DNA of 51,423 bases, taken from assembly GCA_021849615.1 (NCBI GenBank), contig JAJZSQ010000009.1:1-51423 (forward strand), written 5' to 3'. The notes beneath the pieces were generated by a model. The model saw only the letters and a program-made list of their open reading frames with translations, ran no database searches and was not told where the DNA came from. Positions 1 to 51,423 of this stretch are shown here, one piece after another. The stretch comes from Pseudomonadota bacterium (lineage in GTDB: Bacteria; Pseudomonadota; Gammaproteobacteria; Steroidobacterales; Steroidobacteraceae). Within the stretch, counting starts at the first letter, position 1; every line of letters begins with the position of its first letter. The position numbers and the translations under genes were made by a program.

Positions 1-146
1 CGCACCGGGAACGCCGACACATCGAAACGCTGTACCGGCCCGATGCCGCTCTGACCGGCCAGGATGGCCTTCCAGGCCTTCTCCACGGTGCTGCCCACCG
101 GCGAGATGATGCCCAGTCCCGTGACCACGACTCGACGTTTGCTCAC
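1..146 (-). CDS. fabF: Beta-ketoacyl-ACP synthase II (FabF), N-terminal part only
   Basis: The reverse strand from 146 down to the window edge reads [20 protein letters not shown] and on to FDVSAFPV, the N-terminus of the FabF condensing enzyme that elongates acyl-ACP with malonyl-ACP. The catalytic Cys-His-His region lies outside the window. The start is GTG at 146-144, the position that gives the family's usual beginning ([10 protein letters not shown]). It lies last in a fabD-fabG-acpP-fabF series on this strand, the classical order. The 96 bases between it and acpP hold a 7-bp GC hairpin (204-210 with 216-222) but no T tract. Confidence 0.93.
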
Positions 147-242
147 ACTCTACCCGTCTGGTGACCCGTCTTGGCTGAACTCGATGCGCTGCAGCGCCGG
201 AGCGCCCGCCGCCGGGGCGGGCCGCGATCCGGCGTGGCCCAC

Positions 243-485
243 TCAGGCCTTGCTGCGCCGCTCGTTGATGTAATCGATCGCCTGCTGCACGGTGGTGATC
301 TTCTCGGCGTCTTCGTCGGGAATCTCGATCTCGAACTCTTCCTCGAGCGCCATGACCAGCTCGACCGTGTCGAGCGAGTCCGCACCGAGGTCATCGACGA
401 ACGAGGCGTCGTTGGTCACCTGCTCCTGCTTGACCCCCAGCTGCTCGGCCACGATGGCTTTGACCTGCTGCTCAACTGTGCTCAT
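243..485 (-). CDS. acpP: Acyl carrier protein
   Basis: An 80-residue acidic protein with the full ACP signature [10 protein letters not shown]; Ser37 in the DSL motif is the site of 4'-phosphopantetheine attachment. It carries growing acyl chains between FabD, FabG and FabF, all encoded beside it. Length matches the family (77-80 residues). The start ATG at 485 is preceded on the reverse strand by AAGGA about ten bases upstream. The final residues RRSKA form a short basic tail. Identification is essentially certain; in many bacteria this gene has its own strong promoter, and a candidate is listed separately. Confidence 0.98.
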
Positions 486-557
486 TAGAAATGGGTCCTT
501 ATGCTTAAGTGAAGGGACAAAATGCCCCGGCCGGCCGAGGCACGGCTGGGGCGCGGT

Positions 558-563
558 ATTTTA
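558..563 (-). promoter_or_regulatory. Candidate -10 element for acpP
   Basis: On the reverse strand the only AT-rich hexamer in the 168-base fabG-acpP gap is TAAAAT (558-563), about 70 bases before the acpP ATG. No convincing -35 is seen at 17 bases (TGGCTT at 581-586). The separate promoter is inferred from the gap length and from the known independent expression of acpP in related bacteria. Confidence 0.35.
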
Positions 564-653
564 GGGGAACACCCCCGCGGAAGCCACTCGCCGTTGATGC
601 TCGTGAGTGCTTGATTTTTCACATGAAAGTCCGCCGGACGCGCCGAGCGCGGC

Positions 654-1394
654 TCACGGCATGTACATCCCGCCATTCACGTGCAGCGTCTCGCCGGTGA
701 TGTAGCCGGCCTGCGGCGAGGCCAGAAAGAGCACCGCGGCGGCCACGTCGGCCGCGCTGCCGAGCCGACCGGCCGGAATGCGCTCAAGCAGCGCCGTGCG
801 CTGCGCCTCGGGCAGCGTGCGGGTCATGTCGGTATCGATGAAGCCCGGGGCGACCGCGTTCACCGTGATGCCGCGCGAGGCGACCTCCTGGGCGAGCGAT
901 TTGGTGAACCCCAGCAGTCCGGCCTTGGCGGCCGCGTAATTCGTCTGGCCGGGGTTGCCGGTGAGCCCGACCACCGAGGTCAGGTTCACGATCCGCCCGC
1001 GCCGCTCCTTCATCATGCGCCGCAGGCACGCTTTGCTTAAGCGGAACACCGCGCTGAGATTGGTGCTGATCACCGCATCCCAGTCCTCCGGTTTCATGCG
1101 CACCAGCAGCCCGTCGCGCGTGATCGCTGCGTTGTTGACCAGAATCGTCGGCAGCTCGCCGGCCGCCTCCAGATCGGCGAGCAGCGCCTCGATGGAGGTC
1201 GGATCGGAGACATCGAGAACGGCCCCGCGGCCCGTGCCGCCGGCCTCCTTCAGTGCCGCGCCGATCGCCTCGGCCCCGCTGAGGCTGGTGGCCGTACCGA
1301 CCACCCGCGCGCCGGCGCCGGTGAGCGCGAGCGCGATCTCCCGGCCGATGCCGCGCGAGGCGCCGGTGACGAGCGCGATGTCGTTCTGCAGCAT
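654..1394 (-). CDS. fabG: 3-oxoacyl-ACP reductase
   Basis: A 246-residue short-chain dehydrogenase/reductase that reduces beta-ketoacyl-ACP with NADPH in fatty-acid elongation. The Rossmann glycine motif TGASRGIG is at residues 10-17, NNAA at 87-90, and the catalytic Ser140, Tyr153 and Lys157 (YAAAK) are in place. Length matches E. coli FabG (244). The ATG at 1394 sits 4 bases after the fabD stop, so the two are probably co-transcribed. Other SDR enzymes look similar, but the position between fabD and acpP settles the assignment. Confidence 0.97.
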   Translation of the reverse strand: MLQNDIALVTGASRGIGREIALALTGAGARVVGTATSLSGAEAIGAALKEAGGTGRGAVLDVSDPTSIEALLADLEAAGELPTILVNNAAITRDGLLVRMKPEDWDAVISTNLSAVFRLSKACLRRMMKERRGRIVNLTSVVGLTGNPGQTNYAAAKAGLLGFTKSLAQEVASRGITVNAVAPGFIDTDMTRTLPEAQRTALLERIPAGRLGSAADVAAAVLFLASPQAGYITGETLHVNGGMYMP

Positions 1395-1398
1395 CGAG

Positions 1399-2367
1399 TC
1401 AATTCCCGTTGGTCTGGGCAGGCGCGCCGACCGCTGCGAGCGCCGCCGTGAGTGAATGCTCGTCCTCGAGCGCCAGGCACTCGAAGTCCGCCCGCCGCTC
1501 GATGCGCCGGTTCAGGGCCGTCAGCACCTTGCCGGGGCCGCATTCGATGAGCTGGCGCAGGCCGCGCGCGGCGAGCGCATGCACCGTGTCGGTCCAGCGC
1601 ACCGGACTCGAGAGCTGGCGTACCAGCAGCGCGCGCAGGTCGGCCGGATCGTGATGCTCGGCGGCATCCACCGCGCTCACGAAGCGCAACCGCGGGACAC
1701 TCCAGTGCACGGCGTCCAGCCGCTCGGCGAGCCGCTCGGCCGCCGCACGCATCAGACTGCTGTGCGACGGAACACTCACCGGCAGGATCACCGCGCGCTT
1801 CGCGCCGCGGGTCTTGGCCGCCTCGATGGCGCGCTCGACCGCCGTGCGGTCCCCGGCGACGACCACCTGGCCGGGGGCGTTGAAGTTCACCGCCTCGACC
1901 ACCTCGCCGCCGGCCGCCTCGCGGCAGACCTCGATCACGACCTCATCGTCGAGGCCGAGGATGGCGGCCATTGCGCCGCTGCCCATCGGCACCGCCTCCT
2001 GCATGAACTGTCCGCGCAGGCGCACCAGCGCGATCGCCTCGGCGAACGGCAGGGCCCCGGCGGCCACCAGCGCGGTGAACTCCCCGAGACTGTGGCCGCT
2101 CAGCACCTGCGGTTCCGCACCGCCGCGCTCGCGCCACAGCCGCCACAGCGCGATCCCCGCGGCCAACATCGCCGGCTGGGTGCACTCGGTGGCGTTCAGC
2201 CGCTCCGGCGGCCCGCCCGAGACCAGCGCCCACAAGTCGTAATCGAGCGCCGCGGACGCTTCGGCGAACGTCTCGCTGACCAGCGCGGCGTGCGGCCCGG
2301 CGGCCAGATCGGCCAGCATGCCCACCGACTGCGACCCCTGCCCCGGAAACACGAAACCAAAACCCAT
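1399..2367 (-). CDS. fabD: Malonyl-CoA:ACP transacylase
   Basis: Transfers malonyl from CoA to ACP to supply the elongation cycle. The protein opens with FGFVFPGQGSQ and carries the nucleophile elbow GHSLGEF (Ser93) and the later VPSHSSLM segment with the catalytic His. I chose ATG 2367, giving MGFGFVFPGQG and 322 residues, slightly longer than the usual 310; an in-frame ATG at 2382 adds five residues and a far upstream start is unlikely. A GGGA sequence lies 7 bases before ATG 2367. The gene usually found upstream, fabH, is absent: a divergent secretion operon lies there instead. Confidence 0.95.
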   Translation of the reverse strand: MGFGFVFPGQGSQSVGMLADLAAGPHAALVSETFAEASAALDYDLWALVSGGPPERLNATECTQPAMLAAGIALWRLWRERGGAEPQVLSGHSLGEFTALVAAGALPFAEAIALVRLRGQFMQEAVPMGSGAMAAILGLDDEVVIEVCREAAGGEVVEAVNFNAPGQVVVAGDRTAVERAIEAAKTRGAKRAVILPVSVPSHSSLMRAAAERLAERLDAVHWSVPRLRFVSAVDAAEHHDPADLRALLVRQLSSPVRWTDTVHALAARGLRQLIECGPGKVLTALNRRIERRADFECLALEDEHSLTAALAAVGAPAQTNGN

Positions 2368-2567
2368 GCACTCATCCCGCATGACGAAAAGCGGCCGGAG
2401 TATACCGTGCCTGCCCGCTCCGGCGGGTGCAAAGCGCCCCCCCGGCGGAACCGCCGCTGCGACCGGCAGTCCAATGGTGCCGGGCGACTCGGTGCGGAGC
2501 CTCGCCGGGCATTTGTTATCATCGGGCATCAGCGCGCCGGGGGCGCGTGAGCGAACCTGGACAATTC
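2368..2567. promoter_or_regulatory. Divergent promoter region between fabD and gspG
   Basis: A 200-base intergenic region separates the leftward fab genes from the rightward gsp genes. On the reverse strand TATACT (2399-2404) is a good -10 for fabD. On the forward strand TATCAT (2517-2522) is a good -10 for gspG, about 45 bases before its ATG. Neither has a clear -35 hexamer at 16-18 bases, common in high-GC genomes. No operator-like repeat was recognised. Confidence 0.45.
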
Positions 2568-3041
2568 ATGACACATCGAATCGAGCGCCGGCGCCTCGAG
2601 CGCGGCACGGGGCGCACCCTGCGCGCGCGCGGCTTCACCCTGATCGAGATCATGGTGGTGGTGGTGATCATCGGCCTGCTCGCGGCGGTGATCGTCCCGG
2701 AGGTCGTCAACAAGGTTGACGAGGCGCGCGTCGCGAAGGCCAAGGAGGACATCCAGAGCCTCGAGACCGCGATCACCGAGTACCGTCTCGACAACTCGGT
2801 CTATCCGAGCACTCAACAGGGTCTTGAGGCGCTGGTGAAGCGCCCGAACGACTCCTCGCTCACCAACTGGCACGGTCCGTACATCCAGCGGCTGGTGAAA
2901 GACCCCTGGGGTCACGCCTATCACTACCAGTATCCCGGCACGCACGGCCTCGCCTATGACCTGTACACCTACGGCGCCGACAACCAACCGGGCGGTACCG
3001 GCGACAATGCCGACATCGGCAACTGGAACCTCGGCAATTGA
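2568..3041 (+). CDS. gspG: Type II secretion major pseudopilin GspG
   Basis: Main subunit of the type II secretion pseudopilus. The 157-residue protein has a basic leader of 22 residues and then the prepilin peptidase site RG/FTLIE with Glu at +5 and a hydrophobic helix (residues 23-45). The C-terminal half has the GspG pattern YPSTQQGLEALV, DPWGHAYHYQYPG and YTYGADNQPGGTGDNADIGNW, including the acidic calcium-binding loop. The start ATG 2568 leaves a leader of ordinary length; the frame stays open further upstream but that would make an implausibly long leader. It is first in a run of eight gsp genes. Confidence 0.97.
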   Translation: MTHRIERRRLERGTGRTLRARGFTLIEIMVVVVIIGLLAAVIVPEVVNKVDEARVAKAKEDIQSLETAITEYRLDNSVYPSTQQGLEALVKRPNDSSLTNWHGPYIQRLVKDPWGHAYHYQYPGTHGLAYDLYTYGADNQPGGTGDNADIGNWNLGN

Positions 3042-3582
3042 CCGCTCGGCGCGGCGTGCGCGCGGGTTCACGCTGCTCGAGATCCTGGTGGTGCTCGCCA
3101 TCATCGGGGTGGTCACCGCCGGGGTCCTGCTGTCGATCAACCTGACCGGGCACGATCCGGCGCTGCACACCGCGTCGCGGCGGCTCGCGGCATTGATGCG
3201 CTATGCGCGCAGCGAGGCGGAGCTCCAGACCCGTGACTACGGCCTCGTGTTCGATGCGCACGGCTATCGGTTCGTCACCTACGCCGTGCGCCACAACGAG
3301 TGGCGGCCCGTGAGCGAGGATCAGTCGCTGCGCCCGCGCGTGCTGCCCGCGGGCGTCGAGGTCAAGGTGATCGTCGATGGCCGCACCGTGAAGCTGCCGG
3401 AGAAAATCCCCGCTAAGGACGAGGCGCTCGCCCCGCAGGTGATGTTGTATTCGAGCGGGGATCTGTCCTCGTTCAGCATCACTCTGTGGCGCCACGGCGA
3501 GCCGCAGAAGGGTTTCATGATCCGGCCGAACCGCCGCGGCCGCATCGTCGAGCATTCGCTCGCTGCGGCGCACGCTTCATGA
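3007..3582 (+). CDS. gspH: Type II secretion minor pseudopilin GspH
   Basis: A minor pseudopilin with the cleavage motif RG/FTLLEILVVLAIIG and the GspH-type segment ARSEAELQTRDYGLVFDAHGYRF. Residue count is 191 from the ATG at 3007, which overlaps the end of gspG by 35 bases and gives a leader of about 20 residues (MPTSATGTSAIDRSARRARG). No other ATG/GTG/TTG lies between 3007 and the cleavage site, and no clear Shine-Dalgarno is seen, so translation is probably coupled to gspG. The function is clear; the exact start is not. Confidence 0.88.
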   Translation: MPTSATGTSAIDRSARRARGFTLLEILVVLAIIGVVTAGVLLSINLTGHDPALHTASRRLAALMRYARSEAELQTRDYGLVFDAHGYRFVTYAVRHNEWRPVSEDQSLRPRVLPAGVEVKVIVDGRTVKLPEKIPAKDEALAPQVMLYSSGDLSSFSITLWRHGEPQKGFMIRPNRRGRIVEHSLAAAHAS

Positions 3583-4112
3583 AACCGGCGCGCGGGTTCA
3601 CCCTCATCGAGGTGCTGGTGGCGCTCGCCATCGTGACCATCGGCATGGCCGCGGTGCTCGAGGCGCTCACCTCCTCGGCCCGCGCCACGCTGTATCTGCG
3701 TCACAAGACGTTCGCCGAGTGGGTCGCGCTCAATCAAATCGAGCACGTGCGCCTGTCGGGGACGTTTCCGCACACCGGCACCAGCACCGGGCACGTGCGC
3801 TTCGCCCGGCGCCAATGGCGCTGGCGCCAGAAAGTGAGCGACACGAGCGTGCCGGGCGTGGTGCGCATCGTGGTGCGCACCCGCCCGCTCAAGGGACGGG
3901 ATCACCGCGAGTGGTACGCGAGCGTCACCGGATACATGGGCCGGGCCGTCGGCCCGCCCGACCCGCTCGCGCCGCAGTGGATCGCCGGCCCGATCGCCGG
4001 GACCGCGGCCGCCGGGGCTGCCGGCCCGAACGCCGGGCCGGTGGCCAGCCCCGGCGGCCCGCAGGCCGGGGCGCCCGGCAGCGCGCTCGGCCAGCCGGAT
4101 GCGCTGCCATGA
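3579..4112 (+). CDS. gspI: Type II secretion minor pseudopilin GspI with Ala/Gly/Pro-rich tail
   Basis: A minor pseudopilin of the tip complex (I-J-K). The short leader MKPARG precedes FTLIEVLVALAIVTIG, and the following AVLEALTSSARATLYLRHKTFAEWVALNQI is typical of GspI. GspI is usually about 120-130 residues; this one is 177 because of an extra tail from about residue 130, dominated by Ala, Gly and Pro (from QWIAGPIAGTAAAGAAG on), probably disordered. ATG 3579 overlaps the gspH stop by 4 bases, so coupled translation is likely. Confidence 0.93.
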   Translation: MKPARGFTLIEVLVALAIVTIGMAAVLEALTSSARATLYLRHKTFAEWVALNQIEHVRLSGTFPHTGTSTGHVRFARRQWRWRQKVSDTSVPGVVRIVVRTRPLKGRDHREWYASVTGYMGRAVGPPDPLAPQWIAGPIAGTAAAGAAGPNAGPVASPGGPQAGAPGSALGQPDALP

Positions 4113-4738
4113 ACATCCGCACCCGCGAGCGCGGCTTCACGCTGCTCGAGCTGCTGGTGGCGATCTTCATCGCCGCGATCATGTTCGCCATCGGCTATGG
4201 CGTGATCATGCAGTCGCTGCGCGCGCGCGGGGCGATCCGCCGCGACCAGCGCCAGCTGGTGCGTCTGCAGAGCGCGCTGCGGATCATGGAGCAGGACTTC
4301 GTGCAGCTCGCGCCGCGCCCGATCCGCACGCCGAACGGCCTCGGCTGGCAGCCGGCGCTGATGAGCGGCGGCAGCGGCGGTCCGCTCGCCGAGTTCACCC
4401 GCGGCGGCTGGAGCAACCCGCTCGGCCTGCAGCGCCCGGAGCTCGAGCGCGTGGCCTACATGTTCCATCACGGCACGCTGATCCGTGAACACTGGAACGT
4501 GCTCGACCCGACGCTCTCGGATCGCCCCGTCGAGCGCGATCTGCTGCGTCACCTGCGCGGGGTCACGCTGCGCTACCTGGACCTGAACCGCCAGTGGGTC
4601 CGCCAGTGGCCGCCGCCGGTGGCCGGCGCCGAGTCGACGCTCGACAGCTACTACCGCATGCGCCCGCTCGCCGTCGAGGTGACGCTGCGCACACGCCAGT
4701 GGGGGCGGATCGTGCGCATCTTCGAGGTGGCCGAGTGA
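4109..4738 (+). CDS. gspJ: Type II secretion minor pseudopilin GspJ
   Basis: Minor pseudopilin that packs with GspI and GspK at the pseudopilus tip. The 209-residue product starts MNIRTRERG/FTLLELLVAIFIAAIM, with Glu at +5 after the cleavage site, and continues with the GspJ-type stretch DFVQLAPRPIR. Position between gspI and gspK, and length near 200, agree with the family. ATG 4109 overlaps the gspI stop by 4 bases. Confidence 0.93.
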   Translation: MNIRTRERGFTLLELLVAIFIAAIMFAIGYGVIMQSLRARGAIRRDQRQLVRLQSALRIMEQDFVQLAPRPIRTPNGLGWQPALMSGGSGGPLAEFTRGGWSNPLGLQRPELERVAYMFHHGTLIREHWNVLDPTLSDRPVERDLLRHLRGVTLRYLDLNRQWVRQWPPPVAGAESTLDSYYRMRPLAVEVTLRTRQWGRIVRIFEVAE

Positions 4739-5745
4739 ACCGGCGCAGCCGGCTCGAGCGTAGTCCGCGGCGCGAGCGCGGCGTGGCGCTGCTGGTGGCG
4801 ATCCTGCTGGTGGCCCTCGCCACCGTGATCGCCGCCTCGCTCGCCTACCACAACGCCATGACGGCTCGGCGCACCATCGGGGCGTTCGACTACGATCAGG
4901 CACTGCTCGTGACCGAGGGTACCGAGGCATTCGCCGCATACGGACTGCAGCAGACCTTCCGCAACCAGCCGTCCCAGATCGATCCCGAGCAACCCTGGGC
5001 GCAGCCGATCGGGCCGATCGGCGTCTCCCCGGGGGTGACGCTCGAGGCCTCGCTCGAGGATCTGCAGGGCCGCTTCAACCTCAACAGCGTCGTCGGCAGC
5101 GACGGCACGACCGTCAACACCCAGCAACTGCAGGCGTTCCGCGAGCTGCTGACGCTGGTCGGCCTGAAGCCGCAATGGGCCGACGACTGGGTCAACTGGA
5201 TCGACAAGAGCCCGACCCCGGCGGTGGCCGATGCGCCGGCGGCGAGCGCCTATCTCGAGATGGATCCGCCCTACCACACCCCGAACCTGCCGGTGACCAG
5301 CGCCAGCGAGCTGCTGGCGCTGCCGAACTTCGGGCGGGCACGCTTCGAGCGCATCGCCCCGTACGTCACCGCGCTGCCGGTCGGCACCGCGCTCAACACC
5401 TGCACCGCCTCGCCGCAGGTGCTCGATGCCTATCTCGGTCAGGTCCAGTTCAGTGCCGACCCACGCCAGTTCGCGCGCGACCGCGCGAGCGCGAACGGCG
5501 GATGCTTTCCGACGTTGAGCGAGATGGAGACGGCCATGCAGAACACGCTGCCGCCCTCGGGCGGCAGCGCCAATGGCACGCCCCCGCAGAGCAATGCGCA
5601 GCAGCTGTTCGCCGAGACCTCCAAGTGGTTCCGCCTGACCAGCGTGGTGCGCGCCGACGGCACCGAGTTCGTCTTCTACTCGGTGCTCTACCGCGACTCG
5701 GATGGCACCGTACGCACGGTGCTGCGCAGCGACACACCGAATTGA
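4735..5745 (+). CDS. gspK: Type II secretion minor pseudopilin GspK
   Basis: Largest minor pseudopilin, which caps the pseudopilus. From GTG 4735 the product is 336 residues: a basic leader, the RG/VALLVAILLVALATVIAA segment (GspK lacks the usual Glu5), then EDLQGRFNLNSV, the helix-hairpin-helix-like segment ADDWVNWIDKSPTP and SASELLALPNFGRARFERIAPYV, all features of GspK. GTG 4735 overlaps the gspJ stop by 4 bases. Two Cys residues in the C-terminal part (CTASPQ and GGCFP) could form a periplasmic disulfide. Confidence 0.93.
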   Translation: MNRRSRLERSPRRERGVALLVAILLVALATVIAASLAYHNAMTARRTIGAFDYDQALLVTEGTEAFAAYGLQQTFRNQPSQIDPEQPWAQPIGPIGVSPGVTLEASLEDLQGRFNLNSVVGSDGTTVNTQQLQAFRELLTLVGLKPQWADDWVNWIDKSPTPAVADAPAASAYLEMDPPYHTPNLPVTSASELLALPNFGRARFERIAPYVTALPVGTALNTCTASPQVLDAYLGQVQFSADPRQFARDRASANGGCFPTLSEMETAMQNTLPPSGGSANGTPPQSNAQQLFAETSKWFRLTSVVRADGTEFVFYSVLYRDSDGTVRTVLRSDTPN

Positions 5746-5764
5746 GTTCGGCTAGGATTGACGG

Positions 5765-6979
5765 ATGGCCGATCCGCTTCTGCTCAGGCTTTCCCCCGGC
5801 GACCCCGCGCAGGCGCACTGGCTCGCCGTGGGCAGCGCTGGCGGCCCCGAGAGCGGACCGCTCAGCCTCGCCGCGGCGCGCCTCGGCACCCGTCCGCTGA
5901 TCGTGCTCGTGCCGGGCACCGATGTGCTGCTGACGCACGCGCAGCTGCCGGCGGCCCGCTCGGGCGTGAAGCTGCAGCAGCTCGTGCCGTTCGCGCTCGA
6001 GGAGCAGCTCGCCGAGGACATCGACACGCTGCACTTCGCGCTCGGCCGGCGCGACGGTGCCGGCCGCACGCCCGTGGCGGTCGTGGCGCGAGCGCGCATG
6101 GCCGAGTGGCTCGAGGCCCTCGGCGCCGCGGGCCTGGCGCCCGCCGCGCTCTACGCCGACACGCAGCTGCTGCCGGCCAATCCCACCCAGACCGTCGCGC
6201 TGCTCGAGCGCGACGCGGTGACCGTCCGGCCGCCCGGCGGCGAGGCCGTGACGCTCGCCGCCGAGGCGCTTTCCGAGGCGATCGAGCTCGCCCAGACGGA
6301 CGGTGCCAGCCACGGTCTCATTCTGTACGCCGGCGAAGCCGAGTGGCAGCGCCAGGGTGCGGCCGTCGAAGCGCTGCGCGGACGCTTCGAGGCGCTGCAG
6401 GTGCAGCGGCTGCCGGGCGATGCGCTGGAGCTCTTCGCGCGCGCCCTGCCGGCCCCCGCGGCGATCAACCTGCTGCAGGGACCGTATGCGCCGAGCCGCA
6501 GCCTGATCGCCGGGGCGCGCGCCTGGCGCTGGGCGGCCGTGCTCGCCGCGGCGCTGCTCGGCCTGCATCTGATCGGCCAGGGCCTCGAACTCGTGGTGCT
6601 GCACCGGCGCGAGCACGCCCTCGAGGCCGCCATCGCTCAGGTATTCCAGCGCGCCGTGCCGGGCGCCACCGATGACTCCGAGGCGCGGCGCATCATGGCG
6701 CAGCGCCTCGCCACGGCACGCGCCTCAGCCGGCGGCAGCGCCTTTCTGCAGGCGCTCGGGGCGCTGGCCCACGCACGCGCCGGAACGTCCGGGGTGCGTC
6801 TGAAGGCCCTCAGCTTCCACGGCGAGGCCGCCACGCTCGAACTCGACGCCCCCTCGGTCGAGACGCTGAACGCCCTCGCGCAGTCCCTGACCCGCCAGGG
6901 CTGGCCGGCCCAGCTCACCGGCGGCAGCCTCGTGCATGGCCGCTTCAGCGGCGGCCTGCACATGAACCGGGGCCACTGA
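5765..6979 (+). CDS. gspL: Type II secretion inner-membrane platform protein GspL
   Basis: A 404-residue protein with an actin-like cytoplasmic domain (about residues 1-250, beginning MADPLLLRLSPGD) that in the family binds the GspE ATPase. One membrane segment (about 253-275, RWAAVLAAALLGLHLIG) follows, then a periplasmic ferredoxin-like domain. PFALEEQLAEDIDTLHFALG is the typical GspL/PilM-like strand. The ATG lies 19 bases after gspK. gspE itself is not in the window. Confidence 0.93.
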   Translation: MADPLLLRLSPGDPAQAHWLAVGSAGGPESGPLSLAAARLGTRPLIVLVPGTDVLLTHAQLPAARSGVKLQQLVPFALEEQLAEDIDTLHFALGRRDGAGRTPVAVVARARMAEWLEALGAAGLAPAALYADTQLLPANPTQTVALLERDAVTVRPPGGEAVTLAAEALSEAIELAQTDGASHGLILYAGEAEWQRQGAAVEALRGRFEALQVQRLPGDALELFARALPAPAAINLLQGPYAPSRSLIAGARAWRWAAVLAAALLGLHLIGQGLELVVLHRREHALEAAIAQVFQRAVPGATDDSEARRIMAQRLATARASAGGSAFLQALGALAHARAGTSGVRLKALSFHGEAATLELDAPSVETLNALAQSLTRQGWPAQLTGGSLVHGRFSGGLHMNRGH

Positions 6980-7464
6980 TGCGCATCGCGTCTTGGTCCA
7001 AACCGGATCTCAGCCGTCTCTCGACCCGCGAGCGACGCATCCTCGCCCTCGGCGGGGCGATCGCCGCGGTGCTGTTCGTGCTGGCGGTGGTGCTGCCGCT
7101 CGAGCACAGCGTCGCGGCGCTGCACCGCCGCGTGGCCCACCAGCGCGCCGAACTCGCCTGGATGCGCCGCGTCGCGCCCGAGCTGGCTGCGGCCGGCCCG
7201 CCCGGCGCGAACGGCACGTTGCCGCTGATCGTCGTCATCGACCAATCGGCGCGCCGCGCCGGTCTCGCCGGGGCACTCGCCGGCAGCGCCCCGCAGGGTC
7301 CCGACACACTGCAGGTGCGCCTGCAGCGGGCGCCGTTCGACGCCCTGATCGCCTGGCTCGCACGGCTCGAGCAGCGCGACGGCATCCAGGTGCAGGCCGC
7401 GCACATCCAGGCCGCCGAGGGCGTGGGCCTGGTCGATGCGGCGCTCACTTTGAAACGTCCCTGA
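6979..7464 (+). CDS. gspM: Type II secretion inner-membrane protein GspM
   Basis: A 161-residue bitopic protein: a short basic cytoplasmic N-terminus (LSTRERRILALGG), one membrane helix at about residues 22-42 (AIAAVLFVLAVVLPLEH) and a periplasmic ferredoxin-like domain that dimerises with GspL in known systems. Its ATG overlaps the gspL stop by one base. Sequence conservation in GspM is low, so the call rests on size, topology and position between gspL and gspN. Confidence 0.9.
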   Translation: MRIASWSKPDLSRLSTRERRILALGGAIAAVLFVLAVVLPLEHSVAALHRRVAHQRAELAWMRRVAPELAAAGPPGANGTLPLIVVIDQSARRAGLAGALAGSAPQGPDTLQVRLQRAPFDALIAWLARLEQRDGIQVQAAHIQAAEGVGLVDAALTLKRP

Positions 7465-7467
7465 GCC

Positions 7468-8202
7468 GTGCAGCGCCTGGCCATCATCCTGCTCGCCGTG
7501 GCGGTGTTCGCCGCCGTGCTGCTGGCGCGCCTGCCGGCCGCCTGGGTGCTGCCGGCGCTCGGCCCGCGGCTCACCTGCGGCAGCGTCGAAGGCACGCTCT
7601 GGCGCGGCGAGTGCAGTAGCGCGCGCCTCGCCGGCGTGCGGCTCGATCAGCTCGCCTGGCAGGTGCATCCCGGGGCCCTGCTCGGCGGTCGGCTCAGCGC
7701 TGAGCTGAGTGCGCAGCGCGCCGACGCGCACGCCAGTGCTGAGCTGAGCGTCCGCTGGCACGGGCCGCTGCACGCCCGCGATCTGCACGCACGTCTGCCG
7801 CTCGAGCCGGCGCTGATGCCGATGCTGCCGCCCTACATCACGGGGCTCCTCGAGGCGAATGTGGCGCACCTCGTCGTGGCGCGCGACGGCGCCATCGAGC
7901 AGCTGCAGGGCACGCTCACCGTGCACCACCTGGTCGACAGCAGCGGCTCGGTCACCCCGCTCGGCAGCTACCGCCTGCGCTTCCCCGAGGGCCCCGGCGA
8001 GCCGCTCGGCCAGCTGCGCGATCTCGGCGGACCGCTCTGGCTGCGCGGCACGCTGCGCCTGACCGCCCAGCCCGGATACGTCCTGCATGCGCGTGTCGCG
8101 GCCCGTGCCGGCGCCTCGCCCTCCCTGCTGCAGGGACTGCAGTACCTCGGCGCCCCGGATGCCCAGGGACAGCGCCCGTTTGCTCTCGCGGGCACCTACT
8201 GA
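7468..8202 (+). CDS. gspN: Type II secretion protein GspN
   Basis: A 244-residue protein with an N-terminal membrane anchor or signal (about residues 4-25) and the GspN features CGSVEGTLWRGE and LDQLAWQVHPGALLGGRLSAEL. GspN is an accessory, not universally present, component of the secretion machine. The start GTG lies 3 bases after gspM. It ends the forward gsp run and is convergent with the helicase-nuclease gene at 8220; the 17 bases between them hold no obvious terminator. Confidence 0.88.
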   Translation: MQRLAIILLAVAVFAAVLLARLPAAWVLPALGPRLTCGSVEGTLWRGECSSARLAGVRLDQLAWQVHPGALLGGRLSAELSAQRADAHASAELSVRWHGPLHARDLHARLPLEPALMPMLPPYITGLLEANVAHLVVARDGAIEQLQGTLTVHHLVDSSGSVTPLGSYRLRFPEGPGEPLGQLRDLGGPLWLRGTLRLTAQPGYVLHARVAARAGASPSLLQGLQYLGAPDAQGQRPFALAGTY

Positions 8203-8219
8203 CGCGCAAGCGCCACGGA

Positions 8220-11200
8220 TCAGAGCTCGCGGAACGCTCCGAGGAGCGGGAAATACAGTCCGGCGCGCACCGGCTCGGGTCCGAGCTCGCCGGCGAGCGC
8301 GCGGTACACCGAGAGCTGCGCTCGGTAGCGGTCCACTTCACGATCGAGGAACGCCTCGAGCCGTCCGCCCTCGTGCATGCTGGTCTTGAAATCGATCACC
8401 CAGCGCACGCCCTCAGCGTCGATGAACGAGCGGTCGATCACGATGCTGCGCAGCCTGCCGTCGGCCAGCCCCGAGAGCGCGAGCTCGCTGGCGGCCTCGC
8501 GGTGCGCCGCGCAGAGGATCCAGCGTCCGCGCGCATCGCCGAGCGTCGCACCGAGCGCCGCGAGCACCCGGCCGGTGGCGAACTCGAGCTGCGCGGCGGG
8601 TACCCCGTAGCGCGCGAGCTGCGCTCGGTAGAACGGCGCATGCGCCTCGAGGGCGGGCGGTGCGGGCAGCGTCCCGGCGGCCGCGCACTGCTGCAGCGCG
8701 GCATGCACCACCGTGCCGATGTGCCGTGCCGTCTCCTGCACCCAGCTGAACTCCGGCGGCTCGAGCGACTGGCCGGCGAGCGGCAGGCGCGTCAGCGGCG
8801 GTGGCGGTTCGCTCAGGGGCGCCCGCCACGGCTCGATCAGCCGCCAGCCGGCCGGTGCCGCCGGGGCACTCGCCTCGGCCTCGGGGGCGGCGGCCTGCGG
8901 GTCGAGTCCGGCGAGAAATGCCGCACCGAGCGCCGGCCACAGCCGCGCCAGGGGCGAGCCGTACGCCGGCCTCGGCAGCGTCCCGTCGCGTTTCGGTTTG
9001 AGGGTGGCGTAGAGGTGCAAAGAGCGCCGGGCGCGCGTGGCCGCGACGTAGAGCAGCCGCAGCTGCTCGTGGGCAGCGCGCCGCTCACGCAGGCGTTTGA
9101 CGAACGCACCGATGCGGCGCGGATCCTCCTCGCCCACCGGCGGGGCCGGCGCGAGCAGCAGATCGCTCTCACCGGCCTGCTCGCGCGGCAGATCGAGCCA
9201 GCGCAGCAGCGGCTCACGGTCGTGGTTGCCGCGCCGGTCCAGACCCGGAATCAACACATGATCGAACTCCAGTCCCTTGGCGTGGTGGATGGTGAGGATC
9301 TGCACCGGCTGCGCGCCGCGCGCGAGCGGCTCGGCGTACAGATTCGCGAGCAGCTCCTCGAGCGCGGCGCTGCCGAGCCGCTCGATGAGCGCGCCGCGCT
9401 CGCTCACCGCCGTGAAGAACGCACGCGCGTGACGCAGCGCATCCGCCTCATAGGCATCCGCACCGCCAAGGGCGAGCCACGTCTCCTCCAGCCAGTCGAC
9501 GAACGGCAGGCGGCCGCACCGCGCGAGCGCCTCACCGAGCACCCCGCGCACCCGCTTAAGCCGCTCCCGATCGCCCGGCTCACACCGCGCGCAGCGCTGC
9601 GGATCGTTCAGCGCCTCCCACGGCAGCGCCGCATCGCGGCGCGAGGAGAACTCGCTCAGCGTCGCCAGCGTCACGCCGCACCACGGCGCGCGCAGCACTG
9701 CGAGCCACGCCGTGCGATCGCCCAGATGACCAAGCGCGCGGGCGAGCGCCACCAGGTCGCGAACCACGGGCACTTCGGCGAGCGGCACGAGCTTGACGCC
9801 GATCGCCTCCACACCGCGCGCCTGCAGCGCCCCGATCAGCTGCTGCGCATGGCGGCGCGCCGCCACCAGTACCGCGATCGAGGCCTGCGGGTCGGCCCCC
9901 TTCAGCGCTACGATGCGCTGAAGCAGCGCCTCGCTCTCGGCGCGTCGCGTCCCGGCGGCGAACAGTCTCGACTCGACCGGCTCAGCCGCGGCCGCCGGTG
10001 TGGCGGTGCCCGGCAGACTCGGGGTGAAACTCACCGCGCTCGAGCGCAGCTCATCGTGCCGCGGAAACAGCGCCCCGAACGTCGTGTTGCACCACTCGAT
10101 CAAGGCCGGCACCGAGCGGAAGTTGCGCCGCAGCCGCAGCGGATCCAACCGCAGCGCCCCGATGCCCCGATCGCGCACGGCGAGGAAACAGCCGACTTCC
10201 GCTTCGCGGAACATGTAGATCGACTGCATCGGATCGCCAACCACGAACAGAGTCCGTCCGTCCTCCCCGTCCCAGCCGGCCGTCAGTCCCGCGATCAGCT
10301 CGGTCTGCGCCGCCGAGGTGTCCTGGAATTCATCGACGAGGATGTGCCGCAGGCGCACCCCGAGGCGCAGCGCGAGGTCACTCGGCGCCCCGTCTTCGGT
10401 GAGCGCCGCCTGGGCCGCCCCGGCGATGCGCGTGTAATCGACCTGCCCCTCGAGCGCAAAGCGCACTTCGAGCTCGGCGGCCGCCACCCTCAGCAGCCGC
10501 GAGAGTGCCGCGAGCGCCGCGGCATCGGTCGCGGTGAGCTCGGGGCGCGGCACTGCGGCCACCTCGAGCAGCCGCTCCTGCGCCGAGTCCTGCGCGGCGA
10601 GTGCCGCGATGCACTCCTGCAGCTCGGCGCGCGCGGCCGCCTCGCCGTACTCGACGCCGAGCTTGCGGTTGACCGCGCGGCGCCACTCGCCCTTCTGCGT
10701 CAGCACCAGCGCCGCCAGGCGCTGCCACGCCTCGAGCGCATCGGGCTCGGCGTCGAGCGCTCCGACGCCCGGCAGGCGCGCGAGCCGCGCGAGCAGCGCC
10801 GTCCCGAGCTGCGCACCGGCGGCGGCGAGGGCCGAGCGCACCAGGCGCTGCAGACTCGTGTTGACACGCTCGCTGAGCGCCTCAGGGGCGTGTCCGAGCA
10901 CGTGCGGCAGCCAGTGCGCCCGCTCGGCCAGCAGCTGCGCCAACAGCCGCTCGAGGTTGCCCCAGCGATTGTCGAGGCGCTCGAACCACAGGTCGGCATC
11001 GGCGGCGAGCGTCGCGTCGCGCTCAGCCCCGAGCAGCGTCTGGCGCGCCGCGAGCGCATACAGCGCCTCCGGTCGCTCCCCGAGCGTCAGCGGCCCGCCG
11101 GCACGCGCCGCGAGCGGCAAGCGGTTGGCGAGGCTGAGGTTGAACGCATCGATGGTGAGGATGCGCAGCCGCGACGGATCGGCCTCGAGGCGCCAGCCGC

Positions 11201-11513
11201 GCGCCGCGGAGCGCTCGAGCACCGCCGCGGCGAGCGTGCGCAGCCGCTCCCCGAGTGCCCCGCTGCCGCAGTGCCCGTGCAGCGCACGGTGCATCCGCTC
11301 GCGCATCTCGGCAGCCGCCCGGCGCGTGAACGTGATCGCGAGGATCTCCTGCGGATCGTCGACTACGGCGAGCAGACGCAGCAGACGTTGCGTCAGCACG
11401 GTCGTCTTGCCGGAGCCTGCTGGCGCCTGCAGCACGATGGAGCGCTGCGGATCGGTGGCCGCTTCGCGCGCGGCCTCATCGGACCCCTCGGGCCCGTCCG
11501 GCAGGACGCTCAC
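8220..11513 (-). CDS. AddA/RecB-like UvrD-type helicase with C-terminal PD-(D/E)XK nuclease
   Basis: A 1097-residue ATP-dependent helicase-exonuclease for double-strand-break processing. Walker A is APAGSGKTT (residues 30-38); further superfamily 1A motifs are ITFTRRAAAEM (Ia), ILVDEFQDTS (II), VVGDPMQSIYMFREAE (III), IHHAKGLEFDHVLIPG (V) and LLYVAATRARRSLHLY (VI). Near the C-terminus VRWVIDFKTS gives the D-x-K nuclease core, followed by a QxxxY-like element (YRAQLSVYRAL). Its start overlaps the stop of the AddB-like gene by 4 bases, so the two act as a pair. The layout fits AddA-type or the beta/gammaproteobacterial 'UvrD plus PD-(D/E)XK' pair rather than classic RecBCD. Confidence 0.9.
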   Translation of the reverse strand: MSVLPDGPEGSDEAAREAATDPQRSIVLQAPAGSGKTTVLTQRLLRLLAVVDDPQEILAITFTRRAAAEMRERMHRALHGHCGSGALGERLRTLAAAVLERSAARGWRLEADPSRLRILTIDAFNLSLANRLPLAARAGGPLTLGERPEALYALAARQTLLGAERDATLAADADLWFERLDNRWGNLERLLAQLLAERAHWLPHVLGHAPEALSERVNTSLQRLVRSALAAAGAQLGTALLARLARLPGVGALDAEPDALEAWQRLAALVLTQKGEWRRAVNRKLGVEYGEAAARAELQECIAALAAQDSAQERLLEVAAVPRPELTATDAAALAALSRLLRVAAAELEVRFALEGQVDYTRIAGAAQAALTEDGAPSDLALRLGVRLRHILVDEFQDTSAAQTELIAGLTAGWDGEDGRTLFVVGDPMQSIYMFREAEVGCFLAVRDRGIGALRLDPLRLRRNFRSVPALIEWCNTTFGALFPRHDELRSSAVSFTPSLPGTATPAAAAEPVESRLFAAGTRRAESEALLQRIVALKGADPQASIAVLVAARRHAQQLIGALQARGVEAIGVKLVPLAEVPVVRDLVALARALGHLGDRTAWLAVLRAPWCGVTLATLSEFSSRRDAALPWEALNDPQRCARCEPGDRERLKRVRGVLGEALARCGRLPFVDWLEETWLALGGADAYEADALRHARAFFTAVSERGALIERLGSAALEELLANLYAEPLARGAQPVQILTIHHAKGLEFDHVLIPGLDRRGNHDREPLLRWLDLPREQAGESDLLLAPAPPVGEEDPRRIGAFVKRLRERRAAHEQLRLLYVAATRARRSLHLYATLKPKRDGTLPRPAYGSPLARLWPALGAAFLAGLDPQAAAPEAEASAPAAPAGWRLIEPWRAPLSEPPPPLTRLPLAGQSLEPPEFSWVQETARHIGTVVHAALQQCAAAGTLPAPPALEAHAPFYRAQLARYGVPAAQLEFATGRVLAALGATLGDARGRWILCAAHREAASELALSGLADGRLRSIVIDRSFIDAEGVRWVIDFKTSMHEGGRLEAFLDREVDRYRAQLSVYRALAGELGPEPVRAGLYFPLLGAFREL

Positions 11514-14164
11514 GGCACCTCCTCGGGCAGCGCCTCGGCGGCCTCAGGTGCCTCAGCGCGCTCCCCGATGCGGCACAGCGCGCTCAGGTGGCAGAACTCG
11601 CACGCGCCGGGCTTCGGATCCACCGCCGCCGCGCCGCGCACGAACCCCGCGGCGAGCCGCTCGAGCACCGCCTGCCAGAGCGCCACGCGCGCCGCCCACG
11701 GGGACTCGCCCGACCCATCGGCCTCGACGGCCTCGACCCCCGGCAACGTATCCTCCGTCGCAGAGACGCCCCGGAAGCCGATCTCGCGGGCCGTCAGATG
11801 GACCGTTGCGAGCGCCCGCACCGCCTCCCCGAGGGCCGCGCGGTAGGCGAGCAGCTGCGGGTGCGAGGGCCGCTCGCCGTACCAGTCGGGCCGGATCGGG
11901 AGGCCGCTCTTGTAGTCGAGAATCGCGAGCGAACCGTCGCTAAGCGCATCGACGCGGTCGATGCGCAGGTTCAGCCGCGCGCCGGCGAGCGTCAGCTGCG
12001 CGGCCCGCTCGGTGTCGCGCACGGTGAACGGCTCGCGCTGCCGTTCGAGCTCGCACAGCGCGTGCATCAGCCGCACCGCGCGCCGCCGCTCGCGCCCGAG
12101 CGCGGCGGCCGAGGGCGGCGCGCCCGGTCCGGCGATGAGCGCCGCCGCGGCACGCTCGACGCAGGCCCCGATGCGCTCATCGAGTTCGGCCGGCCCGAGC
12201 GCCGCGAGCGCCGCGGAGGTTCCCAGCTCGCGCCACAGGTCCTGCAGCGCCGCGTGCAGCAACTGGCCGCGCAGATCCGCCGGCACGCCCGGCTCGCTCG
12301 ACTCGAGCGGTGCGCAGCCCAGGCGCAGCTCCGCATAGGCCCGAAACGGACAGAGGTTCTGCAGCTCCAGACTGCGCGTCCCGGCCGGCAGCGGGTCGCG
12401 CGGATCCCAGGGCCGCGTCGCGTCGCTCCAGCGCTCGAGCGCACCCTGGCGGTGCGCTCGCTCGGGCAGCCACGGCAACGGCTCGCCCTGCGGCGCTTCC
12501 AGGGGCGCCCAGCCGGCGAGCAGCGGGCTCGGCAGCACCGCCACGTCCCCGGCGCGCAGCGGCGCGGAGAGCACCAGACGCCCGGTGGCGGCCCGCCAGG
12601 CGTGCAGCAGCGCCTGCGCCTCGCGCAACCGACCGCCGGCCGAGGCCGCCGGCCACTCGGCCGCGAGCTGCACCCCGAGCGGCAGGAAGGGATTCGGATC
12701 GGGCGCCTGCGGCAGCGTGTCGTGATCGAGTCCACCGACCCAGATCCCGTCGTAGCGGACCACCGGGTCCGCGAGTGCGGCGGTCACCGTGACGGCGGCA
12801 TCCTCCTCGGCGGGCCGGTACACCGTGCGTGCGGCGAGCTCGCGCAGCCGCTCGATCGCCGCGGCGCGCTCCAACCGGTGCACGGCGGCCGACAGCTGGC
12901 CGTACTCCTCGAGCAGCTCGCGAAGGCGCAGCAGCGTCTGCTGCGCGGGGCTGTCGAGCCCGGCGGTGCCGCCCGGCCAGCCGAGCGCATCGAGGGACGC
13001 CTCGAAGCGCTCGGACCACTCGCGCGGCGAGGCGGCCGCACTGCCGAGCGCGCCGGCCGCCTGCGCGAGGCGCTCGCGGATCGCCCCGGCGACGCCGAGC
13101 GGTGCGGCCTCGAGCAGCGCCTCGAGCGTGCGCCGCTCGAGGGCCGGCGGCGCGCGCTCACGCAGCCACAGATCGAGCCGCGCGCGCCCCTCGGCCGACT
13201 CGCGCCAGCACGGCCCGCGCAACCACTCCAGGAGCGCCTCGAGGCTCACGCGCTCACCGTCGAGCAGGGCCAGTCCGGTGAGCGCGTGCGCGAGCGCCGG
13301 TTGCTGCGCGAGCGGCGCCCCGCCCTCCACCGCCGCGAGGTCGTGCCCGGCTCGCGCCGTGAGGGCCGGGTCGAGCGCCTGGCGGATCAGCGCCGCGAGC
13401 CGCCCGCAGCGCTCGAGCGAGCCGGGCAGCACCACCAGCAGCCGCGCCCCGGGCGCGGCCCGCAACTGCGCGGCGCACCAGCCGGCAATGCGATCGAGCT
13501 CCTCGGTCGGATCCGCGGCGCGGACCACCTGGGGTACGGCGTCCGGCGCCCCCGGGGCGCACCAGAGCGTCTCCCAGCCGCGGGCGGCACGGTCCGCCCG
13601 CAGGGCGCGCAGACGCGGATCTTCGAGCAGAAACCCGCACAGCGCCACGGGACGCTCATCGCCGAGCGCACCGTCCGCACCGAGCGCCTCGTCGAGGGAC
13701 CGGGCCCCAAGTGCCGCGACGCGCGCGGCCACGGCGCGCTGCACGTCCAGCAGCAACGCGGTTTCACTCTGGGGCGCGCCCCGCAGACCGGCCAGATCGA
13801 GGCCGAGTTGGGCGGCGAGCCGTCGGGCCCCGAGCAACCCCTCGGCGAGCGCCCCGGGATTGGCGAGCACGAGCGCCTCGATGGCCTCGGCCGTGCACTC
13901 GCGCCACAGCAGCCACTCCTCGGCGGCGCGCAGCAACCGCGGCGGCATCGCCCCGGCGCTCGCCTCGAGGGCGCGGCGCTCGCACTCGCGGCCGAGCCAT
14001 CCCTCGAGCGGCAGCACGTCGGGACTGGGCCACACCCGACGGCCTCGCTCCAGCTGCGCCGCCGCATGCGCCAGACGCAGCGCATGCGCGCGCCGACGGG
14101 TCGGCGTCACCAGGGTGCCCCCGGCCTCGATGACGGCCTCGAGATGCGCAGGAACCTTTATCAA
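11510..14164 (-). CDS. AddB-like PD-(D/E)XK nuclease family DNA-repair protein with Fe-S cluster
   Basis: An 884-residue partner of the helicase-nuclease downstream. It lacks a clear Walker A and has a C-terminal nuclease domain with LAILDYKSG (D-x-K). Four Cys residues fit an AddB-type [4Fe-4S] cluster: one in LQNLCPFRAYAELRLG before the nuclease core, and three in CEFCHLSALC near the C-terminus. It resembles the proteins annotated as 'probable DNA repair protein' in beta/gammaproteobacteria. The start is uncertain: the frame opens at TTG 14164 with no Shine-Dalgarno, and the family-like segment VTPTRRRAHALRLA begins only about 18 residues later. Confidence 0.85.
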   Translation of the reverse strand: MIKVPAHLEAVIEAGGTLVTPTRRRAHALRLAHAAAQLERGRRVWPSPDVLPLEGWLGRECERRALEASAGAMPPRLLRAAEEWLLWRECTAEAIEALVLANPGALAEGLLGARRLAAQLGLDLAGLRGAPQSETALLLDVQRAVAARVAALGARSLDEALGADGALGDERPVALCGFLLEDPRLRALRADRAARGWETLWCAPGAPDAVPQVVRAADPTEELDRIAGWCAAQLRAAPGARLLVVLPGSLERCGRLAALIRQALDPALTARAGHDLAAVEGGAPLAQQPALAHALTGLALLDGERVSLEALLEWLRGPCWRESAEGRARLDLWLRERAPPALERRTLEALLEAAPLGVAGAIRERLAQAAGALGSAAASPREWSERFEASLDALGWPGGTAGLDSPAQQTLLRLRELLEEYGQLSAAVHRLERAAAIERLRELAARTVYRPAEEDAAVTVTAALADPVVRYDGIWVGGLDHDTLPQAPDPNPFLPLGVQLAAEWPAASAGGRLREAQALLHAWRAATGRLVLSAPLRAGDVAVLPSPLLAGWAPLEAPQGEPLPWLPERAHRQGALERWSDATRPWDPRDPLPAGTRSLELQNLCPFRAYAELRLGCAPLESSEPGVPADLRGQLLHAALQDLWRELGTSAALAALGPAELDERIGACVERAAAALIAGPGAPPSAAALGRERRRAVRLMHALCELERQREPFTVRDTERAAQLTLAGARLNLRIDRVDALSDGSLAILDYKSGLPIRPDWYGERPSHPQLLAYRAALGEAVRALATVHLTAREIGFRGVSATEDTLPGVEAVEADGSGESPWAARVALWQAVLERLAAGFVRGAAAVDPKPGACEFCHLSALCRIGERAEAPEAAEALPEEVP

Positions 14165-14223
14165 AACAATGGGTTATTGGTTATGTCGAAGAAGCGGCTT
14201 TTAACAAATCACTTCAACGCCGT
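14165..14223 (-). promoter_or_regulatory. AT-rich gap with candidate promoter for the addB-addA-like pair
   Basis: These 59 bases between the aminotransferase stop and the repair gene start are far more AT-rich than the surroundings. On the reverse strand TTGTTA is followed after 16 bases by CATAAC, which together could be -35 and -10 elements. The -10 lies only about 20 bases from the apparent TTG start, allowing a very short leader. No terminator hairpin for the upstream operon is visible. Confidence 0.4.
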
Positions 14224-15492
14224 TCATTTGAACCGGGCGCTGGCGGACACCACGTTGTCCTGCGGCGGCGCCGAGGCGTACCCGGCGAGCAGATCCTCGA
14301 TCCGGCCGAAGACATCGAGCAGCGTCGCGCTGTCGGGCAGTGTGGTGACCCGGAAGTGGTTGCGGTACGGCACGTTGAAGCTCACCCCCGGCGCGACCAG
14401 CACGTGTTTCTGCTCGAGCAGGTCGAGCGCGAAGCGTTGATCGTCGAACCCCGGCAGACGTTCCGTGTCGACGCCGATGAACGCGTACATCGCGCCCTGC
14501 GGCGTGTTCTTCAACCGCAGGTACTGGCTGGCACCGACGGCGCGCGCAATGGCCGCGCGCGACTCGTACAGCCGTCCGCCGGGACCGATCAGATCGCCGA
14601 CCGACTGGTAACCGCCGAGGGCCGTCTGCACCGCCCACTGCGCGAGCACGTTGCTGCACAGGCGCAGCGAGCTGAGCAGATCGATGGCGCTGAGGTACTC
14701 GGCCGCGGCGCGGGTCCGCCCCGAGAACACCGCCCAGCCGACCCGGTAACCGCAGGCGCGGTACACCTTGGAGAGTCCGGAGAGCGTGGCGCACAGCGTG
14801 TCCTCGACCAGCGTGGCCATGGGCACGAACTGCGCCTCGTCATAGACCATCTGGTCGTAGATCTCGTCGCTGAAGACCACGAGCCCGGTGCGCTCGGCGA
14901 GCCGCGCCAGCCGCTCGAGCACCGCGCGCGGATAGACCGCACCGGTGGGGTTGTTCGGATTGATGACGACCAGGGCACGCGTGCGCGGGGTGATGAGCGC
15001 GGCCACTTCGTCGGGATCGGGCACGAAGCCGTTCTCCGGGCGACACGGGTAATGCACGGCGCGGCCGCCGTTCAGGGTCACCGCGGCGGTCCAGAGCGGA
15101 TAGTCCGGGCTCGGCACCAGCACCTCGTCGCCGTCGTTGAGCAGCGCCCGCAGCACCAGGTTGATCAGCTCGCTCACCCCGTTGCCGATGAACACCTCCT
15201 CGGCACTCACCCCGCTCACGCCGCGCGCCTGCTGCTGCATTACCACCGCTTCGCGCGCCGGGAAGATCCCCTTCTGGTGACAGTAGCCCTCCGCCTCGGA
15301 GAGGTTCTCGATCATCGCCAGGCGCATCGTCTCCGGCGTGCGCAGCCCGAACGCGCCGGGGTTGCCGATGTTGAGCGAGACAATCTCGTAGCCCTGTCGC
15401 TCGAGCTCGTGCGCACGGCGCGCCAGACGGCCACGGATCTCGTAGCGCACGTGGCGCAGGCTTTCGCTCGGACGAATGACGGGTTCGTTCAT
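14224..15492 (-). CDS. Class I PLP-dependent aminotransferase, alanine (AlaA)-type
   Basis: A 422-residue fold-type I aminotransferase close to the AlaA/YfbQ glutamate-pyruvate transaminases. Evidence is GNPGAFGLRTPE, EGYCHQKGIFPAREAV, NPNNPTGAVY, SDEIYDQMVYD and the PLP lysine K242 in SGLSKVYRACGYRVGW. The arginine near the C-terminus (HFRVTTLP) would bind substrate carboxylate. Start ATG 15492 overlaps the stop of the upstream ABC ATPase gene by 4 bases, implying one operon with a peptide-type transporter; it could serve to use imported amino acids, though that is inference. Confidence 0.88.
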   Translation of the reverse strand: MNEPVIRPSESLRHVRYEIRGRLARRAHELERQGYEIVSLNIGNPGAFGLRTPETMRLAMIENLSEAEGYCHQKGIFPAREAVVMQQQARGVSGVSAEEVFIGNGVSELINLVLRALLNDGDEVLVPSPDYPLWTAAVTLNGGRAVHYPCRPENGFVPDPDEVAALITPRTRALVVINPNNPTGAVYPRAVLERLARLAERTGLVVFSDEIYDQMVYDEAQFVPMATLVEDTLCATLSGLSKVYRACGYRVGWAVFSGRTRAAAEYLSAIDLLSSLRLCSNVLAQWAVQTALGGYQSVGDLIGPGGRLYESRAAIARAVGASQYLRLKNTPQGAMYAFIGVDTERLPGFDDQRFALDLLEQKHVLVAPGVSFNVPYRNHFRVTTLPDSATLLDVFGRIEDLLAGYASAPPQDNVVSASARFK

Positions 15493-17342
15493 GCTCGCAG
15501 CATACCATCGGCCCCGCGCTCCCAGTGGTGACAGGCCACCCAGTGGCCCGCACGCGCCTCGATCCACGGGGGGTGCTCCTCGGCGCAGCGCACCGAGGCG
15601 AGCGGGCAGCGGCTGCGGAACACGCACCCGCCAGGCTCGGCCGGCGGCCCCCGCTCGCTCAGGGGCACCGCGCCGAGCCGCCCGGGCTGCACGTCGGGGT
15701 CGGCAACGGGAACGGCCTCGAGCAGCGCGCGCGTATAGGGGTGCAGCGGCCGGGTGAGCAGCGCCTCGCTCGGACCAAGTTCAGCCATCCTCCCCTGATA
15801 GAGCACCAGCACGCGCTCGCACAAGCGGCGCACTGCGTTCAGATCGTGGCTGACCAACAGCACGCTCATGCCCTGCTCGCGACGCAACGCATCGAGCAGC
15901 GCACCGATCTGCCGCTGGGCGCGCACATCGAGCGCCGAGAGCGGCTCGTCGCAGACCAGCAGCCGCGGCGCGAGCATCATCGCCCGGGCGATACCGACCC
16001 GCTGGCACTGACCGCCGGAGAGCTCATGCGGTCGGCGTGCGCCGAGCGCCGGGTCGAGCCCGACGCGCTCGAGCATCGCCGCGACGCGCTCGGCCCGGGC
16101 CGCAGCGCCGAGCGCCCGGTGGTGCACCTCGAGCGGCTCGCCGACCAGCCGCTCGACCGTCAGGTGCGGATCGAGGCTCGCCAGCGGATCCTGGAAAATC
16201 AGCTGCAGGGCGCGGCGCAGCGGGCGCAGGCGCCGCTCGGGCAGCGTGCCGACGTCCCGTCCGAGCCACGCGATCCGCCCGTGTGCCACGCCGATCAGGC
16301 GCAGCGCCGCGCGCGTCAGGGTCGATTTGCCACAGCCGGACTCCCCGACCACCGCGAGCGACTCCCCGGGCGCGAGCGCAACGTTCAGCGCCTCGAGCGC
16401 CACGAACGCCGCGCGGCGCAGCCCGGGGGCCCGGCGGCGGTAGTGCACGGCGAGATCCTCCACCGCGAGCACCGGCGCACCGGTGCCGCTCGCGTCCGCC
16501 GCGGCCGCCGCGGCCGCCGGTCCGGGCGGCTCGCGCGCCGCGGCCAGCAGCTCGCGGGTATACGGCTCGCGCGGGGCATGGAACACCTGCGCGGCACTGC
16601 CGGTCTCGATCACCCGGCCGTTGCGCATCACCGCGACGCGATCCGCCAGCCCCGCCAGCGCCGCGAAATCGTGCGTCACCAGCACCAACCCGATGCCCCG
16701 CTCGCGCTTGATGTGCGCCAGCAGCGCGAGGATCTGGGCCTGGATCGTCACATCGAGCGCGGTGGTGGGCTCATCGAGAATCACCAGCTGCGGATCGCAC
16801 GAGAGCGCGATGGCGAGCAGGACCCGCTGGCGCATCCCGCCGGACAGCTCGTACGGATACTGCTGCAGACACCGTGCCGGCTCGCCGAGGCGCACCTGTT
16901 CGAGGAGTTCGAGCGCCCGGGCGCGCGCGGCGCGCGCGCTGAGGCCGGTGTGCCTGCGGATTGGCTCGGTGAGTTGCGTCCCGATGCGCAGGTGCGGGGT
17001 CAGCGCACCCATCGGGTCCTGGAACACCACGCCGATGCGCCGGCCGCGCAGCGCATCGAGGGTCCGTTCCGAGCGGCCGATGAGCTCGGTCGCACCAAAG
17101 CGTGCCTCGCCGCTCACCCTCGCGCTCGGCGGGGCAAGTCCGAGGGCGGCGAGGAACGTCAGGCTCTTGCCGGCGCCGGACTCCCCGACCACCCCGAGGC
17201 ACTCCCCGGGGTGCACCGCGAGTGACACCGCATCGACGACGGGCACGCCCGCGAAGCGCACGCTCAGGGACTTCAAGGCGAGCAACGCGGTCGCCTCGCC
17301 CGAAGCGCCGTGCGCCTCAGCGCTGGCGGGGATCGAGGACAT
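15489..17342 (-). CDS. Peptide-type ABC transporter, fused double ATPase (OppDF/YejF-like)
   Basis: A 617-residue protein with two complete ABC ATPase domains in tandem. Domain 1 has Walker A GESGAGKS, the signature LSGGMRQR and Walker B LVILDEPTTAL. Domain 2 has GESGCGKST, LSGGQCQR and LLVCDEPLSAL, and ends with the oligopeptide/dipeptide C-terminal region (CVFRSRCPLA, CAEEHPPW) that in related proteins carries Cys ligands. This is the OppD+OppF fusion seen in YejF. ATG 17342 has GGGGGA about 11 bases upstream; ATG 17354 is an alternative. Both starts lie inside the end of the permease gene. Confidence 0.93.
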   Translation of the reverse strand: MSSIPASAEAHGASGEATALLALKSLSVRFAGVPVVDAVSLAVHPGECLGVVGESGAGKSLTFLAALGLAPPSARVSGEARFGATELIGRSERTLDALRGRRIGVVFQDPMGALTPHLRIGTQLTEPIRRHTGLSARAARARALELLEQVRLGEPARCLQQYPYELSGGMRQRVLLAIALSCDPQLVILDEPTTALDVTIQAQILALLAHIKRERGIGLVLVTHDFAALAGLADRVAVMRNGRVIETGSAAQVFHAPREPYTRELLAAAREPPGPAAAAAAADASGTGAPVLAVEDLAVHYRRRAPGLRRAAFVALEALNVALAPGESLAVVGESGCGKSTLTRAALRLIGVAHGRIAWLGRDVGTLPERRLRPLRRALQLIFQDPLASLDPHLTVERLVGEPLEVHHRALGAAARAERVAAMLERVGLDPALGARRPHELSGGQCQRVGIARAMMLAPRLLVCDEPLSALDVRAQRQIGALLDALRREQGMSVLLVSHDLNAVRRLCERVLVLYQGRMAELGPSEALLTRPLHPYTRALLEAVPVADPDVQPGRLGAVPLSERGPPAEPGGCVFRSRCPLASVRCAEEHPPWIEARAGHWVACHHWERGADGMLRA

Positions 17343-18141
17343 CACGCAGCGCATCCCCCAGGATGTTGAACGCCAGCAAAAGCACGACCAGCACCGTCGC
17401 GGGCACCAGCAGCAGCCACGGGGCGCTCAACATCTGACGCGCCCCGGCGTTGATCAGGCTACCCAGACTGGCGCGCGGCGGCTCGACGCCGAGGCCGAGG
17501 AAACTGAGGAAACTCTCGTACACGATCATCTGCGGCACCATTAGCGTGGCGTACACCACGACGGTGCCGGCGAGATTCGGCAACACGTGCCGGCGCAGCA
17601 TCTGCAGGCCGCTCAGGCCGCCGGCGCGTGCCGCTTCCATGAACGCCTGGCGCTTCAACGAGAGCGTCTGGGCACGCACCACCCGCGCGAGCGTCAGCCA
17701 GCCGACCGCGCCGATCGCCAGCAGCAGCACGGCGATGTTGCCGCGCCCGAACAGCGCCGCGAGAATCAGCACGATGAACAGGTACGGCAGCGCGTAGAGC
17801 ACGTCGACCACGCGCATCAGACCGGCATCGAGGCGCCCGCCGACCCACCCGGCCGCCGCCCCCCAGGCGACCCCGATCAGCACGCTCACCAGCGTGGCGA
17901 GCAGTCCGATCAGGAGCGAGAGCCGCAGGCCGCTCAGGGTGCGCACGTACAGGTCGCGTCCGAGCGCATCGGTGCCGAGCCAATGCTCGGCGACGAACCC
18001 CGGCGGCGCCGTCAGGTGCCGCCAGTCGAGCGCGCGGTAGGAATACGGGCTCGCCGCGGGCCCGAACAGCGCCAGCAGCACCAGCGCCCCGAGCACGAGC
18101 GCCGCGAGCAGTGCGCGGCGGCGCGGGTCACTCCGGCTCAT
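17317..18141 (-). CDS. Peptide-type ABC transporter permease (OppC/DppC-like)
   Basis: A 274-residue inner-membrane permease. The N-terminal membrane helix (RALLAALVLGALVLLALFG) is followed by HWLGTDALGRDLYVRTLSGLR, a hallmark of DppC/OppC proteins, and later by the EAA-loop stretch FMEAARAGGLSGLQMLRRHVLPN. The start ATG 18141 (MSRSDPRRR) overlaps the end of the upstream permease by 14 bases. The substrate cannot be told from sequence; di/oligopeptides, nickel or microcins are family options. Confidence 0.93.
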   Translation of the reverse strand: MSRSDPRRRALLAALVLGALVLLALFGPAASPYSYRALDWRHLTAPPGFVAEHWLGTDALGRDLYVRTLSGLRLSLLIGLLATLVSVLIGVAWGAAAGWVGGRLDAGLMRVVDVLYALPYLFIVLILAALFGRGNIAVLLLAIGAVGWLTLARVVRAQTLSLKRQAFMEAARAGGLSGLQMLRRHVLPNLAGTVVVYATLMVPQMIVYESFLSFLGLGVEPPRASLGSLINAGARQMLSAPWLLLVPATVLVVLLLAFNILGDALRDVLDPRQR

Positions 18142-19057
18142 GGCGCACCCGCGGATCGAGCCAGGCATGCAACAGGTCCGCGCCCAGGTTCGCCAGCAGC
18201 GTCAGCGTGCCGTACACGAGGACCATGCCCATCACCAGCGTGTAGTCCCGGTCGATCGCGCCCATCACCAGATAACGACCCGTACCGGGCAGTTCGAACA
18301 CGGTCTCGACGACCAGCGAACCGGTCACCAGGTACGTTGCCGCCGGTCCGAGATAACTCACCACCGGCACCAGCGCCGGCCGCAGCGCATGGTGCCAGAG
18401 CACCCGCGCACGACCCAGGCCGCGCGCCCGCGCGGTGCGGATGTAGCTCGCGCTGAGCGTCTCGAGCAGACCGGCGCGCGTCAGGCGCGCAATCGAGGCA
18501 GCGAGCGGCAGTGCTAACGTGATCGCCGGCAGCACCAGATCCCGGGGCGTGTCGGGCTGCCAGCCGGCGACCGGCAGCCAGCGCAGCCACAGCCCGAACA
18601 CGAGCGCGAGCAGCGGGCCGGTGACGAAACTCGGCAACGCGAGCGTCACGGCCGCAAGCGGCGCGAGCGCGCGGTCGATCAGTCCACCGCGGCGCAGCAC
18701 CGCACCGATGCCGAGCGCGATACCGCTCAACACGCCGAGCACGAGCGCCGCGGCGCCAAGCTCGGCGCTCACCGGGAGTCCCGCGCCGATCAGAGCGGCG
18801 ACCGGCTCATCGCGCAGGCTGTAGGAGCGGCCGAGATCCCCGTGCGCGAGTGCGCGCAGGTAGGCCGCGTACTGCACCGGCAGCGGCCGATCGAGTCCGT
18901 AACGCGCGCGCAGTTCGGCGCGGGTGCGCGCCGAGAGCGCCCGGGCCGAGGCGAACGGGCCGCCCGGGGCCAGACGGATGACGAAAAACGATACGGTGAG
19001 CAGGATCAGCAGGACCGGAACGATCCCCGCAATACGGCGCAACGCGTAACCGAGCAT
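18128..19057 (-). CDS. Peptide-type ABC transporter permease (OppB/DppB-like)
   Basis: A 309-residue inner-membrane permease starting MLGYALRRIAGIVPVLLILL, a characteristic OppB/DppB opening, with six predicted helices, RYGLDRPLPVQYAAYLRAL after the first helix and the EAA loop YIRTARARGLGRARVLWHHALRPA. It is first in the operon permease-permease-ATPase-aminotransferase. A periplasmic substrate-binding protein gene, normally present in such operons, is missing here; the system may use one encoded elsewhere. It is divergent from etfB, with 62 bases between the two starts. Confidence 0.93.
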   Translation of the reverse strand: MLGYALRRIAGIVPVLLILLTVSFFVIRLAPGGPFASARALSARTRAELRARYGLDRPLPVQYAAYLRALAHGDLGRSYSLRDEPVAALIGAGLPVSAELGAAALVLGVLSGIALGIGAVLRRGGLIDRALAPLAAVTLALPSFVTGPLLALVFGLWLRWLPVAGWQPDTPRDLVLPAITLALPLAASIARLTRAGLLETLSASYIRTARARGLGRARVLWHHALRPALVPVVSYLGPAATYLVTGSLVVETVFELPGTGRYLVMGAIDRDYTLVMGMVLVYGTLTLLANLGADLLHAWLDPRVRHEPE

Positions 19058-19082
19058 GACTCAGTTTAGCGCGATCCTCTGC

Positions 19083-19088
19083 TATATT
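19083..19088 (+). promoter_or_regulatory. Candidate -10 element for etfBA
   Basis: TATATT at 19083-19088 is a close match to a -10 hexamer, 32 bases before the etfB ATG in the short divergent gap shared with the permease operon. No good -35 is seen at 17 bases, so the call is tentative. Confidence 0.4.
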
Positions 19089-19119
19089 GGCCGGACTCTC
19101 TCGAGACGATGGCGAGATC

Positions 19120-19869
19120 ATGAAACGCATACTGGTCGGCATCAAGCGCGTTGTGGATTACAACGTGCGCATCCGCATCAAGCCCGATGGATCGGGCGTA
19201 CTCACGGACGGGGTGAAGATGAGCGTCAACCCCTTCGATGAGATCGCACTCGAGGAAGCACTGCGGATCAAGGAGCGTGGGGCCGCCGAGGAGGTGGTGG
19301 TGGTGACGGTGGGACCGGCGGACTGCCAGCCGCAGCTGCGCACCTGCCTCGCCATGGGCGCCGACCGGGCGCTGCACGTGCAGACCGATACCGCGCTCGA
19401 GCCGCTCGCCACCGCCGGTGTGCTGCGCTCGCTCATCGAGCGCGAGCAACCCTTTCTGGTGTTGCTCGGCAAGCAGGCCATCGACGATGACAACGGTCAG
19501 ACCGGGCAGATGCTCGCGGCGCTGTGGGATCGGCCGCAGGCCACGTTCGCCTCGAAGATCGAACTCACCGAAGAGAAGGCCCGGGTCACGCGTGAAGTGG
19601 ATGCGGGGCTCGAGACACTCGAGATCGACCTGCCGGCGGTCGTGACCGTGGACCTGCGCCTGAACGAGCCGCGCTACGTGAAGCTGCCGGACATCATGAA
19701 GGCGAAGAAAAAGCCGCTGGAGACCCTCACGCTGGAGTCCCTCGGCGTCACGCCACGCACGCAGCTGAAGACGCTGCGCCATGAACCGCCCGCGCAGCGC
19801 AGCAAAGGCGTGCGGGTGAACGATGCCGCCGAGCTGCTCGCCGCGCTGAAGCAGAAAGGACTGCTGTAA
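19120..19869 (+). CDS. etfB: Electron transfer flavoprotein beta subunit
   Basis: A 249-residue ETF beta subunit which, with the alpha subunit, passes electrons from acyl-CoA and related dehydrogenases to ETF:quinone oxidoreductase. It opens MKRILVGIKRVVDYNVRIRI, contains VKMSVNPFDEIALEEALRIKE, the AMP-binding region LLGKQAIDDDNGQTGQMLAA and LNEPRYVKLPDIMKAKKKP, all standard EtfB features. ATG 19120 matches the family's usual start. The gene ends immediately before etfA. Confidence 0.97.
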   Translation: MKRILVGIKRVVDYNVRIRIKPDGSGVLTDGVKMSVNPFDEIALEEALRIKERGAAEEVVVVTVGPADCQPQLRTCLAMGADRALHVQTDTALEPLATAGVLRSLIEREQPFLVLLGKQAIDDDNGQTGQMLAALWDRPQATFASKIELTEEKARVTREVDAGLETLEIDLPAVVTVDLRLNEPRYVKLPDIMKAKKKPLETLTLESLGVTPRTQLKTLRHEPPAQRSKGVRVNDAAELLAALKQKGLL

Positions 19870-20814
19870 ATGAGCCAGAACATCCTCATCGTCGCCGAAC
19901 ACGACGGGCGCACGCTCAGCGTGGCGACCGCCAAGTGCGTCGCCTGCGCCGCAACGGTCCCGGACGCCGCCCTGACGGTCGTCGTCTGCGCTGCGGACAC
20001 CGCCACCCTCTCCCAGCAGGCCGCCGCACTCGCCGGTGTCGGCACGGTGCTCACCGTCGAGCACCCCGTGCACGCCCATCCGCTCGCCGCGGCCATCGCC
20101 CCGCAGATCGCGGCCCTCGCCGGGCCCTACACGCACGTGTTCGGACCCTCGAGCACCTTCGGCAAGGACCTGATGCCGCGGATCGCCGCGCTGCTCAAGA
20201 CCGTGCAGGTGAGCGACATCATGGCGATCGAGAGCGCGACGCGCTTTCGCCGCCCGATCTATGCCGGCAACGCCATCATCACCGTCGAGGTGCTCGACGG
20301 TGCCCAGGTGGTCGGCACCGTGCGCACCGCCTCGTTCCAACCCGCCGCAGCCGGCGGCTCGGCCCGCATCGAGGCCGCCTCCCCGCTCATCGAGCCGCCG
20401 AGCCACACGCGCTTCGTATCGGTCTCCGCCGCCCGCAGCGACCGCCCCGACCTGCAGACCGCCGCGCGGGTGGTCTCGGGCGGACGGGCACTCGGCAGCG
20501 CGGAGAACTTCCAGCTGCTCTACGGCCTCGCCGACACCCTGGGAGCCGCCGTCGGTGCCTCACGGGCCGCGGTCGATGCCGGCTATGCGCCGAATGAGCT
20601 GCAGGTCGGCCAGACCGGCAAGATCATCGCCCCGGAGCTGTACATCGCCATCGGGATCTCCGGTGCCATCCAGCACCTGACGGGCATCAAGGACGCCCGC
20701 ACCATCGTGGCGATCAACAAGGATCCGGATGCGCCGATCTTCGAAATCGCGGACTTCGGCCTCGTCGGGGATCTTTTCGAGATCGTCCCGCAGCTGCAGA
20801 AGCTGCTCGGCTGA
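19870..20814 (+). CDS. etfA: Electron transfer flavoprotein alpha subunit
   Basis: The 314-residue FAD-binding ETF subunit. The C-terminal FAD domain carries [37 protein letters not shown] and [24 protein letters not shown], diagnostic for EtfA. Its ATG directly follows the etfB stop. It is the last gene before a strong terminator. Confidence 0.97.
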
Positions 20815-20834
20815 CGTCGGGCGGCCGCCCAACG

Positions 20835-20869
20835 AAAAGGGGGTTCGCCTCGCGGCGAACCCCCCTTTT
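20835..20869. terminator. Bidirectional intrinsic terminator between etfA and peroxiredoxin gene
   Basis: AAAAGGGGGTTCGCC (20835-20849) pairs with GGCGAACCCCC...TTTT (20854-20869) around a 4-base loop, with one extra C in the right arm. A T tract follows the GC stem on the forward strand and, because of the A tract on the left arm, also on the reverse strand. It sits between two convergent genes. Confidence 0.92.
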
Positions 20870-20902
20870 CCATCACTGCGGCACGGGCCGCTGCGAGCAC
20901 AC

Positions 20903-21385
20903 TCAGAGCTGGCTCAGCACGTGCTCGGCGGCCGACACCTTGAACTGCCCCGGCGCTTCGATGTTGGCGTACGTCACGACCCCGTCATCGATCACCAGCG
21001 CGAAGCGCTGACCGCGCAGCCCCAGGCCGAAGCCGCGCGCATCGAGCTCCAGACCGAGTGCCTTGGCGTAATCGCCATTGCCGTCGGCGAGCATCAGCAC
21101 CTTATCCGCGACGCCCGAGGCCTTGCCCCAGGCGTTCATCACGAACACGTCGTTCACCGCCATGCAGGCAATGGTGTCCACGCCCTTGGCGCGGATCTGA
21201 TCGGCCAGCTGGACGAAGCCCGGCAGGTGCTTCGCATCGCAGGTCGGCGTGAACGCGCCAGGAACGGAGAACAGCACCACCTTCTTGCCCTTGAAGAGCT
21301 CCTCGCTGGTGAGATCCTTCGGTCCTTCCGCGCTCATCGTCTTCAGCACGCCCGCGGGCATGCGGTCCCCGGCTTTAATCGCCAT
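20903..21385 (-). CDS. Peroxiredoxin, Prx5 (AhpE/TSA 5) family
   Basis: A 160-residue thiol peroxidase that reduces H2O2 and organic hydroperoxides. The Prx5 active site PGAFTPTC contains the peroxidatic Cys; further Prx5 motifs are [18 protein letters not shown] and [14 protein letters not shown]. Length matches bacterial Prx5. There is no glutaredoxin fusion and no clear resolving Cys (the other Cys is in DTIACMAV). ATG 21385 is preceded by an AGGAGG-type Shine-Dalgarno. Confidence 0.94.
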
Positions 21386-21426
21386 GCAATTCCTCCTGAT
21401 CGATCAGTCGGCCAGGTCGGCGGGCC

Positions 21427-22677
21427 TCAGCCCGCCGACTTCGCCTTAAGGCTCCACAGCTCGGCCAGACGCTGCAGCGTCGGGTCGCCCTTGACGCTGT
21501 CGAACGCGTTCAGCGCGGCGGCCTTGTTGCCCGCCTTCAGCTGCGCGATCCCGAGCAGCAGATGGGCCTCGGCCGGGCGCGTCAGACCACCCTTGGCAAT
21601 GCCCTGCGTAATCAGCTGCACCGCCTTGTGGTAGTGCTGATAGCCGTAGTAAGCGAGGCCTACGCGCACGTCCGAGTCGCCCTTCGCCTGCTTGGCAGCG
21701 AGCGCCGCGGTGTGGCTGAGCGTCTTCTGGTCCGATGCAGCGCGCTTCTGCGCATCGCTCAGGATGCGCTCGGCCTTGGCCTTCGAATGCGGATCGGTGA
21801 ACACGTTGTTCTTCAGCGCCGCCGTCAGCACCTGCTCCGCCTCACCCGGCGAACCGGCCTCGATGGCGAGCTCCGCATAGGTGTTGAACTCGTGCGCCTG
21901 CTGCATCACACCCACCGCGAAGGCGAGCCGGTAGGCCTCGAGCAGGTTCGCATCGCTCTTGATGCTCTTGAAGGTCTGGAACAGCAGGTACTGCCAGTAA
22001 CTGCGCACCGGGTAGTAAACGACCAGCTGCTCGAGCGCATTCAGCAGGCAACCCTGATCGTGCAACTTCATGCACGAACTCTGGATCAGCTGCAGCGACT
22101 GCTTGCTCGGCTTCTGCCCGGCCTTGATCGCGGCGTTGGCGAGTCCGCGCTCGTAGGCGATGGTCTGCTTCCAGTTGCCCTGCAGGTAGTACGACTGCCC
22201 GACCAGCGTCTGCATTGCCGCCCCGGCGTAGTGCTTCTGGAGCGCCTGGGTGCCGTACTCGATCGCCTTCGGGTAGTTGTGCAGCTGGTAATAGATCTGG
22301 GCCAGTGCCACCGTGAACTGCTGCCTCTGCGCCGGCGTCACATACTGATCCGACCGCAGCGCCTCGAGCTTCGGCGCGAGCTTGCTGTAGTTTTGCGTCT
22401 TTTCGTACGCGAACACATACAGCTGATTCAGGATGTGCATCGCGTACGGGCTCTTGTGCGCATCGGGCATGGCCGACACCTGGTCGAGGACAGCCTCGCC
22501 CGCCGCGTAGTTACCCGCCTGAATCGCCTTCTGCGCCGCCTGCAGCTTCAGCGCCACCGGGCGGCTGATCTTCTTCGACGGAGCCGCGGCATACGCCGGC
22601 GTCACGTGCAGCACACTCGCTGCACCCACGAGCATGGCTCCGAGCGCCGCTGCCGCAACAATGCTCTTGAACTTCAT
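21427..22677 (-). CDS. Secreted TPR-like protein of the TonB/ExbBD cluster
   Basis: A 416-residue protein with a signal peptide (MKFKSIVAAAALGAMLVGAA, probable cleavage after ATPAYA-like VTPAYAA) and then alpha-helical repeats resembling TPRs, e.g. QAGNYAAGEAVLDQVSAMPD, YPKAIEYGTQALQKHY, LLLGIAQLKAGNKAAALNAF. It probably acts in the periplasm. It is the last gene after tonB-exbB-exbD-exbD, and TPR proteins in such loci are known to aid TonB energy transduction in some gammaproteobacteria. ATG 22677 was chosen because the signal peptide begins there and an AGAGAG purine stretch precedes it; ATG 22692 is possible. Confidence 0.85.
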   Translation of the reverse strand: MKFKSIVAAAALGAMLVGAASVLHVTPAYAAAPSKKISRPVALKLQAAQKAIQAGNYAAGEAVLDQVSAMPDAHKSPYAMHILNQLYVFAYEKTQNYSKLAPKLEALRSDQYVTPAQRQQFTVALAQIYYQLHNYPKAIEYGTQALQKHYAGAAMQTLVGQSYYLQGNWKQTIAYERGLANAAIKAGQKPSKQSLQLIQSSCMKLHDQGCLLNALEQLVVYYPVRSYWQYLLFQTFKSIKSDANLLEAYRLAFAVGVMQQAHEFNTYAELAIEAGSPGEAEQVLTAALKNNVFTDPHSKAKAERILSDAQKRAASDQKTLSHTAALAAKQAKGDSDVRVGLAYYGYQHYHKAVQLITQGIAKGGLTRPAEAHLLLGIAQLKAGNKAAALNAFDSVKGDPTLQRLAELWSLKAKSAG

Positions 22678-22713
22678 GAAACTCTCTCGCATAACTGAGT
22701 TCTTCAAACGCGC

Positions 22714-23130
22714 CTATTGCGCAAATTCGGAAGTATTGACGAAACCGATCTTGGTCATGCGGTTGCGCTGCGCATCCGCAAGAACCCTTGCCACGATGCC
22801 GTACTTGGCCATGCCATCGGGGTTCAGGTGAATCTCCGGCTGCGGATCCTTCACCGACTCGCTGGCGAAGTATCCGTCCAGCACCTGCATGTTCGGCACC
22901 ACCGTACCGTTCCAGGTGATGGTGCCGTCGAAGTCGATGCTGAGGTTAATCACCTCGGGCGGCTTACTCGGCGGCTGATGCTGGTTCTGCGGCAGATCCA
23001 TCTTCACCGAATGGGTCATCACCGGCAGCGTAATGATCAGGGTCACCAACAGCACGAGCATGACGTCGATCAACGGCGTAGTGTTGATATCGACCATCGG
23101 CCCAGAGCTGGATCCCGTCGACATGGCCAT
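22714..23130 (-). CDS. exbD: ExbD-type biopolymer transport protein (second copy)
   Basis: A 138-residue ExbD/TolR protein: short cytoplasmic N-terminus, one membrane helix (INTTPLIDVMLVLLVTLIIT, with the essential Asp at about residue 22 in the helix) and a periplasmic domain. It works with ExbB to harvest proton motive force for TonB. It differs clearly from the neighbouring copy (for example PQNQHQPPSKPPEVINLSID), so the two are paralogues, not a recent duplication. A pair of exbD genes beside tonB-exbB is known from Xanthomonas. Confidence 0.94.
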   Translation of the reverse strand: MAMSTGSSSGPMVDINTTPLIDVMLVLLVTLIITLPVMTHSVKMDLPQNQHQPPSKPPEVINLSIDFDGTITWNGTVVPNMQVLDGYFASESVKDPQPEIHLNPDGMAKYGIVARVLADAQRNRMTKIGFVNTSEFAQ

Positions 23131-23175
23131 AACTTCAAAACTCCTCGAGTGCCCTCAGGCCCCGATAAAAAAAGA

Positions 23176-23610
23176 TCACTGCGCGAGCGCGTTCGCGTGC
23201 GGTTCGGTGATGAAGTCGACCTTCACCATGCCGCCGCGCTGCAGCTCATACAGAACGTGCCCGATCGACTTGTAGTCCGCGTCGCGGTCGCCGCGGATGT
23301 GGATCGACGGCTGCGGCGTCAACACGGCCACCTGCTCGATCTTCTGCAGCAGCACCGTGTCGCTCTGTACCGCGGTGTTGTTCCAGAAGATGTCCCCGTT
23401 CTTGGTCACCGCGATGGTGATGTCCTGCGGCTTGGTGTGCGTCGGGATGTTATTCGCCTTCGGCAACTTCACCGGCACCGTCTTGGTGATCACGGGAATC
23501 GTAATGAGAAAGATGATGAGCAGCACCAACATGACGTCGACGAGCGGCGTCGTGTTGATGGTCGCCATCACGCCCGGTTCTTCGTCCGAGCTTCCGACAT
23601 TCATCGCCAT
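23176..23610 (-). CDS. exbD: ExbD-type biopolymer transport protein (first copy)
   Basis: A 144-residue ExbD/TolR family protein with the motif INTTPLVDVMLVLLIIFLIT holding the proton-path Asp, then a periplasmic domain with ITIAVTKNGDIFWNN and IHIRGDRDADYKSIGHVLYELQ, typical of ExbD. ATG 23610 has GAGGAG 9 bases upstream, so it is preferred over an upstream in-frame start. It follows exbB after a hairpin and precedes the second exbD. Confidence 0.95.
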   Translation of the reverse strand: MAMNVGSSDEEPGVMATINTTPLVDVMLVLLIIFLITIPVITKTVPVKLPKANNIPTHTKPQDITIAVTKNGDIFWNNTAVQSDTVLLQKIEQVAVLTPQPSIHIRGDRDADYKSIGHVLYELQRGGMVKVDFITEPHANALAQ

Positions 23611-23664
23611 TTTCGACAGCTCCTCACAACCGGCGCGCGGCGCACCGGGATTCGGCATTCAAGA

Positions 23665-23690
23665 ACGTGCCCCGCAGCAGCGGGGCACGT
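23665..23690 (-). terminator. Strong hairpin between exbB and exbD, possible partial terminator
   Basis: ACGTGCCCCGC (23665-23675) and GCGGGGCACGT (23680-23690) form a perfect 11-bp stem with a 4-base loop. On the reverse strand only a weak T-rich stretch (TTCTTG) follows, so it may lower rather than stop expression of exbD relative to exbB, or stabilise the processed exbB end. Confidence 0.55.
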
Positions 23691-23735
23691 CTTGCGCATC
23701 CGAAGCAGTTCAATCAAAGGTGCGTTGACCTTGAC

Positions 23736-24479
23736 TTACTTGCGCACCGGAGCCGCAGCGGCAGCTGCCGGCTTCGCACCACCCGCCTCCGGGCTCGGCA
23801 CGCGCGCACCGCTCACCATGTAGGCGTGCAGGTCGCTGGCGAAATTGCGCAGTGCGTCCTGCAGGACCTTGTTGCGGCCGAGCAGCCAGTTGTAGCCCCA
23901 CACCGCCGGCACTGCAGCCGCCAGGCCGAGCGCGGTCATGATCAGCGCCGAGCCGACCGGACCGGCCACCTTGCCGATGCTCGCCTGACCGGCCAGACCG
24001 ATCGCGACGAGTGCGTTCATCACGCCCCACACCGTGCCGAACAGACCGACGAACGGCGCCGAGGAGCCGACCGTGGCGAGCAACGCGAGACCCTTGCTCA
24101 TCTCGCCGGAGACCTGCTCGACCGAGCGCTGCAGCGACATGGTGATCCACTCGTGCAGGTCGATGCGATCGGTCAGGCGACCGTCGTGATGGGACATCGC
24201 GCGCATGCCGTCCTCGGCGATGGTGCGGAACGAGTTGTCCTTCTTAAGCTTCTCGATGCCTTCCTTGATCGACGGTGCCGACCAGAAAGACTTCTCGGTC
24301 TCGCGCGCAGCCTTCTTCAGGCGGTGCTGGTCCCACAGCTTGGTGAGGATGATGAACCAGGTCGCGAGCGACATCAGGAGCAGCAGCACCATGACGGACT
24401 TGTCGATGATGGTGCCGTTGTTCCACACGCCGGCAATGCCGTACGGGTTGTTGACGGATGCGGTAGCTTGGATAGCCAT
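23736..24479 (-). CDS. exbB: ExbB/TolQ-type proton channel subunit
   Basis: A 247-residue MotA/TolQ/ExbB family inner-membrane protein. The N-terminal helix (SVMVLLLLMSLATWFIILTKLWD) is followed by a cytoplasmic loop (EKSFWSAPSIKEGIEKL) and the conserved region LALLATVGSSAPFVGLFGTVWGVMNA plus VGSALIMTALGLAAAVPAVWGYNWL, which form the channel helices. It energises TonB. A C-terminal tail rich in Ala and Pro (GGAKPAAAAAAPVRK) is extra. It sits directly after tonB. Confidence 0.96.
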   Translation of the reverse strand: MAIQATASVNNPYGIAGVWNNGTIIDKSVMVLLLLMSLATWFIILTKLWDQHRLKKAARETEKSFWSAPSIKEGIEKLKKDNSFRTIAEDGMRAMSHHDGRLTDRIDLHEWITMSLQRSVEQVSGEMSKGLALLATVGSSAPFVGLFGTVWGVMNALVAIGLAGQASIGKVAGPVGSALIMTALGLAAAVPAVWGYNWLLGRNKVLQDALRNFASDLHAYMVSGARVPSPEAGGAKPAAAAAAPVRK

Positions 24480-24545
24480 AGATTTCCTCAGATCACAAAT
24501 AAGCCGCGTTGGATGGCGGTGTCGAAGTTGAAAGAGACAGGGGCA

Positions 24546-25178
24546 TCAGAAGTCGTTCAGCTGGAACTTGATGGGCAGATGGCCGCAGAAATTGATCGGC
24601 CTGCCATTGGCCCGCTCGGGGTTCCAGTGTCCGGAGGTGGCACGCGCATACCGCAGGGCCGCTCGGTCGAGACGCGGGCTGCCCGAAGAGGTGATGACGC
24701 GGGGCTGAGCCGACAGGCGGCCGTTCGGACCCACGCACACCTCCACAACCGCGGTGCCCTGCTCGCCCAGACGCTGCGAGGACTGCGGATAGTAGTCCTG
24801 CGTCGCCGGGAAATCGCTCGAGGGGCTGAGCGGCGTGTAGTGCACCACTGCCGGCGGCGGCGGCGCAGCCCTCACCACGTGGTGCGTGACGGTGATGGCG
24901 TGGCTCGCGGCCTGCGGCGGCACGTTGATCTGGATCATCGGCGGCGGCACCTGCACCTGCTGCTGCACCAACTGCGGCGGCGGGGGCGGGGGCGGCGGCA
25001 GGTGCTTGCGCACCTGGCGGACGATGGTCGTCTTGATCGGTGGGGCGACGAGCTGTACGACGCGGCTGGCCAGACCCGCCTCGAGCGCCCAGAAAATGAG
25101 GATATGCAGCACGATGATGGCCGCGAGTACGGCCGTGCGGCGAGTAAAGAATTGTGTGTCGTGTACGTAAGCGCTCAT
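24546..25178 (-). CDS. tonB: TonB energy transducer
   Basis: A 210-residue TonB-family protein. A short N-terminus with aromatic residues leads to one membrane anchor (AVLAAIIVLHILIFWALEAGL; the helix has the conserved His). A periplasmic Pro-rich linker (LPPPPPPPPQLVQQQVQVPPP) follows, then a C-terminal TonB domain (QRLGEQGTAVVEVCVGPNGR, PRLDRAALRYARATSGHW). It passes energy to outer-membrane TonB-dependent receptors. First gene of the cluster tonB-exbB-exbD-exbD-TPR. No strong Shine-Dalgarno precedes ATG 25178. Confidence 0.95.
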   Translation of the reverse strand: MSAYVHDTQFFTRRTAVLAAIIVLHILIFWALEAGLASRVVQLVAPPIKTTIVRQVRKHLPPPPPPPPQLVQQQVQVPPPMIQINVPPQAASHAITVTHHVVRAAPPPPAVVHYTPLSPSSDFPATQDYYPQSSQRLGEQGTAVVEVCVGPNGRLSAQPRVITSSGSPRLDRAALRYARATSGHWNPERANGRPINFCGHLPIKFQLNDF

Positions 25179-25675
25179 GTGTGAATGCTAAGGCGTGGCT
25201 GTTGCCTATTCGAAAACACCGGAACGAAACGAGAGTGGCGCAAGGTAGCGGTCTTTCCACCTGCCCGCAAGCGGCTCAATCCGGACCCGAGCTGGCCGAC
25301 GGGAGGTCCCGCCGATCTGTCATACTTTTTTACACGTGCGCCTGCCCTGCGCGGGCCGTCGCTCGTGTGGCTCAATCCCCCTAGCTGGTTCGGTGTCACG
25401 GCGACTCGAGGGCGGAAAGCCAAGCGTGCGCGCCATGGGCATCCGAGGATGCTGCGCACAACTGTAACCGCTACCCGAGGCGCTGACAACTGCACAAGAC
25501 GATCAATCCGATAAATGGCGGCAGCGCGCATTGGCAGGACTAGCAGCGCGAGCTCGAACGCGGCAAAACTGCCCCGCACACGTGCATCACCGGCGGATTC
25601 AGGTGCGTGCGCGCCGTGGCGCGCAGCGGCTTCTCGCGCGGGCGCCAGAGCGGTGCGCTCGAGGCGATATCGCTG

Positions 25676-25699
25676 CGGTGCGCCGTGCACGGCGCACCG
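25676..25699. repeat. 24-bp perfect palindrome
   Basis: CGGTGCGCCGTGCACGGCGC followed by ACCG reads identically on both strands, with GTGCAC at the centre. It lies in non-coding DNA, followed 16 bases later by a terminator-like hairpin. It could be an operator, or part of an RNA end structure. Confidence 0.8.
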
Positions 25700-25714
25700 T
25701 GCTCATCCCCCGCG

Positions 25715-25737
25715 AACCGCTCAGCGGTTTCATTTTT
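25715..25737 (+). terminator. Possible forward-strand intrinsic terminator
   Basis: AACCGC (25715-25720) pairs with GCGGTT (25724-25729) around a 3-base loop and is followed by TCATTTTT. The stem is short but the T tract is well placed. No forward-strand gene ends here, so if real it would end an unannotated non-coding transcript. Confidence 0.4.
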
Positions 25738-25864
25738 CTGCATGCTGTTCATCACGACGCTGCATGGTCTCTCAGTCTGATGTCACTCCCGTGAAAATCC
25801 GTACGCTCGCACCGAAACAACGCGACGAACCGTTGGCTGGACAGCGACGAACCGAGCAGACGAC

Positions 25865-27268
25865 TCAACCGAAGCGCTCGCGCAGCAGGCGGTACAGCGC
25901 TCGCACGCACTGCGCCTCGGCGCCCACCGGGCGGCCGGGACGCTCCTTGCCATTCCATGCGTACAGATCGATGTGCACCCAATCGGTGGTGCCGCCGATG
26001 AAGCGCTGCAGAAACAGTGCCGCGATGATGGAGCCGGCGAATGGCGTGGATGCAACATTACCGAGGTCGGCTATTTTGCTGGCCAGATCCTCTTCGTAGC
26101 CTGCCCACAACGGCATCGGCCAGAGCGGATCGCACTCCGCCTCGCCAATCTGGCGCAGCCGTTCGGCGAGCGCTGGCCGATTGCTGTAGAGGGCGGGCAA
26201 CTCCGGACCGAGCGCGGTGCGCGCCGCTCCGGTCAGGGTCGCCAAATCGATGATGAGCTGCGGGCGCTCCTCTTCCGCAGCCGCCAGCGCATCGGCGAGC
26301 ACCAGCCGCCCCTCGGCATCCGTGTTGCCGATCTCGACCGTCAGGCCCTTGCGCGAGCGCAGCACGTCGCTCGGCCGGTACGCCGCGCCGCCGACGCTGT
26401 TCTCCACCGCCGGGATCAGCACGCGCAGCTGCACCGGCGCCTCGAGGCGCATCAGCAGATCCGCCAGTGCCAGCGCGCACGCGGCCCCGCCCATATCTTT
26501 CTTCATCAGCGCCATGGCACTCGCCGGCTTCAGGTCGAGCCCGCCGGTGTCGAAGCACACCCCCTTGCCGACCAGCGTCACGCGCGGGGCGTCCTTCTCG
26601 CCCCAGCGCAGATCGATCAGCCGCGGCTCACGCACGCTGCCGGCGCCGACGGCGCGCAACAGCGGAAATCCGGAGAGCTCCCCGCCGCTGAGGACCTGGC
26701 AGCGGGCGCCGCGTTCGCGCGCGAGCGCCACGGCCGCATCGGCCAGCTCCTGCGGTCCAAGGTCATTCGGCGGGGTATTGATCAGATCGCGCGCCAGAGC
26801 GCTCGCCTGGGCCGCGGCGAGCGCGTAACGCACGTCAGCCTCCGGCGGGGCGATCAGCGCCGCGCCCGGACCATACGGTGCGTCCAGCCGATAGCGGTTC
26901 ATGCGGTAGCCGCCGAGCAGCCAGCCGAGCACGAAGTGCGTCGCGGCGTCCGCCGGCAGCGCCGTACCGAGCCGCCACGGCAGCGCCGGAAGTCGTTCGG
27001 TGGCCGCGGCCGCGTGCCAGGGCCCGAGCGCGCCGGCCGAGGGCAGTGCCCCGAGACCGAGCAGCGCCCCGGCGACGCCCTCCTCGCCCGGCACCGTCAG
27101 GACGCGGTAGCGCTCGCCCTGAAAACCATGCGCGCGTACCCAGCCGGCGAGCGCGCCGTTTTGCTGAGCGAGCCAGGCGTGCAGTTCGCCTTCCCCGAGC
27201 AACCACAGCGGGCGGCTCTCCCCCGGATCGCTCTTCAATAACAATTCGTGTGACACGGGGCGGAGCAT
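25865..27268 (-). CDS. Leucyl aminopeptidase, peptidase family M17
   Basis: A 467-residue cytosolic aminopeptidase that releases N-terminal residues using two metal ions. The family signature NTDAEGRL is present, as is VGKGVCFDTGGLDLKPASAMALMKKDMGGA, which supplies the metal-binding Lys and Asp. The N-terminal non-catalytic domain is shorter and more divergent than in PepA (about 500 residues), so an exact PepA label is not given. ATG 27268 (MLRPVSHELLL) is chosen; the frame stays open upstream without ATG. It is divergent from the ilvC leader. Confidence 0.93.
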   Translation of the reverse strand: MLRPVSHELLLKSDPGESRPLWLLGEGELHAWLAQQNGALAGWVRAHGFQGERYRVLTVPGEEGVAGALLGLGALPSAGALGPWHAAAATERLPALPWRLGTALPADAATHFVLGWLLGGYRMNRYRLDAPYGPGAALIAPPEADVRYALAAAQASALARDLINTPPNDLGPQELADAAVALARERGARCQVLSGGELSGFPLLRAVGAGSVREPRLIDLRWGEKDAPRVTLVGKGVCFDTGGLDLKPASAMALMKKDMGGAACALALADLLMRLEAPVQLRVLIPAVENSVGGAAYRPSDVLRSRKGLTVEIGNTDAEGRLVLADALAAAEEERPQLIIDLATLTGAARTALGPELPALYSNRPALAERLRQIGEAECDPLWPMPLWAGYEEDLASKIADLGNVASTPFAGSIIAALFLQRFIGGTTDWVHIDLYAWNGKERPGRPVGAEAQCVRALYRLLRERFG

Positions 27269-27312
27269 AGCGCGGGGCGCGCACGAGCCGCCAGCGATGT
27301 GCACACGCCGCG

Positions 27313-27342
27313 TTGACAAGTGCGCGCCGAGTGTGCTCCTAT
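27313..27342 (+). promoter_or_regulatory. Promoter of the ilvC-leuA-ilvE-leuCDB operon
   Basis: A consensus -35 TTGACA (27313-27318) and a -10 like TCCTAT (27337-27342) are separated by 18 bases. It lies just before the leader peptide and attenuator and would start transcription near 27347-27350. A perfect TTGACA is rare in this GC-rich window. Confidence 0.7.
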
Positions 27343-27388
27343 CGGGACCATCATCTCCACTTTAATCTCGTCCCGGCACCCAAAGCCC

Positions 27389-27526
27389 GTGGTACCTGCA
27401 GCCAACATCGTCCGAACTCCGCTGGCGTCGCGCACGCCGCTGGCGCGCCTCGGCCGACTGCCGGTACTTCTTATCGGACTGCTGCTCCTTACGAGCAGCC
27501 GGTGCGGGGTGCTCGCAATCGCCTGA
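27389..27526 (+). CDS. Leader peptide of the branched-chain amino-acid operon
   Basis: A 45-codon frame (GTG 27389 to TGA 27524-27526) encodes a peptide with 18 Leu/Ile/Val residues. The core LPVLLIGLLLL (27458-27490) includes four successive Leu codons CTG CTG CTC CTT at 27479-27490. These codons overlap the first attenuator hairpin, and the stop codon lies between the second and third attenuator segments, the standard arrangement for a leader peptide that senses charged tRNA. The start is uncertain: no Shine-Dalgarno precedes GTG 27389 and no ATG is in frame. Confidence 0.8.
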   Translation: MVPAANIVRTPLASRTPLARLGRLPVLLIGLLLLTSSRCGVLAIA

Positions 27527-27598
27527 GGACACACAGGCAGGGGCGAGAGAAGACACCAGAACCCCGCACCGGCACTGAAGGCCGCTGCGGGGTTTTTT
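27481..27598 (+). promoter_or_regulatory. Transcription attenuator with pause, antiterminator and terminator hairpins
   Basis: Three competing structures are visible. Pause hairpin: GCTGCTC (27481-27487) with GAGCAGC (27493-27499). Antiterminator: a perfect 13-bp pairing of 27498-27510 (GCCGGTGCGGGGT) with 27561-27573. Terminator: 27562-27573 with 27581-27592 (12 positions, one C-C mismatch, 7-base loop) followed by six T at 27593-27598. Ribosome stalling at the Leu codons would free 27498-27510 to pair with 27561-27573 and prevent the terminator. Reaching the stop codon would cover that segment and allow termination before ilvC. Confidence 0.92.
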
Positions 27599-27663
27599 GT
27601 GTGCGTCAATGTACGACCGAAATCTGACATCCGGGCCATCCGGCCGATTTGGAGTATCGAGAG

Positions 27664-28659
27664 ATGAAGCTGTATTCGCAAAAAGACGTCGACCAGAAGG
27701 CCCTGCGCGGGGCGCGCATTGCGGTCATGGGCTATGGCAGCCAGGGCCGCGCCCATGCGCTGAACCTCAAGGACAGCGGCTTTGACGTCATCGTGGGTGC
27801 CCGCAAGGGCGGGCCCGGATGGAAGAAGGCCAAGAAGGACGGTCTGGCGGTTGCCGAGCCGGTGAGCGCGGCGAAGGACGCCGACCTGATCGCGATGCTG
27901 GTCCCCGACTTGGCGCAGAAGGCGCTCTACGAGAGCATCGAGCCGGCGATCAAGCAGGGTGCGACGCTGCTGTTCGCGCACGGGTTCAACATTCACTTCA
28001 AGCAGATCAAGCCGCGCAAGGATCTCGACGTGGTGCTGATCGCCCCGAAGGGTCCCGGCGATCTGGTGCGCCGCCAGTACCAGCAGGGCCGCGGCGTGCC
28101 GTGCCTGATTGCGGTAGCCCAGAACGCCACCGGTCAGGGCAAGAAGCGCGCGCTGGCGTATGCGCACGGCATCGGCGGCACGCGCGGCGGGGTGCTCGAG
28201 ACGACGTTCGCCGAGGAAACCGAGACCGATCTGTTCGGTGAGCAGGCGGTGCTGTGCGGCGGGGCGACCGAACTGGTGGTGCGCGGCTGGGAGACGCTGG
28301 TCGAAGCCGGCTACCAGCCCGAGGTGGCCTACTACGAGTGCCTGCATGAGCTGAAGCTCATCGTCGATCTGCTGCACGAGGGCGGCATCACCAAGATGCA
28401 CGAGTTCATCAGTGAGACGGCCAAGTACGGGGACCTGACGCGCGGCCCGCGCATCGTCGATGCACGCGTGAAGAAGGAGATGGCCAAGGTGCTCAAGGAG
28501 ATCCAGACCGGCGCCTTCGCGCGCCAGTGGATTCGCGAGAACGCCGGCGGACGCAAGCGTTACGCGAAGCTGCTCAAGAGCGACCTGAAGCACCCGATCG
28601 AGAAGGTCGGCGCCAAGCTGCGCGCGCGCATGCCCTGGCTGAACGACCAGCGCGCTTAA
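27664..28659 (+). CDS. ilvC: Ketol-acid reductoisomerase, class I
   Basis: Second step of Val/Ile synthesis: Mg2+-dependent isomerisation and NADPH reduction of acetohydroxyacids. The 331-residue class I short form has the dinucleotide motif [10 protein letters not shown] (about 23-32), [15 protein letters not shown], and the metal-binding stretch [17 protein letters not shown] 27664 is used because GGAG lies 9 bases upstream and [10 protein letters not shown] is the normal family start. First gene of the attenuator-controlled operon. No acetolactate synthase (ilvBN/IH) or ilvD is nearby. Confidence 0.97.
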
Positions 28660-28696
28660 GCGCGCCGCCCTCCCACTGTCCCCCAAGGAGACTGCC

Positions 28697-30274
28697 ATGG
28701 CAGCCGAACCGGACAAAGTACTGATCTTCGATACCACCCTGCGCGACGGCGAACAGGCCCCCGGATGCAGCATGACGCAGCCGGAGAAGCTGCGGGTCGC
28801 CCGGGCGCTCGCCGAACTCGGCGTCGATGTGATCGAAGCGGGTTTCCCGGCGGCCTCCAAGGGGGACTGGGAGAGCGTACAGGCGGTCTCGCGCACGATC
28901 GAAGGCCCGATCATCGCCGGCCTGGCTCGCTGCAACCGCGAGGACATCGAACTCGCCGCCCGCGCCCTCGCCGATGCACCGCGGCGGCGGCTGCACGTGT
29001 TCCTCGCCACCAGCGCGATTCACCGCCAGTACAAACTGAACATGGCCGAGGAGCAGATCCTGCGCACCGCCGTCGACGGCGTGCGCCGTGCCCGTGAACT
29101 GTGCGAGGACGTGGAGTTCTCGCCTGAGGACGCCTCGCGCACCGAGCTGGAATTCCTGGCGCAGGTGGTCGAGGCGGCCATCGAGGCCGGCGCGAGCACG
29201 GTGAACATCCCCGATACCGTCGGCTACACGGTGCCGGATGAGTTCGCCGAGCTGTTCCGCTACCTACGCAAGAACGTGCGCGGCATCGAGCGGATCCGCC
29301 TCTCGGTGCACTGCCACGACGATCTGGGCATGGCCGTGGCGAACAGCCTAACGGCCGTGGTCGCCGGCGCCCGCCAGGTCGAGTGCACGATCAACGGCAT
29401 CGGGGAGCGCGCCGGCAACTGCTCGCTCGAGGAAGTGGTGATGGCGCTGAAGACGCGCGCTGCGTTCTTCAATGTCACCACCGGCATCCAGACCACGCGG
29501 CTGTATCCGACCTCGCGCCTGGTCTCGAGCATCACCGGGATGACCGTGCCGCGCAACAAGGCGGTGGTCGGTGAGAACGCCTTCGCACACGAGGCAGGCA
29601 TTCATCAGCATGGCGTGCTCAAGCACCACTCGACCTACGAGATCATGCGTCCGGAGGACGTGGGGCTCGCCCGCAGTCATTTGATTCTCGGCAAGCACAG
29701 CGGCCGGCACGCCTTTCGCGACCGGGTGCGCGCACTCGGCTTCGAGCTGCAGGAGAGCGAGCTCAACGAGGTGTTCGAGGAGTTCAAGGCACTCGCGGAC
29801 CGCAAGAAGGAGCTCTTCGACGGCGACATCGAGGCGCTCGTGCTGCGCGCCGGGGGCGCGGCGAACGGCCCGTGGAGTCTCGCCGCCCTGGAGACGCAGG
29901 CGGCGATGCAAGGACCGGCCACGACGAAGGTCCTGCTGCGCCACAGCGATGGGCGCGAGGTGGAACAGACCGCCGATGGCGACGGACCGGTCGATGCCGC
30001 CTTCAAGGCGATCGAGGCGGCGACCGGGCTCGGGGTGATGCTGCGCAAGTTCGAGGTGCGCGGCGTCACGGAGGGCGAGGACGCCCAGGGCGAGGCGGTG
30101 GTGTACGTAGAGTACAATCAACGAACCTATCGGGGCTCGAGCGTGAGCACCAACATCGTGGAATCGAGCAGCAAGGCGTTCCTCGAGGTGATCAACCGCA
30201 TCGAGCAGGCAGCCGCAGGCAGCCGCTCGCGCGAGGAGCGCGGTGCCGGCGCACAGACCGCTTCGACGCTTTGA
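28697..30274 (+). CDS. leuA: 2-isopropylmalate synthase
   Basis: Condenses acetyl-CoA with 2-ketoisovalerate, the committed step of leucine synthesis. The 525-residue protein has the signature FDTTLRDGEQAPG near the N-terminus, the metal site HCHDDLGMAVANS, NGIGERAGNCSLEEVVMALK, and a C-terminal regulatory LeuA dimer domain (about 395-510) that usually mediates leucine feedback. ATG 28697 has AAGGAG upstream. Length matches LeuA1-type enzymes (515-525). Confidence 0.97.
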   Translation: MAAEPDKVLIFDTTLRDGEQAPGCSMTQPEKLRVARALAELGVDVIEAGFPAASKGDWESVQAVSRTIEGPIIAGLARCNREDIELAARALADAPRRRLHVFLATSAIHRQYKLNMAEEQILRTAVDGVRRARELCEDVEFSPEDASRTELEFLAQVVEAAIEAGASTVNIPDTVGYTVPDEFAELFRYLRKNVRGIERIRLSVHCHDDLGMAVANSLTAVVAGARQVECTINGIGERAGNCSLEEVVMALKTRAAFFNVTTGIQTTRLYPTSRLVSSITGMTVPRNKAVVGENAFAHEAGIHQHGVLKHHSTYEIMRPEDVGLARSHLILGKHSGRHAFRDRVRALGFELQESELNEVFEEFKALADRKKELFDGDIEALVLRAGGAANGPWSLAALETQAAMQGPATTKVLLRHSDGREVEQTADGDGPVDAAFKAIEAATGLGVMLRKFEVRGVTEGEDAQGEAVVYVEYNQRTYRGSSVSTNIVESSSKAFLEVINRIEQAAAGSRSREERGAGAQTASTL

Positions 30275-30301
30275 CTGGCAGTACGCCACGGGAGATTTTT
30301 C

Positions 30302-31261
30302 ATGCCCATTCCGGCCACTCAGTACATTTGGTTCAACGGCAAGCTCGTTCCGTGGGAAAAGGCCACGGTGCACGTGCTCAGCCACGCCCTGCACTATGGC
30401 TCCTCGGTGTTCGAGGGGCTGCGTGCCTATGAGACGCACCGCGGCGTGGCGATCTTCCGGCTGCGCGATCACTCCCGCCGCCTGCTCGACTCGGCCAAGA
30501 TCTACCGCATGAGCATGCCGTTCACCGTCGGGCAGATCGATGAGGCCTGCCGCGCGGTGATCGCCGCCAACGGACTCGCCAAGGGCGCGTACATCCGCCC
30601 GGTCGCCTTCCGCGGCTACGGCGAAATTGGCGTCACGCCAAAGAATGAGCCGCCGACCGAGGTGGCCGTGGCCGCCTGGGAGTGGGGTAAATACCTCGGT
30701 CACGAGAGCGAGGAGCAAGGCGTCGATGCCTGCATCTCCTCCTGGCACCGCGTCGCGCCGAACACGCTGCCGGCGCTCGCCAAGGCCGGTGGCAACTATC
30801 TCTCGAGCCAGCTGATCGGTGCCGAGGCGCGCCGCCTGGGCTTCCACGAGGGCATTGGACTGGCGCCCGACGGCACGCTCAGCGAGGGCTCCGGTGAGAA
30901 CCTGTTCGTGGTCAAGGACGGCGTGCTGCTCACCCCCGCCCTCGCCCACTCAGTGCTCGGTGGCATCACGCGCGACTCGGTGATGCGCCTGGCGCGCGAG
31001 CGCGGCATCGAGGTGCGCGAGTGCGCCATTCCGCGCGAACTGCTCTATATAGCCGATGAGGCATTCTTCACCGGCACCGCGGTCGAGATCACCCCGATCC
31101 GCTCGGTCGACCGCCTCATGGTCGGTGCCGGCAAACGCGGCCCGATCACCGAGACGCTGCAGAAGGCGTTCTTCGGGCTGTTCTCCGGCGAGACGCCCGA
31201 TCAATGGGGTTGGCTCGATCACGTCGACATGGCAGCGGCCCCGGCTGCGGCGGCGCGCTGA
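30302..31261 (+). CDS. ilvE: Branched-chain amino-acid aminotransferase
   Basis: A fold-type IV PLP enzyme that makes Leu, Ile and Val from their keto acids with glutamate. The 319-residue product begins with [26 protein letters not shown], has RGYGEIGV, the PLP lysine K161 in [12 protein letters not shown], and [14 protein letters not shown]. Length is typical of IlvE (about 308). It is placed between leuA and leuC, so the last shared step is co-controlled with the leucine-specific ones. TGATG links it to leuC. Confidence 0.96.
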
Positions 31262-32664
31262 TGGCGGCACCGCAGACTCTGTTCGAGAAGGTCTGGCGCC
31301 ACCACGAGGTGGTGGCCGAGACCGCCGACACCCCGGCGGTGCTGTATATCGACCTGCACCTGATCCACGAGGTTACCTCGCCGCAGGCCTTCACCGTGCT
31401 GCGCCAGCGCGGCCTCGGGTTGCGCCGGCCCGAGCGCACCTTCGCCACCATGGATCACTCGACGCCGACGCGCACCGAGCAGGTCTTCGGCGACGCGCCG
31501 ATCACGCTCGAGGATGCGGCCCGCCAGGTCAGTGAGCTCGAGCGCAACTGTGCCGCTTTCGGCGTCGAGCTGCTCGGGCTGCGCGATGCGCGCCGCGGGA
31601 TCGTTCACATCATCGGGCCGGAACTCGGCCTGACGCAGCCGGGCAAGACCGTGGTCTGCGGCGACAGCCACACCAGCACGCACGGCGCGCTCGGTGCGCT
31701 CGCGTTCGGCATCGGCACGACCGAGGTCGGGCACGTCTTCGCCACTCAGTGCCTGCTGCAGCGCAAGCCGCGCACTCTCGCCATCAACGTCAACGGGGCT
31801 CTGCAGCCGGGCGTCACGGCCAAGGATCTGATCCTCGCCATCATCGGGCGCATCGGCGTCGGGGGCGGCACCGGCCACGTCATCGAGTACCGCGGTGAGA
31901 CGATCCGCGCACTCGACATGGACGCACGCATGACCGTGTGCAACATGTCGATCGAGGCTGGCGCCCGCGCCGGCATGATCGCTCCGGACGAAACGACGTT
32001 CCGCTACCTCGCCGGCCGGCCGCGCGCGCCGCAGAGCGAGGCCTGGGCCGCAGCGCTCGAGCGCTGGCAGCAGCTGCCCGGCGATCCGGGCGCACGCTTC
32101 GACCGCGAAGTGGACATCGATGCCGCGGCGCTCGAGCCGATGATGACCTTCGGCACGAATCCCGGCATGGTTATTCCGATCGGCGGGACGATCCCGGAGC
32201 GCACTGGTGATCCGGCGTTCGCCAAGTCGCTCGCCTACATGGGCTTCGCCCCCGGGGAGCGCATCCAGGAACACCCGGTGAACGTGGTGTTCGTCGGCAG
32301 CTGCACCAACGGGCGGCTCTCGGATCTGCGCGCCGCGGCCTCGCTGCTGCGCGGACGCAAGATCGCCTCCGGCGTGCACATGCTCGTCGTGCCGGGCTCG
32401 CAGCAGGTCAAACGCGACGCCGAGGCCGAGGGACTCGACCGCATCTTCATCGACGCGGGCGCGGAGTGGCGCGAGTCGGGCTGCTCGATGTGCCTCGGCA
32501 TGAACGGGGATCTGGTGCCCAAGGGGCACTACGCCGTCAGCACCAGCAACCGCAACTTCGAGGGCCGTCAGGGCATCGGGGCCCGCACCCTGCTCGCCAG
32601 CCCGCTCACCGCCGCCGCCTGCGCCGTGCGCGGGCGCGTGACCGATCCGAGGGAATTGCTGTAA
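31261..32664 (+). CDS. leuC: 3-isopropylmalate dehydratase large subunit
   Basis: The 467-residue aconitase-family subunit of isopropylmalate isomerase. The [4Fe-4S] ligands are in [13 protein letters not shown] and in [33 protein letters not shown] is another family hallmark. ATG 31261 overlaps the last base of the ilvE stop codon; it gives the usual start ([17 protein letters not shown]), matching E. coli LeuC in length (466). Confidence 0.97.
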
Positions 32665-33245
32665 TGGAACCTATCCGCACCCTGCGCTCGCGCACCGTGG
32701 TGCTGCCGGTGAGCGACGTCGACACCGACCAGATCATTCCGGCGCGCTTTCTCACCACCACGACGCGAGAGGGTCTGGGCAAGCACCTCTTCGCCGACTG
32801 GCGCTACGCGCCCGACGGCAGCGCACGGCCTGACTTCGTACTGAATCAGCCGCAGGCCGCCGGCTGCACCGTCCTCGTGGCCGGACGCAACTTTGGCTGC
32901 GGCTCCTCACGCGAGCACGCCCCCTGGGCGCTCACCGACTTCGGGCTGCGCGCGGTGATCAGCACCCAGTTCGCCGATATCTTCCGCAGCAACGCCCTGA
33001 AGAACGGTCTGCTGCCGGTGCTGCTCGAGCAGGATGCGCACCGCTGGCTGCTCGAGCACCCGGGCGCGGACGTCACGATCGATCTGGAAAGCACCACGCT
33101 GACGCTGCCGACGGGCGCCGCGGTGCACTTCCCGCTCGAGCCGTTCGCGCGCTACTGCCTCACCAACGGCGTCGATGAGCTCGGCTTCCTGCTCGGCCGC
33201 GCCGCGCAGATCGACTCCTACGAATCACAGCGGAGCCGGCCATGA
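32664..33245 (+). CDS. leuD: 3-isopropylmalate dehydratase small subunit
   Basis: The 193-residue swivel-domain partner of Leu[25 protein letters not shown] and [15 protein letters not shown] are diagnostic for LeuD. ATG 32664 shares one base with the leuC stop (TAATG), so the two subunits are translationally coupled. The C-terminus ([12 protein letters not shown]) is complete. Confidence 0.97.
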
Positions 33246-34297
33246 AGGCGCACATCGCCGTACTGCCGGGCGATGGCATCGGCCCGGAGGTCACCGCCGA
33301 GGCCGTGCGCTGTCTGCGGCGGCTCGCCGAGCGCCACGGCCACGAGTTCACCCTCACCGAACAGCCCTTCGGTGGCGCGGCCATCGACCTGACCGGCGAG
33401 CCGCTGCCGGCACACACCCTCGAGACCTGTCTCAAGGCCGACGCGGTGCTGCTCGGGGCGATCGGCGGCCCGAAATGGTCGGCTCCGGAGGCGAAGGTGC
33501 GCCCCGAGCAGGGACTGCTCGGTCTGCGCCGCGCACTCGGGGTGTACGCCAATCTGCGTCCGGTGAAAGTCCACCCGGCGCTGCTCGGCGCCTCGACGCT
33601 CAAGCCGGAGATCCTCGCGGACGTCGATCTGGTGTTCGTCCGCGAACTCACCGGCGGGATCTACTTCGGCGAGAAGCGCCGCGAGGCCGATTCGGCCACC
33701 GACGTGTGCACCTACACGGTCGGCGAAGTCGAACGCATCGTGCGCGTCGCGGCACGACTGGCGCAGCAGCGCCGCGGCCGGCTCGTGTCGATCGACAAGT
33801 CGAACGTGCTCGAGACCTCGCGTCTGTGGCGCCAGGTGACGAGCCGAGTGATGCGCGAGGAATTCCCCGAGGTGACCCTCGAGCACATGCTGGTCGACTC
33901 CGCAGCCATGCACCTGATCCGCCGTCCGCGCGAGTTCGACGTGCTGGTGACCGAGAACATGTTCGGTGACATTCTGACCGATGAGGCCTCGATGCTCGCC
34001 GGCTCGCTCGGCCTGCTGCCGTCGGCCTCCCTCGGCGAGGGACGGCGGGGGCTGTACGAGCCGATCCACGGCTCGGCGCCCGACATTGCCGGCCGCGGCA
34101 TCGCCAATCCCTGCGGCACGCTGCTCAGCGTCGCGATGCTGCTGCGTCACTCGCTAGGACTCAGCGCCGAAGCCGATGCACTCGAGCGGGCCGTCGCGGC
34201 CGCGATCGACATCGGCGCCCGCACTGCGGACATCGCCGGGAATGGCCCGGCGGCAACGACCCGGGAAGCCGGCGAGGCGGTGCTCAGCCGACTGTGA
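33242..34297 (+). CDS. leuB: 3-isopropylmalate dehydrogenase
   Basis: NAD-dependent oxidative decarboxylase, third leucine-specific step. The 351-residue protein has [28 protein letters not shown], the substrate-binding [13 protein letters not shown], and the metal/NAD region [27 protein letters not shown] and [15 protein letters not shown] 33242 overlaps the leuD stop by 4 bases. It ends the operon; no clear intrinsic terminator is seen in the 84 bases that follow. Confidence 0.97.
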
Positions 34298-34381
34298 TCT
34301 TGCGCCGGCGGCCGCGGGTGCTGCCTTACCCTGCCAGCTGGCGAGGATAGAATCCGGCAGCGTGCGCTGCGAATGAGAGGC

Positions 34382-35174
34382 ATGATGGTGCGAGCCGTTG
34401 CATTCGCCATGGTCGCAGTCCTCGCCGCCGCGCTCAGCGGCTGCGCCGGCGGAGCGCGGCGGCCACAGACGGGATGCCGCTGCGGGAAGCTCGTGCGCAC
34501 CCGTACCGTCACGGCCAATCCTGCCGCCTAATCTGGCCGAACATTTCCAGCCGGCGCAACTCCCGGGCAGCGTACAAGCACGCATCGAACGGAGCGGCAC
34601 GCCCACCCCGCGCTTTCACCAGCTGCTCGTCACGCGCCAGTTCGTGCGCCACGTCCTGCGCACCAATGCGCGCGTCACAATCGACGTCACCGACCGGATC
34701 ATGGGCTTTCGCGGCGGATACCTGCAAGACCGCGAGCAACTCGAGTTCAACTCGATTCCCACCGCTCTGAACCTGAATCTGAGCTATCTCGGACTGTTCA
34801 GCCTCGAGACCCAAAGCCTGCGCTATCGCTTCGGGCTCGCGCCCAAGCCCATCAGGCTGCAGCAGTTGCTCGCCCTTACCCCCGGAGTGGCACACCCGCA
34901 GCCGGGGCAGACCTACCGCCTCTCGGTGCGTTGGCGGCGCGGGGTGACGGACGAGACCTGCTCTGCCGGGCGGCGCCTGCATCGGGCGAGCAGGCTGCAG
35001 GAGGCGCGGCCGGGGCACCTGCTCAATCTGCGCTGCACGATCTCGCGCAACGGCATCGTGCGGGCGCGCGACCGGGTGGGCTTCCTCACCGCTTACGGGC
35101 TGTATCTGATCCTCGAGCGCAAAACGGCCGCCTTCACCGCGCGCGGCCGGATCGTGAGCATCAAGCGCATCTAG
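34382..35174 (+). pseudogene. Putative lipoprotein, apparently split by a frameshift
   Basis: From ATG 34382 (or 34385) the sequence encodes a lipoprotein signal peptide, VRAVAFAMVAVLAAALSGCAGG, whose lipobox is LSGC. This frame ends at TAA 34529-34531 after only 49 codons. In another frame a much longer coding stretch runs to TAG 35174 (about 215 residues from PPNLAEHFQ on), with a plausible secreted-protein composition but no start or signal of its own. One extra or missing base between about 34450 and 34520 would join the two. I do not recognise the family. A sequencing error, a genuine pseudogene, or two separate genes remain possible. Confidence 0.5.
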
Positions 35175-36346
35175 GTTGACGCGCGGGCCCGTGCCAGACC
35201 CGCCTCGAGATCGGCGCGCAGATCCTCCAGCGCCTCGATACCGACCGACAGTCGGATCAGACCATCGGTGAGCCCCGCCTTGGCGCGCGCGACCGGATCC
35301 ATCGCGGCATGGGTCATGGTCGCCGGATGCGCCACCAGGCTCTCGACGCCGCCGAGCGACTCGGCGAGCGAGAAATATTCCAGACCCTCGCAAAACGCGC
35401 GTACCGCGGCGAGCCCACCGGCGAGCTCCACCGTGACGATCGCGCCGAAGCCGCGCTGCTGACGCCGCGCCACCTCGTGTCCGGCATGACTCGCCAGCCC
35501 CGGATAATAGACCCGGCTCACACCCTGCTCGCCCGTGAGCCATTCAGCGAGCGCCTGGGCATTGCGCCCGTGCTGCTCGAGCCGGGCGTGCAGCGTGCGC
35601 AGCCCGCGCAGCGTGAGGAAACTGTCGAAGGGAGAACCGGTGAGCCCGAGGCAGTTGGCCCACCAGGCGAGCTCATCGTGCACCTCCCGCTCGCGCGCCA
35701 CGACCGCCCCGCCGACCACGTCGCTGTGGCCGTTGAGGTACTTGGTCGTGGAGTGCACGACGACATCGGCGCCGAGAGCGAGCGGCTGCTGCCACGCCGG
35801 GGACAGGAAGGTGTTGTCGACGGCCACCCGTGCGCCGGCGGCATGGCCGAGCGCGGCGACCTGCTCGATATCCGTGATGCGCAGCAGCGGGTTGCTCGGC
35901 GTCTCGATCCACAGCAGCGCGGCCGGGCGCGACAGTGCCGCCCGCAGCGCCACCTCGTCGGCGAAATTGACGAACTCCACCTCGCGCTCACCGCGGCGCC
36001 GCCAGGCATCGAACAACCGGTACGTTCCGCCATAACAGTCGTGCGGCGCAACGATTCGCCCACCGGCCGGCACGAGGTATCCGGTGAGGGTCACGCCCGC
36101 CATGCCGGTAGCCGTGACGACCGCCCCGGCGCCGCCCTCGAGCTGTGCGAGCGCTCCGCCCAGCAGGTCGCGGGTGGGATTGCCCGAGCGGGTGTAGTCG
36201 TAGCGGCCCTTCTCGCCGAAGGCGCGGAACGCGAACGTCGAGCTCAGATGAATCGGCGGCACGACGGCACCGGTGGAGGGATCGGACTCCAGGCCCGCGC
36301 GCACGGTGCGGGTCACTTGCGATTTCGGATCGTTGGACGGACTCAT
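35171..36346 (-). CDS. metB: Cystathionine gamma-synthase / O-succinylhomoserine sulfhydrylase family
   Basis: A 391-residue Cys/Met metabolism PLP enzyme that exchanges the succinyl (or acetyl) group of activated homoserine for cysteine or sulfide. Key motifs are YDYTRSGNPTRD (phosphate binding in the neighbouring subunit), the PLP lysine K202 in HSTTKYLNGHSDVVGG and SLGGVESLVAHPATMTHA. ATG 36346 directly follows the metX stop, so both share the SAM riboswitch upstream. Sequence alone cannot separate MetB from MetZ activity. The 3' end overlaps by 4 bases the convergent lipoprotein gene. Confidence 0.9.
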   Translation of the reverse strand: MSPSNDPKSQVTRTVRAGLESDPSTGAVVPPIHLSSTFAFRAFGEKGRYDYTRSGNPTRDLLGGALAQLEGGAGAVVTATGMAGVTLTGYLVPAGGRIVAPHDCYGGTYRLFDAWRRRGEREVEFVNFADEVALRAALSRPAALLWIETPSNPLLRITDIEQVAALGHAAGARVAVDNTFLSPAWQQPLALGADVVVHSTTKYLNGHSDVVGGAVVAREREVHDELAWWANCLGLTGSPFDSFLTLRGLRTLHARLEQHGRNAQALAEWLTGEQGVSRVYYPGLASHAGHEVARRQQRGFGAIVTVELAGGLAAVRAFCEGLEYFSLAESLGGVESLVAHPATMTHAAMDPVARAKAGLTDGLIRLSVGIEALEDLRADLEAGLARARAST

Positions 36347-37387
36347 TCAGCAGGTGCTCTCGAAGAGCGGCGCGAACACGCCGCGAAGTTGCTGGGATTC
36401 CTTCAGGAACGCATCGTGGCCGTAGATCGAGGAGATCTCGCACAGGCGCGCCACATGCAGCCGCGCCACCAGTGCGCGCACCTCGCTCAGGGGCACGAGC
36501 ATGTCCTCGCGCACGGCCACGGCCGTGGTCGGCACGCAGATGCGGCCCGCCTCGACGCGGTGCAGATCGATCGATTCGGACAGACACAGGAACGCCTCGG
36601 GACGGTGTTCGGCCGCATAGCTCGCGCCGCGCGCGGCCAGATACCGCTCGACGGGCAGGCGCGCCCGGCCGTCCTCGAAGACCGGCGGGCCGGCGAAGCG
36701 CGCGGCGAACTCCTCGCCGCTTCGGTACGTGGACATCGCGAGCGCCCGCGCCAGCGCGAGGGCTTCAGCCGGACGGCCGGCCTGAAGTCCAAACCGCACG
36801 ATGTCGCGCTGCACCGCCCGCCAGGCCGATCCCAGCGGGTGCGGCCGATCCGTGGCGCACAGGACGATCAGCGCACCGACGCGCTCGGGGAAGCGCTCGC
36901 CGAAGGCGAGCGCGACCATGCCGCCGTAGGATCCGCCGGCGATCGCCCGCAGCGCCTTGATGCCGAGGTGATCGAGCAGGCGCGCGAGCACTTCGGCCTG
37001 ATCGTACGTGGAGATGCTCGGGAATGCCTCCCCGGGACGCGGACCGGTGCTCTCGCCGCTGCCGCCGAGATAATCGAAGCTCAGCACCCGGCAACGCTCG
37101 GTGTCGAGCGGACGGCCGGGACCGGCGATCTCGGACCACCACCCCTGGCGGGGCTGCTCGGTCAGACACACGCGCCGATGTGCGGAAATCCCCCCGAGCG
37201 CGCAGACCACGGGCGCGCTCGGCGCACCGGCCAGCCGCCACGCGATGCGCACATCGGGCAGCCGCCCGCCGTGGTGCAGGTGCAGGCCGCCGGGCATCTC
37301 GAAAATCCCTTCGCGCACGGACTCGCTTGGTGCACTCCGCACAGGGGACTGCGCCTCGATCGGGCGAACCTCAGCAATCGCGTTCAT
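36347..37387 (-). CDS. metX: Homoserine O-acyltransferase, alpha/beta-hydrolase MetX type
   Basis: Activates homoserine for methionine synthesis. The 346-residue alpha/beta-hydrolase has the nucleophile elbow GGSYGGM (Ser153), the oxyanion region VCALGGISAHR and SFDYLGGSGES, and the catalytic His in SSIYGHDAFLKES. In Xanthomonas-type bacteria MetX homologues of this shape use succinyl-CoA; acetyl-CoA is the alternative, so acyl specificity is left open. ATG 37387 has GGAG 8 bases upstream within a potential sequestering helix, downstream of a SAM-I riboswitch. Confidence 0.93.
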   Translation of the reverse strand: MNAIAEVRPIEAQSPVRSAPSESVREGIFEMPGGLHLHHGGRLPDVRIAWRLAGAPSAPVVCALGGISAHRRVCLTEQPRQGWWSEIAGPGRPLDTERCRVLSFDYLGGSGESTGPRPGEAFPSISTYDQAEVLARLLDHLGIKALRAIAGGSYGGMVALAFGERFPERVGALIVLCATDRPHPLGSAWRAVQRDIVRFGLQAGRPAEALALARALAMSTYRSGEEFAARFAGPPVFEDGRARLPVERYLAARGASYAAEHRPEAFLCLSESIDLHRVEAGRICVPTTAVAVREDMLVPLSEVRALVARLHVARLCEISSIYGHDAFLKESQQLRGVFAPLFESTC

Positions 37388-37468
37388 GGATGGCTCCGCT
37401 ATCCTCTCGTGTCACCGAGCACTCGCGGAGCGACCTGCCAGGGGCCTGGCAGGGGGCTGCGTCCATCC
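37388..37468 (-). promoter_or_regulatory. Predicted expression platform: metX ribosome-binding-site sequestration
   Basis: On the reverse strand GCGGAGC containing the metX Shine-Dalgarno (37393-37399) is complementary to GCTCCGC (37425-37431, 7 bp). The adjacent CATCC next to the ATG can pair with GGATG (from 37463-37468). The pairings are nested, and a separate hairpin CCTGCCA/TGGCAGG lies within the multiloop. No U tract follows, so control of translation is more likely than intrinsic termination. Confidence 0.6.
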
Positions 37469-37500
37469 CCGCACCGAGAGGTGCGAAGCCACACAGTTCG

Positions 37501-37631
37501 CTCATCTGTCGATTCAGTCGGGCCCGCACTCGGATCCGGATGCATCGCAGGAGTTGGCACCTTAACAGACTGGTTAGGTCTGGCGGTTGCCCCGGCGTCT
37601 AAGGGCCTATCCCTCAGCCGGTCTCGATGAG
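37501..37631 (-). ncRNA. SAM-I (S-box) riboswitch aptamer upstream of metX
   Basis: Reading the reverse strand, the S-box consensus is present in order. P1 5' arm CTCATC (37626-37631) is followed by GAGA; P2 is CCGGC/GCCGG enclosing GAGGGA (37610-37615) and GGCCC (37603-37607). GGCAACC is at 37585-37591. P3 is CAGAC/GUCUG. GGTGCCAACTCC is at 37550-37561. The 3' end reads GACAGATGAG, whose GATGAG (37501-37506) closes P1. The location, about 110 bases before metX-metB, fits SAM repression of methionine synthesis. Confidence 0.92.
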
Positions 37632-37692
37632 TTGCGCTGAGTGTAGGAGGACCGGTGCGCCCGGTCAAGCAAGCCGGTGCGAGCGCCGCCGC

Positions 37693-38157
37693 TCAGCGCA
37701 GCGCCTGCGGCGGGATATGGGCGCTGACCACCTGATCGCTCTGGTGCACCAGGTCCTTGTGCACCTCCGCGACCACGCACCGCTCGAGCTCCGTGGGCAG
37801 CGTGCGGCGCAACATGCCGAGGAAGCGTGGATTGGCCATCAGCACCAGCCGCTCGAATTGCCCATGCTGGTGGGCCTGCTCGAGCTGCTCGGCGATGCGT
37901 CGGGCGAAGACGACGGCCGCATAACGCCGCGCCGAGCGCTCCCCGCCGGTACCGTGATGGGCCATCGCACCGCGCCGGGTGCCGACCGCCGGCGCATGAT
38001 CGAATACCCGTCCCGGCCGATCGCTGACCAGGTCGCGCTCATGCATGCGCGCGCTCGGATCGAGCAGTCGACCGCTCACGTGCAAACCCGCCTCGGGCGG
38101 TACGGCATCGTAGAAGCGCGCCTCGGCCTGATCCGCTACGACGATCCGGACACGCAT
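37693..38157 (-). CDS. Host attachment protein family (PF10116-like)
   Basis: A 154-residue protein opening MRVRIVVADQAEARFYDA, then GRVFDHAP and ARRIAEQLEQAHQHGQFERLVLMANPRFLGMLRRTL, and ending VAEVHKDLVHQSDQVVSAHI. This matches the small proteins described as required for attachment to host cells, related to the archaeal release-factor-like baeRF fold. The family's true biochemical role is not established. The gene stands alone between the met riboswitch and the his operon and reads away from the latter. Confidence 0.82.
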   Translation of the reverse strand: MRVRIVVADQAEARFYDAVPPEAGLHVSGRLLDPSARMHERDLVSDRPGRVFDHAPAVGTRRGAMAHHGTGGERSARRYAAVVFARRIAEQLEQAHQHGQFERLVLMANPRFLGMLRRTLPTELERCVVAEVHKDLVHQSDQVVSAHIPPQALR

Positions 38158-38363
38158 GACGTTGCACTCCGCGACGGGCCTGTTCCCGGCTCCGATAACC
38201 TCACTCTACGGACCGCCGCGCGCCTGCCAATACGTACATGCCGGCCGCCCCCCTCCGGCGGGCGCGGCGGCCGAGGCCGCGCCCGCGGGGGTCTTGCACC
38301 ATGCGCCACCCCGCACGACGTGCCGCCCGGCAACCTCTGGCATGCTCCGTTCTATTGTGATAT

Positions 38364-38375
38364 TGTGCTAGCACA
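38364..38375. promoter_or_regulatory. Perfect CTAG-centred palindrome, candidate operator of the his operon
   Basis: TGTGCTAGCACA (38364-38375) is a perfect 12-bp inverted repeat centred on CTAG, the core recognised by E. coli TrpR. It lies 18 bases before the ATG of the TrpR-like gene. It overlaps candidate promoter elements: an extended -10-like TGTGATATT (38357-38365), or TTGTGA...TAATAC at 38355-38360 and 38377-38382. Autoregulation and control of hisG onward is inferred from this position. Confidence 0.6.
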
Positions 38376-38393
38376 TTAATACGATTGGTCGGC

Positions 38394-38786
38394 ATGAAAA
38401 CACATCGCAGCCTCACGCCCCGCCAGGAAGCGCTCGCCGAGCGCAATCTGTACACCGCGATCGCCGCCCTGCGCGATGCCGAGGAGGTGCGCGCGTTCTT
38501 CCGCGACCTGTGCACCCCGGCGGAACTGCAGGCGATGTCCGATCGCTGGTCGGTCGTCGATTACCTGAGCCGCGGCCTGCCGTACCGGGAAATTCATCAG
38601 CTCACCGGCGTCAGCGTCACGACCATCGGCCGAGTGGCACGGTTCCTCGCCACCGGCAACGGCGGCTACGGACTGGTCGCGCAGCGCCTCGGCAAATGGC
38701 ACCTGCATGCCGCCCGGGCCGCCGCCTCGGCCTCGAGCGAACCGGCCGCTGCGCCTCGTCGCCGCGAAGGGGCGCGCAATGGATGA
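38394..38786 (+). CDS. TrpR/YerC-family transcriptional regulator heading the his operon
   Basis: A 130-residue protein with a TrpR-like helix-turn-helix: EVRAFFRDLCTPAELQAMSDRWSVVDYLSRG, then PYREIHQLTGVSVTTIGRVARFLATGNGGYG. The latter is very close to the YerC/YecD subgroup (TTISRVSRxLxxGxGGY). A variable Ala-rich C-terminus follows. ATG 38394 is chosen. Its end overlaps hisG by 8 bases, so it is the first gene of the his operon. TrpR-family regulators have been predicted to control histidine genes in some bacteria. The ligand is unknown; histidine is a reasonable guess. Confidence 0.88.
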   Translation: MKTHRSLTPRQEALAERNLYTAIAALRDAEEVRAFFRDLCTPAELQAMSDRWSVVDYLSRGLPYREIHQLTGVSVTTIGRVARFLATGNGGYGLVAQRLGKWHLHAARAAASASSEPAAAPRRREGARNG

Positions 38787-39675
38787 ACCGCGTCTGAAGC
38801 TCGCCATCCAGAAATCCGGCCGCCTGACCGACCCATCGCTCGATCTGCTCACCCGCTGCGGTCTGAAGATCTCCCGCGGCAAGGACCAGCTGATGGCGTT
38901 CGGGGAAAACATGCCGCTCGACGTGCTGTTCGTGCGCGACGACGACATCCCGGACCTGGTGCAGGAGGACGTGTGTGACCTCGGGCTGGTCGGACTGAAC
39001 GTGCTCGAGGAGAAACGCCACGAGCTCGCCGCGCGCGGCCATCCAGTGCGCTTCGAGGCGCTGCGCACGCTCGATTTCGGCCGCTGCCGGCTCTCCCTCG
39101 CGGTGCCCGAAGGCCAGCCGTTCGACGGTCGGCGCAGCCTCGAAGGCAAGCGCATCGCCACGACCTATCCGTACCTGCTCGAGCACTATCTGCGCGAGCG
39201 TTCGATTGCCGCGGACATCGTCACGCTCTCCGGGGCCGTGGAGATCGCCCCGCGCCTGGGACGCGCCGATCTGATCTGCGATCTGGTCTCGACCGGCTCG
39301 ACCCTGCAGGCCAATCACCTGCGCGAGGTCGAGACCGTGCTCGAGAGCCACGCAGTGCTGATCCGCACGCCCGTCACGCTGCCGCCACTGAAGAACGAGT
39401 GGGTCGAGCGGCTGCTGATGCGCATCGAGGGCGTGCAGCAGGTGCGCGAGAGCAAATACATCATGCTGCATGCCCCGCGCTCGGCGCTCGAGGAGATCCG
39501 CCGGCTGCTGCCCGGCAGCGAATCCCCGACCATCATTCCGCTCGAGGGCTTCCCCGACCGAGTCGCCGTGCACGCCGTGTGCCGCGAGAACGTGTTCTGG
39601 GAAACGCTCGAACGGCTCAAACAGGCCGGCGCCAGCGCCCTGCTGGTGTTGCCCGTGGAAAAGATGCTCTCCTGA
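38779..39675 (+). CDS. hisG: ATP phosphoribosyltransferase, long form
   Basis: First, feedback-regulated step of histidine synthesis (ATP + PRPP). The 298-residue long form begins MDEPRLKLAIQKSGRLTDPSLDLLTRCGLKIS and includes DLGLVGLNVLEE, PRLGRADLICDLVSTGSTLQANHLRE (PRPP-binding) and a C-terminal ACT-like regulatory domain (about 225-298, with SPTIIPLEG), so it needs no HisZ. ATG 38779 gives the usual family start. Confidence 0.97.
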   Translation: MDEPRLKLAIQKSGRLTDPSLDLLTRCGLKISRGKDQLMAFGENMPLDVLFVRDDDIPDLVQEDVCDLGLVGLNVLEEKRHELAARGHPVRFEALRTLDFGRCRLSLAVPEGQPFDGRRSLEGKRIATTYPYLLEHYLRERSIAADIVTLSGAVEIAPRLGRADLICDLVSTGSTLQANHLREVETVLESHAVLIRTPVTLPPLKNEWVERLLMRIEGVQQVRESKYIMLHAPRSALEEIRRLLPGSESPTIIPLEGFPDRVAVHAVCRENVFWETLERLKQAGASALLVLPVEKMLS

Positions 39676-39678
39676 CTC

Positions 39679-40992
39679 ATGCGCATTCTTCACTGGAACG
39701 CGCTCAGTGAGCGCGAGCGACGCGCGGCGCTCGAACGACCCGTGCAGCAGGCCCGTGCCGACATCGAGGCCCTGGTGCACGAAATCATCGCGGCGGTGCG
39801 CGTGCGCGGCGATACCGCACTGCGCGAGTACACGCGCCGGTTCGACCAGACCGAGCTCGACGCACTGCGGGTCAGCGCCGCGGAATTCGCCGCTGCGCGG
39901 GATGCCCTCGCCGCACACGAGCGCACCGCGCTCGAATGCGCCATCGACAACGTCGAGCGCTTCCACCGCACGCACGATCTGAACCGCGTCAGTCTCGAGA
40001 CCGTGCCCGGGGTGCTCTGCGAACGGATCTACCGGCCCATCGAAGCCGTCGGCCTGTACGTCCCGGCCGGCTCCGCGCCCCTGCCGTCGGCCGTCGTCAT
40101 GCTGGCAGTCCCGGCGCGCATCGCCGGCTGCCCGCGGCGCATCCTGTGCACGCCGCCGGACCGCAATGGCCGGGCACACCCGGCGGTGCTGCTCGCCGCC
40201 GAGCTCTGCGGGATCGAGCAGGTGTTCAAAGTCGGCGGTGCTCAGGCGATCGCCGCCCTCGCCTACGGCACCGAGAGCCTCCCCAAAGTCGACAAGATCT
40301 TCGGCCCGGGCAACGCCTGGGTCACGGCTGCCAAACAGGCCGTCGCGGCCGATCCGCTCGGTGCGGCCTGCGACATGCCGGCCGGTCCTTCAGAGGTGAT
40401 GGTGATCGCCGATGCGGCCGCCGATCCGCAGTTCGTCGCGGCCGACCTCCTGGCGCAAGCCGAACACGATCCGAGCGCCCAAGCTCTGCTCGTCACACCG
40501 AGTGAACCGCTCGCGCACACAGTGGCCGCCGCCGTACAACGCCAGGTCGCGACACTTTCGCGCCAGTCCATCCTCGAGCAGTCCCTGCGCGCCAGCCGCA
40601 CCCTCGTCGTAGAGGATCTCGAGACCGCCGTAGCGGTCGCCAACGCCTACGCCGCCGAGCACCTGATCCTCGAAGTCCGCGAGCCGCGCGCGCTGCTCGA
40701 GCACATCGTGAACGCCGGTTCGGTGTTTCTCGGCGCCTGGTCGCCGGAACCGATGGGCGATTACTGCTCCGGCACCAATCACGTGCTGCCGACCTACGGC
40801 TACGCACGTGCCTACAGCGGCCTCGGCGTGCCCGATTACCTCAAGCGCATCACGGTGCAGGAACTGACGCCCGAGGGGTTGCGCGCCCTCGGTCCCACCG
40901 CCGTCACGCTGGCGCGTCTGGAGGGGTTGGACGCGCATGCGGCCGCCGTCACCTGCCGGCTGCAGGCGCTCGATGCGCGAGTCCGCTCATGA
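39679..40992 (+). CDS. hisD: Histidinol dehydrogenase
   Basis: Catalyses the last two steps, histidinol to histidine, with NAD and Zn. The 437-residue protein has ERIYRPIEAVGLYVPAG, KVGGAQAIAALAYGTESLPKVDKIFGPGN, DMPAGPSEVMVIAD, QAEHDPSAQALL and GSVFLGAWSPEPMGDYCSGTNHVLPT, which includes the metal and catalytic residues. ATG 39679 lies 3 bases after hisG. Confidence 0.97.
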   Translation: MRILHWNALSERERRAALERPVQQARADIEALVHEIIAAVRVRGDTALREYTRRFDQTELDALRVSAAEFAAARDALAAHERTALECAIDNVERFHRTHDLNRVSLETVPGVLCERIYRPIEAVGLYVPAGSAPLPSAVVMLAVPARIAGCPRRILCTPPDRNGRAHPAVLLAAELCGIEQVFKVGGAQAIAALAYGTESLPKVDKIFGPGNAWVTAAKQAVAADPLGAACDMPAGPSEVMVIADAAADPQFVAADLLAQAEHDPSAQALLVTPSEPLAHTVAAAVQRQVATLSRQSILEQSLRASRTLVVEDLETAVAVANAYAAEHLILEVREPRALLEHIVNAGSVFLGAWSPEPMGDYCSGTNHVLPTYGYARAYSGLGVPDYLKRITVQELTPEGLRALGPTAVTLARLEGLDAHAAAVTCRLQALDARVRS

Positions 40993-42044
40993 GTTGGGTC
41001 ACCGAGTTGGCACGGGCGGACATCGTTGCGCTGCGCGTCTACGAGCACGCCGCCTGGCGCCCCGAACTGCAGCGACTGCACGCCAATGAGCTGCCGTGGG
41101 ATCCGAGCGGGGGCGACCCAGGCGAGGGCCTGAACCGCTACCCGCAGCCCCAGCCGCGCGCCCTGCTCGAACGGCTCGCCGAGCTCTATGGGGTGAGCCC
41201 AGCCTCGGTGCTGCTCGGCCGCGGCAGCGATGAGGCGATCGACCTGCTGTGCCGCGCGTTCTGCCGCGCCGGCATGGACGCGGCGCTCGTCTGCCCGCCC
41301 ACCTTCGGGATGTACTCGGTCTCGGCGCGGATCCAAGGGGCCGCCGTGATCGAAGTACCGCTGCTCGCCGAGCGCGGGTTCGCGCTCGATGAGCAGCAGG
41401 TGCTCGAACGCTGCACGGCGAGGACCAAACTGCTCTTCCTGTGCTCACCGAACAACCCCACCGGGAACCTCCTGGAGGAAGCCGCCGTGCTGCGGCTCGC
41501 CGCGGCGCTCGCCGGCCGGGCGCTGGTGGTGCTCGATGAGGCCTATCTCGAGTTCTCCGGCCGGGCCAGCCTCGCCCGGCGGCTCGCCGAGTTTCCGAAT
41601 CTCGCGGTGCTGCGCACGCTCTCGAAGGCCTACGGTCTCGCCGGGGCGCGCTGCGGGGCGCTGCTGGCCGATCCGCAAGTCATTGCGCTGCTGCGCAAGA
41701 TCATCCCGCCCTACGCGATTCCGCGGCTCACGGTCGATGCGGCGCTCGCACGTCTCGCGCCGGGCGCGCTCGCGGCCCTGCAGCCGCAACTCGCCACCCT
41801 GCTCGCCGAGCGTTCACGGCTGCAGCGCGAACTGCCCGCGCTGCGTGCAGTGCGGCGCGTCTGGCCGAGCGATGCCAACTTCATTCTCGCGGACTTCGAG
41901 GATGCCGGCGATGCGCTCGAGCGTGCCACTGCGGCGGGTCTGCTGGTGCGCGATGCGCGCGGTTACCCCGGACTCGGCCGTGCGCTTCGCATCAGTATCG
42001 GCACGCCCGAGCAGAACACCCGACTGCTGGAGTCCTGGTCATGA
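40989..42044 (+). CDS. hisC: Histidinol-phosphate aminotransferase
   Basis: A 351-residue fold-type I PLP enzyme forming histidinol phosphate. Motifs are LHANELPWDPS, LNRYPQPQPRALLERLA, LLGRGSDEAIDLLCRAFCR, CSPNNPTGNL, VLDEAYLEFSG and the PLP lysine in LRTLSKAYGLAGARCG. ATG 40989 overlaps the hisD stop by 4 bases. Confidence 0.96.
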   Translation: MSWVTELARADIVALRVYEHAAWRPELQRLHANELPWDPSGGDPGEGLNRYPQPQPRALLERLAELYGVSPASVLLGRGSDEAIDLLCRAFCRAGMDAALVCPPTFGMYSVSARIQGAAVIEVPLLAERGFALDEQQVLERCTARTKLLFLCSPNNPTGNLLEEAAVLRLAAALAGRALVVLDEAYLEFSGRASLARRLAEFPNLAVLRTLSKAYGLAGARCGALLADPQVIALLRKIIPPYAIPRLTVDAALARLAPGALAALQPQLATLLAERSRLQRELPALRAVRRVWPSDANFILADFEDAGDALERATAAGLLVRDARGYPGLGRALRISIGTPEQNTRLLESWS

Positions 42045-43114
42045 GCGCCCCGGCCGCCACCCTGTTCATCGACCGCGACGGCACGCTGATCGAGGAGCCG
42101 CCCGATCACCAGGTCGATGCGCTGGAGAAGGTGCGCTTCATGCCCGGCGTGTTTGCCGCCCTCGAGGCGCTGCAGCGGCGCGGCTACCGCCTGGTGATGG
42201 TCAGCAACCAGGACGGGCTCGGCACCGAATCCTTTCCGCGTGCGAAATTCGAGGCCGTCCACCGCTTCGTGCTCGACACCTTCGCCGCGCAGGGCATCAC
42301 GTTCGAGGCCGTGTTCATCTGCCCGCACCGGCCGGGCGAGGGGTGCGCCTGCCGCAAGCCGGCCACCGGACTGGTCGATGAGTACCTGCGCGGCGACACC
42401 ATCGAGCGGTCTGGAAGCGCCGTGATCGGCGACCGCGAGACTGATCTGGCATTTGCCGCCAACCTCGGCGTGCGCGGACTGCGGGTCCGCCGTGACGGCG
42501 CGCCGCACGAGACCTGGCCCGCCATCGTGACGGAATTGACGGCCCGCCGGGCGCAGCTCGCGCGGCGTACGCGTGAGACTGACATCGAGGTGCGGGTGGA
42601 CCTGGATGCCGCCGGACCGCACCACATCACCACCGGCCTCGGCTTCTTCGATCACATGCTCGAGCAACTCGCCGCGCACGGCGGCTTCGCGCTCGATCTG
42701 TCCTGCCGGGGCGATCTGCACATCGACGAGCATCACACCGTCGAGGACTGCGCTCTCGCCCTCGGCGAGGCGCTGCGCCGCGCCCTCGGGACCAAGGTCG
42801 GCATCGCCCGCTACGGGTTCGTGCTGCCGATGGACGAAGCACTCGCGCAGGTGGCGATCGATTTGTCCGGCCGGGCAATCAGCCGCTTCGAGGGCCGCTT
42901 CGAGCGCGAGCGTGTCGGGGAGCTGCCCACCGAGCTCGTGCCGCATTTCTTCCGGTCGCTCGCCGATGCGCTCGGCGCGGCGATCCACGTGAGCGTCACC
43001 GGCGAGAACAGTCACCACATGATCGAAGGCTGCTTCAAGGCCGTGGGCCGCGCGCTGCGCCAGGCGCTGCGCCGTGACAGCGACGCGCTGCCGAGCACCA
43101 AGGGCGTCCTGTGA
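42041..43114 (+). CDS. hisB: Bifunctional histidinol-phosphatase / imidazoleglycerol-phosphate dehydratase
   Basis: A 357-residue fusion typical of Gammaproteobacteria. The N-terminal HAD phosphatase (about 1-165) has FIDRDGTLIEEP with the nucleophile Asp, MVSNQDGLG and the Zn-binding loop CPHRPGEGCACRKP. The C-terminal dehydratase (about 168-357) has the di-metal His clusters in FFDHMLEQLAAHGG, DEHHTVEDCALALGEA and NSHHMIEGCFKAVGRALR. ATG 42041 overlaps the hisC stop by 4 bases. Confidence 0.97.
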   Translation: MSAPAATLFIDRDGTLIEEPPDHQVDALEKVRFMPGVFAALEALQRRGYRLVMVSNQDGLGTESFPRAKFEAVHRFVLDTFAAQGITFEAVFICPHRPGEGCACRKPATGLVDEYLRGDTIERSGSAVIGDRETDLAFAANLGVRGLRVRRDGAPHETWPAIVTELTARRAQLARRTRETDIEVRVDLDAAGPHHITTGLGFFDHMLEQLAAHGGFALDLSCRGDLHIDEHHTVEDCALALGEALRRALGTKVGIARYGFVLPMDEALAQVAIDLSGRAISRFEGRFERERVGELPTELVPHFFRSLADALGAAIHVSVTGENSHHMIEGCFKAVGRALRQALRRDSDALPSTKGVL

Positions 43115-43707
43115 GCGGCACCGTCATCATCGACAGCGGCGGGGCGAATCTCGCCTCGCTGCAGTTTGCACTCGAGCGGCTCGGCGTTGCGGCGCGGGTG
43201 AGCGCCAACGCCGGTGACATTGCCGCGGCCGAACGGGTGATATTGCCCGGCGTAGGCTCGGCCGCCGACGCCATGCACCGGCTGCGCGCCGCGGGCCTCG
43301 CCGAGTTGCTACCGCAGCTCGCCCAGCCGGTGCTCGGAATCTGCCTCGGCATGCAGCTGCTCTTTGAGCACTCGGCAGAAGGCGACACGGACTGCCTCGG
43401 TGTCCTGCCCGGCACGGTGCGCCGGCTCGACCCGAGCATCACGCGGCCAGTACCCCACATGGGCTGGAACCGTCTGCACGAGCTCGCGAACGACCCATTG
43501 CTGAAGGGACTTGGGCCCGAGGCGTATTTCTATTTCGTGCACGGCTATGTCGCACCGCTCGGTGCTTTCACGCTCGCCCGGACGCACTACGGGGAAGACT
43601 TCTCCGCAGTCGTCCGTCACCGCAACTTCTGCGGCGTGCAATTTCACCCGGAGCGCTCCGCCGCCAGCGGCGCGGGCGTGCTCGCGAATTTTTTGGACTT
43701 GTCATAA
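43111..43707 (+). CDS. hisH: Imidazole glycerol phosphate synthase, glutaminase subunit
   Basis: A 198-residue class I glutamine amidotransferase that feeds ammonia to HisF. The catalytic Cys is in LGICLGMQLLFEHS and the His-Glu pair in CGVQFHPERS; ILPGVGSAADAM and PHMGWN are family markers. The start is GTG 43111, overlapping the hisB stop by 4 bases; the stop overlaps the hisA ATG by one base. Confidence 0.97.
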   Translation: MSGTVIIDSGGANLASLQFALERLGVAARVSANAGDIAAAERVILPGVGSAADAMHRLRAAGLAELLPQLAQPVLGICLGMQLLFEHSAEGDTDCLGVLPGTVRRLDPSITRPVPHMGWNRLHELANDPLLKGLGPEAYFYFVHGYVAPLGAFTLARTHYGEDFSAVVRHRNFCGVQFHPERSAASGAGVLANFLDLS

Positions 43708-44459
43708 TGCTGCTGATTCCGGCCATCGACCTGCGCGCCGGCCGCTGCGTGCGGCTCTATCAGGGTGATTTCGACGCCGAGACCCTCTACCCGCACGAGC
43801 CGCTCGAGCTGCTGCTGCGCTACCGCGCGTTCGGCGCGAGTTGGGTGCATGTCGTCGATCTCGACGGGGCGCGCGACGGTGAACTCACCAACCGCGCCAC
43901 GATCACCGCTCTCGCGGCGCAATCAGGGGTGCGTCTGCAGGTTGGCGGCGGCATCCGCAGCGCGCCGCGCATCGAGGACCTGCTCAGCGCCGGCGTCGGG
44001 CGCGTCGTCATCGGCAGCGCCGCGGTCGAACGTCCACAGGAAGTCGCCGAGTGGCTCGAGCACTTCGGTGCCGAGCGGATCTGCCTCGCACTCGATGTGC
44101 GGCTCGATGCGCACGGCGCCCCGAAGGTCCAGACCCGCGGCTGGCGCGAAGCGGCGGCACTGACCCTGTGGGAGGCGCTGGAGCGCTTTCCGGCCGGCGC
44201 CGTCCATCACGTGCTGTGCACCGACATCGAGCGCGATGGCGCGCTCGCCGGACCGAACCTCGCGCTGTACACCGCTGCCTGTGAGCGTTTCCCGCACATC
44301 GCCTGGCAGGCGTCCGGCGGCGTGCGCGATGCGCGCGATCTGCATCAGCTCGCCGCCGCCGGCGTCGCCGCCGCGGTGAGCGGCAAGGCGCTGCTCGAGC
44401 AGCGCATTCCCACAGAGGAGTTATCCGCATTCTTGCCCGACGCATCATCCCCTGCCTAG
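43707..44459 (+). CDS. hisA: ProFAR isomerase
   Basis: A 250-residue TIM-barrel isomerase. The catalytic Asp8 is in [20 protein letters not shown], and the second in the [16 protein letters not shown] strand. VGGGIRS and ASGGVRD are the phosphate-binding repeats. The last 31 bases overlap the hisF start region; they include the AGAGGAG that appears to serve as the hisF Shine-Dalgarno. Confidence 0.96.
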
Positions 44460-45196
44460 ACGTGCGCGACGGCCAGGTCGTCAAGGGCGTGCGCTTCCGC
44501 GACCACCGTGTGGTCGGGGACATCATGGCGCTCGCCGAGCGCTATCGCGACGAAGGCGCCGACGAGCTGGTGTTCTACGACATCACGGCAAGTCCGCAGG
44601 GCCGCTCGGTCGACCGCAGCTGGGTACGGCGCGTCGCGCGCGTGCTCGACATCCCCTTCTGCGTCGCCGGCGGCATCCGCTCGATCGCCGACGCCGAGGA
44701 GGTCCTCAACGCCGGTGCAGAGAAGATCTCGATCAACTCCCCGGCGCTCACCGATCCGGCGCTGATCGATGCGCTGAGCCGGCGCTTCGGCGCGCAGTGC
44801 GTGGTGGTGGGCATCGACAGTGAACGGACCGCTGCAGGTTACCGCGCCTTTCAGTTCACCGGCGACCCGAGCCGCGCTCGCGAGTCCGGCCGCGACGTGC
44901 TCGAGTGGGTGCGGGAAGTCCAGGATCGCGGCGCCGGGGAAATCGTGCTGAACTGCATGGGCAGCGATGGGGTGCGGCGCGGCTATGACCTCGAGCAGCT
45001 GCGCGCGGTGCGCGAGGTGTGCCGCGTACCGCTCGTGGCGTCCGGCGGTGCCGGCGCGAGCGAGCATTTTGCCGCTGCGTTCCGCGATGCGGGCGTGGAC
45101 GCCGCCCTCGCCGCCAGTGTTTTCCACAACGGCGTCATCGCAATCGGGGCGTTGAAACAAGCCCTGCGCAGCGCCGGTATCGAGGTACGGCCATGA
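44429..45196 (+). CDS. hisF: Imidazole glycerol phosphate synthase, cyclase subunit; apparent AUU start
   Basis: A 255-residue TIM-barrel cyclase partnered with HisH. It contains [52 protein letters not shown] and the second catalytic Asp in LNCMGSDGV. The family start M-L-A-x-R-I-I-P-C-L-D aligns exactly with ATT 44429 as codon 1, which places the catalytic Asp at residue 11 as in known HisF. AGAGGAG (44414-44420) lies 8 bases upstream. No ATG, GTG or TTG lies in frame between there and GTG 44462, which would remove Asp11. Either an AUU initiator like that of infC, or a sequence error. Confidence 0.9.
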
Positions 45197-45837
45197 GCAC
45201 CGGTCCCGCTGCGGGCGAGCCGCTGAACGCTTCGGACATCGAGCGACTCGATTTCGACAAACAGAGCGGTCTACTCCCGGCCGTCGTCACCGATGCGGCT
45301 GGGGCTGTGCGCATGCTCGGCTACATGAACCGCGAAGCGCTCGAGGAAACGTTCCGCCGCGGCCGTGTGGTGTTCTACAGCCGCAGCCGCGCCTGCCTGT
45401 GGGAAAAAGGTGAAACGTCCGGTCACACCCTGGAGTTCATCGATGCACGGACCGACTGCGACCGCGATGCGCTGCTGATCCGCACCCGTCCGCTCGGACC
45501 GGTCTGTCATCTCGGGACGAGTGGGTGTTTCGGGGCGAGCGGCGCGCCGCTCGCCTTCCTCCTCGAGCTCGAGGGGGTGATTGCCGAGCGCATCAGCGCG
45601 CGGCCCGAAGGCAGCTACACGGCGAAGCTGTACGAGCGGGGTACGACGCGTATGGCTCAGAAAGTCGGCGAGGAGGGACTAGAGGTCGCACTCGCTGCAG
45701 TTGCCGAGGACGAGGAGAAGCTGGTCGCGGAGTCCGCCGACCTCCTCTATCACCTGACGCTGCTGCTGTTGAGCCGCGGGTTGTCCCTGGAGCGCGTGAC
45801 GGCGGAGCTGCGCGCCCGACACGCCAGCCGCGGCTGA
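45193..45837 (+). CDS. hisI: Bifunctional phosphoribosyl-AMP cyclohydrolase / phosphoribosyl-ATP pyrophosphatase
   Basis: A 214-residue HisIE fusion. The HisI part (about 1-115) has [41 protein letters not shown] and the Zn-binding CDRDALL and [10 protein letters not shown]. The HisE part (from about 125) has [28 protein letters not shown] and [20 protein letters not shown] 45193 overlaps the hisF stop by 4 bases. Last gene of the operon, convergent with the HxlR regulator; no intrinsic terminator is visible in the 10-base gap. Confidence 0.97.
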
Positions 45838-45847
45838 TCGCTCCGCG

Positions 45848-46345
45848 CTAGCGGCGCGGGGGACTCGCTCCGGCAGGCGCTCCGATGGCGCGCGGCGCTG
45901 CGCTCCACTCATGCGTTTCGCTGCGTTCGCGCTGGGCGAGTGCCTCACGGCGGTCGAACTCGGCCCGGGCCGCGTCGAGCTCGGCCAAATGCCCGCGCGC
46001 CCAATGCGCCAGCTGGGTCACCGGCTCGCGCAGCGACTGCCCGAGTGCGGTCAGTTCGTATTCCACACGCGGGGGCACGACGGGAAAAACGGTGCGCTTG
46101 ACCAGTCCGTCGCGCTCCAGGCCGCGCAGACACAACGTCAGCATGCGCTGGGAGATGCCGCCGATCGCCCGCTTCAGATCCGAGAAGCGGCGCGGCCCGT
46201 CGGCGAGCATGATGATGATCAGCACGCTCCATTTCTCACCGACACGGGCCAGCACCTGGCTGATCTTCGGACACTCGGTACTTTGGGGACAGCCATCCGT
46301 GCGCTGCGTGCCCCCCTGGGTTACGCCGGTTTCACTCTGTCGCAT
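45848..46345 (-). CDS. HxlR-family transcriptional regulator
   Basis: A 165-residue winged-helix regulator of the HxlR/MarR-like group: CPKISQVLARVGEKWSVLIIIMLADGPRRFSDLKRAIGGISQRMLTLCLRGLERDGLVKRTVFPVVPPRVEYELTALGQSL, which includes the usual N-terminal Cys (CP). HxlR proteins such as YodB sense quinones or electrophiles through Cys. It is divergent from an azoreductase gene, the same pairing as in Bacillus YodB/AzoR, so it probably represses azoR and itself. Confidence 0.92.
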   Translation of the reverse strand: MRQSETGVTQGGTQRTDGCPQSTECPKISQVLARVGEKWSVLIIIMLADGPRRFSDLKRAIGGISQRMLTLCLRGLERDGLVKRTVFPVVPPRVEYELTALGQSLREPVTQLAHWARGHLAELDAARAEFDRREALAQRERSETHEWSAAPRAIGAPAGASPPRR

Positions 46346-46376
46346 GACTGTGCCTTCTTGTGTTCGTGCCGCGGGG

Positions 46377-46412
46377 ACTTACATACTTAGCCTTGGTACT
46401 TATTTTATACCA
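46377..46412. promoter_or_regulatory. Candidate HxlR operator region between hxlR-type gene and azoR
   Basis: This AT-rich stretch of the 81-base divergent gap holds three ACTTA direct repeats (46377, 46385, 46398) and the inverted repeat TGGTA-N9-TACCA (46394-46398 and 46408-46412). TATAAA on the reverse strand may be the -10 of the regulator. It is the natural place for the regulator to bind; which element matters is not known. Confidence 0.5.
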
Positions 46413-46426
46413 TACCGAGGCGCCCC

Positions 46427-47035
46427 ATGAAACTCCTGCACATCGACACCAGCATTCTCGGCCAGAACTCCGTCAGCCGGCAATTGACCGCCGCCATCGT
46501 CGCACGCCTGCGCGCGGTGCACCCGGAACTCGAGGTCAGCTACCTGGACCTCGGCGCCGAACCCCTCGCACACCTGTCCGGTGCGCACCTCGCGGCCGGC
46601 CAGGGCGCCACCCCGGAATCGGCTGCCCTGGCCCAGGACCTGCAGCGCGGCCGCGAAGCGCTCGAGGCGTTTCTCGCTGCCGATATCATCGTCGTCGGCG
46701 CTCCGATGTACAACTTCACCGTGTCCTCGCAGCTCAAGGCATGGATCGATCGGGTGTGTGTGGCCGGCAAGACCTTCCGCTACGGCGACAGCGGCCCGCA
46801 GGGCCTCGCCGGGGGCAAGAAGGTGTTCGTCGCCTCGTCGCGTGGCGGGTTTTACGGCCCGCAGAGCCCGGCGGCGGCCCTGGAGCACCAGGAGAGCTAC
46901 CTGCGGGGCGTGTTCGGCTTCCTCGGTATCCCGGAGGTGACCTTCGTGCGCGCCGAGGGCGTTAACATCAGCCCGGACCAGCGTCAGGCTGCGATCAGCG
47001 CTGCTGCGGCCGAAGCGGCCCAGCTGGCCGCGTGA
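46427..47035 (+). CDS. FMN-dependent NADH:quinone oxidoreductase/azoreductase
   Basis: A 202-residue flavodoxin-like reductase of the AzoR family: [20 protein letters not shown] at the N-terminus, [30 protein letters not shown] for FMN and subunit contacts, and [14 protein letters not shown]. It performs two-electron reduction of quinones and azo compounds. GAGG lies 6 bases before ATG 46427. Regulation by the divergent HxlR protein is likely; pirin follows in the same direction. Confidence 0.94.
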
Positions 47036-47068
47036 CCCCTGCGAACCTCATTTCGACCGGAGACCGCC

Positions 47069-47923
47069 ATGAATACTCTTGCGACCCGCAGCGTCGAGCG
47101 TCTGGTGCGCGGCATGCCCACCTCGGACGGCGCGGGGGTCAAACTGACGCGCGTAATCGGCCAGCCGCAGCTCGCCGATCTCGATCCGTTCCTGATGCTC
47201 GATGAGTTCGGCACCGACAATCCCGGCGACTACATCGCGGGCTTTCCCGACCATCCACACCGCGGTTTCGAGACGGTGACGTACATGCTCGACGGACGCA
47301 TGCGCCATCGTGACAACCACGGCCACGAAGGGGTGCTCGTTCCCGGCAGCGTGCAGTGGATGACCGCCGGACGCGGCATCATCCACTCGGAGATGCCCGA
47401 GCAGCAGGAGGGGCGCATGCGCGGCTTCCAGCTGTGGATCAACCTGCCGGCGCGCGAGAAGATGACCGCGCCGCGCTACCAGGAATTCGAACCGCAGCGC
47501 ATCCCCACGGTCGAGGTGGCGGCCGCCCGCGTGAAAGTGATCGCTGGAACGGTCGAGGGCGTGAGCGGCCCGATCGCGCAGCCGGCCACGGAGCCGACCT
47601 ACCTCGACATCGAGCTTCCCCCGGGCGCTCAGTTCATCCACGACCTGCCGGCCGGGCATGCCGGATTCGTTTACGTCTACGAGGGTGCGGTGGGCATCGG
47701 CGCGGGCGAGATCGTGACCCCGGTCGAGACGCACGACTTGGCCGTGCTCGGCGACACCGGCGCGGTGCACATCGAAGCGCGAACCGGCGCGGCCCCGGCG
47801 CGGCTGATCCTGGTCGCCGGCAAGCCGCTGCGCGAGCCGGTCGCCAAGTACGGTCCGTTTGTCATGAACACCCGCGAGGAGCTGATGCAGGCCTTCCAGG
47901 ACTTCCAGAGCGGGCGATTCTGA
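47069..47923 (+). CDS. Pirin family protein
   Basis: A 284-residue bicupin. The metal-binding set is complete: FPDHPHRGFETVTYML (His-x-His), then GRGIIHSEMP (His-x-Glu). The C-terminal cupin contains YVYEGAVGIG and the pirin C-terminal region. Several bacterial pirins show quercetin dioxygenase activity; the physiological role is unclear. It follows the azoreductase by 33 bases and precedes a LysR gene, a common stress-related trio in proteobacteria. Confidence 0.94.
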   Translation: MNTLATRSVERLVRGMPTSDGAGVKLTRVIGQPQLADLDPFLMLDEFGTDNPGDYIAGFPDHPHRGFETVTYMLDGRMRHRDNHGHEGVLVPGSVQWMTAGRGIIHSEMPEQQEGRMRGFQLWINLPAREKMTAPRYQEFEPQRIPTVEVAAARVKVIAGTVEGVSGPIAQPATEPTYLDIELPPGAQFIHDLPAGHAGFVYVYEGAVGIGAGEIVTPVETHDLAVLGDTGAVHIEARTGAAPARLILVAGKPLREPVAKYGPFVMNTREELMQAFQDFQSGRF

Positions 47924-47929
47924 CCTGAG

Positions 47930-47953
47930 GGCGCGCCGCGCCGGCGGCGCGCC
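47930..47953 (+). terminator. GC hairpin after pirin gene
   Basis: GGCGCGCCG (47930-47938) and CGGCGCGCC (47945-47953) form a perfect 9-bp stem with a 6-base loop just after the pirin stop. No T tract follows, so it may be a transcript-end stabiliser or a factor-dependent stop rather than an intrinsic terminator. Confidence 0.4.
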
Positions 47954-48000
47954 GGTGATCCCGCCGGCCGCAGCGTCCGTTCGCGTCCTATACTGGGGCG

Positions 48001-48894
48001 ATGAACCTGCATCATCTGGCGATCTTCGCCACGGTCGCCGCCACCGGCAGCCTCACCGCCTCGGCACGCAAGCTGCACGTGTCCCAGCCGGCGCTGTCGC
48101 GCGAGCTGAAAGCGTTCGAGCAGCGACTGGGCGTGATGCTGTTCGAACGCCACGCCAAAGGCATGCGCCTGACGCAGGCCGGCGAAGTACTGAACCGCTA
48201 TGCCGTGCGGCTGTTCGAACTCGAGCGCACCGCCGAAGCGGCCATGCAGGAGATCGCCGGGGCGTTGCGCGGCCGCCTGACCCTCGGGGCGAGCAACACG
48301 ATCGGTACCTATGTATTGCCGCCGCTGCTGGCGACCTTCCGCCGGCAGCGCCCGCACGTCGAGATCTCCTTGTTCGTCGGCAACACCGAGCAGGTCTCCC
48401 AGGGCGTCGATGACATGCGCTTCATGCTCGGGTTCATCGAAGGCCCGCTGCATCTGCAGGGGCTGCGCAGCACCGTCTTTCAGCACGATGAAATCATGCC
48501 CGTGGCGGCTCCGGATCACCCCCTGTTCGCGCGCAAAGCGCTCAAACCCGAGGACCTCTCGGGTGAGCCGCTGCTGATGCGCGAACACGGCTCCGGGACC
48601 CGGGAGTTGATCGCCGCGGCGCTGCAGCGCCAGAACATCACACCGGGCGAGACTATGGAATTCGGCAATACCGAGGCACTCAAGCGCGCCGCGGTGCACG
48701 GCGGCGGCATCGCCTGGCTGCCGCGTATCTGCATGCTCAACGAACTGGCCGACGGCAGTTTGCGCACGCTGCTGGTGCGCGAGCTGACCATCACCCGCCC
48801 GTTGATGATGGTAGAGCGTGAGAGCGCGCAGATGGAGCCGGCCGCCGCGGCATTCGTACACCTGCTGCAGCAGCCAAACGACGCCTCGACCTGA
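48001..48894 (+). CDS. LysR-family transcriptional regulator
   Basis: A 297-residue LTTR. The N-terminal winged helix reads MNLHHLAIFATVAATGSLTA, ARKLHVSQPALSRELKAFEQRLGVMLFERHAKGMRLTQAGEVL; the effector domain starts around residue 92 (GRLTLGASNTIGTYVLPPLL) and resembles CysB/CbbR-type sensors. It probably acts on neighbouring genes, with unknown ligand. The gene starts 77 bases after pirin in the same direction; LTTRs are more often divergent from their target, so the target may be elsewhere. Confidence 0.94.
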   Translation: MNLHHLAIFATVAATGSLTASARKLHVSQPALSRELKAFEQRLGVMLFERHAKGMRLTQAGEVLNRYAVRLFELERTAEAAMQEIAGALRGRLTLGASNTIGTYVLPPLLATFRRQRPHVEISLFVGNTEQVSQGVDDMRFMLGFIEGPLHLQGLRSTVFQHDEIMPVAAPDHPLFARKALKPEDLSGEPLLMREHGSGTRELIAAALQRQNITPGETMEFGNTEALKRAAVHGGGIAWLPRICMLNELADGSLRTLLVRELTITRPLMMVERESAQMEPAAAAFVHLLQQPNDAST

Positions 48895-48906
48895 GGACGT
48901 TCGCCG

Positions 48907-50523
48907 TCACGGCGCGGCGCGGATCAGCCCGAGGATCTTGTCGATCGACTGCGGGTCGGTGGATTCGACCTCCAACGACGCCAGCCTTTCATCCGCCGCA
49001 GCCGGTTCGAGCTGTTGACGCTGCCATTCGAGGACCGAGGCATCGGCTTCGGACGGATCCTCTCCCGCCTCGGCACGCGCACGCAGACGCGCCTGCAGCA
49101 CCGCCAGCGGCGCGGTGCAGCGGACCCAGTAAGTCGCGGCCTGCGCACGGGCGCCCAGTTCCCTGAATCGACGCCGCTGCGCAAGGCGCAGAAAAGTCGC
49201 ATCCACGATCACGGAGTAGCCCCCGATCAGCGCATCGTAAGCCTCTCGCGCCAACTCATCGTACACCCGCTCGCTCACGTCGGGCGCGTACAGTCCCGCC
49301 GCGAGTCCCGACCCCGACGGTTGCAGCAGATCGAGGCCGGCCAGGCGTTTGCGCTCGACGTCCGAGCGCAGGTGCACCGCATCGAGCCGTTCGGTGAGCT
49401 GCCGGGCGATCCACGTCTTGCCCGACCCGGACAATCCGCTCATCAGCACCAGCTGCGGCTGCCGCGCCGCCAGCGCCGCGGCCGCGTGAGTCACCAGCTG
49501 CTCGAATTCCGCGCGCAGCGCCGAGCGTCCCGCCTCGGGACGTGTTGCCGCCGAGAGCGCTGCCACCTTGGCACGCACCAGTGCCCGGTGCACCTCGTAC
49601 AGGCGGATCACCCGGCACGCATGGTAATCGCCGCTGCGCTGCAGATACGCAGCCAGAAATGCCTGCGCATGTCGGCGATGGCCGCGCGCGCTCAGATCGC
49701 TCAACAGAAAGGCGATTTCGTCCGCCACGTCGATCCAGCGAAATGCCGGCTCATACTCCAGGCAGTCAAACGCTACGAGACGGCCCTCGCGCACGACGAT
49801 ATTGCGGCCGTGCAGATCGCCGTGACACTCGCGCACCCGGCCGCTCGCGCGGCGCAGCGCCATCGCCGGACTGGCCTCCGCGATGCGCCGCTCGAACGGC
49901 ACCTCGAGGACCGCGACTGCTTCGGCGCGCGCGAACACTTCGGCCGCGGCGACGCATTGCTGAACATTTTCGATCAGCAGTGAGCGCACCTGTATCGGTT
50001 GCCCCCAACTCGCATCCTCCGTCACGGAGGGGAGCGTGGCATGAATGTCCGCCAGTGTCTGCCCGAAGGTCGCGAGCGCCTCGACCGGCAGGCGGCCTTC
50101 CGCCAGACGCCGATCGAGCTCGTCTGCCGCGTCGAATCGCACCATCCGCACCGCGTACTCGACGATTCTGTGGGCACCGGCCGGGCCGCTGTGCATGCGC
50201 ACGTACCGTCCTGCGGCTACGACGGAGCACAGCTCGAGATACAGCTCCGGGGCGAAGCGGCGATTGAGCCGCAACTCCTCCTCGCACAACCAGCGGCGGT
50301 ACTCGAGCGTGCGCTGATCGACGAACGGATAGCGCACCGCACGTTTGATCTTGTAAGCGAAGGCACCGGCGAGCAGCACCCACGAGATGGGGGTCTCGAT
50401 GACCGCCACCGCCTCGACGGGATGGGCGTAGGCCTTCGGCCTCAGCAAGCCACTCAGTTGTGCCGGCAGGAGTTGCGCGGCACCCTCGGGAGGCGCCAGA
50501 TGTGATGCACGTACGGCCTTCAT
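48907..50523 (-). CDS. Aminoglycoside-phosphotransferase-like / AAA kinase fusion protein
   Basis: A 538-residue two-domain protein. The N-terminal half (about 1-330) is a phosphotransferase-like fold with the Brenner motif CHGDLHGRNIVV and the metal-binding FDCLEYEPAFRWIDVADEIAFL. The C-terminal half is a P-loop kinase with LVLMSGLSGSGKTWIARQL (Walker A) and HLRSDVERKRLAG, like gluconate or adenylylsulfate kinases. Such 'bifunctional aminoglycoside phosphotransferase/ATP-binding' proteins are widespread with no proven substrate. ATG 50523 is chosen; a GTG at 50565 lies inside a hairpin. No resistance role is implied. Confidence 0.88.
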   Translation of the reverse strand: MKAVRASHLAPPEGAAQLLPAQLSGLLRPKAYAHPVEAVAVIETPISWVLLAGAFAYKIKRAVRYPFVDQRTLEYRRWLCEEELRLNRRFAPELYLELCSVVAAGRYVRMHSGPAGAHRIVEYAVRMVRFDAADELDRRLAEGRLPVEALATFGQTLADIHATLPSVTEDASWGQPIQVRSLLIENVQQCVAAAEVFARAEAVAVLEVPFERRIAEASPAMALRRASGRVRECHGDLHGRNIVVREGRLVAFDCLEYEPAFRWIDVADEIAFLLSDLSARGHRRHAQAFLAAYLQRSGDYHACRVIRLYEVHRALVRAKVAALSAATRPEAGRSALRAEFEQLVTHAAAALAARQPQLVLMSGLSGSGKTWIARQLTERLDAVHLRSDVERKRLAGLDLLQPSGSGLAAGLYAPDVSERVYDELAREAYDALIGGYSVIVDATFLRLAQRRRFRELGARAQAATYWVRCTAPLAVLQARLRARAEAGEDPSEADASVLEWQRQQLEPAAADERLASLEVESTDPQSIDKILGLIRAAP

Positions 50524-50563
50524 GTCGTCCACGCCCTCAGTCCCCCACACCGTGTGAATCGAC

Positions 50564-50596
50564 ACGGACCGGCGCGCCTTGCGGCGCGCGGTCCGT
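50564..50596 (-). terminator. Long GC hairpin between outer-membrane protein gene and kinase gene
   Basis: ACGGACC (50564-50570) pairs with GGTCCGT (50590-50596), and GCGCGCC (50572-50578) with GGCGCGC (50583-50589), giving a 14-bp stem with one bulged G and a 4-base loop. There is no T tract on either strand. It probably marks the 3' end of the upstream gene's transcript. Confidence 0.5.
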
Positions 50597-50612
50597 CCTG
50601 CACCGAAACGTC

Positions 50613-51404
50613 CTAAGTCTGTCCGGATGCAGGACTCCAGCTGAATTGAACGCCGCCCCCCCAGGATGGGCTGCTGTCCCCGAACCCTTTGAAGATCGAA
50701 GGGTTGATGACCAGACCACCCGCAGCGGAGAACGCCGCGAACAGAGAGGCTTCCTTCACGGAATCGTAGTTCACGATTGCAGACGTCCGGTACGCGAAGC
50801 TCACGCCCGCACGCGCGCCGTCCATCACCAGCAGATCCATGCCGACCTGCCCGAACGGGACGTTGCGCAGGTGGATCTTCCCCGGACTGCCCCGCACGAC
50901 ATACCCGGCGGTGGCGAACAGCCCGACCCTACCCACGTCCTTCAGCGCATCGAGCTGCAGCGCGTAGTCCGTTTCGCCGGTTCCGAGACCTTCCGAGGCC
51001 TTTGCGGTCCCGAATTTCACCGTCCCGGTCAGATCGAGATGAAATCGTGCCGCCTCCGACTTCGCGAGGTCATAGAGCGTCCCCGAGAGCAGGACATCCC
51101 CGAGACCGCTATGGGTCCCGCCCGGCCCCGGTGCGAACTCGCCGGTCGTATCGTCAATGATGGTCGCCGGACCGCTCACGCTGACGTACGGGACGGTCAG
51201 CCGAAACGCCGCCGATTGGAACCGGTAGCCCACGGTCACCGGAACATAGGTCTCGGTGATAGTCTCAACGCCACCATAGTCGCCGCTCGTGTACTGATAG
51301 CCGGCCGAAAGCCGCCAGCCGTCAGGACCCGCCGCCCACGCGGCGGGTCCTGAAGCGAGGATCAGACACACCGCCACGCCCAGAACACCACTTGTTCGGG
51401 TCAT
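50613..51404 (-). CDS. Outer-membrane beta-barrel protein, MetA-phenol-transporter-like
   Basis: A 263-residue exported protein with a clear signal peptide (GVLGVAVCLILASGPAAWAA, cleavage near AWA/A) followed by alternating amphipathic strands typical of an outer-membrane barrel: WRLSAGYQYTSGDYGG, VPVTVGYRFQSAAFRLTVPYVSVSGP, GLGDVLLSGTLYD, and a C-terminal aromatic-ended strand (GGGVQFSWSP). The pattern resembles the 'MetA-pathway of phenol degradation' putative outer-membrane family. The substrate is unknown. ATG 51404 has GGGAG about 8 bases upstream. Confidence 0.75.
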   Translation of the reverse strand: MTRTSGVLGVAVCLILASGPAAWAAGPDGWRLSAGYQYTSGDYGGVETITETYVPVTVGYRFQSAAFRLTVPYVSVSGPATIIDDTTGEFAPGPGGTHSGLGDVLLSGTLYDLAKSEAARFHLDLTGTVKFGTAKASEGLGTGETDYALQLDALKDVGRVGLFATAGYVVRGSPGKIHLRNVPFGQVGMDLLVMDGARAGVSFAYRTSAIVNYDSVKEASLFAAFSAAGGLVINPSIFKGFGDSSPSWGGGVQFSWSPASGQT

Positions 51405-51423
51405 GATTTGTGCTCCCTACTTC

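Follow-up and report, generated by a model that had tools for sequence, protein, structure and literature searches.

The region upstream of ilvC in the 51,423-nucleotide stretch of DNA analyzed here (hereafter, the window) very probably encodes a transcription attenuator that works through the ribosome, senses charged tRNA-Leu and would make the ilvC-leuA-ilvE-leuCDB operon responsive to leucine. An earlier note on this DNA had proposed leucine-sensing attenuation, and this is still the best reading: it is backed by the conservation of the leader, a fold switch, a bias toward CTT among the Leu codons of the leader and an association between such codons and leuA, all of which were established by the analysis along with the parts themselves. 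The parts and the genes that follow them are listed below.

27313-27342, + strand: promoter, with the -35 element TTGACA at 27313-27318 and a weak extended -10 element, TGTGCTCCTAT, with its hexamer at 27337-27342
27349-27388, + strand: putative 5' untranslated region of ~40 nt without a clear Shine-Dalgarno (SD) site, counted from a predicted transcription start
27389-27526, + strand: leader peptide frame, with a GTG start, 45 sense codons and a TGA stop at 27524-27526
27467-27490, + strand: control region, CTT CTT ATC GGA CTG CTG CTC CTT
27481-27499, + strand: pause hairpin (strand 1 and the 5' part of strand 2), 27481-27487 with 27493-27499, 7 pairs
27498-27510, + strand: antiterminator strand 2, 13 of 13 bases pairing with 27561-27573
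27512-27547, + strand: intermediate hairpin between strands 2 and 3 (CTCGC/GCGAG and GCCTG/CAGGC), from predicted folds
27561-27573, + strand: strand 3, common to antiterminator and terminator, ACCCCGCACCGGC
27561-27598, + strand: intrinsic terminator, 27561-27568 with 27586-27593 and 27570-27573 with 27581-27584, followed by a T-run to 27598
27664-28659, + strand: ilvC, ketol-acid reductoisomerase (Pfam KARI_N, KARI_C)
28697-30274, + strand: leuA, 2-isopropylmalate synthase (Pfam HMGL-like, LeuA_dimer)
30302-31261, + strand: ilvE-like class IV aminotransferase (Pfam Aminotran_4)
31204-32664, + strand: leuC (aconitase family), start uncertain, overlapping the preceding ORF
32466-33245, + strand: leuD (Pfam Aconitase_C), start uncertain
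33242-34297, + strand: leuB (Pfam Iso_dh)

The operon thus runs on the + strand in the order ilvC-leuA-ilvE-leuCDB, with ilvC at 27664 as its first gene, and the nearest named matches of its IlvC belong to uncultured gammaproteobacterial, 'Proteobacteria' and Steroidobacteraceae bins. The parts described in the earlier note were found in place, namely the consensus TTGACA, the 45-codon frame, four consecutive Leu codons (CTG CTG CTC CTT, 27479-27490), the 7-bp pause hairpin over these codons, the perfect 13-bp antiterminator and the terminator (hairpin 27561-27593) with its T-run. Accordingly, the leader frame carries a run of codons for the product of the operon, the pause hairpin overlaps these control codons, and the antiterminator and terminator are mutually exclusive. 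The -10 hexamer (TCCTAT) is poor; in many close loci, TTGACA is likewise present, with TGTG and a comparable hexamer after it at equal distance. A promoter scan reported nothing for the leader promoter at its threshold, and the terminator pattern of the same scan (loop 3-8) listed two other sites and not the leader terminator.

The RNA folding check suggested in the earlier note supported a switch between two structures. The leader (27380-27600) folded with a z score of -2.58, which was equaled by 1 of 200 shuffled sequences, and the minimum-energy fold of the intact RNA contained the pause hairpin and the terminator. When the RNA was trimmed from its 5' end to 27493, 27495 or 27498, the fold changed to the 13-pair antiterminator, and RNAs beginning at 27500 or later returned to the terminator. 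We also generated 5000 synonymous leaders, in which the peptide was fixed and codons were drawn from the usage of the window genes; 2.9% of these matched the pause hairpin and 0.46% matched the antiterminator. The pause hairpin and strand 2 are therefore better than codon choice following gene usage would usually give.

We infer that transcription starts as predicted, that the leader is translated, that ribosomes stall on it, and that transcripts terminate or continue according to leucine; these steps would be connected in the following manner. RNA polymerase would transcribe the short leader, in whose reading frame CTT, CTC and CTG codons make up a run of Leu. When charged tRNA-Leu is scarce, the ribosome would stall on 27479-27490, open the pause hairpin and leave 27498-27510 free to pair with 27561-27573 once the latter has been made; because strand 3 is then occupied by strand 2, the terminator could not form and ilvC-leuA-ilvE-leuCDB would be transcribed. 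When leucine is plentiful, the ribosome would reach the TGA at 27524, which lies 14 bases past strand 2, and would cover strand 2 or release it into the pause hairpin, so that strand 3 would pair with strand 4 and transcription would end near 27598. When a ribosome stalls, its leading edge is 12-14 bases past the first base of the codon in the A site. Under this geometry, the pause hairpin would be broken and 27498-27510 left free or nearly free if the A-site codon were CTG 27479, CTG 27482 or CTC 27485; a stall on CTT 27488 would be borderline, and a stall on CTT 27467 would still allow the pause hairpin to form.

We searched for IlvC in 60 relatives and obtained matches in 54. A core set of 33 loci was assembled, of which 29 came from this search and four from named contigs; because one of them (L004) is a repeat over the aligned part, 32 leaders were aligned, all preceding ilvC and belonging to the same genus or close to it. 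Strand 3 (ACCCCGCACCGGC) was invariant in all 32, the terminator pairing was kept at 12/12 in 31 leaders and 11/12 in one, and the antiterminator retained 9-13 of its 13 pairs in every leader (32/32). The pause hairpin was complete in the register of the window in 18 of the 32 and, as judged by eye, appears to have re-formed in a shifted register in several others (e.g. L024 and L028). Changes on both sides were seen at 5 of its 7 pairs. For the whole structure, the number of doubly changed cells was reached by none of 500 shuffles and the number of doubly changed pairs by 15 of 500. Compensating changes were sought between strands 2 and 3 and between strands 3 and 4 of the core set, and none were found. 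Only the pause hairpin is thus backed by compensation, since strands 3 and 4 are near-invariant and strand 2 varies without compensation. The earlier note had called for conserved Leu codons and covarying stems in related genomes: the frame, Leu codons and stems do recur before ilvC, but the covariation is confined to the pause hairpin.

Beyond the core set, a covariance model of these leaders was applied to the order with a cutoff of E ≤ 0.001. It matched 174 of 396 genomes, which belong to 42 of 72 genera; these counts include some weak matches and are inflated by some that represent the terminator on the opposite strand. In the same genus, 36 of the genomes listed were matched and 5 listed were missed. 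Of the 217 genomes of the family, 94 contained a pattern of the form CCCCGCACCGG...CCGNTGCGGGG. Most of them had it at a single site, but G120 had three and G316 and G109 two each; one site in G258 was read on both strands. The reversed control pattern had no match in the 217 family genomes. Among the 18 meaningful regions around model matches, 16 had leu or ilv genes directly downstream, and the L145 region, re-fetched as L163, is an ilvC leader. One match (L150, in G056) is placed not ahead of an operon but after an ilvB encoded on the opposite strand, and is likely a false positive. In the genome of the window itself, the model found no match elsewhere at E < 0.05 except this hairpin itself read on its other strand, and no similar attenuator was seen by eye upstream of ilvB (C214:7888). 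A further match in this genome (C84:21745, E = 0.05) proved to be the leader of another gene, asd, and was rejected as a copy.

The choice of Leu codons in the leader is also distinctive. CTT accounts for 2 of the 265 Leu codons in seven window genes (an eighth stretch was left out because it is not a clean reading frame) and for 3 of the 11 in the leader (Fisher's exact test, P = 0.0005). A similar tendency was observed for 43 leaders that were hand-picked to spread over genera and include one duplicate (L061/L176): in 36 of these 43, the CTT share exceeded that of the genes of the same operon (sign test, P = 9e-6). The earlier note had pointed to four consecutive Leu codons; the run is present, but the most constant part in the core set is CTC-CTT and not all four codons. 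The exceptions to CTC-CTT were CTT-CTT (L028, L048), CTC-CTG (L017, L036) and CTC-CTA (L020), and TTG and TTA were rare in the control run of the core-set leaders. CTA codons occur in the control region of four other leaders (L037, L038, L039 and L041). Selective charging of isoacceptors offers grounds for favoring particular control codons (PMC1183508). CTT may be a charging-sensitive codon in these leaders.

Leu codons in the leader go with leuA in the operon. In G002, a genome of the same genus, the leader stands directly before leuA-leuC-leuD-leuB, and the one ilvC among the matches listed, which is 59% identical, is elsewhere on the contig. When distinct operon starts were read mechanically, the leader had more Leu codons than Ile and Val codons together in 73 of 77 operons containing leuA without ilvB, compared with 2 of 5 operons with ilvB and 2 of 7 without leuA in view (73/77 versus 4/12 for the others; Fisher's exact test, P = 3e-6, with sequences that are related and not independent). 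This count excludes 24 operon starts without a leader frame, among them two loci with leuA and without ilvB (L017 and L064), of which L017 has a Leu leader that the mechanical pattern missed; it retains a spurious frame in L171 and probably others in L047 and L058, as well as one locus that reaches a contig end (L025). The locus L147 holds two operons, one of them with a leuA leader. The four leuA operons read mechanically as lacking a Leu-majority leader were L037, L041, L043 and L171; a different frame of L171 is rich in Leu, and the leader of L043 has just two Leu codons among its last 22 although leuA is present. Two Steroidobacter loci (L056 and L057) contain ilvC-ilvE-leuCDB with no leuA in view, and their leaders have a Val/Ile-rich run ending in two Leu codons, and relatives with ilvC-ilvB operons have mixed Ile/Val/Leu runs.

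These mixed runs, together with the Val and Ile codons (GTA and ATC) near the Leu run of the window leader, are what would be expected if the attenuator sensed all three branched-chain amino acids instead of leucine alone. We consider this unlikely for the window, because the Ile codon is variable in close loci (Thr in L013, Ser in L035) and precedes the pause hairpin, so that a ribosome stalled there would, from the inferred geometry, leave the hairpin largely free to form. Strong conservation of the RNA around strands 2-4 could in turn indicate a leader that binds a metabolite or protein, with the peptide being incidental; however, no Rfam family lies over the leader at gathering score, the conserved bases are explained by strand 3 having two pairing partners, and the control codons track operon content, so that this explanation is barely credible.

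It is also very improbable that the hairpin is a constitutive terminator before ilvC, accompanied by a Leu-rich frame that arose by chance and free of translational regulation. The hairpin is indeed strong as an intrinsic terminator in its own right, and four loci without leuA (L040, L046, L051 and L053) have a terminator-like hairpin with no leader frame found. However, the gene upstream of the leader, encoding an M17 aminopeptidase, is on the opposite strand, which means that the terminator acts on a + strand transcript running into ilvC. Moreover, the start, length and Leu run of the leader are kept in the closest loci even though the first half of the peptide diverges, and strand 2 and the pause hairpin are lost in most synonymous shuffles. 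Separately, we observed that these four loci have ilvC followed by leuC with no leuA in view, and that they share with L058, in which only ilvC is in view, two features upstream of ilvC, a terminator-like hairpin and a sequence resembling TTGCATCATAAGAGATTCTGTGGTGCTATT; no leader peptide was recognized there.

The weak point of leucine-sensing attenuation, as the earlier note had seen, is the initiation of the leader peptide at GTG without a clear SD site or an ATG. The window leader indeed has no clear SD site and no ATG: the anti-SD duplex upstream of the leader GTG was -1.7 kcal/mol, compared with -7.1 for ilvC, -8.5 for leuA, -7.4 for ilvE, -3.7 for leuC and -5.8 for leuB, and a duplex of -4.1 kcal/mol at the leader lies over the start codon itself. 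The difficulty is eased by the relatives. An in-frame GTG at the position of the window was kept in all 15 closest loci (L002-L015 and L035), in which the leader comprises 45 codons in 14 cases and 46 in one, and a downstream ATG, absent from the window leader, occurs in 11 of the 15. Over 58 loci, an in-frame ATG stood 35-39 bases past the first base of the -35 hexamer, where transcription is expected to start, in 20 cases; the 58 include one repeat (L155 = L038), one locus with no -35 found (L018), and at least three in which the -35 was mis-picked inside the leader (L045, L065 and L147), although a separate reading of L065 placed its ATG at 37. From their sequences, many relatives' leader peptides look leaderless, and a start without an SD site is common to the window's group of leaders.

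In one genus (g24), leaders of this build precede not only leu and ilv genes but also pheA. G120 and G316 have such leaders before leuA (Leu codons), ilvC (Val/Ile/Leu) and pheA (Phe codons), the leuA leader of G316 differing in strands 3 and 4, and the pheA leader of G399 contains four Phe codons in a row. We assessed 28 of 30 pheA loci, since two begin at a contig end, and a loose pattern found the hairpin within 250 bases upstream of pheA in 3 of the 28, all in g24; in two other g24 loci (L278 and L297), it was not found within this distance. A much-changed pheA leader elsewhere could be missed, because only five loci were read by eye. As judged by eye, the Phe leader and pheA adjoin an apparent ilvD on the other strand in L270, L271 and L272 (G120, G399 and G316, respectively).

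We compared the phe leaders upstream of strand 3 with other leaders in 21 likeness tests without correction. Against the G120 leu leader, 0, 0 and 1 of 1000 shuffles were as good (G120, G316 and G399, respectively), whereas 53-812 of 1000 did as well against the window leader and 156-717 of 1000 against the ilvC leaders, so that neither of these comparisons was significant; the G316 phe leader showed no likeness to the leu leader of its own genome (158 of 1000). Since the tests fail for the ilvC leaders upstream, the ilvC copies are tied to the common chassis mainly by strands 3 and 4. When the leu and phe leaders of G120 are aligned, they have the string CTTCTTCT in common, and a one-base gap lies between this run and strand 2; as a result, the bases of CTTCTTCT read CTT CTT (Leu) in one leader and TTC TTC (Phe) in its counterpart. 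A leader that relies on CTT for control may thus have been a single indel short of sensing Phe. The simplest reading of the phe leaders is duplication with codon replacement, and we lean slightly toward regarding these leaders as copies of one homologous attenuator chassis, re-tuned in nature to different amino acids by the exchange of control codons. Convergence on a favorable hairpin is a possible alternative origin of the phe leaders.

Several other elements were observed in the window and its genome. The asd leader (L114 1480-1625 in G000:C84) contains a short frame with many Lys, Thr, Ile and Met codons (MTPMKTRTITLKKPGDGALGECVR), ending 32 bases before a terminator-like hairpin and preceding a gene that we took by eye to encode aspartate-semialdehyde dehydrogenase. 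A similar peptide was present in all 20 loci read, and 34 of 58 genomes of the genus had a match. From its sequence, this leader is possibly a Lys/Thr attenuator; folds of its truncated forms gave no antiterminator flip. On the - strand of the window, a SAM riboswitch (37499-37633; Rfam RF00162, 73 bits), the only match in the window at gathering score, precedes a pair of genes encoding an alpha/beta hydrolase (36347-37387) and a Cys_Met_Meta_PP protein (35171-36346). On the + strand, within 38397-39675, a reading starting MKTHRSLTPRQ, noted by eye and resembling a TrpR-like regulator, is located immediately ahead of the hisG ORF or extends into it, and his genes follow; no His-rich leader was noticed by eye near hisG in this interval.

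The present analysis adds a well-conserved Leu attenuator, unmatched in Rfam, to what is known of Steroidobacteraceae-like bacteria and related gammaproteobacteria, most of them uncultured. The relatives of this element offer natural tests of attenuation theory: a leader that stands on leuA while ilvC is elsewhere, a shift from Leu to Ile/Val codons according to operon content, a preference for rare Leu codons, initiation without an SD site, and one lineage in which a Leu sensor apparently became a Phe sensor while the RNA frame was kept. At gathering score, no Rfam family, including Leu_leader (RF00512), T-box and riboswitches, was found over the leader, and relaxing the threshold to E ≤ 10 over 27250-27700 yielded three weak matches, all on the - strand and none to Leu_leader. 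Proteobacterial attenuators were reportedly treated by Vitreschak et al. in 2004, and no description of this leader was found in the titles and abstracts covered, which exclude most subscription papers. The mechanism is a textbook one, and the element is very probably new to this bacterial lineage.

The leu attenuator of E. coli and Salmonella (leuL) is alike in having a Leu-rich leader peptide, a pause hairpin and a competing antiterminator and terminator before leu genes, and also in the rare Leu codons of its run, which are CUA in E. coli and CTT or CTA here. It differs from the present element, which precedes ilvC-leuA-ilvE-leuCDB, encodes a 45-codon peptide (that of E. coli is shorter), lacks an SD site and has no Rfam match. 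The attenuator peptide of Sinorhizobium meliloti trpL (PMC7298713) and the leader peptides of Streptomyces lividans leuL1, leuL2 and ilvL (PMC8079986) are leaderless, and they resemble the present leaders, by description, in lacking an SD site and in the ATG at the predicted transcription start of many relatives; unlike them, the window leader would have ~40 nt of SD-less 5' region before its GTG. Finally, the attenuator design based on isoacceptor charging (PMC1183508) shares with these leaders the enrichment of control codons for particular synonymous codons, whereas here the choice differs by lineage, with CTT/CTC in the group of the window and CTA in L037, L038, L039 and L041.
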